From: Bacteroidales bacterium
GTDB taxonomy: Bacteria > Bacteroidota > Bacteroidia > Bacteroidales > UBA932
Assembly: GCA_028700975.1 (NCBI GenBank)
Contig: JAQVRQ010000007.1
Span: forward strand, 1 to 50,399
Direction: 5' to 3'
Length of the DNA: 50,399 nucleotides
The notes under the pieces were generated by a model. The model searched no databases. It was not told where the DNA came from and was given only the letters and a program-made list of their open reading frames with translations. Positions 1 to 50,399 of this stretch are shown in pieces (position 1 is the first letter of the stretch; every line of letters begins with the position of its first letter). The position numbers were made by a program, and so were the translations under genes.

Positions 1-267
1 CTGGAGTTTCCCAGCAGGAATATTAATTGAAAAAATTAATGTAGATGGTGTCAAAATTACTGTCTCCCCTCCGGAGGGTCTTTGAAGTACTTTAATATTA
101 TCACTTTTAACCATTTCTGTGTTAAGGGATAATTCTGGTCTGTTTGACCTTCCCAGTATAATATAATTATCATCCGGTTGCCATATTATATAACTATCTG
201 TGCATAAAGGCGATAATAAATCTGCATCTGGAAGATAGTAGGGGAGAGCTGTAATTTTTTTCTGCAT
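1..267 (-). CDS. Lipoate-protein ligase A-like protein (N-terminal part, cut by window edge)
   Basis: This ORF is not in the supplied track because it runs off the left edge; 89 codons from an ATG at 265-267 are visible and open. Around residues 68-78 the translation contains RPSGGETVIL followed by a Phe-Ser segment. This resembles the RRxSGGGxVxxD..NxxxS substrate loop of the lipoate/biotin ligase fold (LplA/LipB/BirA superfamily). Such enzymes attach lipoate to the lysine of lipoyl domains. It is the last visible gene of the 2-oxoacid dehydrogenase operon, 17 bases after the E3 stop, which fits a role in loading the E2 encoded upstream. The loop has GGET where many LplA proteins have GGGA, so it may be a divergent ligase or an octanoyl/lipoyl transferase. 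The fold is likely; the exact reaction is inferred. Confidence 0.7.
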   Translation of the reverse strand, partial: MQKKITALPYYLPDADLLSPLCTDSYIIWQPDDNYIILGRSNRPELSLNTEMVKSDNIKVLQRPSGGETVILTPSTLIFSINIPAGKLQ

Positions 268-284
268 TATATTGATTTCCAATA

Positions 285-1637
285 TTATTTATGTATTGCT
301 TTATCTACGGCTTCAAATCCTGCTTCCATAAATACTTCAGAAACTGTAGGATGTGTATGTACTGTCTGTGCAATATCATAAACAGTTGATTCCAACTGGA
401 TATAGGCAGCAGCTTCGTTAATCATATCTGTTGCATTAGGAGCTACTATTTGAACACCAAGAACTTCTCCAATTTTATTGTCAGATAAAATTCTAACAAA
501 ACCCTCTGCTGACCCCTCTGTTTGCGCTTTTCCATTTGCAGAAAGCGGAAATTCGCTTACTTTATAGTCGTATCCACCCTCTTTTAATTGATCTTCTGTA
601 AGTCCTATTTGAGCTGCTTCAGGGACTGTGTACATATTCATAGGTAACTTGGAAATATCAAGTTTTGCTTCAATACCCTTTAGTCTGTTAATTACAAATA
701 ATCCTTGAGCAGAACCAATGTGAGCAAACATCGCTGTGCCATTAACATCCCCAACTGCGTAAATCCCTTTAACTGAGGTTTCGCAATTTTCATCAACAAT
801 TATATAACCATCTTTTTCAGCTATTTCAATATCTGATGGAACAATGTTAGCCTTTCTGTCTGAAGCATTAATTATTATATCGCATTCAACTTCCCTCCCC
901 GAAAGATTTAGAGTGCCATTTTCCCATATTTCTGAGGTTGATGTAATTTGTGTATTATATATAATATTAATCTTCTCCTTTTTAAGCTTGCTTTCCATAT
1001 AGTTTCTTACATACGAGTCAGCTTTTGGCATAATATGAGAAGAGTCTGAAATTAAACTAACATTTTTTCCCATCATATTGAATAACTGAGCTAGTTCAAT
1101 AGCAACAGGGCTTTTGCCAACTACCACAATATTTTGAGGCACCTCTCTCTCAGTAAATAATTTTTTTGGTTCAACAACAAGGTTATCAAATTTGCTTTCA
1201 ATTTTGGGAGAAGATGATCCGGTGGCAATAATTATGTTTTTCGTTTCAAGCAGTCTGTTGTCTGCTAGTACTGAATTTGGCGATATTATTTTTGCCTCTC
1301 CAATTATTATGTCAATCCCATTCTTTTTCAGAAGGAATTCAACACCACCGGTAAGCCTTTTCACAATAGTATTTGACCTTTTAATACCCTTCGTCCAATT
1401 AAATGATATGGATTTTTTATCAATTCCTTCAATTCCAAATCTTGCAGAATCATTTGATATTCTTTGATATAGTTTAACACTCTCCATCATTGCCTTAGAT
1501 GGAATACAGCCCCAATTCAGACACATTCCGCCAATTTGATTCTTTTCAATTATGGCTGTCTTAAGGCCTACTTGGCCGGCTCTGATAGCTGCAACATAAC
1601 CAGCAGGTCCTGAACCTATTATTATTAAATCATACAT
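285..1637 (-). CDS. lpdA: Dihydrolipoyl dehydrogenase (E3)
   Basis: This is the FAD-dependent E3 component, which reoxidises dihydrolipoamide on E2 and passes electrons to NAD+. Residues 1-20 carry the FAD dinucleotide-binding motif GSGPAG. The redox-active disulfide is Cys39/Cys44 in GGMCLNWGCIPSK. A second Rossmann segment (VVVGKSPVAIELAQ) lies near residue 170, the FAD-contacting AVGDVNG near 295, and the C-terminal dimer-interface motif HTHPTVSE with the catalytic His-Glu pair near 430. The length of 450 residues is normal. The second nucleotide-binding loop reads GKSPVA rather than the usual GGGxxG, a mild divergence. It lies 17 bases after the E2 gene and before a lipoate ligase, as expected for a 2-oxoacid dehydrogenase operon. 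Confidence 0.93.
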   Translation of the reverse strand: MYDLIIIGSGPAGYVAAIRAGQVGLKTAIIEKNQIGGMCLNWGCIPSKAMMESVKLYQRISNDSARFGIEGIDKKSISFNWTKGIKRSNTIVKRLTGGVEFLLKKNGIDIIIGEAKIISPNSVLADNRLLETKNIIIATGSSSPKIESKFDNLVVEPKKLFTEREVPQNIVVVGKSPVAIELAQLFNMMGKNVSLISDSSHIMPKADSYVRNYMESKLKKEKINIIYNTQITSTSEIWENGTLNLSGREVECDIIINASDRKANIVPSDIEIAEKDGYIIVDENCETSVKGIYAVGDVNGTAMFAHIGSAQGLFVINRLKGIEAKLDISKLPMNMYTVPEAAQIGLTEDQLKEGGYDYKVSEFPLSANGKAQTEGSAEGFVRILSDNKIGEVLGVQIVAPNATDMINEAAAYIQLESTVYDIAQTVHTHPTVSEVFMEAGFEAVDKAIHK

Positions 1638-1654
1638 ATTTATCCCCCTTTTTG

Positions 1655-2938
1655 TTATTCCATTATTAGACTAACCGGATCTTCCAGGTAATCCATAATT
1701 GTATTTATAAATCTAGCGGTTTCTCCTCCATCTGCAATTCGATGATCTACACTTAAGGATAAAGGCAGAACTAATCCTGGTACAACTTGATCATTTTTAA
1801 CTATAGGTTTTTTGTTAATTCTTCCAATACCTAATATCCCTGCTTGTGGATAGTTGATTACCGGTACTGCAAAAAGGCCTCCAATACTACCATAACTAGT
1901 TATACTGAATGTACCATCTTTCATATCATTAAGAGTAAGCTTTCCATCTTTTGCTTTATCAGATAGGATCTGTATCTCCTTTGCAATTTCTTTAATTGAA
2001 ATTTTATCTGCATCTCTTATTACAGGAACTACAAGACCTTTTGGTGTGTCTATCGCTATTCCGATATTATAATATTTTTTATAAATCATAACTCCCTTTT
2101 CCATATCCATCTCTGCGTTTAAAGCACGGTATTTTTTTAGTGAAAGGGCAGTGGCTTTTATGATAAAGGCTAGATAGGTTAATTTAACATCATCATTTGC
2201 GTATCTCTCCTTATACCTTTTTCTTACTTTATCAAGCTCACTAATTTCCACCTCCTCAAAAACTGTCATATGCGCAGCATTATGTTTGCTTTGAATCATA
2301 TTTTTTGCGATGGTTTTTCTTATTTGAGATAAAGGTTCCATCTCAACAAGTTTCTCATCAGAAACAATTCTTGAGTTTGTACCTGTTGAAGTAGGAGAAG
2401 TTGTAGTATCTGAGGCAAATCTGACTATATCTTCTTTAGTGACTCTTCCGGCAGGGCCGGTCCCTTTCACCTGGTTAATATCAATCCCACTTTCTTTTGC
2501 AAGGGCTCTCGCAACAGGGGTTGCTAGAACTCTTTTTGGTTTATCACTTAATTTTATTGAACTAGTATCAACACCCTCTTTGCTTGCTGAAAGAACTGCG
2601 CTATTTCCTGCTACCTCCAATGTCCCAACTACTCCAGCGCCCTCTTCTTCAACTGACTCTGCTTTTGATGCCTCTGCAACAGCAGCTTCCCCCTCAACTC
2701 CAGCCATATCAATCTCCACTAGAGCGGAGCCAACGTGTATCGTCTCTCCGACTTTGCCAAATTTTGCTGCAATAATTCCATCTCTGGGGGAGGGGATAGC
2801 CGTTACAACTTTATCGGTTTCCATTGTGACAAGAGAATCTCCCATCTTTACACTTTGGCCCTTTTCCACGTGCCACTCAACAATAGTTCCCTCTTCCAGG
2901 CCTTCACCAATATCTGGAAATTTAAATATATATCTCAT
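1655..2938 (-). CDS. 2-oxoacid dehydrogenase E2, dihydrolipoamide acyltransferase
   Basis: This is the core acyltransferase of a pyruvate or branched-chain 2-oxoacid dehydrogenase complex. One lipoyl domain occupies residues 1-78, with lipoyl-lysine Lys43 in METDKVV. An Ala/Glu/Ser-rich linker follows to about residue 130. A peripheral subunit-binding domain (ATPVARALAKESGIDINQVKG, then GRVTKEDI) lies at about 137-172. The catalytic domain covers about 195-427 and ends with the active-site motif DHRIADG. The length of 427 residues is typical of a single-lipoyl-domain E2. It sits 4 bases after the E1beta stop, so the two are probably translationally coupled. The sequence does not decide between acetyl and branched acyl substrates; E1alpha looks somewhat more PdhA-like. 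Confidence 0.92.
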   Translation of the reverse strand: MRYIFKFPDIGEGLEEGTIVEWHVEKGQSVKMGDSLVTMETDKVVTAIPSPRDGIIAAKFGKVGETIHVGSALVEIDMAGVEGEAAVAEASKAESVEEEGAGVVGTLEVAGNSAVLSASKEGVDTSSIKLSDKPKRVLATPVARALAKESGIDINQVKGTGPAGRVTKEDIVRFASDTTTSPTSTGTNSRIVSDEKLVEMEPLSQIRKTIAKNMIQSKHNAAHMTVFEEVEISELDKVRKRYKERYANDDVKLTYLAFIIKATALSLKKYRALNAEMDMEKGVMIYKKYYNIGIAIDTPKGLVVPVIRDADKISIKEIAKEIQILSDKAKDGKLTLNDMKDGTFSITSYGSIGGLFAVPVINYPQAGILGIGRINKKPIVKNDQVVPGLVLPLSLSVDHRIADGGETARFINTIMDYLEDPVSLIME

Positions 2939-2942
2939 AATA

Positions 2943-3920
2943 CTAATATTTTACAATTTTTTCAATCTCATAGAAAATTTTATAAGGATCCTGCATATAA
3001 TGATGCTCTCCCTTTGGAAGTGGAACTATCACATCAAAACCAGAAACTCTTACAGGAGGCGCTTCAAGATGAAGAAAGGCCTCTTCAATGGCTATTTGGC
3101 TTATTTCTGCACCAAGTCCAAAAGATTTTGGGCCCTCAGTGACAGTGATGATTCTGCCTGTCTTCTTAACAGATTTTGAAATAGTCTCTTTATCTATTGG
3201 ATAAATTGATCTTAAGTCTATAAGCTCAACGCTTATTCCTGCCTCCTTTGCCATAACTATAGCTTTCTGAACCTCTCTAATCATTGCTCCAAACGATACA
3301 ATAGTTACGTCTTTGCCTTGCGAAATTACATTTGCTTTCCCTAGAGGAATTGTGTATTTGCCTTCAGCAACCTCTTGTTTTATGGCCCTGTAAATCCTCT
3401 TGGGCTCCATAAAAAGGATTGTGTCGTTACTTTCAATAGCAGAGATAAGCATTCCTTTGGCGTCGTGAGGAGTCGATGGGGCGACAACTTTAAGCCCTGG
3501 TATATGTCCAAAAATGGCCTCCATACTTTCACTATGATGTTCAAGGGCATTAATACCTCCTCCATATGGCATCCTAATAACCATCGGTGTTTTATGATCT
3601 CCTCTTGATCTGTTGTGCATTCTTGCTGCGTGACTTATGATCTGATTAAATGCAGGGTAGATGAATCCACAAAACTGCATCTCAACAATTGGCCTCAAAC
3701 CTGCAATCGACATACCTATTGCTGTACCTACAATCCCAGATTCTGCCAGAGGGGAGTCAAATACCCTATCGGCACCATACTTCTTCTGAAGCCCTTCTGT
3801 TACTCGGAAAACACCTCCTTCAACACCTACATCCTGTCCGTAAACAACAACGCTCCTGTCTTCATTCAACTTTATATCCAATGCATCATTAATTGCATTG
3901 ACCATATTCATTATTTTCAT
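2943..3920 (-). CDS. pdhB: 2-oxoacid dehydrogenase E1 component, beta subunit
   Basis: This is the beta half of the heterotetrameric thiamine-diphosphate E1. It is transketolase-like: the N-terminal pyrimidine-binding domain contains FDSPLAESGIVGTAIGMS (about 55-72) and VEMQFCGFIYPAFNQI (about 79-94), followed by RMPYGGGINALEHHSES. The C-terminal transketolase domain runs from about 200 and includes VELIDLRSIYPID. The length of 325 residues is standard for PdhB/BkdB. It follows the E1alpha gene by 26 bases and precedes E2 by 4. The symbol is given for the pyruvate form; a branched-chain (BkdB) role cannot be excluded from sequence alone. Confidence 0.9.
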   Translation of the reverse strand: MKIMNMVNAINDALDIKLNEDRSVVVYGQDVGVEGGVFRVTEGLQKKYGADRVFDSPLAESGIVGTAIGMSIAGLRPIVEMQFCGFIYPAFNQIISHAARMHNRSRGDHKTPMVIRMPYGGGINALEHHSESMEAIFGHIPGLKVVAPSTPHDAKGMLISAIESNDTILFMEPKRIYRAIKQEVAEGKYTIPLGKANVISQGKDVTIVSFGAMIREVQKAIVMAKEAGISVELIDLRSIYPIDKETISKSVKKTGRIITVTEGPKSFGLGAEISQIAIEEAFLHLEAPPVRVSGFDVIVPLPKGEHHYMQDPYKIFYEIEKIVKY

Positions 3921-3946
3921 TTCTCGTTCTCTTTTTAGGTTTGTTA

Positions 3947-5038
3947 TTATTTAGTCCTGGATGCTTTCCACTCCAGGAATCTTTCGTACTCTTTCTCTTG
4001 CTCTTTAAGATCATCCGGCATCTCGGCGTACATATATTTAAAAATGTCTTCCTTTGGATAAGGGCCATAATTTTCTGCTTCAATGAACTGCCTGTCAACC
4101 TCTACCTTGTATTGTTCTATTATCTTCTCCTCTTCTTTATCTGTCCAAAGTTTCTTTGAAATGAGATAACTTTTAAGCCTTTTTAATGGATCTTTTGTAT
4201 CCCAAAGCTCTTCCTCTTCCTTAGTTCTGTATTTAGAAGGGTCGTCAGAGGTAGTATGAGCTCCTTTTCTATATGTTACTGCCTCTATTAGTACGGGACC
4301 TTCACCTGATTCACATATCTTTATAGATTCCTGGAGTGTTTTATACATTGCAAAGTAATCGTTACCGTCAACTTTTATACCTTTAACTCCATATGCTATT
4401 GATTTTATTGCAAGGTTTTGTGATGCTGTTTGCATCTTTGTTGGAGTAGAGATTCCATATTGATTGTTTTGAATAATGAATATTACCGGAATTTTCCATA
4501 CTCCTGCAAAGTTTATGGCTTCGTGGAAATCCCCTTCCGATGTTCCGCCATCGCCTACAAAGGCATATACAAGGTCTTTATCCTTACTGTATTTAATTGC
4601 ATAGCCAAGGCCTGCTGCGTGAAGAAATTGCGATGCTATTGGAACGCTTATTGGAAGGGTTCTTTTTGCTTTGCTATATTTTGATCCATCCTCATATCCC
4701 ATAAAATAGAGAAACAGCTCTTTTAGTGTTACTCCTTTGGCAAGCATTGCTCCCATCTCTCTAAAAGCCGGAACAAGCCAGTCATTATCTTTGATTAAGG
4801 AACCTACAGCACCTGATATTGCCTCTTGACCATAATTTGGAGGGTATGTGTATATTCTACCCTGTCTCTGATATGATACTATCTGTAAATCAGCCGTTCT
4901 AGCAAAAAGCATATCCTTATATGCTTTTAAGAGATCTGCATCTTTAATTGAAGGCAACATATCCTTGGCTACAATCTTACCATTGTGGTCGAGGATCTGA
5001 AACTCTATGTTATTGATTGGATTATAATTGTTAAACAT
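3947..5038 (-). CDS. pdhA: 2-oxoacid (pyruvate) dehydrogenase E1 component, alpha subunit
   Basis: This is the thiamine-diphosphate-binding alpha subunit that decarboxylates the 2-oxoacid and hands the acyl group to lipoyl-E2. The ThDP/Mg motif starts at GDGGTSEGD (162-170) and ends at NNQYGIS (191-197). Near residue 265 the phosphorylation-loop-like segment GAHTTSDDPSKYR is conserved with PdhA and BkdA. The N-terminal part (YQRQGRIYTYPPNYGQEA) resembles Bacillus-type PdhA. The length of 363 residues is normal. It is the first gene of the E1alpha-E1beta-E2-E3-ligase operon. The ATG at 5038 lies behind an AT-rich leader. Pyruvate is the favoured substrate by resemblance, at moderate certainty. 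Confidence 0.88.
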   Translation of the reverse strand: MFNNYNPINNIEFQILDHNGKIVAKDMLPSIKDADLLKAYKDMLFARTADLQIVSYQRQGRIYTYPPNYGQEAISGAVGSLIKDNDWLVPAFREMGAMLAKGVTLKELFLYFMGYEDGSKYSKAKRTLPISVPIASQFLHAAGLGYAIKYSKDKDLVYAFVGDGGTSEGDFHEAINFAGVWKIPVIFIIQNNQYGISTPTKMQTASQNLAIKSIAYGVKGIKVDGNDYFAMYKTLQESIKICESGEGPVLIEAVTYRKGAHTTSDDPSKYRTKEEEELWDTKDPLKRLKSYLISKKLWTDKEEEKIIEQYKVEVDRQFIEAENYGPYPKEDIFKYMYAEMPDDLKEQEKEYERFLEWKASRTK

Positions 5039-5106
5039 AATTTTTTAATTAATGATTTTATTATAGAACAATCAATATTAGATATTGTTGAGGGTAGCAA
5101 GAATCA

Positions 5107-5135
5107 AATAAAAAGGGTGACTAAAAAGCCACCCT
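5107..5135 (-). terminator. Rho-independent terminator after the NagB/PIG-L gene
   Basis: Read on the minus strand, AGGGTGGCT pairs with AGTCACCCT (nine pairs including one G-U) around a UUUU loop. The run UUUUUAUUU follows directly. It starts 23 bases after the stop of the NagB/PIG-L gene and separates that operon from the dehydrogenase operon downstream. A second sequence further along can also pair with the first arm (see findings). Confidence 0.8.
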
Positions 5136-5158
5136 CAATTATTACAATAATTGAATTA

Positions 5159-7057
5159 TTATAAGTCGTGCCTTACAAAAAGTTCAATAGCCTGATACTC
5201 TGCCATACCCAGTTTATCAAATAGTAAGGCGGTATTGTGGTTCCTCTCTTCTGCCCTTTGCCAAAACTCTCTTTTATCAGAACCTGGAAAAAGAGGTCGG
5301 TCTTTTTGAGATTGATGTTTGAAGATAGCCTCTCTTTTGATGATTACCTCTTCCGGACTAAGTGGAACAGCCATATTGGAATCTTCTACATCCCACTCTT
5401 GCCAGGCTCCTCTATATAGCCATACTCTGCAATCTTTCATCCACTTCTCGTCTTTAAGCTCTTCCAAAGCAGCAAAAATTGCCTGTAGACAGACTCTGTG
5501 AGTACCATGAGGGTCGCTCAAGTCTCCTGCTGCGTATACTTGATGAGGTTTGACTTTTTGAAGAATGTTTTTAACAATTTCAATGTCGGCGCTGCTAACA
5601 GGCTTCTTCTTTACTCCTCCGGTTTCATAGAATGGCAAATCAAGAAAATGCACTCTGTTTTCCGGTATTTTAAGGTAACGACAAGCAGCTTTAGCTTCTC
5701 CTCTTCTAATAGCAGCTTTTACAGCTCTTATGCTAGGAGTATCTGGCTCTCCGGGATGCTTAACACTGAGTTCCTTAAGTGCGTTAGCATAAATGTTATC
5801 GCTTTTTGCAGTATCAAAATCAAATATTTTGGAACTATCTCTTAAGAAGTCAAGAAACCTTACAGCATCGTGATCAAATACTGCAATATTACCAGAGACT
5901 TGATATGCAATATGAACTTCGTGTCCGTGTTCTGAAAGTCTAGCCATTGTTCCACCCATTGATATTACATCATCATCAGGATGAGGGCTGAATATTATAA
6001 CCTTTTTGGGAAATGGTTTTGCTCTCTCAGGACGAGTAGAGTCATCTGCATTTGGTTTTCCTCCCGGCCATCCGGAAATAGTATGCTGAAGATCGTTGAA
6101 TACTTTTATATTAATCTTACTTGCAGGACCTTTTTCCGTAACAAGATCACTCATTCCATTATCGTTATAATCCCTATCAGTAAGCTTGAGAATAGGTTTA
6201 TCAAGTTTTTTGCATAACCAAAATACAGATTTTCTAATCATAAAATCTGTCCACTCAATGCTTCCTGTGAGCCAGGGGGTTTTAACCCTTGTTAGCTCAG
6301 CTGCAGCAGGCAGATCAATTATAATCTCAAGATTATCGTGTTGTTGGAGATAGGATAGGGGGGTTTGTTCATTAACAACTCCCTCCACCATTTTTGCAAT
6401 TGCTGGAGCCTTACCCTCACCCCAAGCTAGGAAGAAAATCTTCTTAGCAGAGAGTATGGTTTCAATACCCATTGTAAGGGCGTGGAATGGCACATATTCC
6501 ACTCCGAAGAACTCTGACGCAGCAGATATCCTTGAGGAGTAGTTAAGGGTAATTAGACGGGTTTTTGAGTTATAAGGAGAACCAGGCTCATTGAAACCCA
6601 TACCTCCGGTAACAAGGGCATCTATACCTCCGAATTTTTTAATCTTTAACTCATAGTTTTCGCAATAATCGTGAACATTAGCTTTAGGAATTTCTCCATC
6701 AAGAAAATGGATGTTTTCTGAAGGAATATCAATCCCATCAAGAAGGTATTCCTGGAAAAATCGGTAGTGACTTTGTAACTCCTTTTTATTCAAGGGCCAA
6801 TACTCTTCTACAGAAAAAAGCTGAACGTTTTTGAAGGATAAATCCTTCTTTTTATGAATGTTAACCAACTCTTCATAAACCTGAATTGCAGAAGAACTAG
6901 CGCTCAAAGCCAAAACGCAGTTCTGACCTTTTCTTGATTTGCTTCTTATAAGTTCTGCAATACTTTCGGCAACGAGAAGAGATGCTGCGGAAGAATCCTC
7001 GTAGATATCTACCGGGATTTTCTCGTACCTTTTTGTGAAATCACCGTGAATAATCAT
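5159..7057 (-). CDS. NagB-like / PIG-L (LmbE) deacetylase fusion protein, deaminase half degenerate
   Basis: This is a two-domain protein of the Bacteroidota long glucosamine-6-phosphate deaminase type. Residue numbers count from the ORF-track start (TTG at 7078). I prefer the ATG at 7057 (residue 8) because a TAnnTTTG promoter element overlaps the TTG. Residues 20-300 are NagB-like (FNEPGS at 162-167). Residues 355-639 are a PIG-L zinc deacetylase with HPDDD (366-370) and GDLSDPHGTHR near 565. In the NagB half the glycine-rich phosphate loop is replaced by ALSASSSA (57-64). The proton-acceptor Asp72 of E. coli NagB aligns with Glu. The loop carrying Asp141/His143 is shortened to VTGGM, so it has no histidine. 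The deacetylase half looks functional; deaminase activity is doubtful. It is co-oriented with rarA, 19 bases away from the longer start, and followed by a terminator. Confidence 0.85.
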   Translation of the reverse strand: MIIHGDFTKRYEKIPVDIYEDSSAASLLVAESIAELIRSKSRKGQNCVLALSASSSAIQVYEELVNIHKKKDLSFKNVQLFSVEEYWPLNKKELQSHYRFFQEYLLDGIDIPSENIHFLDGEIPKANVHDYCENYELKIKKFGGIDALVTGGMGFNEPGSPYNSKTRLITLNYSSRISAASEFFGVEYVPFHALTMGIETILSAKKIFFLAWGEGKAPAIAKMVEGVVNEQTPLSYLQQHDNLEIIIDLPAAAELTRVKTPWLTGSIEWTDFMIRKSVFWLCKKLDKPILKLTDRDYNDNGMSDLVTEKGPASKINIKVFNDLQHTISGWPGGKPNADDSTRPERAKPFPKKVIIFSPHPDDDVISMGGTMARLSEHGHEVHIAYQVSGNIAVFDHDAVRFLDFLRDSSKIFDFDTAKSDNIYANALKELSVKHPGEPDTPSIRAVKAAIRRGEAKAACRYLKIPENRVHFLDLPFYETGGVKKKPVSSADIEIVKNILQKVKPHQVYAAGDLSDPHGTHRVCLQAIFAALEELKDEKWMKDCRVWLYRGAWQEWDVEDSNMAVPLSPEEVIIKREAIFKHQSQKDRPLFPGSDKREFWQRAEERNHNTALLFDKLGMAEYQAIELFVRHDL

Positions 7058-7074
7058 ATCATTAGAATTGAACT

Positions 7075-7083
7075 GCAAAAATA
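7075..7083 (-). promoter_or_regulatory. Bacteroidota-type -7 promoter element (TATTTTTGC) for the NagB/PIG-L gene
   Basis: A perfect match to TAnnTTTG on the minus strand lies in the short rarA to NagB/PIG-L gap. It covers the TTG start proposed by the ORF track, so transcription from it would favour the ATG at 7057. This gives the fusion gene a possible transcript separate from rarA. Confidence 0.5.
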
Positions 7084-7097
7084 ATTAAAAATTGTTA

Positions 7098-8405
7098 TTA
7101 GTATTCATACTTTTCCCACAGACGCTCAAGCAGAGACCTTATCTCTCTTTCTCTTGGATTGTTAGCAGGATTGTAAAATTTTCTTCCAGACATTGACTCA
7201 GGCAAAAATTCCAAATCTGTAAAATTCCCTTCATATGAATGTGCATATTTATAATCCTGCCCATATCCAATGTTTTTCATCAGTTTTGTAGGAGCATTTC
7301 TCAAATGAAGAGGAACAGCTTTGAATCCAGATTTTTCAATTTCAGCAAGAGCTTCGTCTATAGCCATATAGGCAGAGTTGCTTTTAGTAGAAGTTGCCAA
7401 ATATATTGCTGTATGAGACAAGATAATTCTAGACTCTGGCATTCCAATTTTACTGACAGATTCAAAACAAGCGTTTGCTAAAAGCAGAGCATTTGGATTT
7501 GCAAGTCCAATATCCTCAGAAGCAAGTATAATCATTCGTCTTGCTATAAACAGTGGATCTTCTCCGCCTGATATCATCCTTGCCATCCAGTATATTGCAG
7601 CATTGGGATCAGACCCTCTTATACTCTTTATAAATGCAGATATAATATCGTAATGTTGCTCTCCATTTTTGTCGTACAAAGCAATATTTTCCTGAAGCTT
7701 CTCAGTAACCAGTTTGTTTGTTATAACAATTTTCTCCTCGCGTGAAAATGAGGAGAAAATAAGCTCGATTATATTTAAAAGTTTTCTAGCATCACCACCA
7801 GAAAATCTAAATAGGGCCTCATTTTCACTTATAGAAATATCTCTCTCTTTAAGAATTAAGTCTTCATTTAGAGCCCTCTTAGTAAGTTTATCAAGATCTT
7901 CTACTTCAAGAGATTTAAGAATATAAACTTGACAACGCGAGAGAAGGGGAGTTATAACTTCAAATGAGGGATTTTCAGTTGTAGCACCAATAAGCGTTAT
8001 TGTTCCATCCTCAACGGCACCCAACAGAGCATCCTGTTGGGATTTACTAAATCTATGAATTTCATCAATAAATAATATTGGTCTACTTTTGGTAAAAAGA
8101 GATCTTGATTTTGACTTTTCAATAATTTCCCTAACATCTTTAACGCCCGCATTTACAGCTGAAAGTGTGTAGAAAGGTCGTTCAAGTTTATGAGATATTA
8201 TTTTAGCAAGAGTTGTTTTGCCGACTCCGGGAGGGCCCCAAAGAATAAATGAGGAGATATTTCCACCCTCAATCATTTTTCTAAGCACAGCATCTTTACC
8301 GACCAAATGTTCCTGGCCAACATAGTCATCAAGGGTAGTAGGGCGTAGACGTTCTGCTAAAGGTGATGTTGGTGATGTTTCGCACTCCTCAGGGCTATTT
8401 AACAT
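7098..8405 (-). CDS. rarA: Replication-associated recombination protein A (RarA/MgsA), AAA+ ATPase
   Basis: This is a clamp-loader-like AAA+ ATPase that acts at stalled forks and is related to eukaryotic WRNIP1. Walker A is GPPGVGKT (57-64), Walker B is LFIDEIHRF (111-119), sensor 1 is [10 protein letters not shown], and an arginine-finger segment LLSRCQVY follows. The C-terminal MgsA tetramerisation domain includes the characteristic [22 protein letters not shown]. The length of 435 residues is typical. It lies 19 bases after the preceding minus-strand gene, probably in one transcript with it. Nothing in the sequence is unusual. Confidence 0.95.
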
Positions 8406-8424
8406 AATATAAATTGTGTTATTA

Positions 8425-9687
8425 TTATTGTGATTCTTTATAACGTTTGCTTAATTGCTTAATTATACGGGATATAACGCTTTCAATTGAAGCATCTGGT
8501 TCTATAATATTATAACCTCCCCAAAAATTCTCGTCAGTAAAATCTTGAACTTTAGCAGACATAATATCTCTTGACTTTATTCTGCTTTGATTCTCAATTC
8601 TCCTTTGGCGATCAGAAATTTCTGTTGATGCAAGCTCAGACATAACTGTGTAGTTGCTTTTAAACCATCTCTTATCCCACTTCGCGTTAAATTTTACTTC
8701 TGTCCTTGAGTAATCAAAATGCCATATTCCATTTATTTCTTTATAATTAACCAAGTAAGCCGCTGAAACAACTTCCATTTTTAGATTTGAAGGTTTCTTT
8801 TTTATGAAGAATGTGTTTGCTCTTGGATTATCTTCAACATTCATATTAAATTCTATTCTGGCAATAGCCATAGATTCAGATTCTATATATGCTCTTCCTC
8901 TAAACAGAATGTCAGAAATAAATGGTTTCTGATTAAATTCAACAACATAAAAATATCTGTTATCAATGGTTACCGGTGTGGATAATTTAAAGTCGTAATA
9001 CTCTTTCATAATTATAGGTTCAACACCAAGAAAAGGATCTCCAGCAACATCAATCTCCAATGCTGAATGTGGACCGCCTTGGAATTTTACTAATAGAGTA
9101 TCAATTCTGTTTGAATCATAATTTCCTCTTGCTTTGTAAATTCCTATTTGATCCATTCTATAACTACCATAACCTGATTTGTTAATGTCAAGAACGGCCT
9201 CATTTATAGACACATAAGCATTTCCTTTTTTTATCATCTCTCTATAAAATCCTGTAATTTGCTTAGAGTCAACGTGGTAGTTTCTGTCAATTCTGTTTAA
9301 GGCCATAATCATTAACTCTGTAGCATCCTGTGGCCTGATTGTTATTGGCTTTAGATTAATATCTGATGGGCTTAATGTTATGTTAACCTTTTGGTTTAAA
9401 CCAGGTGTGATAATAATTCTCTGGGTTTTGTATCCCAAGTAAGATATGAGTAATGTATCTGCCTTGAGAATTGTTGGAACCTTAAGTACAAAATTACCTT
9501 CAGAGTTGGTAACATTGCTTATATTCGTAGATATCAATTGTATTGAAGCGTAGCTCAATTGTCTTTTGCTGGAGGCGTCCAGCACTTTGCCCGTTATGGA
9601 GTAAAACTCCTGAGCACTCACAACATTGAAACTAAATATCAACATTATGATCATCAGTCTGTAAAATGCCTTCATAATATGTTTCAT
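8425..9687 (-). CDS. Secreted protein with N-terminal carboxypeptidase-regulatory-like domain
   Basis: Residues 1-25 form a Sec signal peptide (MKAFYRLMIIMLIFSFNVVSAQ; the ATG four codons in would also serve). Residues 29-115 are a CarboxypepD_reg-like beta-sandwich: SITGKVLDASSKRQLSYASI, then SEGNFVLKVP and ISYLGYKTQRI. This module is common at the N-terminus of Bacteroidota outer-membrane and periplasmic proteins. Residues 120-420 are rich in beta strands and aromatic residues; I do not recognise a catalytic motif. There is no TonB plug or C-terminal barrel signature, so this is not a TonB-dependent transporter. It is the first gene of the minus-strand run with rarA and the NagB/PIG-L fusion. 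A periplasmic or surface role is inferred; the function is unknown. Confidence 0.75.
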   Translation of the reverse strand: MKHIMKAFYRLMIIMLIFSFNVVSAQEFYSITGKVLDASSKRQLSYASIQLISTNISNVTNSEGNFVLKVPTILKADTLLISYLGYKTQRIIITPGLNQKVNITLSPSDINLKPITIRPQDATELMIMALNRIDRNYHVDSKQITGFYREMIKKGNAYVSINEAVLDINKSGYGSYRMDQIGIYKARGNYDSNRIDTLLVKFQGGPHSALEIDVAGDPFLGVEPIIMKEYYDFKLSTPVTIDNRYFYVVEFNQKPFISDILFRGRAYIESESMAIARIEFNMNVEDNPRANTFFIKKKPSNLKMEVVSAAYLVNYKEINGIWHFDYSRTEVKFNAKWDKRWFKSNYTVMSELASTEISDRQRRIENQSRIKSRDIMSAKVQDFTDENFWGGYNIIEPDASIESVISRIIKQLSKRYKESQ

Positions 9688-9703
9688 TTAAATGTTTCTT
9701 TCA

Positions 9704-9711
9704 CGAATTTA
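9704..9711 (-). promoter_or_regulatory. Possible -7 promoter element (TAAATTCG) for the minus-strand operon
   Basis: A one-base variant (TTCG for TTTG) of the TAnnTTTG element lies 16 bases upstream of the ATG at 9687. The same TAAATTCG occurs upstream of the CDF transporter gene (32857-32864), which supports it as a real variant. Confidence 0.4.
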
Positions 9712-9721
9712 CGAAAAACCT

Positions 9722-9729
9722 TAATTTCG
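9722..9729 (+). promoter_or_regulatory. Possible -7 promoter element (TAATTTCG) for rlmD
   Basis: A TAnnTTYG-type element lies 19 bases before the rlmD start in the divergent region, back-to-back with the minus-strand candidate at 9704-9711. It is one base off the consensus, so support is moderate. Confidence 0.4.
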
Positions 9730-9748
9730 CACCATATAATAACAAACT

Positions 9749-11152
9749 ATGAAGAAAAAAGTTAGAGAGATTTTAGAGGGAGTTGTAATAGAATCAGTTG
9801 CAGCAGAGGGACGTTCAATAGCAAAAGTTAACGGTAAAGTTTTATTTGTTCCTTTTGCAATACCAGGTGATATTGCTGATATTGAAATCCACAGAAAGAA
9901 AAGTGGATGGATGGAGGGTGTTATTAAAAAGATTATTACTCCATCACCAGACAGAATTGAACCTTTCTGTAGTCACTACGGAGTTTGTGGCGGGTGTAAA
10001 TGGCAACCCCTTCCCTACCCCCTTCAGTTGAAGTACAAGCAACAACAGGTGGAGGATCAATTAAAACGAATTGGCGGATTGTCTTTGCCAGATGTTTTGC
10101 CAATAATGGGATCTGAAAACACTATTGAATATCGAAATAAACTTGAATTTACCTTTTCAAACAAAAGATGGGTAAACTCACTTTCTGAAGCTGAAAATCT
10201 ATCAGAAATTGAGCGGTATGGAGTTGGTTTTCATATTGCAGGAATGTTTGATAAGGTCTTGGACATTACAAAGTGCTATCTTCAGAAAGAGCCGTCTAAT
10301 GATCTTAGAAATTACATTAAAGATTTCGCTATTGATAATAACTATTCATTTTTTGACCTTAGAGAGCAGAAAGGGCTTCTGAGAACTCTGATAATTAGAA
10401 CCTCTTCAATTGGAGAAGTGATGGTGATTCAAGTTTTTTCACATTATGATAAAGATAAGATTAATAGGTTGATGTCGTCTATTATCTCAACATTTCCTCA
10501 AATTACATCACTCAATTACGTAATCAATGAAAAACGTAATGATACAATAAGTGATCTAGAAGTTGTTAACTATCACGGACGCGATTGTATATTTGAGGAG
10601 ATGGAGGGTCTGCGATTCAGGATTGGGCCGAAATCATTTTATCAAACCAATAGTCAACAAGCTTATAGATTGTACTCTGTTGTTAGAGAGTTTGCTTCTC
10701 TAACTGGAAACGAGATTTTATATGACCTCTACACTGGAACAGGTACTATAGCGCTTTTTCTAGCCTCGCAAGTGTCTAAGGTAGTGGGTGTTGAATATGT
10801 GCCTGAAGCAATTGAAGATGCAAAGATTAATGCGTCATTAAACAATATTTCGAACTCAGTTTTTTATGCAGGAGATATGAAAGATGTTATATCTGATAGC
10901 TTTATTGAAATTAACGGTAAGCCGGATGTAATTGTATTGGATCCTCCAAGAGCTGGGGTACATCCAGATGTAATTAATGTGATAGTTAAGGTAAGGCCCT
11001 CTAAAATCATATACGTCAGTTGCAACCCTGCTACCCAAGCAAGAGATATTTCGTTTATGAAAGATAGTTATACTGTCAAAAAAGTACAGCCGGTTGATAT
11101 GTTCCCTCATACACATCATTTAGAAAATGTAGTTTTACTTGAGCTAATATAG
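9749..11152 (+). CDS. rlmD: 23S rRNA (uracil-5-)-methyltransferase, RlmD/TrmA family
   Basis: This is an SAM-dependent 5-methyluridine methyltransferase. A TRAM RNA-binding domain covers residues 1-65. Four cysteines at 74, 80, 83 and 176 (CSHYGVCGGCKWQ and ITKCYLQ) match the 4Fe-4S ligands of RlmD/RumA enzymes. The Rossmann methyltransferase domain has YDLYTGTGTIALFLA (SAM binding), VLDPPRAGVHP, and the catalytic cysteine in YVSCNPATQARD. The C-terminal catalytic glutamate lies in HHLENV. The length of 467 residues is normal. The Fe-S motif favours an RlmD-type enzyme over TrmA. In Bacteroidota the exact target uridine (U1939, U747 or tRNA U54) is not always the E. coli one, so target specificity is inferred. 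Confidence 0.88.
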   Translation: MKKKVREILEGVVIESVAAEGRSIAKVNGKVLFVPFAIPGDIADIEIHRKKSGWMEGVIKKIITPSPDRIEPFCSHYGVCGGCKWQPLPYPLQLKYKQQQVEDQLKRIGGLSLPDVLPIMGSENTIEYRNKLEFTFSNKRWVNSLSEAENLSEIERYGVGFHIAGMFDKVLDITKCYLQKEPSNDLRNYIKDFAIDNNYSFFDLREQKGLLRTLIIRTSSIGEVMVIQVFSHYDKDKINRLMSSIISTFPQITSLNYVINEKRNDTISDLEVVNYHGRDCIFEEMEGLRFRIGPKSFYQTNSQQAYRLYSVVREFASLTGNEILYDLYTGTGTIALFLASQVSKVVGVEYVPEAIEDAKINASLNNISNSVFYAGDMKDVISDSFIEINGKPDVIVLDPPRAGVHPDVINVIVKVRPSKIIYVSCNPATQARDISFMKDSYTVKKVQPVDMFPHTHHLENVVLLELI

Positions 11153-11193
11153 ATGAACTGAAAGGTTTGGATATTTATGTATCTCTTCCTCAT

Positions 11194-11226
11194 AATTTAT
11201 AAGATTGCAAATGTCCGTTATAAATT
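11194..11226 (+). repeat. AT-only inverted repeat after rlmD (possible weak terminator)
   Basis: AATTTATAA and TTATAAATT, nine bases each, flank a 15-base loop 41 bases after the rlmD stop, followed by TTAATAG. The stem is entirely A-T, so it would be weak. The rest of the roughly 254-base gap up to mnmE is AT-rich, and I see no gene, tRNA or clear promoter in it. Confidence 0.3.
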
Positions 11227-11406
11227 TTAATAGTATTTAAGCTTAAGTGATAGATTGATAAATTAATAGATATACCATATAAAGCTTTACTTAATAATAA
11301 TCTAAAGCTAGTGAATCCTGATTAGTTGATTTTGTAAAGAATAACAATTTGAGTAGTTTTAGAAAAAATAAGAGATAAACAAGATTCTTAAATAAATGAA
11401 TGTTTA

Positions 11407-12840
11407 ATGAAAATAAGTAATTCTAAAAGAAATGATACTATATGTGCAATTGCTACGCCGGGTGGTAGTTCTGCTATATCGGTAATACGAGTTAGCGGTG
11501 AGAATTCAGTAGATATTGTAAATAAAATATTCAACCCATTTAAAGGCCCCTCCTTTAAGAATGGCAGTCAAAGAAAAATGAGATTTGGAGCAATTTATAA
11601 TGAAAATAATCTAGTTGATGAGGTTCTTGCCGTATCTTTTTTTGCTCCAGCATCATACACAGGTGAAAATTCTGTAGAGATTTATTGTCATGGATCCCAA
11701 TTTATAAGAAAAGAGATTATGATGCTCCTTTTTGTAAATGGTGCACGACAGGCAGATCCTGGAGAGTTTTCCTTGAGAGCCTATCTTAATGGTAAAATGG
11801 ATTTGTCACAAGCAGAGGCCGTTGCAGATCTTATTTCATCTGAAACTTTAGCTTCACATAGAGTTGCTATTAACCAAATGAAAGGTGGCTTTTCAAAAGA
11901 GCTTTCTCAGATGAGAGCTTCTTTACTTAATTTGGTGTCATTAATGGAATTAGAGCTAGATTTTAGTGAAGAAGATGTTCAGTTTGCAGATAGGGCACAT
12001 TTGAAAACATTACTAAGTGAAGTTAAAACTCATCTTGAAAATCTTATTGATTCATTTGCTTTAGGTAATGTTATAAAAAATGGTGTGCCAGTGGCAATTG
12101 TAGGCGCAACAAATACTGGCAAAAGTACTTTGCTTAATTCAATTCTTGGAGAAGATAGGGCCATTGTATCAGATATTCACGGTACAACCCGAGATTTTAT
12201 TGAAGATATTGTAAATATTAACGGAACAGCATTTAGGTTTATAGATACTGCTGGGATTCGAAATACAGACGAGAAGATTGAAGTTCTTGGTATTGAAAGA
12301 ACTTTTGAGAAGATCAAAAAGGCTACAGTTATTGTATTAATGCTAGATGCGGAAAGACCTGAAGGTTTTTCAGATAGTATTGAGAGAATAGCCAAGTCAA
12401 TTTCCCCTACCTCCCAATCTTTAATCATCGTAATTAATAAAGCTGACTTATATAATTATGGAGACTCTTTAACTGACCTAACCAAGCTAGTAGAAAGTTA
12501 TACTTTAAATAAAGATTTAAAACCTGTTGCTATTTTGCCACTTTCAGCCAAAAGCCAGGTAGGGATATCAGATCTTAAGCTACATATTGCAGCATCCGGT
12601 GAAATTTCCAATATACCTACTGATACAATACTTGTCACAAATGTAAGACATCACCAAGCATTAATTCTAGCACTTGACGCTATAGTAAGAGTTGAAGATG
12701 GTTTGTTAAATAACTCTCCTACCGACTTATTAACTCAAGATATAAGAGAAGCCATCATACATCTTGGAGAAATAGTTGGAGAGATTAATACAGAAGAGAT
12801 TCTTGGGAATATTTTCAGTAAATTTTGTATCGGGAAATAA
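11407..12840 (+). CDS. mnmE: tRNA modification GTPase MnmE (TrmE)
   Basis: With MnmG, this GTPase installs the aminomethyl or carboxymethylaminomethyl group on the wobble uridine (U34) of tRNAs. An N-terminal formyl-THF-binding dimerisation domain covers residues 1-120 (TICAIATPGG near the start). Helical segments are interrupted by the G domain. G1 is GATNTGKS (233-240), G2 is GTTRD (259-263), G3 is DTAG (280-283) and G4 is NKAD. The C-terminus is FCIGK, containing the conserved C-(I/L/V)-G-K motif with the catalytic cysteine. The length of 477 residues is slightly above the usual 450-460. The first glycine-rich loop reads ATNT where most homologues have KPNV, but the essential GKS is kept. 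Confidence 0.96.
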   Translation: MKISNSKRNDTICAIATPGGSSAISVIRVSGENSVDIVNKIFNPFKGPSFKNGSQRKMRFGAIYNENNLVDEVLAVSFFAPASYTGENSVEIYCHGSQFIRKEIMMLLFVNGARQADPGEFSLRAYLNGKMDLSQAEAVADLISSETLASHRVAINQMKGGFSKELSQMRASLLNLVSLMELELDFSEEDVQFADRAHLKTLLSEVKTHLENLIDSFALGNVIKNGVPVAIVGATNTGKSTLLNSILGEDRAIVSDIHGTTRDFIEDIVNINGTAFRFIDTAGIRNTDEKIEVLGIERTFEKIKKATVIVLMLDAERPEGFSDSIERIAKSISPTSQSLIIVINKADLYNYGDSLTDLTKLVESYTLNKDLKPVAILPLSAKSQVGISDLKLHIAASGEISNIPTDTILVTNVRHHQALILALDAIVRVEDGLLNNSPTDLLTQDIREAIIHLGEIVGEINTEEILGNIFSKFCIGK

Positions 12841-12877
12841 AAGTTAAATTTGAGATGTTATAATATAAGGATCTAAT

Positions 12878-14293
12878 ATGGAAATATTTTTGTTTTTGTT
12901 GATGGGCCTCCTTTTAGGTAGCGCGATAGGTTGGTTTGCGGGAAGGGGGTCTGCTCTAAAGCACTCTTCAATCAAGAATGATGAATTACTTGAAAGGTGT
13001 AATAACCTTGAAAAGGAACTTGCATCAGCGAAGATGGAGAGCGTCGTTAGGCTTGACACTGCCGAAAAAATGTTGGCGGAAAAGAACCTTGATTTATTAA
13101 ATCTAAGGGAAGAACTTAAGTTTCTAACAGATAAACTGAATACTGTCAATGAAAAGGCTGCAATGTCTTTTGCTGATAACGTTGCTCTAAACGAGAAGCT
13201 CAAAACGCAAAAAGCTGATATGGAGGAGTTAGCTAAGAGGTTTAATCTTGAGTTTGAAAATATTGCAAACAAAATACTAGAATCAAAAAGTGTAAAGTTC
13301 ACTGAATTAAATAAGAGTAATTTGAAAGATATTTTGGAGCCTTTAGGGAAAAATATTGACGAGTTCAAAACAAAAGTTTCCGAAGTTTACGATAAGGAGT
13401 CTAAAGAGAGATTTTCACTTGGAGAAAAGGTAAAGGAGCTAGCCCAGTTAAATCAAACAATAAGTGAAGAGGCAAGAAATCTAACAAAAGCTCTAAAAGG
13501 TGAATCAAAAACACAAGGACGATGGGGAGAGATGATACTTGAAAAGATACTTGAAATGTCTGGTTTGAGAAAGGGAGAGGAGTATACAATGGAGGAGCAA
13601 CTAACAGATAATAATGGGAATGCATTAAGATCTGACAATATGGAGAAAAAAATGAGGCCTGATGCTATTGTTAAGTACCCGGACAACAGGAATGTCATTA
13701 TTGACTCTAAAGTCTCTTTAAATGCATATTTAAGGTATGTGGAGGCAAATGATCCCAATGATCAAAAAAGAGAACTTGATGCCCATATTTTGGCTATTAA
13801 AAACCATATAATGGCACTAAGTAGCAAAGGATATGATGATTATCATAAATCGCTTGATTTTGTAATGATGTTTATACCTAGTGAGCCAGCTTATATCGCT
13901 GCCCTTCAGGGAGATTCTGAGTTATGGAGCTTCGCTTATGAGAAAAGAATACTTATAATGAGCCCAACTAACTTAATAACTTCCCTTAAACTTATAGTTG
14001 ATTTATGGAAAAGAGAGTATCAGAATAGAAATGCTCTTGCAATAGCAGATAGAGGTGCCAAATTATACGATAAATTTGTTGGTTTTATTGAAAATCTTAA
14101 AGATGTAGGGAGTTCAATTGATAAAGCAAGGGATAAATATGAAGAGGCTTATAAACAATTGACCTCTGGAAAAGACAATCTTGTTTTGCAAACTGAGAAA
14201 TTAAAAAAACTAGGTTTAAAAACGAAGAAAGAGCTAAAACTAGAGATTATTGAAGATATTCCGGATGAGTCAGAAGATAATCAGAATGGATAA
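12878..14293 (+). CDS. rmuC: DNA recombination protein RmuC
   Basis: This is a membrane-anchored coiled-coil protein with a restriction-endonuclease-like core, linked in E. coli to limiting inversions at short inverted repeats. Residues 1-21 are an N-terminal transmembrane helix (MEIFLFLLMGLLLGSAIGWF). Residues about 30-130 are a charged heptad-rich coiled coil. The RmuC core contains QGRWGEMILEKILEMSGL, then RPDAIVKYPD, VIIDSKVSLNAYLRY and FVMMFIPSEPAY. The Asp and Lys of IDSK are the likely nuclease-fold residues. The length of 471 residues is typical. It follows mnmE by 37 bases, and its last 13 bases overlap the end of the convergent TamA-like gene. Confidence 0.93.
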   Translation: MEIFLFLLMGLLLGSAIGWFAGRGSALKHSSIKNDELLERCNNLEKELASAKMESVVRLDTAEKMLAEKNLDLLNLREELKFLTDKLNTVNEKAAMSFADNVALNEKLKTQKADMEELAKRFNLEFENIANKILESKSVKFTELNKSNLKDILEPLGKNIDEFKTKVSEVYDKESKERFSLGEKVKELAQLNQTISEEARNLTKALKGESKTQGRWGEMILEKILEMSGLRKGEEYTMEEQLTDNNGNALRSDNMEKKMRPDAIVKYPDNRNVIIDSKVSLNAYLRYVEANDPNDQKRELDAHILAIKNHIMALSSKGYDDYHKSLDFVMMFIPSEPAYIAALQGDSELWSFAYEKRILIMSPTNLITSLKLIVDLWKREYQNRNALAIADRGAKLYDKFVGFIENLKDVGSSIDKARDKYEEAYKQLTSGKDNLVLQTEKLKKLGLKTKKELKLEIIEDIPDESEDNQNG

Positions 14294-16554
14294 CCTACAC
14301 CAAATTGCAGACTGTAAGTGTCATTCTGGAACCAGTTGAAAGGTTTTATCCAACTTCTTTTAACCGGATCATAGGCAACCATACCTAAATCAAGACGAAG
14401 TATTACAAAATCAAGATTAAGTCTAGCTCCAAATCCCCAGTTGAAGGCTATACTTTTATAGAAATCATTAAATCTAAATCTGCCCTCTTCTCTACCCTGT
14501 TCTGATTTTATCGTCCATATGTTTCCTAAATCTGCAAATAGAGCTCCCTCTAGCTTCCAAAACATCAAGAATCTGAATTCGGCATTGAGTTCAAGCTTTA
14601 AATCTCCTGTTTGGTTTGGTATTGAAAAGGTTGTGTCTACAGGTGCGGATCCGGGTCCTACGGATCTTGCCTGCCAGCCTCTTAAGCTGTTGGCTCCTCC
14701 TGCATAAAAGAGTTTTTCAAATGGAAGGGATTTTGAATTCCCGTATGACACTCCTACTCCTCCATTAAACCGTGCTGCAAATGCATTCTTTTCATCTATT
14801 CTCCAGGTTCTAGAAAGTGTTAAATCTGTTCTAAAGTACTGAGAGTAAGGAGTATTCCAGATGGTTTTTGCACCAGTAGAGTCTATTGGCATTTTTGAGT
14901 TAAATAGACTTAACAGGTTCCCTGAAATATCATTGATCCACCTAATATAAAAGTATGAGTTTTTTGGATATGGTGATGAATCAGTTGTATAATATAAAGT
15001 TGCTCCGGCTCCCATATCAAAGTGATTCATATAAGAGTTCCTCAAAAATGGATCGGTTAGACTCTCATAGAATGTTTCAGACATATTGTTAAGCTTGACG
15101 ATGCTTAGCTGGATAGGATTAATGCGATAATACATTCTCCCATTATTCCAGTTATAACCATAGTTTAAAGATATTAGATTCCTTGTAAATTCAGGTCTGT
15201 TTTGATAATTGTAACTTAAATTAATATCTGTTCTAGGAACTGAGTATTTGAAAATTCTATCTGGGAGAAGTAAAAAATTTGGAGTTGAAATTCCTGCAGA
15301 AACACCTAATTCAGTAGATTTAACAGGGTCGTTTATCTTAAACTGAAAGTTTCCCATAAAGCCAAGATTCAACCACTCTCCCCCTTTAAAAATATTTTTA
15401 TGATAATATGAAATTGCAGGAGATATTCCTAGTAGACCATTTGAGTTACTTGACGCCTCAATATTAATCTTGTATCCTTGCATTTTTGATGGAGTGAGCC
15501 TAATTGTGGCATCAACTGTTGCTGAATCAATTCTATCACCCTTATTTACTGAAAGTTCGTCAAATTGAAGGTTCACGCCGGAAAATAGTCTGAGTGCCAG
15601 TAGTCTATCATATGTAGTGTTAACCCTCTTTTCTGAATAAAGGTCTCCAGGTCTGATCTGGTTCATTTTATATAAGACAGATGGATTTATAATTGTTCCA
15701 CCTTGATTAATAATTTCCACGCCATTAATAAGGGTAGTGTCACTTTCCTCACTTAAATAAGAGTTTGGATCTGTTGGGTCATAGGAAGAATAAATTTTTA
15801 CTCTATTAATTGAATACTTACTATGCTTTTTTGAATCCTCAGGTTTCTCATTTCTGGTGTAGTTTAAAATTCTAATAAGAAGAGTTGCAGAATCTTTGTG
15901 AATTAGAGTATCTGCTACAAAGAAGAAATAATTCTTGGAAAAATTATAATATCCAATATCTCTAAGTTTAGTAGTAATTCTTTCACTCTCTTCTTCGAGT
16001 TTTTTTTCCGATAGATAATCCCCTTTATGAATAATTGAAGAGGAACTATCTGATGATACAAATGAGTTGATAAACTCATCGGGGATATCATATTTAATAT
16101 CTGAAATTGGATATCTTTTTCCAGGATGCACAGTATATATCACAGAAGCTATTTTATTTTTAAGAGTAATGCTGTCTTTTACTTTACTATCGTAATATCC
16201 CAATGATTCAAGATAACTTTCAATATTATCGTTGCTTTTTTTTACTAGAGCACTATCAAATATTACCGGAGCTTGCCCCAGTCTTGTAACAAATCTATCC
16301 CATCCGCTACCAGTTCCGTCACTCCAGTTGTATATGTTCAAAAATGGATTCCATCCTAAGACGATGTCATTATTAGGTTTCTGTCGAATGTAAGACATAA
16401 GTTCAGACTCTTTAACTTTTGAACTTACGGGAATTATTACAGAATTTTTTTTAAGTCGATACTCTCCTTCTGGTACAACTTTTACGGTGCTACAAGAAGT
16501 CAAATGACTTATTGTCAGAACTAAAGTTATTATAGCTACAAGAGTTTTATTCAT
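14281..16554 (-). CDS. TamA-like Omp85 outer-membrane lipoprotein (TamL type)
   Basis: This is an Omp85-superfamily outer-membrane assembly or translocation factor. The N-terminus is a lipoprotein signal (about residues 1-20) with lipobox LTSC, unlike the non-lipidated BamA of proteobacteria. Residues about 130-350 contain POTRA-like beta-alpha-beta segments (HPGKRYPISDIKYDIP; LRDIGYYNFSKNYFFF; INQGGTIINPSVLYKMNQIRPGDLYSEKRV). From about 360 there is a beta-barrel with the Omp85 signature FYAGGANSLRGWQ, and the chain ends in aromatic YPF. The length of 757 residues fits the Bacteroidota lipoprotein variant called TamL. It ends in a 13-base convergent overlap with rmuC. The promoter candidate lies 20 bases upstream. 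The precise client proteins are unknown. Confidence 0.85.
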   Translation of the reverse strand: MNKTLVAIITLVLTISHLTSCSTVKVVPEGEYRLKKNSVIIPVSSKVKESELMSYIRQKPNNDIVLGWNPFLNIYNWSDGTGSGWDRFVTRLGQAPVIFDSALVKKSNDNIESYLESLGYYDSKVKDSITLKNKIASVIYTVHPGKRYPISDIKYDIPDEFINSFVSSDSSSSIIHKGDYLSEKKLEEESERITTKLRDIGYYNFSKNYFFFVADTLIHKDSATLLIRILNYTRNEKPEDSKKHSKYSINRVKIYSSYDPTDPNSYLSEESDTTLINGVEIINQGGTIINPSVLYKMNQIRPGDLYSEKRVNTTYDRLLALRLFSGVNLQFDELSVNKGDRIDSATVDATIRLTPSKMQGYKINIEASSNSNGLLGISPAISYYHKNIFKGGEWLNLGFMGNFQFKINDPVKSTELGVSAGISTPNFLLLPDRIFKYSVPRTDINLSYNYQNRPEFTRNLISLNYGYNWNNGRMYYRINPIQLSIVKLNNMSETFYESLTDPFLRNSYMNHFDMGAGATLYYTTDSSPYPKNSYFYIRWINDISGNLLSLFNSKMPIDSTGAKTIWNTPYSQYFRTDLTLSRTWRIDEKNAFAARFNGGVGVSYGNSKSLPFEKLFYAGGANSLRGWQARSVGPGSAPVDTTFSIPNQTGDLKLELNAEFRFLMFWKLEGALFADLGNIWTIKSEQGREEGRFRFNDFYKSIAFNWGFGARLNLDFVILRLDLGMVAYDPVKRSWIKPFNWFQNDTYSLQFGVGYPF

Positions 16555-16574
16555 CCTATGTTATCTATTTTATG

Positions 16575-16582
16575 CAAAAATA
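16575..16582 (-). promoter_or_regulatory. Bacteroidota-type -7 promoter element (TATTTTTG) for the TamA-like gene
   Basis: A perfect TAnnTTTG match on the minus strand lies 20 bases upstream of the ATG at 16554, in the divergent gap shared with the arginine decarboxylase gene. Confidence 0.55.
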
Positions 16583-16626
16583 ACTTAAATAATAAGTTTT
16601 CTACTGAGAAAAATATAAAAAAGGAA

Positions 16627-16635
16627 TATATTTGC
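16627..16635 (+). promoter_or_regulatory. Bacteroidota-type -7 promoter element (TATATTTGC) for the decarboxylase gene
   Basis: A perfect TAnnTTTG match lies about 70 bases before the start at 16704, giving a medium-length leader. No clear -33 TTTG is seen at the expected distance; TTTT at 16597-16600 is the nearest candidate. Confidence 0.5.
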
Positions 16636-16703
16636 AGTTAAACACAATCCAAGTTAGTTACATTAGGTAAAAATATTCAATTCAACTAAGTTACATTCAC
16701 ATA

Positions 16704-18095
16704 ATGAAGAATAAATACATTGATTTAATAGAACAATCTTTTGAGTTTCCTCAAGATGAGTTTAGAGTGGAAGATGGTGAACTCTATTTTCATAATATCC
16801 CGGTTATGGACCTTATTGAGCAATATGGAACACCTCTTAAGATTACATATTTGCCTAAAATATCATCACAGATTCAAAGGGCTAAAAGGATGTTCAATGT
16901 TGCAATGGCAAAAGTGGACTACAAAGGTGAGTATCATTATTGTTATTGTACAAAAAGTTCTCATTTCTCTTTTGTTATGGAAGAGGCATTAAAAAATGAC
17001 ATTCATATTGAGACATCATCTGCATTTGACCTAAACCTTATTGAGTCACTTCACGAACAGAATGTAGTAAGTAAAGATCATTACATTATCTGTAATGGCT
17101 ATAAGAAAGATATATATATTGAAAACATTGCTGGATTCATTCAAAACGGATGGAAAAATACTATTCCTGTCTTGGATAATATGAATGAATTAGACCAACT
17201 TGATGCTGCAATTGAACAAAATTTGAAAATCGGAATAAGAATTGCTGCGGAAGAGGAACCAAAATTTGAATTTTATACATCCCGCCTTGGTATACGATAT
17301 AGTGATATCATTCCCTTCTTTGAGAGTAAGATAAAGAAGAATAAAAAATTCTCTCTTAAAATGCTCCATTTTTTCATTAACACAGGTATTAGGGATAATG
17401 CATATTATTGGAACGAATTAAGTAAATGTGTATCAGTTTATTGTGATTTAAAAGCAATCTGTCCAGAACTTGATTCCTTAAATATAGGCGGAGGGTTTCC
17501 CATTAAAAACTCTCTCGCCCAAGATTATGACTATGAGTATATGGCAGAGGAGATTATTGCTCAAGTAAAGAGTATATGTCAACAACGAAACACTCCGGAA
17601 CCTCATATTTTTACTGAGTTTGGTAGTTTTACAGTTGGGGAAAGTGGTGCAACTATATACCAGGTAATGGGACAAAAGCAGCAGAACGATAGAGAAAGAT
17701 GGTATATGGTTGATAGCTCATTTATGACAACGCTTCCGGATACGTGGGGTTTAAAACAACGGTTTATTCTTCTTCCTGTTAATAAATGGAACGACGAATA
17801 TCAAAGAGTTTTTCTAGGAGGCCTTACTTGTGATAGTCAGGATTACTACAACGCAGAGGCTCACGCTAATGCAATATTTCTTCCTGTTACTAACGTAGGG
17901 GAACCTTTATATATCGGTTTCTTTCATACTGGAGCCTATCAAGAGTCTATCGCTGGATTTGGAGGTATTCAGCATTGTCTGCAGCCTGCTCCAAAGCATA
18001 TTATTATTGATCTTGATGAGAACGGAGAGTATTTTACAAAACTTTTCAGTAAAGAACAGACATATAAATCAATGCTTAAAATATTAGGTTACTAA
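16704..18095 (+). CDS. speA: Arginine decarboxylase-like enzyme, PLP fold type III
   Basis: This is a pyridoxal-phosphate decarboxylase of the alanine-racemase fold. It matches the short (about 460 residue) family annotated as arginine decarboxylase in Bacteroidota, not the long E. coli SpeA. Features seen are YCYCTKSSHFSFVMEEAL near residue 75 (Lys80 is the likely PLP lysine), HIETSSAFDLNLIESL, ICNGYKKD, LNIGGGFPIKNS near 258 (PLP phosphate glycines), TEFGSFTVGESG near 305, and LGGLTCDSQDYYN near 372 (a substrate-site Cys-Asp as in ornithine/diaminopimelate decarboxylases). Its expected role is the first step of polyamine synthesis, arginine to agmatine. Its stop shares one base with the next gene's ATG. 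The substrate is inferred from family naming. Confidence 0.8.
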   Translation: MKNKYIDLIEQSFEFPQDEFRVEDGELYFHNIPVMDLIEQYGTPLKITYLPKISSQIQRAKRMFNVAMAKVDYKGEYHYCYCTKSSHFSFVMEEALKNDIHIETSSAFDLNLIESLHEQNVVSKDHYIICNGYKKDIYIENIAGFIQNGWKNTIPVLDNMNELDQLDAAIEQNLKIGIRIAAEEEPKFEFYTSRLGIRYSDIIPFFESKIKKNKKFSLKMLHFFINTGIRDNAYYWNELSKCVSVYCDLKAICPELDSLNIGGGFPIKNSLAQDYDYEYMAEEIIAQVKSICQQRNTPEPHIFTEFGSFTVGESGATIYQVMGQKQQNDRERWYMVDSSFMTTLPDTWGLKQRFILLPVNKWNDEYQRVFLGGLTCDSQDYYNAEAHANAIFLPVTNVGEPLYIGFFHTGAYQESIAGFGGIQHCLQPAPKHIIIDLDENGEYFTKLFSKEQTYKSMLKILGY

Positions 18096-18811
18096 TGATA
18101 TCAAAGCAAGAGCTAAAGTTTGTCAAATCACTTGCTCAAAAGAAATTTAGAGATGAAAACTCTATGTTTGTTATAGAGGGAGAAAAGCTTTTGCAAGAGG
18201 CCGAAAGGAGTAATGTAACAATATTAAAAATATATAGAAGAGAGGAAATTGGTGATGAGAATATGTCAAAAATTTCACAACTAGCTTCACCCTCTCCGGT
18301 ACTAGCTGTTCTAAAAATGCCTGAAGTTATTGAAAATCCAAAACCTAATCCTGAAAAAATCCAACTTTCACTTGATATGGTTAAAGATCCAGGTAATTTA
18401 GGCACAATAATAAGAATCGCAGACTGGTATGGAATAGATGATATTTTTCTCTCTAACGGATGTGTAGAGGTTTATAATCCCAAATGCGTTCAATCAACAA
18501 TGGGCGCATTGTTCCGCGTAAGAGTTCACTATGTAGATCTTCCTGCATTTATTAATACTTACAAGGATTTACTTCCTGTGTACGGTACTTTTTTAAATGC
18601 TACATCAATCTATAAAACAAACCTTGAAAATAAAGGATTAATTGTATTAGGCAGTGAATCCGATGGTATTTCAAAAGAGGTTGCATCTTTAATTGACAAA
18701 AAAATTATGATACCCCCATTTCCTATCAATTCTAAGAGAAGCGAATCTCTAAATGTTGCGATTGCAACAGCTGTAATTTGTGCTGAATTTAGACGCCCTT
18801 TTGGCGCATAG
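18095..18811 (+). CDS. RNA 2'-O-methyltransferase, SPOUT (TrmH/SpoU) family
   Basis: Residues 1-95 are a SpoU substrate-binding domain (KFVKSLAQKKFRDENSMFVIEGEKLL, an L30e-like segment). Residues about 100-238 form the trefoil-knot methyltransferase: DMVKDPGNLGTIIRIADWYG (motif 1, with the RNA-contacting Arg), LGSESDGIS (motif 2), and SLNVAIATAVICAEF (motif 3). It is a paralogue of the convergent RlmB gene. The target nucleotide, rRNA or tRNA, cannot be told from sequence. The ATG overlaps the last base of the preceding TAA, so it is probably translated by reinitiation after the decarboxylase. The final 23 bases overlap antiparallel with the end of rlmB. Confidence 0.88.
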   Translation: MISKQELKFVKSLAQKKFRDENSMFVIEGEKLLQEAERSNVTILKIYRREEIGDENMSKISQLASPSPVLAVLKMPEVIENPKPNPEKIQLSLDMVKDPGNLGTIIRIADWYGIDDIFLSNGCVEVYNPKCVQSTMGALFRVRVHYVDLPAFINTYKDLLPVYGTFLNATSIYKTNLENKGLIVLGSESDGISKEVASLIDKKIMIPPFPINSKRSESLNVAIATAVICAEFRRPFGA

Positions 18812-19529
18812 CTTCAAACATAATTATAGATGCCGCAACTGATACATTTAAGGATCCTATTTTTCCAGCTTGTGGAATCTGTGCTTTATATTCAGATATC
18901 GCAAGTATTGAATCAGAAACACCTTTATCTTCAGATCCCATAATAACCGCAGTGGGTTTTTTAAAATCAATATCGTAAATACTTATATCACCTTTTTCTG
19001 TTGCTGAAACAATTTGAAAGCCATTCTCTATTAAGTAATACACGGCAGACCTAAGATTTGGGACTTTTGCCGCAGGTACTCTTAGTAAAGCTCCAGCTGA
19101 GGCTTTGATAGCCTCTCCATTAACTGCAGCCCCACCTTTTGCTGGTAGAATAATCCCCTTTGCTCCGGCGCACTCGGCACTTCTGGCAGTTGCCCCAAAG
19201 TTTCTGACATCACTTACCCCATCCAAAAGGACAATAATTGGATTAGAATCTGACGATAGAGCATCTTCAACAATCTTTTCTATAGATGAATACTCAACTT
19301 GAGAAATTAGAGCTATTACTCCCTGATGCCTTCCTCTTGTTATTCTGTTTAATCTCTCTTCCGGAACAAACTGCACATTAACCCCTGCATCTTGAAGCAT
19401 TTTTAAAAGTCTGTGAAATTGCATCCCGTCAAGACCCTGTCTGAACATTACCTTTTCAATTCTCTTTCCTGCTTCAAGCGCCTCCATTACAGGGTGCATA
19501 CCAAAGAGATACTCATTCTTATTTTCCAT
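18789..19529 (-). CDS. rlmB: 23S rRNA (guanosine-2'-O-)-methyltransferase RlmB
   Basis: This is a SPOUT 2'-O-methyltransferase; E. coli RlmB modifies G2251 in the peptidyl-transferase P loop. The N-terminus FGMHPVMEALEAGKRIEKV is typical of the L30e-like RlmB substrate domain, followed by RHQGVIALIS. Knot motifs are LLDGVSDVRNFGATARSAECAGAKG, MGSEDKGVS and GSLNVSVAASIIMFEAMRQ. The length of 246 residues is standard. It is the last gene of the valS to rlmB minus-strand run, 8 bases after the ABC-F gene. Its 3' end overlaps the plus-strand SPOUT gene by 23 bases. Confidence 0.92.
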   Translation of the reverse strand: MENKNEYLFGMHPVMEALEAGKRIEKVMFRQGLDGMQFHRLLKMLQDAGVNVQFVPEERLNRITRGRHQGVIALISQVEYSSIEKIVEDALSSDSNPIIVLLDGVSDVRNFGATARSAECAGAKGIILPAKGGAAVNGEAIKASAGALLRVPAAKVPNLRSAVYYLIENGFQIVSATEKGDISIYDIDFKKPTAVIMGSEDKGVSDSILAISEYKAQIPQAGKIGSLNVSVAASIIMFEAMRQKGV

Positions 19530-19537
19530 TTTTATTA

Positions 19538-21454
19538 TTAATTATGTAGAGACTCCCACTCCTCCATTAGTTTTGAAAGTTTCTCTTTTAAAACATCATA
19601 TTTTATTATAAGTTCACTTAACTTATCCATCTCTGGTTGTTTTGATAGTTCATTTTCAATAAGGGCTATCTCCCCTTCTGTTTTTTCAATAACAGACTCA
19701 CAATTTGCTATTTGTTGCTCTCTTTTTCTCTCATCTTTATTTCCTTCCCGTTTTTGCCTTTTCCAAGAAACTTTATCTTGAGTCTGATTTGGTAATGATT
19801 TAGATATTCTCGGTAGTTCAATTTTCTCTTTGTTATCGTTTTCTTCTCTTTTTCTCCTCTCTAGATAGTCTGAAACTGATCCTATGTGTTCTCTGATTCT
19901 GCCATCTTTGAATTCAAGAACTTTATTAACCAAACCATCTAAAAAATCTCTATCGTGAGAAACCACAACAAGGGTCCCATTATATTTAATCAAAGCCTGT
20001 TTAAGAATATCCTTAGATCTAATATCCATATGGTTAGTGGGTTCATCTAATGCAAGCAAATTGTATGGCTTTAAAATTAATTTTGCCATTGCTAGCCTAG
20101 ATTTTTCACCTCCACTTAATACTGAGACCCTTTTTTCAACGTCTTCTCCTCTGAAAAGAAATGCTCCAAGGATATCTCTTATCTTTGTTCTAACATCACC
20201 TGTTGCTATTTTCTCAAGAGTTTCAAAAACCGTATCGTTTCCAATTAGTAGCTCATCTTGATTTTGAGCATAATAACCAAGAGATACATTGTGACCAAGT
20301 TCAATTATTCCTGTTGTAGGAGTCAACTCACCAGAAAGAAGCTTCATAAAGGTGCTTTTTCCCTCTCCATTTCTTCCTACTAGAGCAATCTTCTCTCCTC
20401 TTTCAATTATTATATCGGCATCTTTAAAAACGTTTTTAGTACCATAGGATTTCCCGAGATTTTTTGTTTTTATAGATATGTTCCCAGATCTTGGAGATGA
20501 AGGGAATTTCATTGTTATAGTCGATTTATCCTCTTCCTCAACCTCAATTCTATCAATTTTATCAAGCTGCTTAATCCTGGATTGAACTTGATTTGACTTT
20601 GTTGCTTTGTATCTGAATCTTTCTATAAACTCTTCGCTTTTTTCAATTAGTCTTTGTTGATTTTCATAAGCAGATCTTTGTTGCTCCATTCTCTCCTTCC
20701 TTAAGAGGATATATTTTGAATACGGAACCTTGTAATCATTTATTTTACCAAGCATTATCTCTACTGTTCTGTTTGTAACCTTATCTAAAAATCTCCTGTC
20801 GTGAGATACCAGGATAAGAGCACCAGTATAGGAAGCTAAGTAATCTTCCAACCATTGGATAGATTCTATATCAAGATGATTAGTAGGCTCATCCAGAAGA
20901 AGAGTTGTAGGCGATGAAAGAAGTATTTTGGCTAGTTCTATTCTCATATTCCACCCTTGACTAAATGATGAAGTTGGTCTCTCTAGTTCATTAATTTTAA
21001 ATCCAAGACCAAAAAGTGTTCTCTCTGCTTCACCTCTAGGGTTACCACTTTCATAGATATTCAGTTTATCGTGTAGTTCGTTTAGTTTGATAATCAGATT
21101 ATGGTAATCTTCGCTATTATAGTCATCTCTCTGTGAGAGTTGAGCAGATACAGCATCAATTTCCTCTTTTATGGCATCAATATGAGCAAAGGCAAGCATA
21201 GTCTCATTAATAACACTTTTATCCTTGGTATGCTCCATCTCTTGTGGGAGGTATCCTATTTTTTCGGATGCCGGTATCATAACCTTCCCTGAGGTAGGTT
21301 TATTTAAGCCTGCTAAAATTTTAAGAATTGTAGATTTACCGGAACCATTTTTTCCAACCAGTCCAATTTTGTCTTTGTCTCCTACATGGAAATTGACATC
21401 ACTGAAAAGATTGTATCCTCCAAAAGATACTATGAGGTCATTAATTGCTATCAC
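19538..21454 (-). CDS. ABC-F family ATPase (translation-factor type)
   Basis: This protein has two tandem ABC domains and no membrane segments, the layout of ribosome-acting ABC-F proteins (Uup/YheS/EttA-like). Walker A motifs are GLVGKNGSGKST (about 33-44) and ALVGRNGEGKST (about 356-367). Walker B motifs are TTLLLDEPTNHLD and LLALDEPTNHMD. The second signature is canonical (VLSGGEKSRLAMAKL); the first is degenerate (SFSQGWNMRIELAK). A charged inter-domain linker lies around 240-320. A Lys/Glu-rich coiled-coil tail occupies about 560-638, as in Uup and YdiF. The start is GTG at 21452-21454, overlapping tatC by 14 bases, and no ATG lies near. Antibiotic protection is possible for some family members, but nothing here points to it. 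Confidence 0.88.
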   Translation of the reverse strand: MIAINDLIVSFGGYNLFSDVNFHVGDKDKIGLVGKNGSGKSTILKILAGLNKPTSGKVMIPASEKIGYLPQEMEHTKDKSVINETMLAFAHIDAIKEEIDAVSAQLSQRDDYNSEDYHNLIIKLNELHDKLNIYESGNPRGEAERTLFGLGFKINELERPTSSFSQGWNMRIELAKILLSSPTTLLLDEPTNHLDIESIQWLEDYLASYTGALILVSHDRRFLDKVTNRTVEIMLGKINDYKVPYSKYILLRKERMEQQRSAYENQQRLIEKSEEFIERFRYKATKSNQVQSRIKQLDKIDRIEVEEEDKSTITMKFPSSPRSGNISIKTKNLGKSYGTKNVFKDADIIIERGEKIALVGRNGEGKSTFMKLLSGELTPTTGIIELGHNVSLGYYAQNQDELLIGNDTVFETLEKIATGDVRTKIRDILGAFLFRGEDVEKRVSVLSGGEKSRLAMAKLILKPYNLLALDEPTNHMDIRSKDILKQALIKYNGTLVVVSHDRDFLDGLVNKVLEFKDGRIREHIGSVSDYLERRKREENDNKEKIELPRISKSLPNQTQDKVSWKRQKREGNKDERKREQQIANCESVIEKTEGEIALIENELSKQPEMDKLSELIIKYDVLKEKLSKLMEEWESLHN

Positions 21455-22193
21455 GGCAGATTAGTATGCTGAATTCGTAAAGAAGATATAGTGGAGTTGC
21501 AACGACTAGAAGAGTAAAAGCGTCACCGCTAGGTGTTATAATTGCTGCTGTTATAACTAAAATAGTAAAAGCGTGTTTTCTGTATTTTTTTAAAAGGCTT
21601 TTACTTATAATACCAATTTTGGAGAGAATAAGTGCAAGGGCAGGCATTTCAAAGACAATACCCATTATTAAAATAAGTCTTGTAAACATTGATATATACG
21701 ACTGGAGTGATATTTGATTAGGAACTGCTTCGCTAACCTGATATGAACCCAAAAACCTTAATGTTAAAGGAAAAACAAAAAGGTATCCAACGATTACTCC
21801 AGTTATAAAAAGAAAAGATCCAAAACCAAATGCTCTCCTGGTAGCCTTTTGTTCATTTTCGTATAGCCCCGGTTTCACAAATAACCAAAATTGGTACAAA
21901 ATATAAGGGATTGCAAGGATTAAAGAAAGGGTTAGAGATACTGATATATGTATAAAAAATTGAGCAGATAGCTCAATATTTATAAGGTCAAGATTAAAAT
22001 CTTCACTAAAAGTACTACCCAACAATTTATAAAGAATAAAGTCAGGTTTAGTTGGAGCAAAAATAATATCACTAAATAAAAAATCTTTTGCTAGAAAAAT
22101 AGGAATTGCAAGAAGGAAAATTGCAATAGCAGATCTGAACAAAACTCTTCTGAGTTCGTCCAAATGATCCCAAAAGGTCATCTCTCCACTCAC
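21441..22193 (-). CDS. tatC: Sec-independent protein translocase TatC
   Basis: This is the polytopic receptor of the twin-arginine translocase, which exports folded proteins. The N-terminus [21 protein letters not shown] has the conserved cytoplasmic HLDELR motif. The family loop residues [10 protein letters not shown] (F/KPGL..E) follow the second membrane helix. Six hydrophobic segments are visible, ending in FSILICRD. The length of 250 residues is typical. The start overlaps the tatA stop by four bases (ATGA), so the two are coupled, and the end overlaps the ABC-F gene by 14 bases. No tatB is present, consistent with a minimal TatAC system. Confidence 0.95.
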
Positions 22194-22396
22194 TTTTTAT
22201 CTTGCTCTTTATCTGAATCTGTTGTGTTTATCTCATCTTCAATCCCTTTGACACCATCCTTAAAGCTTTTAACTCCTTTGCCAATTCCTTTCATAAGTTC
22301 AGGTATCTTCTTTCCTCCAAATAGAAGAAGAACTATTAATGCGATAATAATGATCTCAGTTGCCCCAATTGACCCCAGAAATAATAAATGGTTCAT
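22190..22396 (-). CDS. tatA: Twin-arginine translocase subunit TatA
   Basis: This is the pore-forming subunit of the Tat pathway. One N-terminal membrane helix ([25 protein letters not shown], split by the conserved FG hinge) is followed by an amphipathic helix ([12 protein letters not shown]) and an acidic, Ser/Asp/Lys-rich tail. The length of 68 residues fits TatA/E. It lies directly before tatC with a four-base overlap and 11 bases after a thioesterase gene. Confidence 0.94.
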
Positions 22397-22407
22397 TTTA
22401 TTTGTGT

Positions 22408-22821
22408 TTAATCGTTTTCAAAATATGGTTTAAATACATCAACTACAAACTCGGGAGCTCGTGTTGGTTTTCTGCTTTGTGTGTGAATAAACCCCAAAGT
22501 TACACTTCCGGAAGCAACTTTCTGCTTTTTGGAATTAAAAATATCTGAATCTATAATAATTTTAACTTTTGGAATATCCTTAATTGTACTGACTATACAA
22601 ATCTCCTCACCCATTTTAACCGGAATTTTATAATCGCACTCAATATGAATTACAGGCATCATTATCCCTAATTCTTCAATTTTTTCAATAGGAAGCGCTA
22701 AATCTTTAAGAGCTTTACTTCTGGCAGTTTCAAAATATCTAATATAATTTGAATGGTGAACTATCCCCATAAGGTCTGTTTCATAGTATCTAACTTCAAG
22801 TTTCGTTTCTGAAATATACAT
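22408..22821 (-). CDS. Acyl-CoA thioesterase, YbgC/4HBT hot-dog family
   Basis: This is a single hot-dog-fold thioesterase of 137 residues. The active-site helix motif [21 protein letters not shown] (about 15-35) carries the catalytic Asp in the usual position before GxxxHxxYxxxFE. It would hydrolyse short-chain acyl-CoA or acyl-ACP thioesters, or 4-hydroxybenzoyl-CoA-like substrates. Relatives elsewhere sit with tol-pal genes, but here it lies between a PCMD lipoprotein gene (1 base away) and tatA (11 bases), so it is part of the long valS-rlmB transcript. Substrate unknown. Confidence 0.88.
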
Positions 22822-22822
22822 T

Positions 22823-25189
22823 TTACTTCATTTTTATTGAACCAATTCCTGGTATGTGGTATATAAGTCTTACTTGATCTATCTCAAGAGTACTTCCATC
22901 TGCTCCTACAAAATATTCTCCTTGGCTACTTGATGAAAATCCAACTGAGACAAATTTAGTTTCGCCTAAATCATATCCTGAATTTGGCGATATAAGTATT
23001 TCCGTCTCTTTCCAGTTTATAACATCTTGATCAAAAATTTTTGTTCCAGATGCATATGGATTATCTCTATTATCACTCCAAAACTCTATCCACGCTTTAC
23101 CTGAATCCATACCAGATAAGTCTTCTACCGGATTAAAAGCAGGTATTGTTGTAGAAGATGTCTTAGGTGAAGTTCTTATAAGTTTACTCCCTTTTTTGTA
23201 CTTGTAAACAAAAACAAGTTTTTTTGGTAAGTATTGACCACTATAGGGAATCCCAAATAATGTCATACTAGATGGGTTGTAAACATCAGTTGCTAAAGTG
23301 CTGTAATTGAATTTTCCTAAAAATAAATTCCCAGATGCCAAAGAGGTGACTTTTATTATATCAGCAAAATTTATTGTTGAGAGAGAGGTCTTAATTAAAG
23401 CTCCATAATCTGATCTGTATCCGGTCGTTCTCTCAACTCCTACGACAGATGGATTATTTGAGCTATTCCAACCAGAGCCGTCACTTGGAAATATGGTATT
23501 TTCAATAGTTTTAAATTGAGGATGTGGGTGCCAAAGCTCCATATCTGCATTTGGTAATTGAGGTGCCGGAATAACTTTAATTTTCCAACTTTTTAAAGTG
23601 CCGTTTTCTGAAATAACTTCAAATTCGTAATTGCTTCCCCAAGGAATTTCAACAATACCACCAGAAACTATTCCATAAACATTAGAACCTATACTCACTT
23701 TAATTTTAGGGATGAATTTTAGAGGTGTATTTTCTTGAAAATTCTCTACAATTAATACAATTTCTCCAACTGAGGGTTCAATATATACTTCGTCAATTGT
23801 GTATGAATATGATGGATTTCCTACTATAAATTCAAGTATCTCGGCATTGTCAGATAAAGGTTTAAATTGATTTTCAAGCAAAATGGTCCAAATCTCGGAA
23901 ATTCCATTTCTTGAAATAGTAAAAGTAACTTCTTCGTCTAAAGAATTAAATGTAAGATTAGATGGTAGGTTTGTATCAATGTCATAGGTCGTATTAATTG
24001 ATACATTACTCAAAATCAGAGGGAAGTCTCCGGGAGATATCACTGGAATTATTATGTTTTTTTTCTCCTGATTAATAACTGGAGTACCTAAATTTAATGA
24101 TTCACTATGTGCAGAATAAGAATCCCAATGAAAAGATTTTATATCAATTATTGTCGTAAACTCTCTCAGAACAATTTTCCACTCTGAAAAAACTCCAGAA
24201 ATATTATCTATTACATAGAAGGTATTAATTCTATTTTGATTAGAATAAGTAATAATTCCATTGTCTGGTAATCCAGAACTTGTTAGAAAATCTTTAAGTT
24301 GGTATTCAACCTTAACTTTAATCTCATCACTGACGTTATCAGCACTATAAAAAAGAGTTAGAGTTCTATCTTTAGAGTGACTAATTAGCGTATCAATGAT
24401 GAAACCTTCAGATGTAGATATTGCAGATAAGTCTGAAAATGGCATATCTAACCGTTGAGATGCGATAGAAACCTCCTCCGGATCCGCAATAAACTCAGAA
24501 ATAGGGCTAAGCATAATAATTGACCACTCTTCTTCTCGTCCACTCTCACTGAGTAAGTTTAATTTAATTGTTTCACCTTGAAATGAAAATGTTACCTCAT
24601 CGCCATTATTCCAGTTAAGAATTTTTGCCCCGTCTGAAATACCTATTAATGGCTTAATTGTAAGTGGGTAAGTTGGATTTATAGAGTACAAAGATACAAT
24701 AGACTCTGTTGGATCTACAAATCCATCTTTAGCAATAAAAAAATGACTATTTGACTCTTGTGTAGTCTGAAATGTAACAATTTCTGAAATCTCTTTTGAT
24801 GGCAGGAGGTTAACTTTGAATTCATATCTTTTAGTCAAGCCACTACTAGATACTATGTTAACCGTTTTAATTGATGATTGATTTGCAAATTCAATTGACC
24901 CGTCGTTATCAAGCCCTAAAATTTTAATGTTTTTGTCGGAACATTCTATTATTGGATTTACCCTTATTGGGAATAAATATTTCCCATATTGTATAGGGAT
25001 TGTTACGCTATTGCCATCAATTAAAGGGGTTTCAAGAATAACATCATCAGGTGATACAGAATGTATTGATACATTTACTATACTATTTTCATCGCTAAGT
25101 TGAGCTACTTTTTCACAGGAAAAAAGCAAAGCAGCAAAGAGAATTATCTGCATAAACTTTTTGAAAGTGTAAAAGTAGATTTTTTTCAT
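22823..25189 (-). CDS. PCMD-domain lipoprotein with five Ig-like repeats
   Basis: This is a surface or periplasmic lipoprotein of 788 residues. The signal peptide is residues 1-24 with lipobox LLFSC (Cys25). Residues about 35-540 contain five repeats of roughly 100 residues. Each ends in a related strand motif: [11 protein letters not shown] (116-126), [11 protein letters not shown] (216-226), [11 protein letters not shown] (331-341), [11 protein letters not shown] (428-438), [11 protein letters not shown] (529-539). The C-terminal region from about 546 ([21 protein letters not shown], then [12 protein letters not shown] and [19 protein letters not shown]) matches the PCMD family (putative carbohydrate metabolism domain, PF13201). 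These are cell-surface glycan-associated proteins in Bacteroidota. The start overlaps the valS stop (ATGA), an odd operon partner. The ligand is unknown. Confidence 0.8.
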
Positions 25190-27843
25190 AATTGTTTAAG
25201 AAGTTCAGCCCTAGCTTTAGTCAATTTTTCAATTTTTGTATTTGCGTCTTGTTGTTTCTTGTATTCTATTTCGACAACCTCTTTTGGAGCACTTTCTACA
25301 AATTTTGAATTTGATAATTTTTTATTAACGGCCGAAAGGAATTTGTTTAACCTATCTAATTCGACATCAATTTTCTTAATCTCCTCTTCTTTATCAACAA
25401 AAGTGTCAAGAGGTATAAAGAATTCAATTGTTCCAACCATAAAGGAACCACCTGCTGAGCGATTATCTCTCTCCTTCATTGAGGATATTGAATCAATATT
25501 TGCCATTTTAATAACAAATAAGAGTAGCTCGTGAGGAATTGTATTACTTGAAATAAAAATTGATAGACTATCCTTTTGAGATATATTCCTTGATTGTCTG
25601 ATATTTCTAATATTTACAATTATCTCTTTACAAAGATTTGCATAATTAATGTACTCTTGATCATACTGTTTAGATAATGGTATAGTGGAAATCATTATAC
25701 TCTGATTATCATTTCTTTGATTGATATTTTGCCATAACTCTTCAGTAATGAACGGCATAAATGGATGAAGCAACCTTAGTAGTTTGTCAAAAAACTTTTT
25801 TGTAGAGTTATAAGTTTTAATATCAATATCTTCATCACGTCCCGGCTTAATAATTTCTAGGTACCAAGAGCAGAAATCGTCCCAAAAGAGTTTGTATAGA
25901 GCCATTAGTGCGTCAGATATTCTGAACTTTGTAAAGTGGTCATTAATGGTTTCAATAGATTGTGATAAAAGATTATCAAACCATTTAACAGCAGCAGCAG
26001 ATCTTTCACTCTGAGGAATATCTTGATTGAAATTCCATCCGGATACAAGTCTATATGCGTTCCAAATTTTATTGGAAAAGTTCCTGCCCTGTTCTACCTG
26101 ACTTTCGTCAAAAAGAATATCATTTCCAGCACTACTACAGAGAAGCATACCAACTCTTACTCCATCTGCACCATAAATTTTCATTAATTCTATTGGATCA
26201 GGTGAATTTCCAAGAGATTTCGACATTTTCCGTCCCTGTTTATCTCTAACGATACCTGTTAAGTAAACATTCCTAAATGGAATTTCTCCACAAAATTCAT
26301 CACCAGCCATTATCATTCTGGCTACCCAGAAAAAAAGAATTTCCGGAGCAGTTATTAGGTCATTAGTTGGGTAATAATAGGCAAGATCTTTGTTTGGCAA
26401 TTTATCTGGAAAACCTGGTTTATTAGGGTCAAAAACAGATATTGGCCACAACCAAGAAGAAAACCAAGTATCTAAAACATCTGAATCTTGCTTTAGCATT
26501 TCAAATGAAATATTTGGATTAATTTTTCTTGCCTCATTGAGGGCTTCTTTCTCATCAGCTGCGACAATAATAGTTCCATCAGGAAGATACCACGCAGGAA
26601 TTCTTTGTCCCCACCACAACTGTCTTGAAATACACCAATCTTTGACATTTTCCATCCAATGCCTGTATGTGTTTTTGAACTTGTCGGGAATTAGACGGAT
26701 TTTATCTTCTTCTACATATTTTAAAGCTTTATTTGCAGCCTCCTCCATTTTCATAAACCATTGCAACGATAGCTTGGGTTCTATTACTGCATTGGTTCTT
26801 TCAGAGTAACCAACTTGTGATATATAATCCTCTACTCTCTCTAGTTGACCTTGGTCGGAAAGCATTTCAACAATTTTTCTCCTTGCCTCAAATCTATCAA
26901 CCCCTACAAGTATCTGTGCCTCTTCGTTTAATTTGCCCCATTTATCAATTATGTCAGTAACTGGTAATCTGTGTCTAATTCCAATTTCATAATCATTAAT
27001 ATCGTGTGCCGGTGTAACTTTTAGGCATCCAGTGCCAAAATCCATCGTAACATAATCATCTTCAATAATTGGGATCTCCTTGTTAATTATAGGAATAAGG
27101 ATAGTTTTACCTTTTAAAAAGGAATATCTTAAATCTTCAGGATGAATACATACAGCTGAATCTGCCATTATTGTCTCTGGTCTTGTCGTCGCTACGACAA
27201 TATATTGGTCAGATGGAACACCATTCTCAGATATATAATATCTAATATGATAAAGCTTTGATTTTGTCTCTTTACGTATAACCTCTTCATCGCTAACAGC
27301 TGTTTGACCTTCAGGGTCCCAGTTAACCATCCTTACACCTCTGTATATTAATCCTTTTTTATAGTAGTGAACAAAAGTATTAATTACACCTTTGCTTAAT
27401 TCCGGGTCCATTGTAAACTTTGTTCTATCCCAGTCACAAGAGGCTCCAAGCTTCTTTAACTGTTCTAGAATTATACCACCGTGTTTTTCTTTCCACTCCC
27501 ACGCGTGTTCAAGAAATTCTTCCCTTGAGAGGTCAGATTTGTCAATTCCTTGAGCTTTTAGTTTCGAAACGACTTTTGCCTCTGTGGCTATTGAGGCGTG
27601 ATCTGTTCCAGGAACCCAACAGGCGTTCTTTCCCATCATTCTTGCCCTTCGTACTAAAACATCCTGAAGAGTATTATTAAGCATATGTCCCATATGAAGA
27701 ACTCCTGTTACATTAGGAGGAGGAATGACAATGGTGTAGGGTTCTCTTTCATCGGGCTCTGAATGAAATAATTTATTATTAAGCCAGTACGAGTACCACT
27801 TCTCTTCTGTCCCAGTTGGGTCGTATTTTGCAGGAATCTCCAT
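25186..27843 (-). CDS. valS: Valyl-tRNA synthetase
   Basis: This is a class I aminoacyl-tRNA synthetase. The HIGH motif is HMGH (50-53) within [16 protein letters not shown], and the KMSKS motif is [10 protein letters not shown] near residue 540. The editing CP1 domain includes [15 protein letters not shown] and the zinc-free [14 protein letters not shown]. The anticodon-binding domain follows and a C-terminal coiled coil (about 815-885, [20 protein letters not shown]) contacts the tRNA. The length of 885 residues is normal. It is the first gene of the minus-strand run; a perfect promoter element lies upstream at 27870-27877. Confidence 0.98.
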
Positions 27844-27869
27844 AAAATATTATATGTTTTAACAATCCA

Positions 27870-27877
27870 CAAATGTA
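27870..27877 (-). promoter_or_regulatory. Bacteroidota-type -7 promoter element (TACATTTG) for valS
   Basis: A perfect TAnnTTTG match on the minus strand lies 26 bases upstream of the valS ATG. It is back-to-back, 13 bases away, with the plus-strand element at 27891, forming a compact divergent promoter. TTCG at the -33 distance (27899-27902) is a one-base variant of TTTG. Confidence 0.6.
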
Positions 27878-27890
27878 TGAATTTTTATCT

Positions 27891-27899
27891 TATATTTGC
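27891..27899 (+). promoter_or_regulatory. Bacteroidota-type -7 promoter element (TATATTTGC) for the DUF3467-etf operon
   Basis: A perfect TAnnTTTG match lies between the ATG chosen by the ORF track (27877) and the ATG at 27925. Transcription would begin a few bases downstream, so it rules against 27877 as the start of the DUF3467 gene. Confidence 0.6.
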
Positions 27900-27924
27900 G
27901 AACCACTTAATTACACTTACAAAT

Positions 27925-28233
27925 ATGAACGCTGAAAATGAGTTAAATATAGAATTGAGTGCTGAGGTAGCTCAGGGATCATACTCAAATCTTGCAATAA
28001 TTACACATTCTAGTAGTGAATTTATAATCGACTTTATTCGAATGATGCCTGGGGTTCCTAAACCAAAGGTAGATAGTCGAATAATAATGACTGCAGAGAA
28101 TGCAAAAAGAGTATTGATTGCGCTTCAGGATAATATTAACAAGTTTGAAGATCAGTTTGGTGAAATAACTATTCACACCAGCGAAGATGGGGCTATTCCC
28201 TTGGCTTTCGGCAACAATCCAGCTGAAGCCTGA
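27925..28233 (+). CDS. DUF3467 family protein
   Basis: This is a small acidic protein of 102 residues from the ATG at 27925 (MNAENELN). The track start at 27877 adds 16 residues that lie upstream of the promoter element, so I reject it. The sequence (VAQGSYSNLAIITHSSSEFIIDFIRMMPGVPKPKVDSRIIMTAE, broken here into its recognisable family pattern of F..DF....P....V..RI..T..) fits DUF3467 (PF11950). The family has no established function as far as I know. The gene is 18 bases before etfB and so probably co-transcribed with the ETF/acyl-CoA dehydrogenase genes. A link to that system is only inferred from position. Confidence 0.8.
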   Translation: MNAENELNIELSAEVAQGSYSNLAIITHSSSEFIIDFIRMMPGVPKPKVDSRIIMTAENAKRVLIALQDNINKFEDQFGEITIHTSEDGAIPLAFGNNPAEA

Positions 28234-28251
28234 TAACAATAATTAATAAGT

Positions 28252-29127
28252 ATGACAAAAGCATTTAAAATTGTTGTTCTGGCAAAACAAGTGCCAGATA
28301 CCAGAAATGTTGGCAAAAATGCAATGAAGGAAGATGGAACCGTCAACAGAGCGGCTCTTCCGGCCATATTCAATCCAGAAGATATGAACGCTCTGGAGCA
28401 GGCTCTAAGGATTAAAGATAAATACCCAGAGAGCAAAGTACTTCTATTAACAATGGGCCCCGGCAGGGCTGCTGATATTATTCGCGAGGGTTTGTATAGA
28501 GGTGCTGATGGAGGCATTTTATTGACAGATAGGAAGTTTGCCGGAGCAGATACTCTTGCAACATCTTATGCAATATCAATGGCTTTAAAGAAGATAGACC
28601 CTGATTTAATTTTTGCAGGAAGACAGGCTATTGATGGTGATACTGCTCAAGTAGGCCCTCAAGTTGCGCAAAAGTTAGACTTGCCTCAAATAACTTATGC
28701 AGAAGAGGTACTTGAGATAGATAAAACGAAAATTCAAGTTAAAAGAAGACTTGAGAGAGGTATTGAAATTGTGGAGTCCTCTATCCCCATAGTAATTACG
28801 GTACACGCAACCGCCCCGGAGTGTCGCCCAAGAAATGCAAAGCAATTGATGAAGTTCAAACACGCAAGAACCTTATCAGAAGAGCACGATAATGAGCATA
28901 ATTCCTATCTTCCACTTTACACAATGGACTATCTAAAAATTGAAGAGTGGGGTGTAAACGAAATTGGAGGGGATGAAAAAAATTATGGTTTGTCGGGTTC
29001 GCCAACAAAAGTTAAAAAAATTGAAAACATAGTATTTCAGGCAAAAGAGTCTAAAAAATTATCTTCATCTGTTCAGGATATGGACTCTCTAATGAAAGAA
29101 CTTATAGCCTCGCATACTATTGGTTAA
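28252..29127 (+). CDS. etfB: Electron transfer flavoprotein, beta subunit
   Basis: This is the small subunit of the FAD/AMP-containing heterodimer that takes electrons from acyl-CoA dehydrogenase. The start KIVVLAKQVPDTRNV is typical of EtfB/FixA. The AMP/FAD-binding region contains DLIFAGRQAIDGDTAQVGPQVAQKLDLPQITYA (about 120-155), and the recognition-loop region RRLERGIEIVESSIPIVITV follows. The length of 291 residues is a little longer than proteobacterial EtfB, matching the Bacteroidota/Clostridia form. It lies 18 bases before etfA. Whether the pair confurcates or bifurcates electrons cannot be decided here. Confidence 0.93.
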   Translation: MTKAFKIVVLAKQVPDTRNVGKNAMKEDGTVNRAALPAIFNPEDMNALEQALRIKDKYPESKVLLLTMGPGRAADIIREGLYRGADGGILLTDRKFAGADTLATSYAISMALKKIDPDLIFAGRQAIDGDTAQVGPQVAQKLDLPQITYAEEVLEIDKTKIQVKRRLERGIEIVESSIPIVITVHATAPECRPRNAKQLMKFKHARTLSEEHDNEHNSYLPLYTMDYLKIEEWGVNEIGGDEKNYGLSGSPTKVKKIENIVFQAKESKKLSSSVQDMDSLMKELIASHTIG

Positions 29128-29145
29128 TAAATTAAAAGCACAAGG

Positions 29146-30165
29146 ATGAACAATATTATAGTTTATATTGAAACAGATAACGGAAAGGTATGTGATGTAA
29201 GCCTTGAATTGCTTACAAAAGCCAGGTCACTATCAGTTCAATTAGGATGCAAGTTAGAGGCTATCCTTATTGGTCAAGCAGTAGAGCCATTAGTGCCATT
29301 ATTGGCTAATTATGGCGTTACAAAAGCACATATAGCAGATGACAAACGGCTGGAAAACTATCTCACCTTACCCTACTCAGAAATTGCTATCTCAATTATC
29401 AAAAAGGAGAATCCTCAAATAGTTCTATTTGGAGCAACAAGTATTGGAAGAGATTTAGCGCCTAGAGTTTCAGGAGCTCTTAACAGCGGATTAACTGCTG
29501 ACTGTACCTCTCTTGAGATTGGTTCCCATACGGACAATAAGGCAGCTAAAACATACGAGAATCTTCTTTATCAGATAAGACCGGCGTTTGGAGGTAATAT
29601 TATTGCAACAATAATTAATCCGGACCACAGGCCTCAGATGGCAACAGTAAGAGAGGGTGTTATGAAGAGTGAGCCACTAAGGCGACCTACTGAATGTGAG
29701 GTTTGTAAAGTTGATGTTGAAAAAATTCTAAATGACACTCATTTTATTGTTAAAATAATCGAGAGACATATCGAAGAGAAAAAGATTGATATTAAATCAT
29801 CATCAATTTTAATTGCTGGTGGATTTGGAGTTGGATCAAAGGAGAACTTTGACTTGCTTTATGAATTAGCTAAAGTCCTAGGTGGAGAGGTGGGAGCTTC
29901 AAGAGCTGCTGTTGATGCTGGATTTGTTGATCACGCAAGGCAAATTGGCCAGACAGGAGTTACTGTAAGACCTAAACTTTACATTGCGGTCGGTATATCA
30001 GGTCAAATCCAACATACAGCTGGTATGGATCAATCAGCAATGATTATATCAATAAACACAGATGCTTCTGCTCCTATTAACCAAATAGCTGATTATGCTA
30101 TAACTGGAGATTTTTCAGAAGTGATTCCAAGAATGATTAAGGCATATAAAAACAACAGCAAATAG
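29146..30165 (+). CDS. etfA: Electron transfer flavoprotein, alpha subunit
   Basis: This is the large ETF subunit. The N-terminal adenine-nucleotide-alpha-hydrolase-like domain covers about 1-190. The C-terminal FAD domain (about 205-339) has the signature GEVGASRAAVDAGFVDHARQIGQTG, then VRPKLYIAVGISGQIQHTAGM and the FAD-binding ISINTDASAPINQIADYAITGD. The length of 339 residues is normal. It sits between etfB and the acyl-CoA dehydrogenase (2 bases), so the three products probably form one electron-transfer unit. Confidence 0.94.
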   Translation: MNNIIVYIETDNGKVCDVSLELLTKARSLSVQLGCKLEAILIGQAVEPLVPLLANYGVTKAHIADDKRLENYLTLPYSEIAISIIKKENPQIVLFGATSIGRDLAPRVSGALNSGLTADCTSLEIGSHTDNKAAKTYENLLYQIRPAFGGNIIATIINPDHRPQMATVREGVMKSEPLRRPTECEVCKVDVEKILNDTHFIVKIIERHIEEKKIDIKSSSILIAGGFGVGSKENFDLLYELAKVLGGEVGASRAAVDAGFVDHARQIGQTGVTVRPKLYIAVGISGQIQHTAGMDQSAMIISINTDASAPINQIADYAITGDFSEVIPRMIKAYKNNSK

Positions 30166-30167
30166 AG

Positions 30168-31895
30168 ATGGCAAATTTTTACAAAGACAATAAAGATCTG
30201 AAATTCCAGTTTGAGCATCCTCTTATGAAGAAGATTGTTGCACTTAAGGAGCAGGACTTCAAAGAATCTGGACAATTTGATTATGCGCCTTGTACAGCAG
30301 AGGATGCCATTGATTCTTATGATAAAGTAATGGAGATAATGGGAGAAATTTCTGGAGATGTTATTGCTGTAAACGCAGAAAATGTCGATCAGTCTGGCCC
30401 CGTTCATCACGATGGTAGAGTTTATTATGCATCAGGAACCAAAAAAAATCAGGATGTATTAACGCAGGCTGGAATGTATGGGATGGCCCTTCCAAGAGAG
30501 TTTGGTGGCCTAAATTTCTCTATGGTTCCTTACGTTATGTCAGCAGAAATTGTTGCCAGAGCAGATGCTGGTTTTGCAAATATTTGGGGCCTACAAGATT
30601 GTGCCGAAACAATTAATGAATATGCCTCTGATGATATCAAAAAAGAGTTTCTCCCAAGAATTAATTGTGGCGAAACTTGTTCAATGGACTTGACAGAACC
30701 TGATGCAGGATCAGATCTCCAGGCTGTTATGTTAAAAGCGTCATACAATGAGAGCGAAAACAAGTGGTATCTTAATGGAGTAAAACGATTCATTACTAAC
30801 GGAGACGCAGAAATAAAATTAGTCCTTGCTCGTTCAGAGGAGGGTACAACAGATGGAAGAGGCTTGTCATATTTTGTATATGATAAAAAGTGGGGAGGCG
30901 TTACAGTCAGGAGAATTGAAAATAAACTTGGAATTAAAGGCAGCCCCACTTGCGAGCTGGTATTTAACAATGCTCCAGCAAAACTTGTTGGTGAGAGGAA
31001 ACTTGGCCTAATAAAATATGTGATGTCTCTTATGAATGGTGCCAGGCTAGGTGTGGGAGCACAATCTGTGGGAATATCTGAGGCCGCATATAGAGAAGCT
31101 CTTAAGTATGCACACGAAAGGACACAATTTGGAAAACCAATAATTCAATTTCCGGCTGTCTATGAGATGCTTGCTTTAATTAAAGCAAAGCTTCAGGCTT
31201 CAAGAACACTTCTATACGAGACAACTCGTTTTGTGGACATATACAAAGCTTATGGGTTTATTTCCGAAGAGAGAAAACTTACTCCTGAAGAGAGATCAGA
31301 ATCAAAAAAATATCAAAAATTAGCTGATATGTATACCCCTATGCTTAAGCTAATGTCATCTGAATATTGCAACCAAAATGCATATGATTCTTTACAAATC
31401 CACGGAGGGTCTGGTTTTATGAAAGATTATCCTATTGAGAGAATTTATAGGGATGCAAGAATTACTACAATTTACGAAGGGACTTCGCAGTTACAGGTTG
31501 TAGCTGCACAAAGATATGTAACAAATGGTTCATATCTCAATCAAATGAAAGATTATGAACAAATACCGGTAAGACCTGAATTTGAGCCATATAAAAAGCA
31601 GATTGTAGAAATGACAGATCAATACGCAAAGACAGTTGAACTCATCTCTGGAAAGGATACTGAATATGTTGATTTCCATGCTAGAAGATTAGTTGAAATG
31701 GCTTCCCATATTATAATGAGCTATTTACTTCTTCTCGATACTCAAAGAGATGAAAGTTATGAGCCATCGATGGAGATTTTTATTGGAAAATCTAAGTCTT
31801 GGAATAATGAGCGCTTCTCTTATATTAATGATTTTTCAGAATTTAAAATGGGATCCTTTTTATCAGTTAAAAGCGAAACATCTATAGATGCATAA
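30168..31895 (+). CDS. Acyl-CoA dehydrogenase, long (575 aa) Bacteroidota form
   Basis: This FAD enzyme oxidises acyl-CoA to enoyl-CoA, or works in reverse in butyrate-type fermentation, passing electrons to the ETF encoded just upstream. Family signatures are CSMDLTEPDAGSDLQAV (about 172-188), WYLNGVKRFITNGDAE (about 199-214) and YAHERTQFGKPIIQFPAVYEMLA (about 313-335), followed by QIHGGSGFMKDYPIERIYRDARITTIYEGTSQLQ with the catalytic-base Glu in YEGT. At 575 residues it is far longer than the usual 380. It has an N-terminal extension, an insertion after the helix RTLLYETTRFVDIY, and a C-terminal helical domain of about 100 residues. The natural acyl chain is not clear. Confidence 0.92.
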   Translation: MANFYKDNKDLKFQFEHPLMKKIVALKEQDFKESGQFDYAPCTAEDAIDSYDKVMEIMGEISGDVIAVNAENVDQSGPVHHDGRVYYASGTKKNQDVLTQAGMYGMALPREFGGLNFSMVPYVMSAEIVARADAGFANIWGLQDCAETINEYASDDIKKEFLPRINCGETCSMDLTEPDAGSDLQAVMLKASYNESENKWYLNGVKRFITNGDAEIKLVLARSEEGTTDGRGLSYFVYDKKWGGVTVRRIENKLGIKGSPTCELVFNNAPAKLVGERKLGLIKYVMSLMNGARLGVGAQSVGISEAAYREALKYAHERTQFGKPIIQFPAVYEMLALIKAKLQASRTLLYETTRFVDIYKAYGFISEERKLTPEERSESKKYQKLADMYTPMLKLMSSEYCNQNAYDSLQIHGGSGFMKDYPIERIYRDARITTIYEGTSQLQVVAAQRYVTNGSYLNQMKDYEQIPVRPEFEPYKKQIVEMTDQYAKTVELISGKDTEYVDFHARRLVEMASHIIMSYLLLLDTQRDESYEPSMEIFIGKSKSWNNERFSYINDFSEFKMGSFLSVKSETSIDA

Positions 31896-31920
31896 TTTCT
31901 TAATTGATATAATATTAAAT

Positions 31921-31949
31921 GCCAAGAGAATGTACTCTTGGCTTTTTTT
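31921..31949 (+). terminator. Strong Rho-independent terminator of the etf-acyl-CoA dehydrogenase operon
   Basis: GCCAAGAG and CTCTTGGC form a perfect eight-base stem with a six-base loop, followed by seven T residues, 25 bases after the acyl-CoA dehydrogenase stop. The T tract overlaps the stop codon of the convergent CDF transporter gene by two bases. Confidence 0.92.
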
Positions 31950-32829
31950 ATCGGCATTCATCAGAGATGGTACGATCTTTCCTATCATTAATGGTTTCTG
32001 TTTCTATAGTCGCGTGATATATACCATCTTTAGCAAGAATTTCTCTTATCATTTGTTTTATTGAGCAAATATCGTAATCGATATTATACATTATATGAAG
32101 AGATGCAATGTTTTTAATACCATCTATACTCCATATATGTAGATCGTGTACAGACTCTACTCCATTTATGTCAGCTAACCTCTGTTCTAAATCTGAAATA
32201 TCAAGGTTTGCCGGAACTTGTTGAAGCATTATGGCTAGCGTGTTCTTAATGTTTTTGTACACGTTGAACAGAATCCATAATGCAATAATAATTGAGAGAA
32301 TTGGGTCAATTTGAGTAAAACCAGTAAAGTACATTATTATACTTCCAATCATTACTGCAGCCCAACCCAAAACATCTTCAAGCATATGTAATTTTACAGC
32401 ATTTTCATTGTGGCTGTTACCTTTTTTCAGTTTGATTACCGCTACTCCGTTAATAAGCATCCCTAATATTGAGAGAATTAACATTCCTGTTGCGTTTGTA
32501 TCCTGAGGATTAAATAATCTAACAGTACTCTCCTTAATCATTACAATAGACCCTACAATTAATATTATTGAGATGAATAATGATCCTAAAAGAGAGAATC
32601 GTCTATATCCATATGTAAATTTATCATCCCCTCTTTTCTTGGATACTTTTTGTAAGTATAGAGCAATTCCCAAAGAGAGAGAGTCTCCAAAATCGTGAAT
32701 TGCATCTGAAAGAATGGCTACAGAATTTGTTATTATACCACCAATAAGCTCAATAATAGCAAAAAGCAAGTTTAGAGAAAATGCAGTAAGTAGATTTCTT
32801 TCTGAATTAGTTTTAATTGTTTTTTCCAT
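31948..32829 (-). CDS. Cation diffusion facilitator (CDF) family metal transporter
   Basis: This is a proton-coupled exporter of Zn2+ or a related divalent metal in the inner membrane. There are six transmembrane segments. TM2 carries ILSDAIHDFGDSLSLG (HDFGD) and TM5 carries HMLEDVLGWAAVM (HMLED), the His/Asp tetrahedral site of zinc-type ZitB/CzcD proteins. The cytoplasmic C-terminal domain (about 200-290) contains VHDLHIWSIDG with metal-binding histidines. A His-poor loop (KKGNSHNENAVK) joins TM4 and TM5. The ORF-track start at 32838 is TTG; I prefer the ATG at 32829 (MEKT). It is a single gene between convergent and divergent neighbours. Confidence 0.92.
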   Translation of the reverse strand: MEKTIKTNSERNLLTAFSLNLLFAIIELIGGIITNSVAILSDAIHDFGDSLSLGIALYLQKVSKKRGDDKFTYGYRRFSLLGSLFISIILIVGSIVMIKESTVRLFNPQDTNATGMLILSILGMLINGVAVIKLKKGNSHNENAVKLHMLEDVLGWAAVMIGSIIMYFTGFTQIDPILSIIIALWILFNVYKNIKNTLAIMLQQVPANLDISDLEQRLADINGVESVHDLHIWSIDGIKNIASLHIMYNIDYDICSIKQMIREILAKDGIYHATIETETINDRKDRTISDECR

Positions 32830-32856
32830 AAAAAGCAATCTATTTATTTATATAAA

Positions 32857-32864
32857 CGAATTTA
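32857..32864 (-). promoter_or_regulatory. Possible -7 promoter element (TAAATTCG) for the CDF transporter gene
   Basis: A TAnnTTYG variant on the minus strand, identical to the one at 9704-9711, lies 27 bases upstream of the ATG at 32829. Confidence 0.4.
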
Positions 32865-32904
32865 CCTCTCTAATGTTTGAAAAAATCATATTAATGAAAA
32901 TTTC

Positions 32905-32913
32905 TATCTTTGT
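32905..32913 (+). promoter_or_regulatory. Bacteroidota-type -7 promoter element (TATCTTTGT) for the isomerase-fold gene
   Basis: A perfect TAnnTTTG match lies 17 bases before the start at 32931. TTTG at 32876-32879 may be the -33 box, with a slightly long spacer. Confidence 0.55.
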
Positions 32914-32930
32914 AAAATTAAACTAAAACT

Positions 32931-34205
32931 ATGGAACCTAATCTCACCCTTGTAGTATTTGCTTCAACTCTCCACGATAATATTTCTGTTTCGGGATCTA
33001 GAGAATCTTTATATTCTGACTTTAAACAAAGGTATTCTTTAAAAATTGTCAGTGCTCAAGAGTATGAACCAATTAAAGGGCAGGAAGAGTTTGCAATAGC
33101 ATTTATTGCGACAGGTGGTACTGAACAGATTTTTTTAAGTCACTGGCAAAAAATTTCAAGGCCATTAGTAATATTGAGTGATTCGTTCCATAACTCACTT
33201 GCGGCATCTCTTGAAATTTCAACTTGGCTAAATAATCGAAAAATTAAACATAAGCACCTTAATTTTCCTATTAATCCTAGTAATGAATATATGGATAATC
33301 TCCATTGTGAAATTTCGATTTTGTCTAATGTTCATAAAGCATTTAAAGAGATAACAAATACAAGAGTTGGATTAATTGGTGATGCCTCACCTTGGCTAAT
33401 TTCTTCAGACGTTGATAAATTCTCTTTATCATCCAGATTAGGTGTCAAATTTTTAGATATCCCAATATCTTCTTTAGAGGAGAAGTTTCATAATATGGAT
33501 AGTTATAATGGAAGATATGCCTTAAACTCTAACGAATCTGGTAATTTAATAAATCAATATTCTGAATTAGTAACTGGTGGGCGTACAACTGAAGATATTG
33601 TCGAAGCAGTTAAGATGTATAATGCTATTAAACAAATAGTTCAAGATAATGAGCTTAATGCATTGTCTATAAAGTGTTTTGATATTATTGGTTCTTGTAA
33701 TACAACAGCATGTCTAGCGTTGTCTATTTTGAATGATAAAGGTCTAGTATCTGGTTGCGAAGGAGATGTTCCAACTCTTTGGTCAATGATTATTGCAAGA
33801 TCTCTTCTGAATAAACCGGTTTTTATGGCAAATCCATCATCTATTGACCGTGTATCAAATACTGTAGATTTTGCACATTGTACTTCTCCACTTTCATTTG
33901 CGAATACATTCACCTTGCCATCACATTATGAGTCAGGTATTGGAATTGGAGTTGCAGCCGAGTTATTACTAGGTGAGTATACCCTTTTTAAATTTGGCGG
34001 TGAGAGTCTTGATCAAATGTTTTGTGTATCAGGAAGGATTATTGAAAACACTACTGTAAAAGAGAGATGTAGAACCCAAGTTAAATTCTTATTCGAATCT
34101 ACTGAGGATATAGATTCTTTTATTAATTCTCATTTAGGAAATCATATGGTCCTTATACCTGGAAACTTTAAGAAGGAACTTGATACTTTTTACGAATTAT
34201 ATTGA
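32931..34205 (+). CDS. L-fucose/L-arabinose isomerase-fold protein of unknown function
   Basis: I do not recognise a named enzyme, but the layout resembles the FucI/AraA sugar-isomerase superfamily. The N-terminal half (1-210) has alternating strands and helices, with TGGTEQIFL near 61. Near 247-282, IKCFDIIGSCNTTACLALSIL then GCEGDV resembles the segment containing the metal-ligand Glu of these isomerases. Near 313-320, DFAHCTSP holds a His. The C-terminus has HLGNHMVLIPGNFKKEL, similar to the closing beta domain of that family. At 424 residues it is shorter than FucI (about 590) and AraA (about 500). There is no signal peptide, so it is cytosolic. It is followed after 14 bases by an M28 peptidase. 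Sugar isomerase activity is possible but unproven; no other sugar genes are adjacent. Confidence 0.6.
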   Translation: MEPNLTLVVFASTLHDNISVSGSRESLYSDFKQRYSLKIVSAQEYEPIKGQEEFAIAFIATGGTEQIFLSHWQKISRPLVILSDSFHNSLAASLEISTWLNNRKIKHKHLNFPINPSNEYMDNLHCEISILSNVHKAFKEITNTRVGLIGDASPWLISSDVDKFSLSSRLGVKFLDIPISSLEEKFHNMDSYNGRYALNSNESGNLINQYSELVTGGRTTEDIVEAVKMYNAIKQIVQDNELNALSIKCFDIIGSCNTTACLALSILNDKGLVSGCEGDVPTLWSMIIARSLLNKPVFMANPSSIDRVSNTVDFAHCTSPLSFANTFTLPSHYESGIGIGVAAELLLGEYTLFKFGGESLDQMFCVSGRIIENTTVKERCRTQVKFLFESTEDIDSFINSHLGNHMVLIPGNFKKELDTFYELY

Positions 34206-34219
34206 AAAACTCCCAAGAA

Positions 34220-35584
34220 ATGAAAAAAATATTTCAATTTTTTTTGGCTCTGACTATGCTTTTAACCTCTGCATTTATGACTGCTCAAAATATTATGGTA
34301 AGAGAGAAAAGAGTTGAAGAGTCTGTATTAAAAGTTCGCAGTGATAGTATTAAATCTACGATATCAAATTTAGTATCAAAACATACAAGACACAATCTAA
34401 GTACAAAATCTAACTCTTTACAAGGAATTGGGGCTGCTGCACAATTGATTCTTCAAAAACTTGACACCTATGCTAAAGGTTCAGCTCATATGAGTGTTCA
34501 AAAATATGAATATAGAGCTGGTGGTGAGAAAACAAGGCTTGGTAAAGAGATAACTTTATCAAATATTGTTGCCAATTTAAAAGGTAGTTCAGAGTCTTGT
34601 GACAGGGTCATTATTCTCCTAGCTCACTATGATAGTCGCTCCTTCGATAATTCTGACTCAACAGCTTTTGCGCCTGGAGCAAATGATAATGGTAGTGGAG
34701 TAGCTGCTCTTATGGAAATTGCACGAATATTATCAACTCAACCTCTTCCTGTAACAATAAAACTGATGTTTCTTTCCGGTGAAGAACATGGTTTGCTTGG
34801 AGCAGCACATATGGCATCAATAGCCAGAGAAGAGGGTTGGAATATTTCGGCTGTTATCAATAATGATATGATTGGAAATTCCCGCTCAAGTGGAACAGAA
34901 TTATCCAGCAATATGATTTTAAGAGTTTTTTCCGAAAGCATTCCATTTGCTGAAACGCCAGAAATGAAGAGGATTAGAGAGTTTAATTCAGCTGAAAATG
35001 ATAGTGAATCCAGACAACTTGCAAGATATATAAAAGAGATTTCAGAAAGGTATGTTGATAATCTTAAGATCTCTTTGATTTACAGAAATGATAGATTTGG
35101 AAGAGGTGGAGACCACACTCCTTTTAATAGACTTGGCTTTTCATCAGTAAGACTATGTGAATACTATGAGAATTATGATAGAACCCATCAAATTCCAGGG
35201 ATTAGGGATGGAAAAGAGTATGGTGATTTAATTTCAGGTGTTGATATTGAGTATGTAAAAAAGAATACTCAAGCTAATCTGGCAACAATAATGAATTTGG
35301 CATTAGCTCCTGCTAAACCATCGAAAGTAACAATAGATATTTCAGCTCTCTCCTCCTCTACTATTATAAGTTGGGATCAGCCAAAAGATGGTCAAAAACC
35401 CTATGGATATTACATACTCATTAGGGAGACTGACAAATCAATGTGGGAAAAGAAATTTTTTGTAAAAGGTACATCTACTGAGATTCCATATAGTAAAGAC
35501 AACCATTTTTTTGCAGTACAAAGTGTAAATGAAAATGGGAATGAGAGTCTTGCAACATTTGCTGTAGGAGGTTCTGTAAGGTGA
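34220..35584 (+). CDS. Secreted M28-family zinc peptidase with FnIII-like C-terminal domain
   Basis: A Sec signal peptide begins at the ATG at 34220 (KKIFQFFLALTMLLTSAFMTAQ); the track start at 34202 is a TTG and only adds six residues. The M28 aminopeptidase core has the two-zinc ligand set: LLAHYDSRS (His), GANDNGSGVAALMEIARIL (bridging Asp), FLSGEEHGLLGA (Glu-Glu), INNDMIG (Asp) and a late His in NYDRTHQ. The C-terminal about 90 residues (SKVTIDISAL to the end) form a fibronectin-III-like sandwich. It is periplasmic or secreted and probably releases N-terminal amino acids from peptides. The stop overlaps the longer start of the next gene. Confidence 0.88.
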   Translation: MKKIFQFFLALTMLLTSAFMTAQNIMVREKRVEESVLKVRSDSIKSTISNLVSKHTRHNLSTKSNSLQGIGAAAQLILQKLDTYAKGSAHMSVQKYEYRAGGEKTRLGKEITLSNIVANLKGSSESCDRVIILLAHYDSRSFDNSDSTAFAPGANDNGSGVAALMEIARILSTQPLPVTIKLMFLSGEEHGLLGAAHMASIAREEGWNISAVINNDMIGNSRSSGTELSSNMILRVFSESIPFAETPEMKRIREFNSAENDSESRQLARYIKEISERYVDNLKISLIYRNDRFGRGGDHTPFNRLGFSSVRLCEYYENYDRTHQIPGIRDGKEYGDLISGVDIEYVKKNTQANLATIMNLALAPAKPSKVTIDISALSSSTIISWDQPKDGQKPYGYYILIRETDKSMWEKKFFVKGTSTEIPYSKDNHFFAVQSVNENGNESLATFAVGGSVR

Positions 35585-35592
35585 CTTTGCCT

Positions 35593-36411
35593 ATGAAGAT
35601 CTCAGTATATGGTACTGGAAATGCTGGTTTTAGACTTGCAATATCTTTGAAAACTATTGGTTTTGATATTCCCTGTGTTGTAAACAGGACATACGATTCT
35701 GCAAAACAATTAGCTTCAATACTAAATAAGCCAGAATATAATATGCTTAATCTTCCGGATACTATCTCTTCAACAGAGGTTGAAATTATGGAGGGTTCTG
35801 ATCTTATTCTTATTTGTGTCTCTGATGATGCTATTCAAAATGTTTTAGATGGATTATTTAAAATACCATCTGTCATAAATGGATACACCACTGTTTGTCA
35901 TATTAGCGGAGGAACTTCTATTGATGTTTTAAGTTTATTTCCCTCATACGGGGTCTTTTATCCCTTGATGACTCTAAGCAAAAATAAGCCAATTGACATT
36001 AAGTTAGTTCCATTTCTTCTTGAATATTCTGATTTAAATAGTGGCGATAAGTTGAAGTTGATGTGTGGAAAAATGGGCTCTGAGTTTTCGGAAGCTGACT
36101 CTGTCGAAAGACTTAGAATGCATATTGCAGCTGTTTTTATAAGTAATTTTGTTAATTATCTGTCTTCTTTATCATATGATATATCAGCACAAAATCACGT
36201 CTATCTTCTTCCCCTTGCAATTGAAACTATTAGAAAGGCTTTCCTCTATGGTAATCCTGCAAATGTTCAAACAGGACCAGCGTCTAGAGGAGATCTAATA
36301 ACAATTAACAAGCACCTTGAGATTTTAAAGAGCAATCCAGAACATTATAGGGTGTATGAATTATTGTCTAATTACATAATTAATCAATCAACACAATTGA
36401 AGAGAAAATAA
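35593..36411 (+). CDS. Rossmann-fold protein with DUF2520 domain
   Basis: This is an NAD(P)-binding-like protein of about 272 residues. The N-terminal Rossmann motif GTGNAGFRLAISL is followed by VVNRTYDSAKQLASIL and LILICVSDDAIQNVL, as in 6-phosphogluconate or ketopantoate reductase-like proteins. CHISGGTSIDVLSLF and FYPLMTLSKNKPIDI match the DUF2520-family core. The C-terminal helical domain includes VYLLPLAIETIRKAF and GPASRGDLITINKHLEIL. The reaction is not established for the family. The track start is GTG at 35581, overlapping the M28 stop; I prefer the ATG at 35593, but both are possible. In many Bacteroidales it precedes kdsC and maf, as here. Confidence 0.85.
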   Translation: MKISVYGTGNAGFRLAISLKTIGFDIPCVVNRTYDSAKQLASILNKPEYNMLNLPDTISSTEVEIMEGSDLILICVSDDAIQNVLDGLFKIPSVINGYTTVCHISGGTSIDVLSLFPSYGVFYPLMTLSKNKPIDIKLVPFLLEYSDLNSGDKLKLMCGKMGSEFSEADSVERLRMHIAAVFISNFVNYLSSLSYDISAQNHVYLLPLAIETIRKAFLYGNPANVQTGPASRGDLITINKHLEILKSNPEHYRVYELLSNYIINQSTQLKRK

Positions 36412-36941
36412 TGTCAAATTTTAAAGTTAAGTTAAATAAGATAAGAGCATTTGCATTTGATGTTGATGGAGTCTTTACCGATGGTCAAGTTTTAGCTACC
36501 GAAAACGGAGACTTGTTAAGATCTCATAATGCCAAAGATGGCTTTGCTGTAAGAGTAGCAGTAATTAATAATTATCCCGTTGCAATTATTACAGGAGGTT
36601 CATCAGAGTCAATTGCATTAAGATTTATCCAAATTGGAGTGCCAAAAGAGGACATATATTTAAAATCCATCTGTAAATTACCAGACTTTGAAGATTTTTT
36701 AAAACGACATAACCTCTCAGCAGATGAAGTTCTATATATGGGTGACGATATTCCTGATATTGGAATTCTTAAGTCTTGCGGAGTTTCTGCTTGTCCTGCA
36801 GATGCAGTAAACGAAGTAAAGGATGTTTGCCAATATATATCATTATATGGAGGTGGAAAAGGATGTGCTAGAGATGTTATAGAACAAACATTAAAAATTC
36901 AAGGAAGATGGGCAGATGCAACGGAGGCCTATTCGGGATGA
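36411..36941 (+). CDS. kdsC: 3-deoxy-D-manno-octulosonate-8-phosphate phosphatase (KdsC-type HAD)
   Basis: This is a C0-type HAD phosphatase that releases KDO from KDO-8-phosphate for lipid A inner-core synthesis. The HAD motif I is FAFDVDGVFTDG (nucleophile Asp plus second Asp), motif II is AIITGGSS, and motif IV is YMGDDIPDIGILKSCG. The absence of a cap domain and the length of 176 residues match KdsC tetramers. It starts one base inside the DUF2520 stop and ends with a four-base overlap with maf. Other KDO genes are not in the window. Confidence 0.88.
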   Translation: MSNFKVKLNKIRAFAFDVDGVFTDGQVLATENGDLLRSHNAKDGFAVRVAVINNYPVAIITGGSSESIALRFIQIGVPKEDIYLKSICKLPDFEDFLKRHNLSADEVLYMGDDIPDIGILKSCGVSACPADAVNEVKDVCQYISLYGGGKGCARDVIEQTLKIQGRWADATEAYSG

Positions 36942-37543
36942 ATACTCTAAAACATTTAATGAGCGATAGAGTGCTGATTGTTGCATCGGCATCGCCAAGA
37001 AGACATCTGTTAATTGATGGCCTGGATATTCCTTATAGAGTTGAAGTTTCAGGAGATATTGATGAAAGTTTCGACTTAATAGTTCCTGTTAAGGATGTGC
37101 CTCTATTACTAGCAAACAAGAAAGCTGACTTTTTTGGTAGAGAACTTGTTGATGGTGAAATTCTGTTGACTGCAGATACAATGGTTTTGTGTGATGGAAA
37201 AATAATGGGAAAGCCAGAAAATGAAGCCGACGCTTTGAAAATGCTCTCTTTTCTTTCTGATAAGATGCACACTGTTATTACTGGAGTTGTTTTAAGAAGT
37301 AATAAGGGAGCAGCTATGTTTTCTGCAGAAACTCGTGTATTTTTTAAAAAGTTATCAAATGAAGAGATGCAATACTATATCAATAACTATAAACCATATG
37401 ATAAAGCAGGCTCATATGGTGCTCAAGAGTGGATTGGATATATAGCGATTGAGAAAATTGAAGGGTCTTATTTTAATGTTATGGGCCTTCCTATTCAGAA
37501 ATTATATAAAGAGCTTATTGCATTTATTGATGGAGGCTATTAA
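36938..37543 (+). CDS. maf: Maf family nucleoside triphosphate pyrophosphatase
   Basis: This house-cleaning pyrophosphatase acts on dTTP/UTP or modified nucleotides. The N-terminal motif ASASPRRHLLIDGL matches SxSPRRxELL of Maf; LTADTMVLCDG holds the catalytic Asp, and DKAGSYGAQEWIG is the late family motif. I use the ATG at 36938, which forms an ATGA overlap with the kdsC stop; the track start at 36908 would overlap kdsC by 34 bases and adds ten residues absent from the family. The length is 201 residues. Its last 20 bases overlap the end of convergent recQ. Confidence 0.92.
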   Translation: MNTLKHLMSDRVLIVASASPRRHLLIDGLDIPYRVEVSGDIDESFDLIVPVKDVPLLLANKKADFFGRELVDGEILLTADTMVLCDGKIMGKPENEADALKMLSFLSDKMHTVITGVVLRSNKGAAMFSAETRVFFKKLSNEEMQYYINNYKPYDKAGSYGAQEWIGYIAIEKIEGSYFNVMGLPIQKLYKELIAFIDGGY

Positions 37544-39446
37544 GATTGTCAGATAGAGAGAATATATCTTTGTTGACAATAATTGCTCCTCTTTCCACTA
37601 GATCTCTAACAACTTCAATATAGAGTCGTGAATCGTCATCAATTTCCAGTGATATTTCTGCCATACTTTTAGGCCCGCTGGATAAAATATTAAATACTTT
37701 TTCCTCAATTGAGTAGTAATAATTTGAGCTATCAATTCTTCTTCCGGAAGATAGGCAAACATCACATCTCCCACAGTCTTGTTGAGAAACTTCTCCAAAA
37801 TACTCTAGAATAATTTTTTCTCTGCAGTTTTCTTTACTTTCAAAGTAAGCAATAACACTCTCAATCTTGGCTTCCATATTGCTTTTTAATCGGAAAAAGC
37901 GACTTTCGTCTATTCTAAAATTCTTGTCATCAAGTCTTTCCGTCTTTAATATTAAGAGAGGAGATCTAACTGCAGGATTATATGATATTACGCCCATCCT
38001 AGACAATCTCATTAGACTAGATGAGATTGCTGCTTTGCTATTTCTAGTGACTCTTGCTATATACTCTTCATCAATTGCAACAGGCATTGAAAATAGTCCA
38101 GAGTATAGTCTTAATAATGTTTTTATAAATGCATCCAAAGAATTATTTTTAAGTTGTACATTATATAGCTCATCCCTGTTTATAATAAACTTAACCTTTG
38201 ATGGATTGTCAATTTCATCTGTAAGTTCAATGTAATCTTCTTTTGAAATATATTTCAATGCGTGATAAGCAGGGACGGGATGTAATGAAGATTTTGAACA
38301 AAAATCCTTTAAGCTGAAATTGATAACTCTATCCTTACCAGCTCCGTAAGCAATTCCAAGGTAGACGAATAGTTTCTGATATACGTTTCTAATATACTCT
38401 TGTTCAGGAAAAGTAGTATTTAATATTTTCCTTAATCTACCGGCATCCTGAATATTCCAAAGCATTACGGCATAAGATTTAGCTCCATCTCTGCCTGCTC
38501 GTCCAGCCTCTTGGTAATATGCTTCAATGGATTCAGGAGGGTCAAGATGGCAAACAAATCTTACATCGGCCTTATCAATGCCCATACCAAAAGCATTAGT
38601 TGCTACAATTATTCTTAAATTTCCATTTTTCCATTCATCCTGTCTTAAAGCCCTTGATGCAGGAGCTAAGGCAGCATTGTATGGTTCAGCAGATACTCCG
38701 TGAGCCTGCAGAAATTCAGATACTTCAAATGTTTTCCTTCTTTCTCTTACATAAATAATCCCAGAACCACTTACATTTCTAACAATCTTTAATAGTTGTC
38801 CATATTTATCTGTATCTTCTCTACATACATACGAGAGGTTGTCCCTTTTAAAACTTGATTTAATAATATTTGGTGAAAGAAGTTCAAGATTTTTAATAAT
38901 CTCTTCAACAACTGCAGGTGTTGCCGTAGCAGTTACAGCAATTGTAGAAATAGGTGATATTATACTCTTTATTTCTTTTATTTTTAAATAATCTGGTCTA
39001 AAGTCGTGTCCCCATTGAGATATACAATGTGCCTCATCAATAATAAGATAACTTACATTCATTTTTGATACTCTAGCTTTGAATAGATCACTGCTGAGCC
39101 TTTCTGGTGAGAGATATAAAAACTTATATTCACCCATAATGGCATTATCAAGTAAAGCATCAATTTCAATAGAGCTCATCCCTGAATGAATTGCTATTAC
39201 AGGAATTCCCTTGGATCTTAAAGATTCTGTCTGATCTTTGATTAATGCTATTAATGGTGTGATAACTAGCGCTATACCATCTTGTATCAATGCGGGAATT
39301 TGAAATGTAATAGATTTTCCGCCACCTGTTGGCATCAAAGCAACTGTGTCATTTCCACTAAGCGCAGAGTTAATTATCTCTTCTTGGTTTTCTCTAAAAG
39401 ATGTGTAACCCCAGTAACGCTCAAGTATCTCCAATGATTTTGACAT
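37524..39446 (-). CDS. recQ: ATP-dependent DNA helicase RecQ (form without an evident HRDC domain)
   Basis: This is a superfamily 2 3'-5' DNA helicase. Motif 0 is FRENQEEIINSAL, motif I is MPTGGGKS (38-45), motif II is IIDEAHCISQWGHDFR, and motif VI is QEAGRAGRDGAKS. The RecQ-Ct zinc site is at about 555-585 (CREKIILEYFGE then DCGRCDVC). A winged-helix segment follows. The chain ends at residue 640 without the roughly 80-residue HRDC domain of E. coli RecQ, a form common in Bacteroidota as a second RecQ. It is convergent with maf (20-base overlap) and divergent from pckA. Confidence 0.93.
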   Translation of the reverse strand: MSKSLEILERYWGYTSFRENQEEIINSALSGNDTVALMPTGGGKSITFQIPALIQDGIALVITPLIALIKDQTESLRSKGIPVIAIHSGMSSIEIDALLDNAIMGEYKFLYLSPERLSSDLFKARVSKMNVSYLIIDEAHCISQWGHDFRPDYLKIKEIKSIISPISTIAVTATATPAVVEEIIKNLELLSPNIIKSSFKRDNLSYVCREDTDKYGQLLKIVRNVSGSGIIYVRERRKTFEVSEFLQAHGVSAEPYNAALAPASRALRQDEWKNGNLRIIVATNAFGMGIDKADVRFVCHLDPPESIEAYYQEAGRAGRDGAKSYAVMLWNIQDAGRLRKILNTTFPEQEYIRNVYQKLFVYLGIAYGAGKDRVINFSLKDFCSKSSLHPVPAYHALKYISKEDYIELTDEIDNPSKVKFIINRDELYNVQLKNNSLDAFIKTLLRLYSGLFSMPVAIDEEYIARVTRNSKAAISSSLMRLSRMGVISYNPAVRSPLLILKTERLDDKNFRIDESRFFRLKSNMEAKIESVIAYFESKENCREKIILEYFGEVSQQDCGRCDVCLSSGRRIDSSNYYYSIEEKVFNILSSGPKSMAEISLEIDDDSRLYIEVVRDLVERGAIIVNKDIFSLSDNLNSLHQ

Positions 39447-39481
39447 TGTTGAATAATCTGTAAATAATTCATTAAATTTGT
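39446..39481 (+). promoter_or_regulatory. Bacteroidota-type promoter for pckA (TTGTTG ... TAAATTTGT)
   Basis: TAAATTTG at 39473-39480 is a perfect -7 match 43 bases before the pckA start. TTGTTG at 39446-39451 is placed about 21 bases upstream, close to the expected -33 spacing. The -33 box overlaps the recQ start codon on the other strand. Confidence 0.6.
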
Positions 39482-39523
39482 TTCAATATACAAATTCTTA
39501 AAACAAAACAAACTAAACTAAAC

Positions 39524-41116
39524 ATGATTGCTTCTGATTTAAAAAAGTACGGCATTTCAAATGTCAGTAAGGTAGTGTATAATCCCACTTATGAAGAGTT
39601 GTTCAAGTCTGAAATGGATGAGAAAAACCAAGGTTTTGACAAAGGGATCCTCACTAATACTGGAGCTGTATCCGTTATGACAGGTAAATTTACAGGTCGA
39701 TCTCCGAAGGATAAATATATTGTTAATGATGAAACAACAGAAAATTCTATTTGGTGGGATGGGACAGTAAATAAACCAATTACAAAAGAAGTATGGAACG
39801 ATTGCAAAAAAATTGCTCTGGAGGAACTTTCAAACAAAGAGACAATATATGTCGTAGATACATTCTGTGGTACAAATGAAGATACAAGAATGAAAGTTAG
39901 ATTCATTATGGAGGTGGCGTGGCAGGCTCATTTTGTCACAAACATGTTTATTCGCCCATCTCAATATGAACTAGATAATTATGGAGAACCAGATTTTGTT
40001 TTTATCAACGCTTCGAAAGCTGTAAATAACAAATGGAAAGAGCATAATCTCCACTCAGAAGTTTTTGTTCTTTTTAACCTGACTGAAAGAATATCCGTTT
40101 GTGGAGGTACTTGGTATGGAGGAGAGATGAAAAAGGGGATATTTTCAATAATGAACTACTATCTTCCTCTTAAGGGAATAGCATCTATGCACTGTTCTGC
40201 CAATGTTGGCAAAAATGGCGATGTAGCAATTTTCTTTGGTCTCTCAGGTACCGGCAAAACAACATTATCTGCAGATCCAAAAAGGTATTTAATTGGTGAT
40301 GATGAACACGGATGGGATGATCATGGTGTCTTCAATCTTGAGGGTGGATGTTATGCAAAAACAATTAACCTTAGCAAAGAGAACGAACCTGATATTTGGA
40401 ATGCAATTAAGCGAGATGCTTTGCTTGAAAATGTTACTGTTAAAGAAGATGGTAGTATAGATTTTTCGGATGCTTCAGTAACTGAAAACACAAGAGTCTC
40501 CTACCCTATATACCACATAAATAAAATTGTACTTCCATCAAAAGCTGGACATCCAAAAAAGATTATATATCTATCTGCAGACGCCTATGGTGTACTTCCT
40601 CCTGTTTCAATACTAAACAGAGATCAAGCTCAGTATCACTTTCTATGTGGTTATACCTCAAAACTTGCGGGTACTGAACTTGGAATAACAGAACCTGTAC
40701 CTTCATTCTCCCCTGCATTTGGCGAGGCATTTTTAACATTACATCCAACAGTTTATGCAAAGACACTTGCCAAAAAAATGGATGAATATGGTGCAAAGGC
40801 ATATCTAGTTAATACTGGGTGGAACGGAACAGGAAGAAGAATATCAATTAAAGATACAAGAGCAATAATTGATGCTATCCTAGATGGAACAATTGAAAAT
40901 GCTGAAACAAAACATTTACCAATTCTTAATTTAAATATTCCAATACATTTACACGATGTTTCTGATGGTATTTTGGACCCTCGAGATACATATTCAGATC
41001 ATTTAATTTGGGAAGAAAAAGCAAGGAAATTAGGGGCTAAATACATTAAGAACTTTAGTCAATACTGTGACAATGAAACTGCATTATCTCTTGTTGCCAG
41101 CGGTCCTCAATTATAA
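39524..41116 (+). CDS. pckA: Phosphoenolpyruvate carboxykinase (ATP)
   Basis: This enzyme interconverts oxaloacetate + ATP with PEP + CO2 + ADP. In anaerobic Bacteroidota it often runs in the carboxylating direction toward succinate. The N-terminal [12 protein letters not shown] contains the substrate Arg. The kinase-1a P loop is [14 protein letters not shown] (about 242-255), and the metal/kinase-2 loop is [24 protein letters not shown]. The length of 530 residues is standard for the ATP-dependent class, not the GTP class. It is followed after 4 bases by a cyclophilin gene, an unusual partner that probably shares the transcript. Confidence 0.97.
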
Positions 41117-41120
41117 TTTA

Positions 41121-41840
41121 ATGAAAAGTTTTCTTTACAAAATCATCCTCTTTCTAACACTCATTTTTTGTAGTACAGGTGCTTATGCGACATCAAGAAT
41201 ATGGCACGTAAAGCTTGTGACAAATAGAGGCGAGATTGTACTAATGTTATTTGATCAGACACCTTTACACAGAGACAACTTTATTAAATTGGCAAAAGAT
41301 GGCTATTTTAATGGAGTGCTTTTTCATCGTGTTATTAATAATTTTATGATACAATCAGGAGACCCTGATTCAAGGGAGAGGAAGCCAGGAAAACTTTATG
41401 GTAAAGGTGGATCAGAAATGAATATTCCTGCAGAATTCTCACCTCAATTATTTCATAAAATTGGAGCTGTTGCTGCTGCTCGTGAGGGTGATGATATAAA
41501 TCCTTTCAGAGAATCATCTGGTTCTCAGTTTTATATTGTTGAAGGGAAAATTCAGAACGAGGAGTCTTTGTCTAACGCAGAAAACCGAATTAACGTTAGG
41601 AATAGAGCAATTGGCAAAAATACATTTTACAAATTTCCTGACTCAATTAAAGAGCAGTATATGACTATAGGAGGGACGCCTCATCTTGATACTCAATACA
41701 CCGTATTTGGTCAGGTAGTCTCAGGAATGGATGTCGTACATAAAATATCAGATTTGGATACTGATAGTAACGATAGGCCAATGGATGATGTATTTATTAT
41801 ATCTACATATGTTTACAAAAAAAGAATTAAAATTTTTTAA
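41121..41840 (+). CDS. Periplasmic cyclophilin-type peptidyl-prolyl cis-trans isomerase
   Basis: The ATG at 41121 opens a Sec signal peptide (SFLYKIILFLTLIFCSTGAYA). The ORF-track start at 41067 lies inside pckA and would bury the signal, so I reject it. The cyclophilin core contains VLFHRVINNFMIQSGDP with the catalytic Arg, an AAAREGDDINPF loop, SSGSQFYIVEG and TQYTVFGQVVSGMDVV. A roughly 30-residue insertion (residues NENRINVRN region) precedes the last strands. The active-site Trp of human CypA is replaced by His (GGTPHLD), as is common in bacteria. A role in folding of exported proteins is inferred. Confidence 0.9.
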   Translation: MKSFLYKIILFLTLIFCSTGAYATSRIWHVKLVTNRGEIVLMLFDQTPLHRDNFIKLAKDGYFNGVLFHRVINNFMIQSGDPDSRERKPGKLYGKGGSEMNIPAEFSPQLFHKIGAVAAAREGDDINPFRESSGSQFYIVEGKIQNEESLSNAENRINVRNRAIGKNTFYKFPDSIKEQYMTIGGTPHLDTQYTVFGQVVSGMDVVHKISDLDTDSNDRPMDDVFIISTYVYKKRIKIF

Positions 41841-43511
41841 ATGAAAAAAGCAATTATTTCTTCACTCCTATTTTTTTTGACTTTTAGTTGTATTAATAAA
41901 GATGAAATGGTATTAAAAGAGATAATAAGTCAAACAGAAACCAGTATCTATCCTCTTTATGTTGAGTCTTCTAATGCTTATTGGAATGGAACAATTTCAG
42001 GTGATCCTAAAGAATTCGCAAAATATTCAGAGGCAAACATTGCATTAACTAAAATTTATTCTGATTCTTTAACCTTCAATAAACTAAAGACAATTAGAGA
42101 GAGAGGATCAATTAAAGATTCAATTTTAATGAGGCAATTGGATGTGCTTTATAATTTATTTTTGGCAAATCAGGCAGATACCTTGTTGCTGGAAGAGATT
42201 ATTAATAAGTCTACAATTTTAGAGACGAAATATGCCGAATTCCGTGCACAATATCAAGGAAAAAAAATATCTGATAATGAAGTTGAATTGTTATTGCAAA
42301 CTTCAACAAATAATAGAGATCTTGAAGATGTCTGGAATGCCCATAAAGAAATTGGCCAGTATGTAGCTCAAGATGTTCTTGATGTCATTAGACTACGAAA
42401 CAAACTGGCCAGGTCACTAGGTTATGATAATTATCACACAATGTCTCTGGAACTATCTGGACAAAACCCACAAGATATTTCGGCACTGTTTGACGAACTT
42501 GATTCTCTTACAAAAGGAGAATTTAAAAAGCTTAAGGACGAAATGGATGTGAAATTTTCAAAAAGATATGGAGTAGATATTGAGAAACTTATGCCTTGGC
42601 ACTATCAGGGAAGATATTTTCAAGAATCACCAAAGTTGTATCCTGTTGATCTAGATAAGTATTACAAAGGGAGAAACTTAGAACAATTGACAACAGATTT
42701 TTATTCTAGTATTGGCTTGGATGTCACAACTATAATGGCAAATAGTGATTTATATGAAAAAGTGGGCAAAAATCAACATGCATATTGTATTGATATTGAC
42801 ACAAAAGGAGATGTTAGGGTGCTTGCAAATATTTCTGATAATGAGGCTTGGATGGGTACAATGCTTCATGAATTTGGACACGGAGTATATTCTCTAGGCC
42901 ACGACATACCTTCAAATCCGTTTTTTCTTAAAAATGCAGCACACGCATTCACAACTGAGGCAGTAGCTATGATTTTTGGCAGATTATCTAGGAATCCTGA
43001 GTGGATGAAACAGAGTTTAAAACTTTCAGATGAAGAGAAAAAAGAGATCGAAGATGATTGTTATAACTCTTTAAAACTTCAGCAACTTGTTTTTAGTAGA
43101 TGGGTTCAAGTTGTATACAGATTTGAAAAAGATATGTATTCAAACCCTGAACAAGATCTTAATTCACTATGGTGGGATTTAGTAGAAAAGTATCAGATGC
43201 TTAATAAACCTGAAGGCAGAAATATGCCAGATTGGGCTACAAAGGTTCATCTAGCACTTTACCCGTGCTATTATCATAATTATCAGCTTGGAGAACTTCT
43301 AGCATCTCAAATGCATTACTACATAACGGACAACATTACCAACTCCGGAGATTATAGAAATGAATGCTATATTGGAAATCTAGAGGTTGGTAAATGGATG
43401 TCAGAGAATGTTTTTCAATCTGGAATGAAATATGAATGGAACGATATGATTAAGAAAGCAACTGGAGAAAAACTTACAGCAAAATACTTTGCAATGCAAT
43501 TTGTAGATTAA
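41841..43511 (+). CDS. M2-type (peptidyl-dipeptidase A-like) zinc metallopeptidase, lipoprotein
   Basis: The signal peptide ends in lipobox TFSC (Cys17), so the protein is anchored in the periplasm or on the surface. The long helical body carries the gluzincin motif HEFGH near 345, with the third zinc ligand Glu in FTTEAVAM about 25 residues later. Overall it resembles the M2 family (ACE-like dipeptidyl carboxypeptidases), including the N-terminal helical lid with AYWNGTISGD. M3 oligopeptidases share HEFGH and are the main alternative. The length of 556 residues suits a single-domain M2 enzyme. The start directly abuts the cyclophilin stop. The substrate is presumably peptides in the periplasm. 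Confidence 0.82.
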   Translation: MKKAIISSLLFFLTFSCINKDEMVLKEIISQTETSIYPLYVESSNAYWNGTISGDPKEFAKYSEANIALTKIYSDSLTFNKLKTIRERGSIKDSILMRQLDVLYNLFLANQADTLLLEEIINKSTILETKYAEFRAQYQGKKISDNEVELLLQTSTNNRDLEDVWNAHKEIGQYVAQDVLDVIRLRNKLARSLGYDNYHTMSLELSGQNPQDISALFDELDSLTKGEFKKLKDEMDVKFSKRYGVDIEKLMPWHYQGRYFQESPKLYPVDLDKYYKGRNLEQLTTDFYSSIGLDVTTIMANSDLYEKVGKNQHAYCIDIDTKGDVRVLANISDNEAWMGTMLHEFGHGVYSLGHDIPSNPFFLKNAAHAFTTEAVAMIFGRLSRNPEWMKQSLKLSDEEKKEIEDDCYNSLKLQQLVFSRWVQVVYRFEKDMYSNPEQDLNSLWWDLVEKYQMLNKPEGRNMPDWATKVHLALYPCYYHNYQLGELLASQMHYYITDNITNSGDYRNECYIGNLEVGKWMSENVFQSGMKYEWNDMIKKATGEKLTAKYFAMQFVD

Positions 43512-43516
43512 AACAT

Positions 43517-44344
43517 CTATTTAAACCAATACATCTTTGAAGATGTCCCTCTAGGAAGGCATTCAAGGGTAAAGTCAGCACCGGGGATGGCACCTTTTTT
43601 AAGGATTGCCATCCCTGATGCTTGTAAGGCAAGGGAGGGCGTATTATTATTAGCACTTAAATGGCATAAAAGCAATGTTTTAAGACTAGAATGATATATC
43701 TTTTCAATCGCTTCGGCTGTTTCGCTATTGCTTAAGTGACCTTTGCCTGTCCTAATTCTATCAATAAGAGCTTTAGGATAAGGACCCTCTTCTAACATCT
43801 TACAATCGTAATTTGATTCAAAGATTAGATGGTCTGCCATTGATGCATACTTTAGAACTTTATCTGTTACCCTGCCAATATCTGTTATTATTGCAATTTT
43901 AACACCAGACATTTCAATATAATAACCATAATTATCTGTTCCATCGTGTGGGACTGGAAATGGAGTTACTCTGACCTCTTTAAATTCAAATGGTTGTTCT
44001 GCCTGAATTATAACTCTGGATGAGTTAAGCTTACCTCTTGTTGCAAAATTGGAAGCAAGCGCATTGTGTAACGACTCAGTAGCGTAGACTGGTTTGTATG
44101 ACCGTTCAACAAAGGAGCCAAGGTGTTTTATATGATCTATATGATCGTGAGTAACAAGTACAAAATCTACATCGTTAAGGTTAAGAGAGTACTCGGAAAG
44201 TCTTTTTTTTACAGTTCTCATTCCAATGCCAAAGTCAACAAGGAAAGTCACAATTCCATTTGAGAACCAATAACAGTTGCCATTACTCCCACTTGCTAAA
44301 GATAAGAATGAGACTTCGTTAAACTCCTGAGGGAAAATCTTCAT
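43517..44344 (-). CDS. Metallo-beta-lactamase fold hydrolase (YycJ/WalJ-like)
   Basis: This is a cytosolic MBL-fold protein of 275 residues. The N-terminal FLSLASGSNGNCYWF is typical of the YycJ/WalJ family. The metal motif is VTHDHIDHIKHL, with further ligands in FPVPHDGTDNYGY, ITDIGRVTD (bridging Asp), FESNYD and LCHLSANN. Family members have been proposed to act as exonucleases or phosphodiesterases linked to DNA repair; the function is uncertain. Its start overlaps the HAD gene stop by four bases, so it is the last gene of the mtaD operon in transcript order. Confidence 0.85.
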   Translation of the reverse strand: MKIFPQEFNEVSFLSLASGSNGNCYWFSNGIVTFLVDFGIGMRTVKKRLSEYSLNLNDVDFVLVTHDHIDHIKHLGSFVERSYKPVYATESLHNALASNFATRGKLNSSRVIIQAEQPFEFKEVRVTPFPVPHDGTDNYGYYIEMSGVKIAIITDIGRVTDKVLKYASMADHLIFESNYDCKMLEEGPYPKALIDRIRTGKGHLSNSETAEAIEKIYHSSLKTLLLCHLSANNNTPSLALQASGMAILKKGAIPGADFTLECLPRGTSSKMYWFK

Positions 44345-44952
44345 AGATAAGGCTCCAGATCGATAATTAGATCATTTTCTTGAAGCATAAGCGCTGTTTT
44401 GATTCCAAAAAGTGATGCTGCATCAAGATTAATTTTAGAGTCATCAACAAATAGTGTCTCTTCAGGGATTATAGCTGAATCGTCAAGTAACATTCTAAAT
44501 ATTTTTGGATCAGGCTTTGCGCATTTCATTTCAAAGGAAAGGTACATTTTTTCAAAATAATCTTCCATATTCTGGCCTCCTTTTAGAAACATTGGCTTAA
44601 CTGTTTCAATAGCTGTCGGATTTGTATTGCTTAGTAGAAATAACCTATATCTGGAGGAAAAGAGCTTTAGAGCATTTAATTTTTCAATTGGGATTCCCGG
44701 TAAAAAAGCAGCCATTGCATCATCAATTTCTTTATCTGTGGCTGGAAGTGTCATATCCTTTCTTACCATATACCTGAACTCGTCAGTATCAATTAAACCT
44801 TTTTCGTAATCCATAAAGAATCCATCTTGGAAATATTCATTTATAATCCGTCCAAAATCTGGATGACCAATATTTTTAAAAGCCTCAATACATCTAATTT
44901 TGTCAAGTTTTACGAGTACTCCTCCTAAATCAAATATTATATTTTTTATCAT
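44341..44952 (-). CDS. HAD-superfamily hydrolase, subfamily IA (YihX-like)
   Basis: HAD motif I is IIFDLGGVLVKLD (the GGV form without the second motif-I Asp, as in YihX-like phosphatases and haloacid dehalogenases). Motif II is FLLSNTNPT, motif III is CAKPDPKIF, and motif IV is LFVDDSKINLDAA. A small helical cap lies between motifs I and II. The length is 203 residues. It comes 24 bases after mtnA, so it may act on a product of the salvage operon or simply be a general sugar-phosphate phosphatase. The substrate cannot be assigned. Confidence 0.87.
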   Translation of the reverse strand: MIKNIIFDLGGVLVKLDKIRCIEAFKNIGHPDFGRIINEYFQDGFFMDYEKGLIDTDEFRYMVRKDMTLPATDKEIDDAMAAFLPGIPIEKLNALKLFSSRYRLFLLSNTNPTAIETVKPMFLKGGQNMEDYFEKMYLSFEMKCAKPDPKIFRMLLDDSAIIPEETLFVDDSKINLDAASLFGIKTALMLQENDLIIDLEPYL

Positions 44953-44976
44953 ATCTCAAATTTCTACAAATATGAA

Positions 44977-46041
44977 TCAATTATCTTCAATAGAAAAATC
45001 ATATGGAAAATTGTAGATTTTTTTATTGGTGATAATTGCTGTAATCAATTCTGAATCTGTAATATCAAATGAAGGATTGAAAATATCAATATTATTTGGT
45101 GCCATTTTATTCTTATACCATAAATCAGTAATTTCAACTCCATCTCTTTCCTCAATTATTATATCATTACCACTAAGTGTATTAGGGTCAATAGTACTTT
45201 CTGGACCAAGAACGTAAAACGGAATGTTATAATGTTTAGCTTGAACAGCTAATGCAGATGTTCCAATTTTATTTGCGACATCCCCATTTTTGGCAATTCT
45301 ATCACAACCTACGAGAATTGCATCAATTTTTCCTAGTTTCATTAAATAGGATGACATATTATCGCAAACTAAGGTAACATTGGCACCGGATTTTGAAAGT
45401 TCAAAGGCAGTCAAACGAGATCCCTGAAGAAGTGGACGGGTTTCAGGAACAAATATGTCAAAAGCATAACCTTTTTCATTGCCTAAATAAATTGGAGAAA
45501 GAGCTGTGCCAAATCTTGCAGTTGCAAGATGTCCTGCGTTACAATATGTCATTAAGCGAAACCCTTTCTTAAGTAAAGGGAGCGCATTTTGTGCAATAGA
45601 TAGGGACATTTTAATATCTGCTGATTTAATTATTAATGCCTCTTTTGCAAGTAAAATAGCGCATAAATCGAAATTAAATTTATTATCTGAAAAATGATTC
45701 TGGAAGAGTTTTAACATTCTGTTAGATGCCCATTTAGCATTAACTGCAGTTGGTCTTGCATTTACAATTAACTTTATAGTTTGTATTAGAAATTCTAGAG
45801 CCTGCGAATATGACTTTCCGGTAAATGATCTAAATGCCATAGCAATACCAGCAGCAGTTATGACACCAATAGCAGGAGCACCCCTTACTTTTAACTTTTT
45901 TATTGAATCAATTAACTCTTCAACTGTGTAAATATATAAAAACACCTCTCTAGTAGGAAGTTGAGTTTGATCAATTATCTTAATCCAACTACAATCAGGA
46001 GGAAACTCAACTGAGTCATAACCTATAGGAGCCCTATTCAT
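44977..46041 (-). CDS. mtnA: S-methyl-5-thioribose-1-phosphate isomerase
   Basis: This enzyme converts 5-methylthioribose-1-phosphate (and, in known cases, 5-deoxyribose-1-phosphate) to the ribulose form. Related to eIF2B alpha. Family signatures are VRGAPAIGVITAAG (about 53-66), NARPTAVNAKWA, LMTYCNAGHLATARFGTAL with the catalytic Cys, and LVGCDRIAKNGDVANKIGTSALAV with the catalytic Asp. The length of 354 residues is typical. Its start overlaps the aldolase gene by eight bases, indicating tight coupling. There is no MTR kinase gene nearby, which fits phosphorolytic supply of the substrate by the upstream PNP. Confidence 0.94.
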   Translation of the reverse strand: MNRAPIGYDSVEFPPDCSWIKIIDQTQLPTREVFLYIYTVEELIDSIKKLKVRGAPAIGVITAAGIAMAFRSFTGKSYSQALEFLIQTIKLIVNARPTAVNAKWASNRMLKLFQNHFSDNKFNFDLCAILLAKEALIIKSADIKMSLSIAQNALPLLKKGFRLMTYCNAGHLATARFGTALSPIYLGNEKGYAFDIFVPETRPLLQGSRLTAFELSKSGANVTLVCDNMSSYLMKLGKIDAILVGCDRIAKNGDVANKIGTSALAVQAKHYNIPFYVLGPESTIDPNTLSGNDIIIEERDGVEITDLWYKNKMAPNNIDIFNPSFDITDSELITAIITNKKIYNFPYDFSIEDN

Positions 46042-46705
46042 TTTTCATAAACTTACCCTTAAGTTCGTTTAGTTGAGTCATTTGCTTATAAGTGAAGTGC
46101 CTTGGTTGAGCTCCTCTAGATTCCATAATATGAGCAATTTTACAATGCGCCTCAACTACTTCAGTTCGCCAATATGCCTCTTCAATGTTCTTTCCCCAAG
46201 TTAAAAGTCCATGGTTTTGAAGAATTAGTACATTTCTTCCCCTAGAAAGTGTCTCAACCTGTTCTAGTAACTCAGCAGATCCTGGTGTATTGTATGGAGC
46301 AAGTGTCAACTGCCCCATCCAAATAACAGCTTCTCCACTTAATGGAGTAGATGGCACTATTTCACTAAAACCATAGGAACAAGTGTATGGAGGATGAGAA
46401 TGAACCACTCCTCCAATATCTGGATTATTATTGTAAATTGCTAAATGGGTAAATAGCTCAGTAGAGGCTTTTTTACTTCCGTATATTTTGTTACCCTTAG
46501 AATCGACAATTACAAAATCAGTCTCATTCAATCCACTTTTTGAGTGCATTGAAGGTGTGATCATAAAAAGATCTTCGTCTAACCTTATTGAGAGATTTCC
46601 ACCATTTCCTTCTACGAAGGATTTTTGCCATAGAATTTCTGAATAATATGACAGTGCAAACGCCTGATCATAGTATAGCTTTGGTATAGGCCTAAATTCT
46701 GTCAT
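46034..46705 (-). CDS. Class II aldolase/adducin family protein (probable 5-(methylthio)ribulose-1-phosphate aldolase)
   Basis: This is a FucA/MtnB-type zinc enzyme of 223 residues. The visible motifs are EGNGGNLSIR (phosphate binding), SKKASTELFTHLAIY (Glu), VVHSHPPYTC (zinc His-x-His) and LILQNHGLLTWG (zinc His). Family members are either aldolases (fuculose-1-phosphate, methylthioribulose-1-phosphate) or the MtnB dehydratase. The neighbours decide: mtaD, PNP and mtnA are present, but no mtnC, mtnD, mtnE, mtnW or mtnX of the oxygen-dependent Met salvage route. I infer aldol cleavage to DHAP plus an aldehyde (methylthioacetaldehyde from MTA, or acetaldehyde-type product from 5-deoxy sugar). 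MtnB remains the alternative. Confidence 0.8.
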   Translation of the reverse strand: MTEFRPIPKLYYDQAFALSYYSEILWQKSFVEGNGGNLSIRLDEDLFMITPSMHSKSGLNETDFVIVDSKGNKIYGSKKASTELFTHLAIYNNNPDIGGVVHSHPPYTCSYGFSEIVPSTPLSGEAVIWMGQLTLAPYNTPGSAELLEQVETLSRGRNVLILQNHGLLTWGKNIEEAYWRTEVVEAHCKIAHIMESRGAQPRHFTYKQMTQLNELKGKFMKNE

Positions 46706-46720
46706 TTTTGTAGTATTAGT

Positions 46721-47542
46721 TTACAGCTTTTCAATCATAGATTTAAACAAAAGAGTCATTTTATGTGAAGCAGCATTTGCAGCTTTAATCACATCATCTC
46801 CATCATTTACAAAATCTTCAGAAAACGAATGTGCTTCGTTAGTAATTACTGACATTCCAAAAACCGGTATAGATGAATGTCTGGCAACAATAACCTCAGG
46901 AACAGTGGACATACCAACTGAATCGGCTCCGGCTTTTCCAAAAAATGAGTACTCTGCGGGTGTCTCATATGTAGGACCTGTCCCTGCAAGATATACTCCC
47001 TTTTTCAATGAAATCCCCATATCAATTGCCAATCTCTCGGCCAATTCAATAAGCTTGGGGTCGTATGGTCTTGTCATATCTGGGAATCTAGGACCCAATT
47101 CATCAATATTTTGACCAATTAAAGGATTGGGCATTAAATTGATATGATCTCTTAAAATCATCAAATCTCCAACCCTAAATGAGGGGTTTATACCACCGGC
47201 AGCATTTGAAACAAATAGATAAGATATTCCAAGTCGTTTCATTACCCTAATTGGAAGAGTGACTAAATCCATACCATACCCTTCATAATAATGAAATCTG
47301 CCCTGCATTGCAACAACATTTTTTCCACCAAGTTTCCCTAAAATTAAGTTTCCTTTATGGCCAATAGCTGTTGACTGAGCAAAGTTTGGGATTTCCTTGT
47401 AGGGTATGACTATTTTTTCTTCAATTATCTCTACAAGTTCGCCTAATCCGCTGCCAAGTACTATACCTGCAAATGGCAAAAAATTGTTTGATTTTTTCTT
47501 AATATAAGATGTTGCTTCATCAATTCTTTTAAGTACTTCCAT
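46721..47542 (-). CDS. punA: Purine nucleoside phosphorylase, trimeric (PNP/MTAP) family
   Basis: This enzyme cleaves purine ribonucleosides with phosphate. Signatures are [10 protein letters not shown] near residue 30 (phosphate loop), [60 protein letters not shown] and [11 protein letters not shown], with the 6-oxopurine-selecting Asn in ITNEA. This Asn, rather than Asp, marks inosine/guanosine-type PNP over MTAP. That fits a route in which MTA is first deaminated to 5'-methylthioinosine by the adjacent MtaD. The length of 273 residues is normal. It lies 2 bases after mtaD. General inosine salvage is the alternative role. Confidence 0.9.
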
Positions 47543-47544
47543 CT

Positions 47545-48798
47545 CTAGAGCAATTTTTTATATAATCTATTTACATTTTCTAATATTTCACCTTCTCCGA
47601 GCACTTTCCTACCCTCCATAACAACTTTACCATTACAAATAACAGTGTCAATACAGGAACTATTTGCTGAATAAATTAGATTTGCTAAAAAGTTAATATT
47701 TGGTGTAAAAGCATAATTATCAATATCAATAAGTGATATATCTGCAAGCCAGCCCTCTTTAATTAATCCTGTTTTTATTCCCAATGATTTACCACCATTT
47801 AAAGTCGCTAAATTCATTAGTTCGCTTATTGGAAGAGAAGTAGGATCTCCTCTCCAAGCTTTTTGAACTAAAGCAGCTGTTTTCATAGCTTCAAGCATAT
47901 CTAAGTTATTTGATGAGGCACAACCATCGGTCCCAAGAGTAACAGTTAGACCAGCATCTCTCATTTCATTATATCTAAATTTATAGCCCGATGCAATTTT
48001 GAGATTAGAATTAATATTATGGACCACTTTCACGTCGTACTTAGATAAGATCTCAATATCATTATCATTAAGCCACAGTGAGTGTGCTGCCACAACTTCA
48101 GGGCCAAGGACTCCTAATTGCTCAAGATATTTTGTTGGTGACACTCCGTGTTTTTTTAATGACTCATTATTTTCCCACTCAGTCTCAGAAAGATGGATGT
48201 GAACTATTAATCCCCTCTCTCTAGCAAAATTTGAGCCCCACTTAATCATTTCTGCCGTTACACTATACGGAGAATGAATTCCAATTGCAAAAGTATGCAA
48301 ATCACTCCACCCTTTTGAGAGTTGAAAAAGTTCTTCACAATCATTTTTAATTTGAGAAGATAATGAGGTATTCATCTGATCCAAAATTACAAATGGTTGA
48401 ACAGATCTTAACCCAGCCTCTTCAATTGCTTTCACTGATGAAGGCACTTTCCAATACTGATCATTAAAAGTAGTAGTACCTGTTTTAACCATTTCAAGAG
48501 CTGCTAGTTTACTTCCCCAGTAAACCATTTCATCGTCAAGTTTTTTCTCAACTGGCCAAATACGATTTTCTAACCAATCGATTAAATGCATATCCTCTCC
48601 TATTCCTCTCATCAAAGTCATAGCTGCGTGAGTATGCATATTTACAAAACCAGGTACAACCCATTTACCTTTTGCATTAATAACTTTATCTGCAATAAAA
48701 TCTATTTCAGTAGCAATCTTTTCAATTCGTTTATCTTTAATAAGAATATCAGTTTCAATCCCCTCAAGCGTCGCCTTTTTTATCAAAATGGAACTCAT
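47545..48798 (-). CDS. mtaD: 5'-methylthioadenosine / S-adenosylhomocysteine deaminase (amidohydrolase)
   Basis: This is a zinc amidohydrolase of the MtaD/DadD/SsnA group. The N-terminal small beta domain is followed by the metal motif [18 protein letters not shown] (about 52-69). Then come [20 protein letters not shown] (metal His and catalytic Glu), [24 protein letters not shown] and [17 protein letters not shown] (catalytic Asp). The length of 417 residues is typical. It deaminates the adenine ring of MTA, SAH or 5'-deoxyadenosine to the inosine form. As the first gene of the operon it produces the substrate for the PNP encoded 2 bases downstream. Which nucleoside is preferred cannot be read from sequence. 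Confidence 0.9.
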
Positions 48799-48843
48799 AT
48801 ATTGTTGTTTGAATTAATCTTACAATTATACGATAAAAATAGC

Positions 48844-48855
48844 TTTTAATTAAAA
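48844..48855. repeat. 12-base palindrome in the mtaD-rubredoxin divergent gap
   Basis: TTTTAATTAAAA is a perfect palindrome in the middle of the divergent intergenic region. It could be an operator shared by both directions, but in such AT-rich sequence a chance origin is quite possible. No perfect TAnnTTTG element is present in this gap; TATAATTG (minus) and TATTATTG (plus) are one-base variants. Confidence 0.25.
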
Positions 48856-48899
48856 AAAAGTGCTATTATTGTAGAGAGAAAACCTTAAATAATAGTTTT

Positions 48900-49064
48900 A
48901 TGAAAAAATACGTATGCGTAGTTTGTGACTATGTTTATGACCCTGAACAGGGAGATCCTGATGGTGGAATTATGCCTGGTACATCTTTTGAAGATATTCC
49001 AGCAGATTGGCTTTGTCCTGTTTGTGGCGTTGGAAAAGAAGATTTTGAACCCATTGATGATTAA
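48900..49064 (+). CDS. Rubredoxin
   Basis: This gene is too short for the ORF track: an ATG at 48900 opens 54 codons ending in TAA. The product is [20 protein letters not shown] and so on, with two rubredoxin knuckles: CVVC (about 6-9) and [11 protein letters not shown] (about 39-49). These four cysteines bind a single iron. The length and the conserved YDPEQGDP and DWLCPVC stretches are canonical. It is a one-electron carrier in the cytosol, often used in anaerobes for peroxide or oxygen detoxification or as donor to other Fe enzymes. The next gene starts 23 bases downstream on the same strand. Confidence 0.96.
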
Positions 49065-49087
49065 ATAACTATTTTTGTCGCAAAAAA

Positions 49088-50399
49088 ATGCGATTTCTCT
49101 GGCTTGATATTAATTCTTCCTTTTCACACTCATCTCTTGCAATACCATCATTAGATGCTCAGTTAGAATCTTCCTTAAGAGATAAAGCAGATTGGAAGAT
49201 TATATCAGGCTCATTGTCAACAGACTCTTCAGCAATTATATCACAAATTTGTTTAGAACAACCAGATATTCTTTTTTCAACTATCTGGTTGTTCAACTCT
49301 TTTTATATTCTATCTGTAATAAAAAAAGTTAAAGCATTATTACCTAACTTAAGGATAGTACTTGGAGGTCCAGAGTTTTTAGGCGACAATCAAGTCTTTC
49401 TTTCTATTAATAAAGAAGTTGATGCTGTTATTAGAGGTGAAGGCGAAGAGATCTATCCAACTTTAGTTGACAATCTTATTAAAAACGAAACAATTTCTCG
49501 ATTGCCTGGAGTTTGTACCTTCTCTGATGGAAGCTATTGTGACAATGAAAAAGCTATTGTTTCAAACTTCTCAGCACTTAAGATTCCGGAATCCTCTTCG
49601 TTCTTTAGTTACAATAAACCATTTGTTCAAATTGAAACCTCTCGGGGTTGTTTTAATTTATGCAGATTCTGTGTTAGTGGGTCCAAAGAAATTGTAAGCT
49701 ACGCTGGATACGATACAATAAAGGATAGGTTAACAAACTTTAAAAATAAAGGAGTTAAAAACATTAGGATTCTTGATAGAACTTTTAACGCAAATACTAA
49801 ACACGCTATTAATCTCCTAAGAATTATGAAAGAGTTTAGTGGTGAGTTAAAGTTTCATATTGAGATTCATCCAGCCTATCTGTCAGAACAACTTAAATCA
49901 GAATTGTCAGACATCCCTCCAAATTTAATTCATTCTGAAGCGGGTATTCAAAGTCTTGATCCAAAAGTTTTAAAAATTGCCAATAGAAAAGGGAGCCCTA
50001 AACTATCAATCCAAGGTTTAATTTTTTTAAGGTCTCTTAAAAGCATTGAAATTCACGCAGATTTGATAGCAGGTCTACCAGGATATTCATTAAAGAAACT
50101 ATTTGAGGATTATTCAGATCTTATTAAAATAGGGGTAGATGAAATTCAGGTGGAACTTTTAAAAGTATTACCAGGAACGGAATTTAGAAATAATAGCACA
50201 TTATTTAATTTAAAATATTCACCAATTCCACCCTACGAAGTGCTAGAAACAGAGCTCTTCTCATTTGAGGATATAATAACAGCAACAAAGCTTTCCAGAA
50301 TATCAGACCTTTGGTATAATGATATACGATGGAGAGGCGTTCTTCAGGAAATAATAAATGAAGAAAATGGATTTCTTGTTGAATTTGTTGATTACACAT
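49088..50399 (+). CDS. B12-binding-domain radical SAM protein (DUF4080-like), 3' end cut by window
   Basis: This ORF is absent from the track because it leaves the window; 437 codons from the ATG at 49088 are open. Residues 1-140 are a cobalamin-binding-like Rossmann domain (ILFSTIWLFN, IVLGGPEFLG, AVIRGEGEEIYPTLV) without the DxHxxG cobalt-ligand motif. The radical SAM core begins with ETSRGCFNLCRFC (CxxxCxxC), then a TIM-barrel with HIEIHPAYLSEQL and EAGIQSLDPKVLKIANR. GLPGYSLKKLFEDY and IQVELLKVLPGTEFR match the core of DUF4080-type proteins. The reaction is unknown. It follows rubredoxin by 23 bases and is likely co-transcribed. It is expected to form 5'-deoxyadenosine, a candidate substrate for the divergent mtaD operon. 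Confidence 0.9.
   Translation, partial: MRFLWLDINSSFSHSSLAIPSLDAQLESSLRDKADWKIISGSLSTDSSAIISQICLEQPDILFSTIWLFNSFYILSVIKKVKALLPNLRIVLGGPEFLGDNQVFLSINKEVDAVIRGEGEEIYPTLVDNLIKNETISRLPGVCTFSDGSYCDNEKAIVSNFSALKIPESSSFFSYNKPFVQIETSRGCFNLCRFCVSGSKEIVSYAGYDTIKDRLTNFKNKGVKNIRILDRTFNANTKHAINLLRIMKEFSGELKFHIEIHPAYLSEQLKSELSDIPPNLIHSEAGIQSLDPKVLKIANRKGSPKLSIQGLIFLRSLKSIEIHADLIAGLPGYSLKKLFEDYSDLIKIGVDEIQVELLKVLPGTEFRNNSTLFNLKYSPIPPYEVLETELFSFEDIITATKLSRISDLWYNDIRWRGVLQEIINEENGFLVEFVDYT

Follow-up and report, generated by a model that had tools for sequence, protein, structure and literature searches.

Long-form NagB/PIG-L fusion proteins are, at slightly better than even chances, unrecognised bifunctional GlcNAc-6-phosphate deacetylase/deaminases. 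On this view their PIG-L half would supply, in many Bacteroidota and in several further phyla, the NagA step that is missing from the recycling of amino sugars and peptidoglycan, and their deaminase half would repeatedly have become a scaffold where a separate NagB is present. The fusion considered here lies in a window of 50,399 nucleotides (the whole stretch of DNA that was analysed, contig JAQVRQ010000007.1 of the Bacteroidales assembly GCA_028700975.1), and its NagB half is predicted from alignment to be catalytically dead.

In the proposed explanation the ancestral fusion would be a two-step enzyme of amino-sugar breakdown, wherein the C-terminal PIG-L zinc hydrolase, together with a conserved linker, would deacetylate GlcNAc-6-phosphate, and the N-terminal NagB half would then turn GlcN-6-phosphate into fructose-6-phosphate and ammonia. 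A separate NagB in the genome would make the deaminase half of the fusion redundant, allowing its active site to decay. The window fusion would thus carry a dead yet folded NagB half, putatively kept by selection as the structural partner of the deacetylase, and deamination would be carried out by a separate NagB of 269 amino acids encoded by the window genome. We regard it as probable that the fusion is a two-step enzyme whose deaminase half decays to a structural partner where a separate NagB exists. If true, a non-orthologous replacement of NagA could be named in a phylum that lives on sugars from chitin, mucin and cell walls, and a widespread 'glucosamine-6-phosphate deaminase' would receive a corrected annotation. 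A natural series would also be at hand in which a bifunctional enzyme has retained one of its halves and lost the function of the other on three or more occasions. Either of the predicted reactions can be assayed by simple means.

Identity and regions of the fusion protein

The fusion is encoded by a minus-strand open reading frame of 639 amino acids (5159-7078), for which the ATG at 7057 is a likelier start than the listed TTG at 7078 (Table 1). Residues 14-637 match the NCBIfam model NF002557 over its full length (941 bits, cut-off 384), a match that places the entire protein in a long-form family already described. NF002557 (PRK02122.1, 'glucosamine-6-phosphate deaminase-like protein') has the same full-length two-domain architecture as the window fusion, and Bacteroides thetaiotaomicron BT_0258 is presumably a member. 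Members outside the loss clades described below mostly keep Asp72, His143 and Glu148 (E. coli NagB numbering), whereas the whole genus to which the window belongs has lost His143 by a loop deletion. The position of the rarA-like gene directly upstream of the fusion is conserved within the genus and also in two further genera of this family, as seen by tblastn of the flanks.

The two halves differ in how they score against profiles of their families. The PIG-L half reaches 69.1 bits against PF02585 (gathering score 28.2); the NagB half scores 186.6 bits against TIGR00502, under the equivalog cut-off of 236.9. In Foldseek searches with the predicted structure, the PIG-L half matches diacetylchitobiose deacetylases, including the Pyrococcus structures 8bgo and 3we7. 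These and other PIG-L/LmbE enzymes share the C-terminal fold and the HPDDD motif with the window protein. In the window protein, however, the PIG-L domain is joined to NagB through a conserved linker, and its substrate would be GlcNAc-6-phosphate. Deacetylation is the predicted retained activity of the window fusion. The linker shows strong conservation across family members (LKLTDRDYNDNG...GWPGGKPNADD), evolves slowest of the three regions and matched no Pfam family over 6008-6277 (minus strand); it may be part of the deacetylase site.

Table 1. Positions in the window of the fusion gene, its regions and motifs, and the gene upstream
Feature	Positions	Strand	Basis or remark
NagB/PIG-L fusion gene, likely ATG to stop	5159..7057	-	ORF, translation, NF002557 match; start predicted
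Zinc deacetylase half of PIG-L (LmbE-like) type, predicted to be active	5162..6007	-	Pfam PF02585, Foldseek match 8bgo
DPHGTH motif	5498..5515	-	Alignment
HPDDD metal and general-base motif	5969..5983	-	SPHPDDD in 71/73 family members
Linker, ~90 residues	6008..6277	-	Many invariant family columns, lowest dN of three regions
NagB (GlcN6P deaminase) half, predicted inactive	6278..7027	-	Pfam PF01182, 61 bits
Shortened catalytic loop (VTGGMGFNE) with Glu148 but no Asp141 or His143	6587..6613	-	Alignment
Glu at Asp72 position (SVEEYW); Asp in most congeners	6806..6808	-	Alignment
Phosphate loop ALSASSSA (E. coli GLPTGGTP)	6887..6910	-	Alignment
rarA-like ATPase gene, directly upstream of fusion	7098..8405	-	Flank tblastn; name from sequence reading

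The deaminase site and the constraint on the NagB half

The catalytic loop of the window fusion, VTGGMGFNEPGS, is five residues shorter than that of E. coli, GGVGNDGHIAFNEPAS, and equivalents of Asp141 and His143 are therefore lacking. Among the four catalytic positions Asp72, Asp141, His143 and Glu148, only Glu148 is retained in an alignment with E. coli NagB. A preliminary description, made from the window sequence alone, had reported the altered phosphate loop, the Glu at position 72, the short loop devoid of a catalytic His, and intact HPDDD and DPHGTH motifs in the PIG-L half; the alignment agrees on each of these. The short loop is common to all 21 genus sequences that cover the region, the window included, which rules out a sequencing or assembly error as its origin. 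The change of Asp72 to Glu is recent: apart from the window sequence it is seen in three close relatives, and the remaining genus sequences retain Asp. At position 141 even the intact family members carry Thr, Ser or Asn, and since Asp is already missing there, His143 is the informative residue; given Thr rather than Asp at this position, the deaminase activity of the intact members is itself a prediction.

That the NagB half still works as a deaminase by means of substitute residues appears very improbable. The candidate would be a His at the position of E. coli Tyr85, which is present in 21/21 genus sequences, and position 85 has changed from Tyr or Phe in all 41 sequences that lack His143 as opposed to 1/32 of those that keep it. 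However, other loss clades carry Asn, Thr, Ser or Arg at this position, the deletion has removed the loop needed to position a catalytic His, the closest sequences no longer have Asp72, and the window genome encodes a normal NagB at another locus. This separate NagB is of canonical type and has all four catalytic residues (DEY, GPDGHIAFNEP).

The AlphaFold model of the fusion has a pLDDT of 88, and its NagB half superimposes by Foldseek on E. coli NagB (1dea) at 1.8 angstrom (TM 0.85 by target length) and on B. subtilis NagB (2bkv) at 1.6 angstrom. The predicted fold is thus the same as in these two enzymes, and Glu148 and Lys208 are kept; the window fusion differs from both in the absence of Asp141 and His143 equivalents, in its altered phosphate loop and in the Glu at position 72. 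Within the genus, dN of the NagB half is twice that of the PIG-L half. The ratio of NagB to PIG-L distances is 1.06 in intact forms and 2.28, 2.11 and 2.34 in three loss clades, so that the NagB half of the loss clades evolves about twice as fast as the PIG-L half, yet it is constrained. Its dN/dS is ~0.05 in the least-diverged pairs, synonymous sites being near saturation in most pairs. With the same reservation about saturated sites, this low dN/dS rules out free decay of the NagB half.

The simplest interpretation is that the NagB half serves a structural role. The preliminary description had proposed that the fold is retained and has a non-catalytic role; the former is supported by the predicted structure, and the latter, in the form of a structural role, fits the purifying selection. 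Its further suggestion, that the NagB half has another substrate, is improbable because the loop is missing. The decayed half might alternatively be a regulatory sensor that binds GlcNAc-6-phosphate or GlcN-6-phosphate without turnover and so controls the deacetylase. Purifying selection and the retained fold would suit such a sensor, as would the conservation in the clade of the window of Glu148 (5/5) and of Arg158 and Lys208 (4/5 each). The parts that have changed, however, are the phosphate loop and the catalytic loop, both of which hold the sugar phosphate, and position 160, a Lys of the allosteric site in E. coli, is Ile here; a sensor is considered unlikely.

Loss of His143 and the separate NagB

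The relation between the state of the fusion and a separate NagB was assessed in 68 fusion-bearing genomes of the order, a set made up of genomes with a completeness of 95% or more together with that of the window. Among those of the 68 without a separate NagB, His143 is kept in 26/27 genomes and lost in one, and among those with a separate NagB it is lost in 35/41 and kept in six (Fisher p = 4.8e-12, kinship among genomes ignored). The six genomes that keep His143 despite a separate NagB, and the one that has lost it without a separate NagB, G232, run counter to the explanation proposed here. G232 (fusion L135) is a 1.2-Mb genome, and no other member of the order set combines a fusion lacking His143 with a failure to find a separate NagB. 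The separate NagB adjoins the decayed fusion in about 20 genomes.

Because relatedness inflates the Fisher p value, a tree was built on the PIG-L half only. Four state changes are found on this tree, and three once long branches have been removed and a careful method is applied. On both trees every loss of His143 goes with a separate NagB, never the opposite way. The loss of His143 has arisen three to four times independently, a number of events with which a sign test cannot reach significance.

One of the loss clades comprises 30 sequences of the same order, in which His143 is replaced (mostly by Asn, also by Ser or Ala) and Asp72 is lost too. In two further clades, both of which contain members of the window's family, His143 is deleted or replaced by Gln, Asn, Ser or Gly. 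According to the preliminary description, Bacteroides long forms already lack the His, and the window protein may be a further stage. The first point is supported in kind by the 30-sequence clade of the same order, which lacks His143 and may or may not be Bacteroides; the second fails, as the PIG-L-half tree places the clade of the window elsewhere and thereby rules out a further stage of a Bacteroides-like loss, the losses being independent.

In the majority of long forms from elsewhere Asp72, His143 and Glu148 are all present, residue 141 being Thr, Ser or Asn, and the fusion is therefore not dead as a family. Outside the order, long forms are the sole NagB matches in ten genomes, and the long forms sampled there keep His143. 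In most of the family, the fusion that keeps His143 appears to be the sole NagB of its genome.

NagA, gene neighbourhoods and the substrate of the deacetylase

NagA (TIGR00221) is the classical GlcNAc-6-phosphate deacetylase, and the reaction proposed for the PIG-L half is the same; NagA, however, belongs to the amidohydrolase family and is unrelated to the PIG-L half. In the window genome, which is 86% complete, no NagA match lies above the cut-off, the best (22 bits) being located outside the fusion; given this completeness, the absence of NagA is not certain. The own-genome search gave no match to NagA within the fusion gene, and the fusion is the sole PIG-L protein found in the genome. An amidohydrolase gene at 47545-48798 (minus strand) was considered as a hidden NagA and rejected, its best models being adenosine-type deaminases and chlorohydrolases.

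Within the order, NagA matches at E <= 1e-40 are present in 11 of the 68 genomes with the fusion and were not found in the other 57. When NagB-bearing genomes of the order are compared, NagA is no less frequent to a significant degree with the fusion (11/68) than without it (6/22; p = 0.35), both being present in some genomes and neither in others. As there is no significant anti-correlation between NagA and the fusion, the argument for NagA replacement is based mainly on gene clusters and on genomes that have no other candidate.

The neighbourhoods of intact-type fusions were compiled from 80 named loci in Bacteroidota, Balneolaceae, Ignavibacteria, Gemmatimonadales and Planctomycetes. Recurrent neighbours include MurQ (7), AnmK (6), AmpG-like (5) and NagZ-like GH3 (5) genes, and also DeoR-type regulators (8), NagP-like (7) and NagX-like (4) genes. 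In Robiginitalea, Muriicola and a Maribacter MAG, a MurQ-DeoR pair is divergent from a fusion-(GHL10)-AmpG-NagZ-AnmK cluster. NagA is absent from 7/7 genomes in which MurQ lies beside the fusion versus 15/34 of the other named genomes (p = 0.01, kinship ignored). MurQ makes GlcNAc-6-phosphate; where it adjoins the fusion in genomes without NagA, the deacetylation of this compound would therefore be left for the PIG-L half.

It is possible, though we rate it well below an even chance, that the substrate of the PIG-L half is some other acetylated amino sugar (a UDP-sugar, a glycan of the cell envelope or a conjugate of GlcNAc), and that the adjoining NagB consumes products further down. PIG-L enzymes vary in substrate and the nearest structures are diacetylchitobiose deacetylases; moreover, some genomes have both the fusion and NagA. 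The 0.49-Mb genome G025 (loci L082 and L020) keeps the PIG-L motifs next to a collapsed, nearly unrecognisable NagB half, and this could mean that the role is in biosynthesis and not in catabolism. A separate NagB-like gene is also present in G025. Conversely, the fusion to NagB itself, the repeated adjacency of a separate NagB, and the peptidoglycan-recycling clusters with MurQ in genomes without NagA all point to GlcNAc-6-phosphate, the substrate favoured here.

A search of open-access papers found none describing a PIG-L GlcNAc-6-phosphate deacetylase in Bacteroidota. A study of chitin utilisation by F. johnsoniae predicts separate NagK, NagA and NagB, and the nagB product could not be expressed (PMC5127042).

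Among 73 fusions, only two have a broken HPDDD motif, L077 (genome G161) and L137 (genome G293). G161 is a reverse case, having two NagA-like matches and a fusion with broken PIG-L motifs and an intact NagB half; in G293 the first Asp of the motif is lost and there is no NagA match. A second, distant NagB-PIG-L long architecture of ~600-790 amino acids is represented by L021 (G095, 794 amino acids), G155:C21, G161:C3 and G148:C55. In L021 the catalytic loop, GGIGPDGHIAFN, is intact and the PIG-L motif is altered (TGPHHDD).
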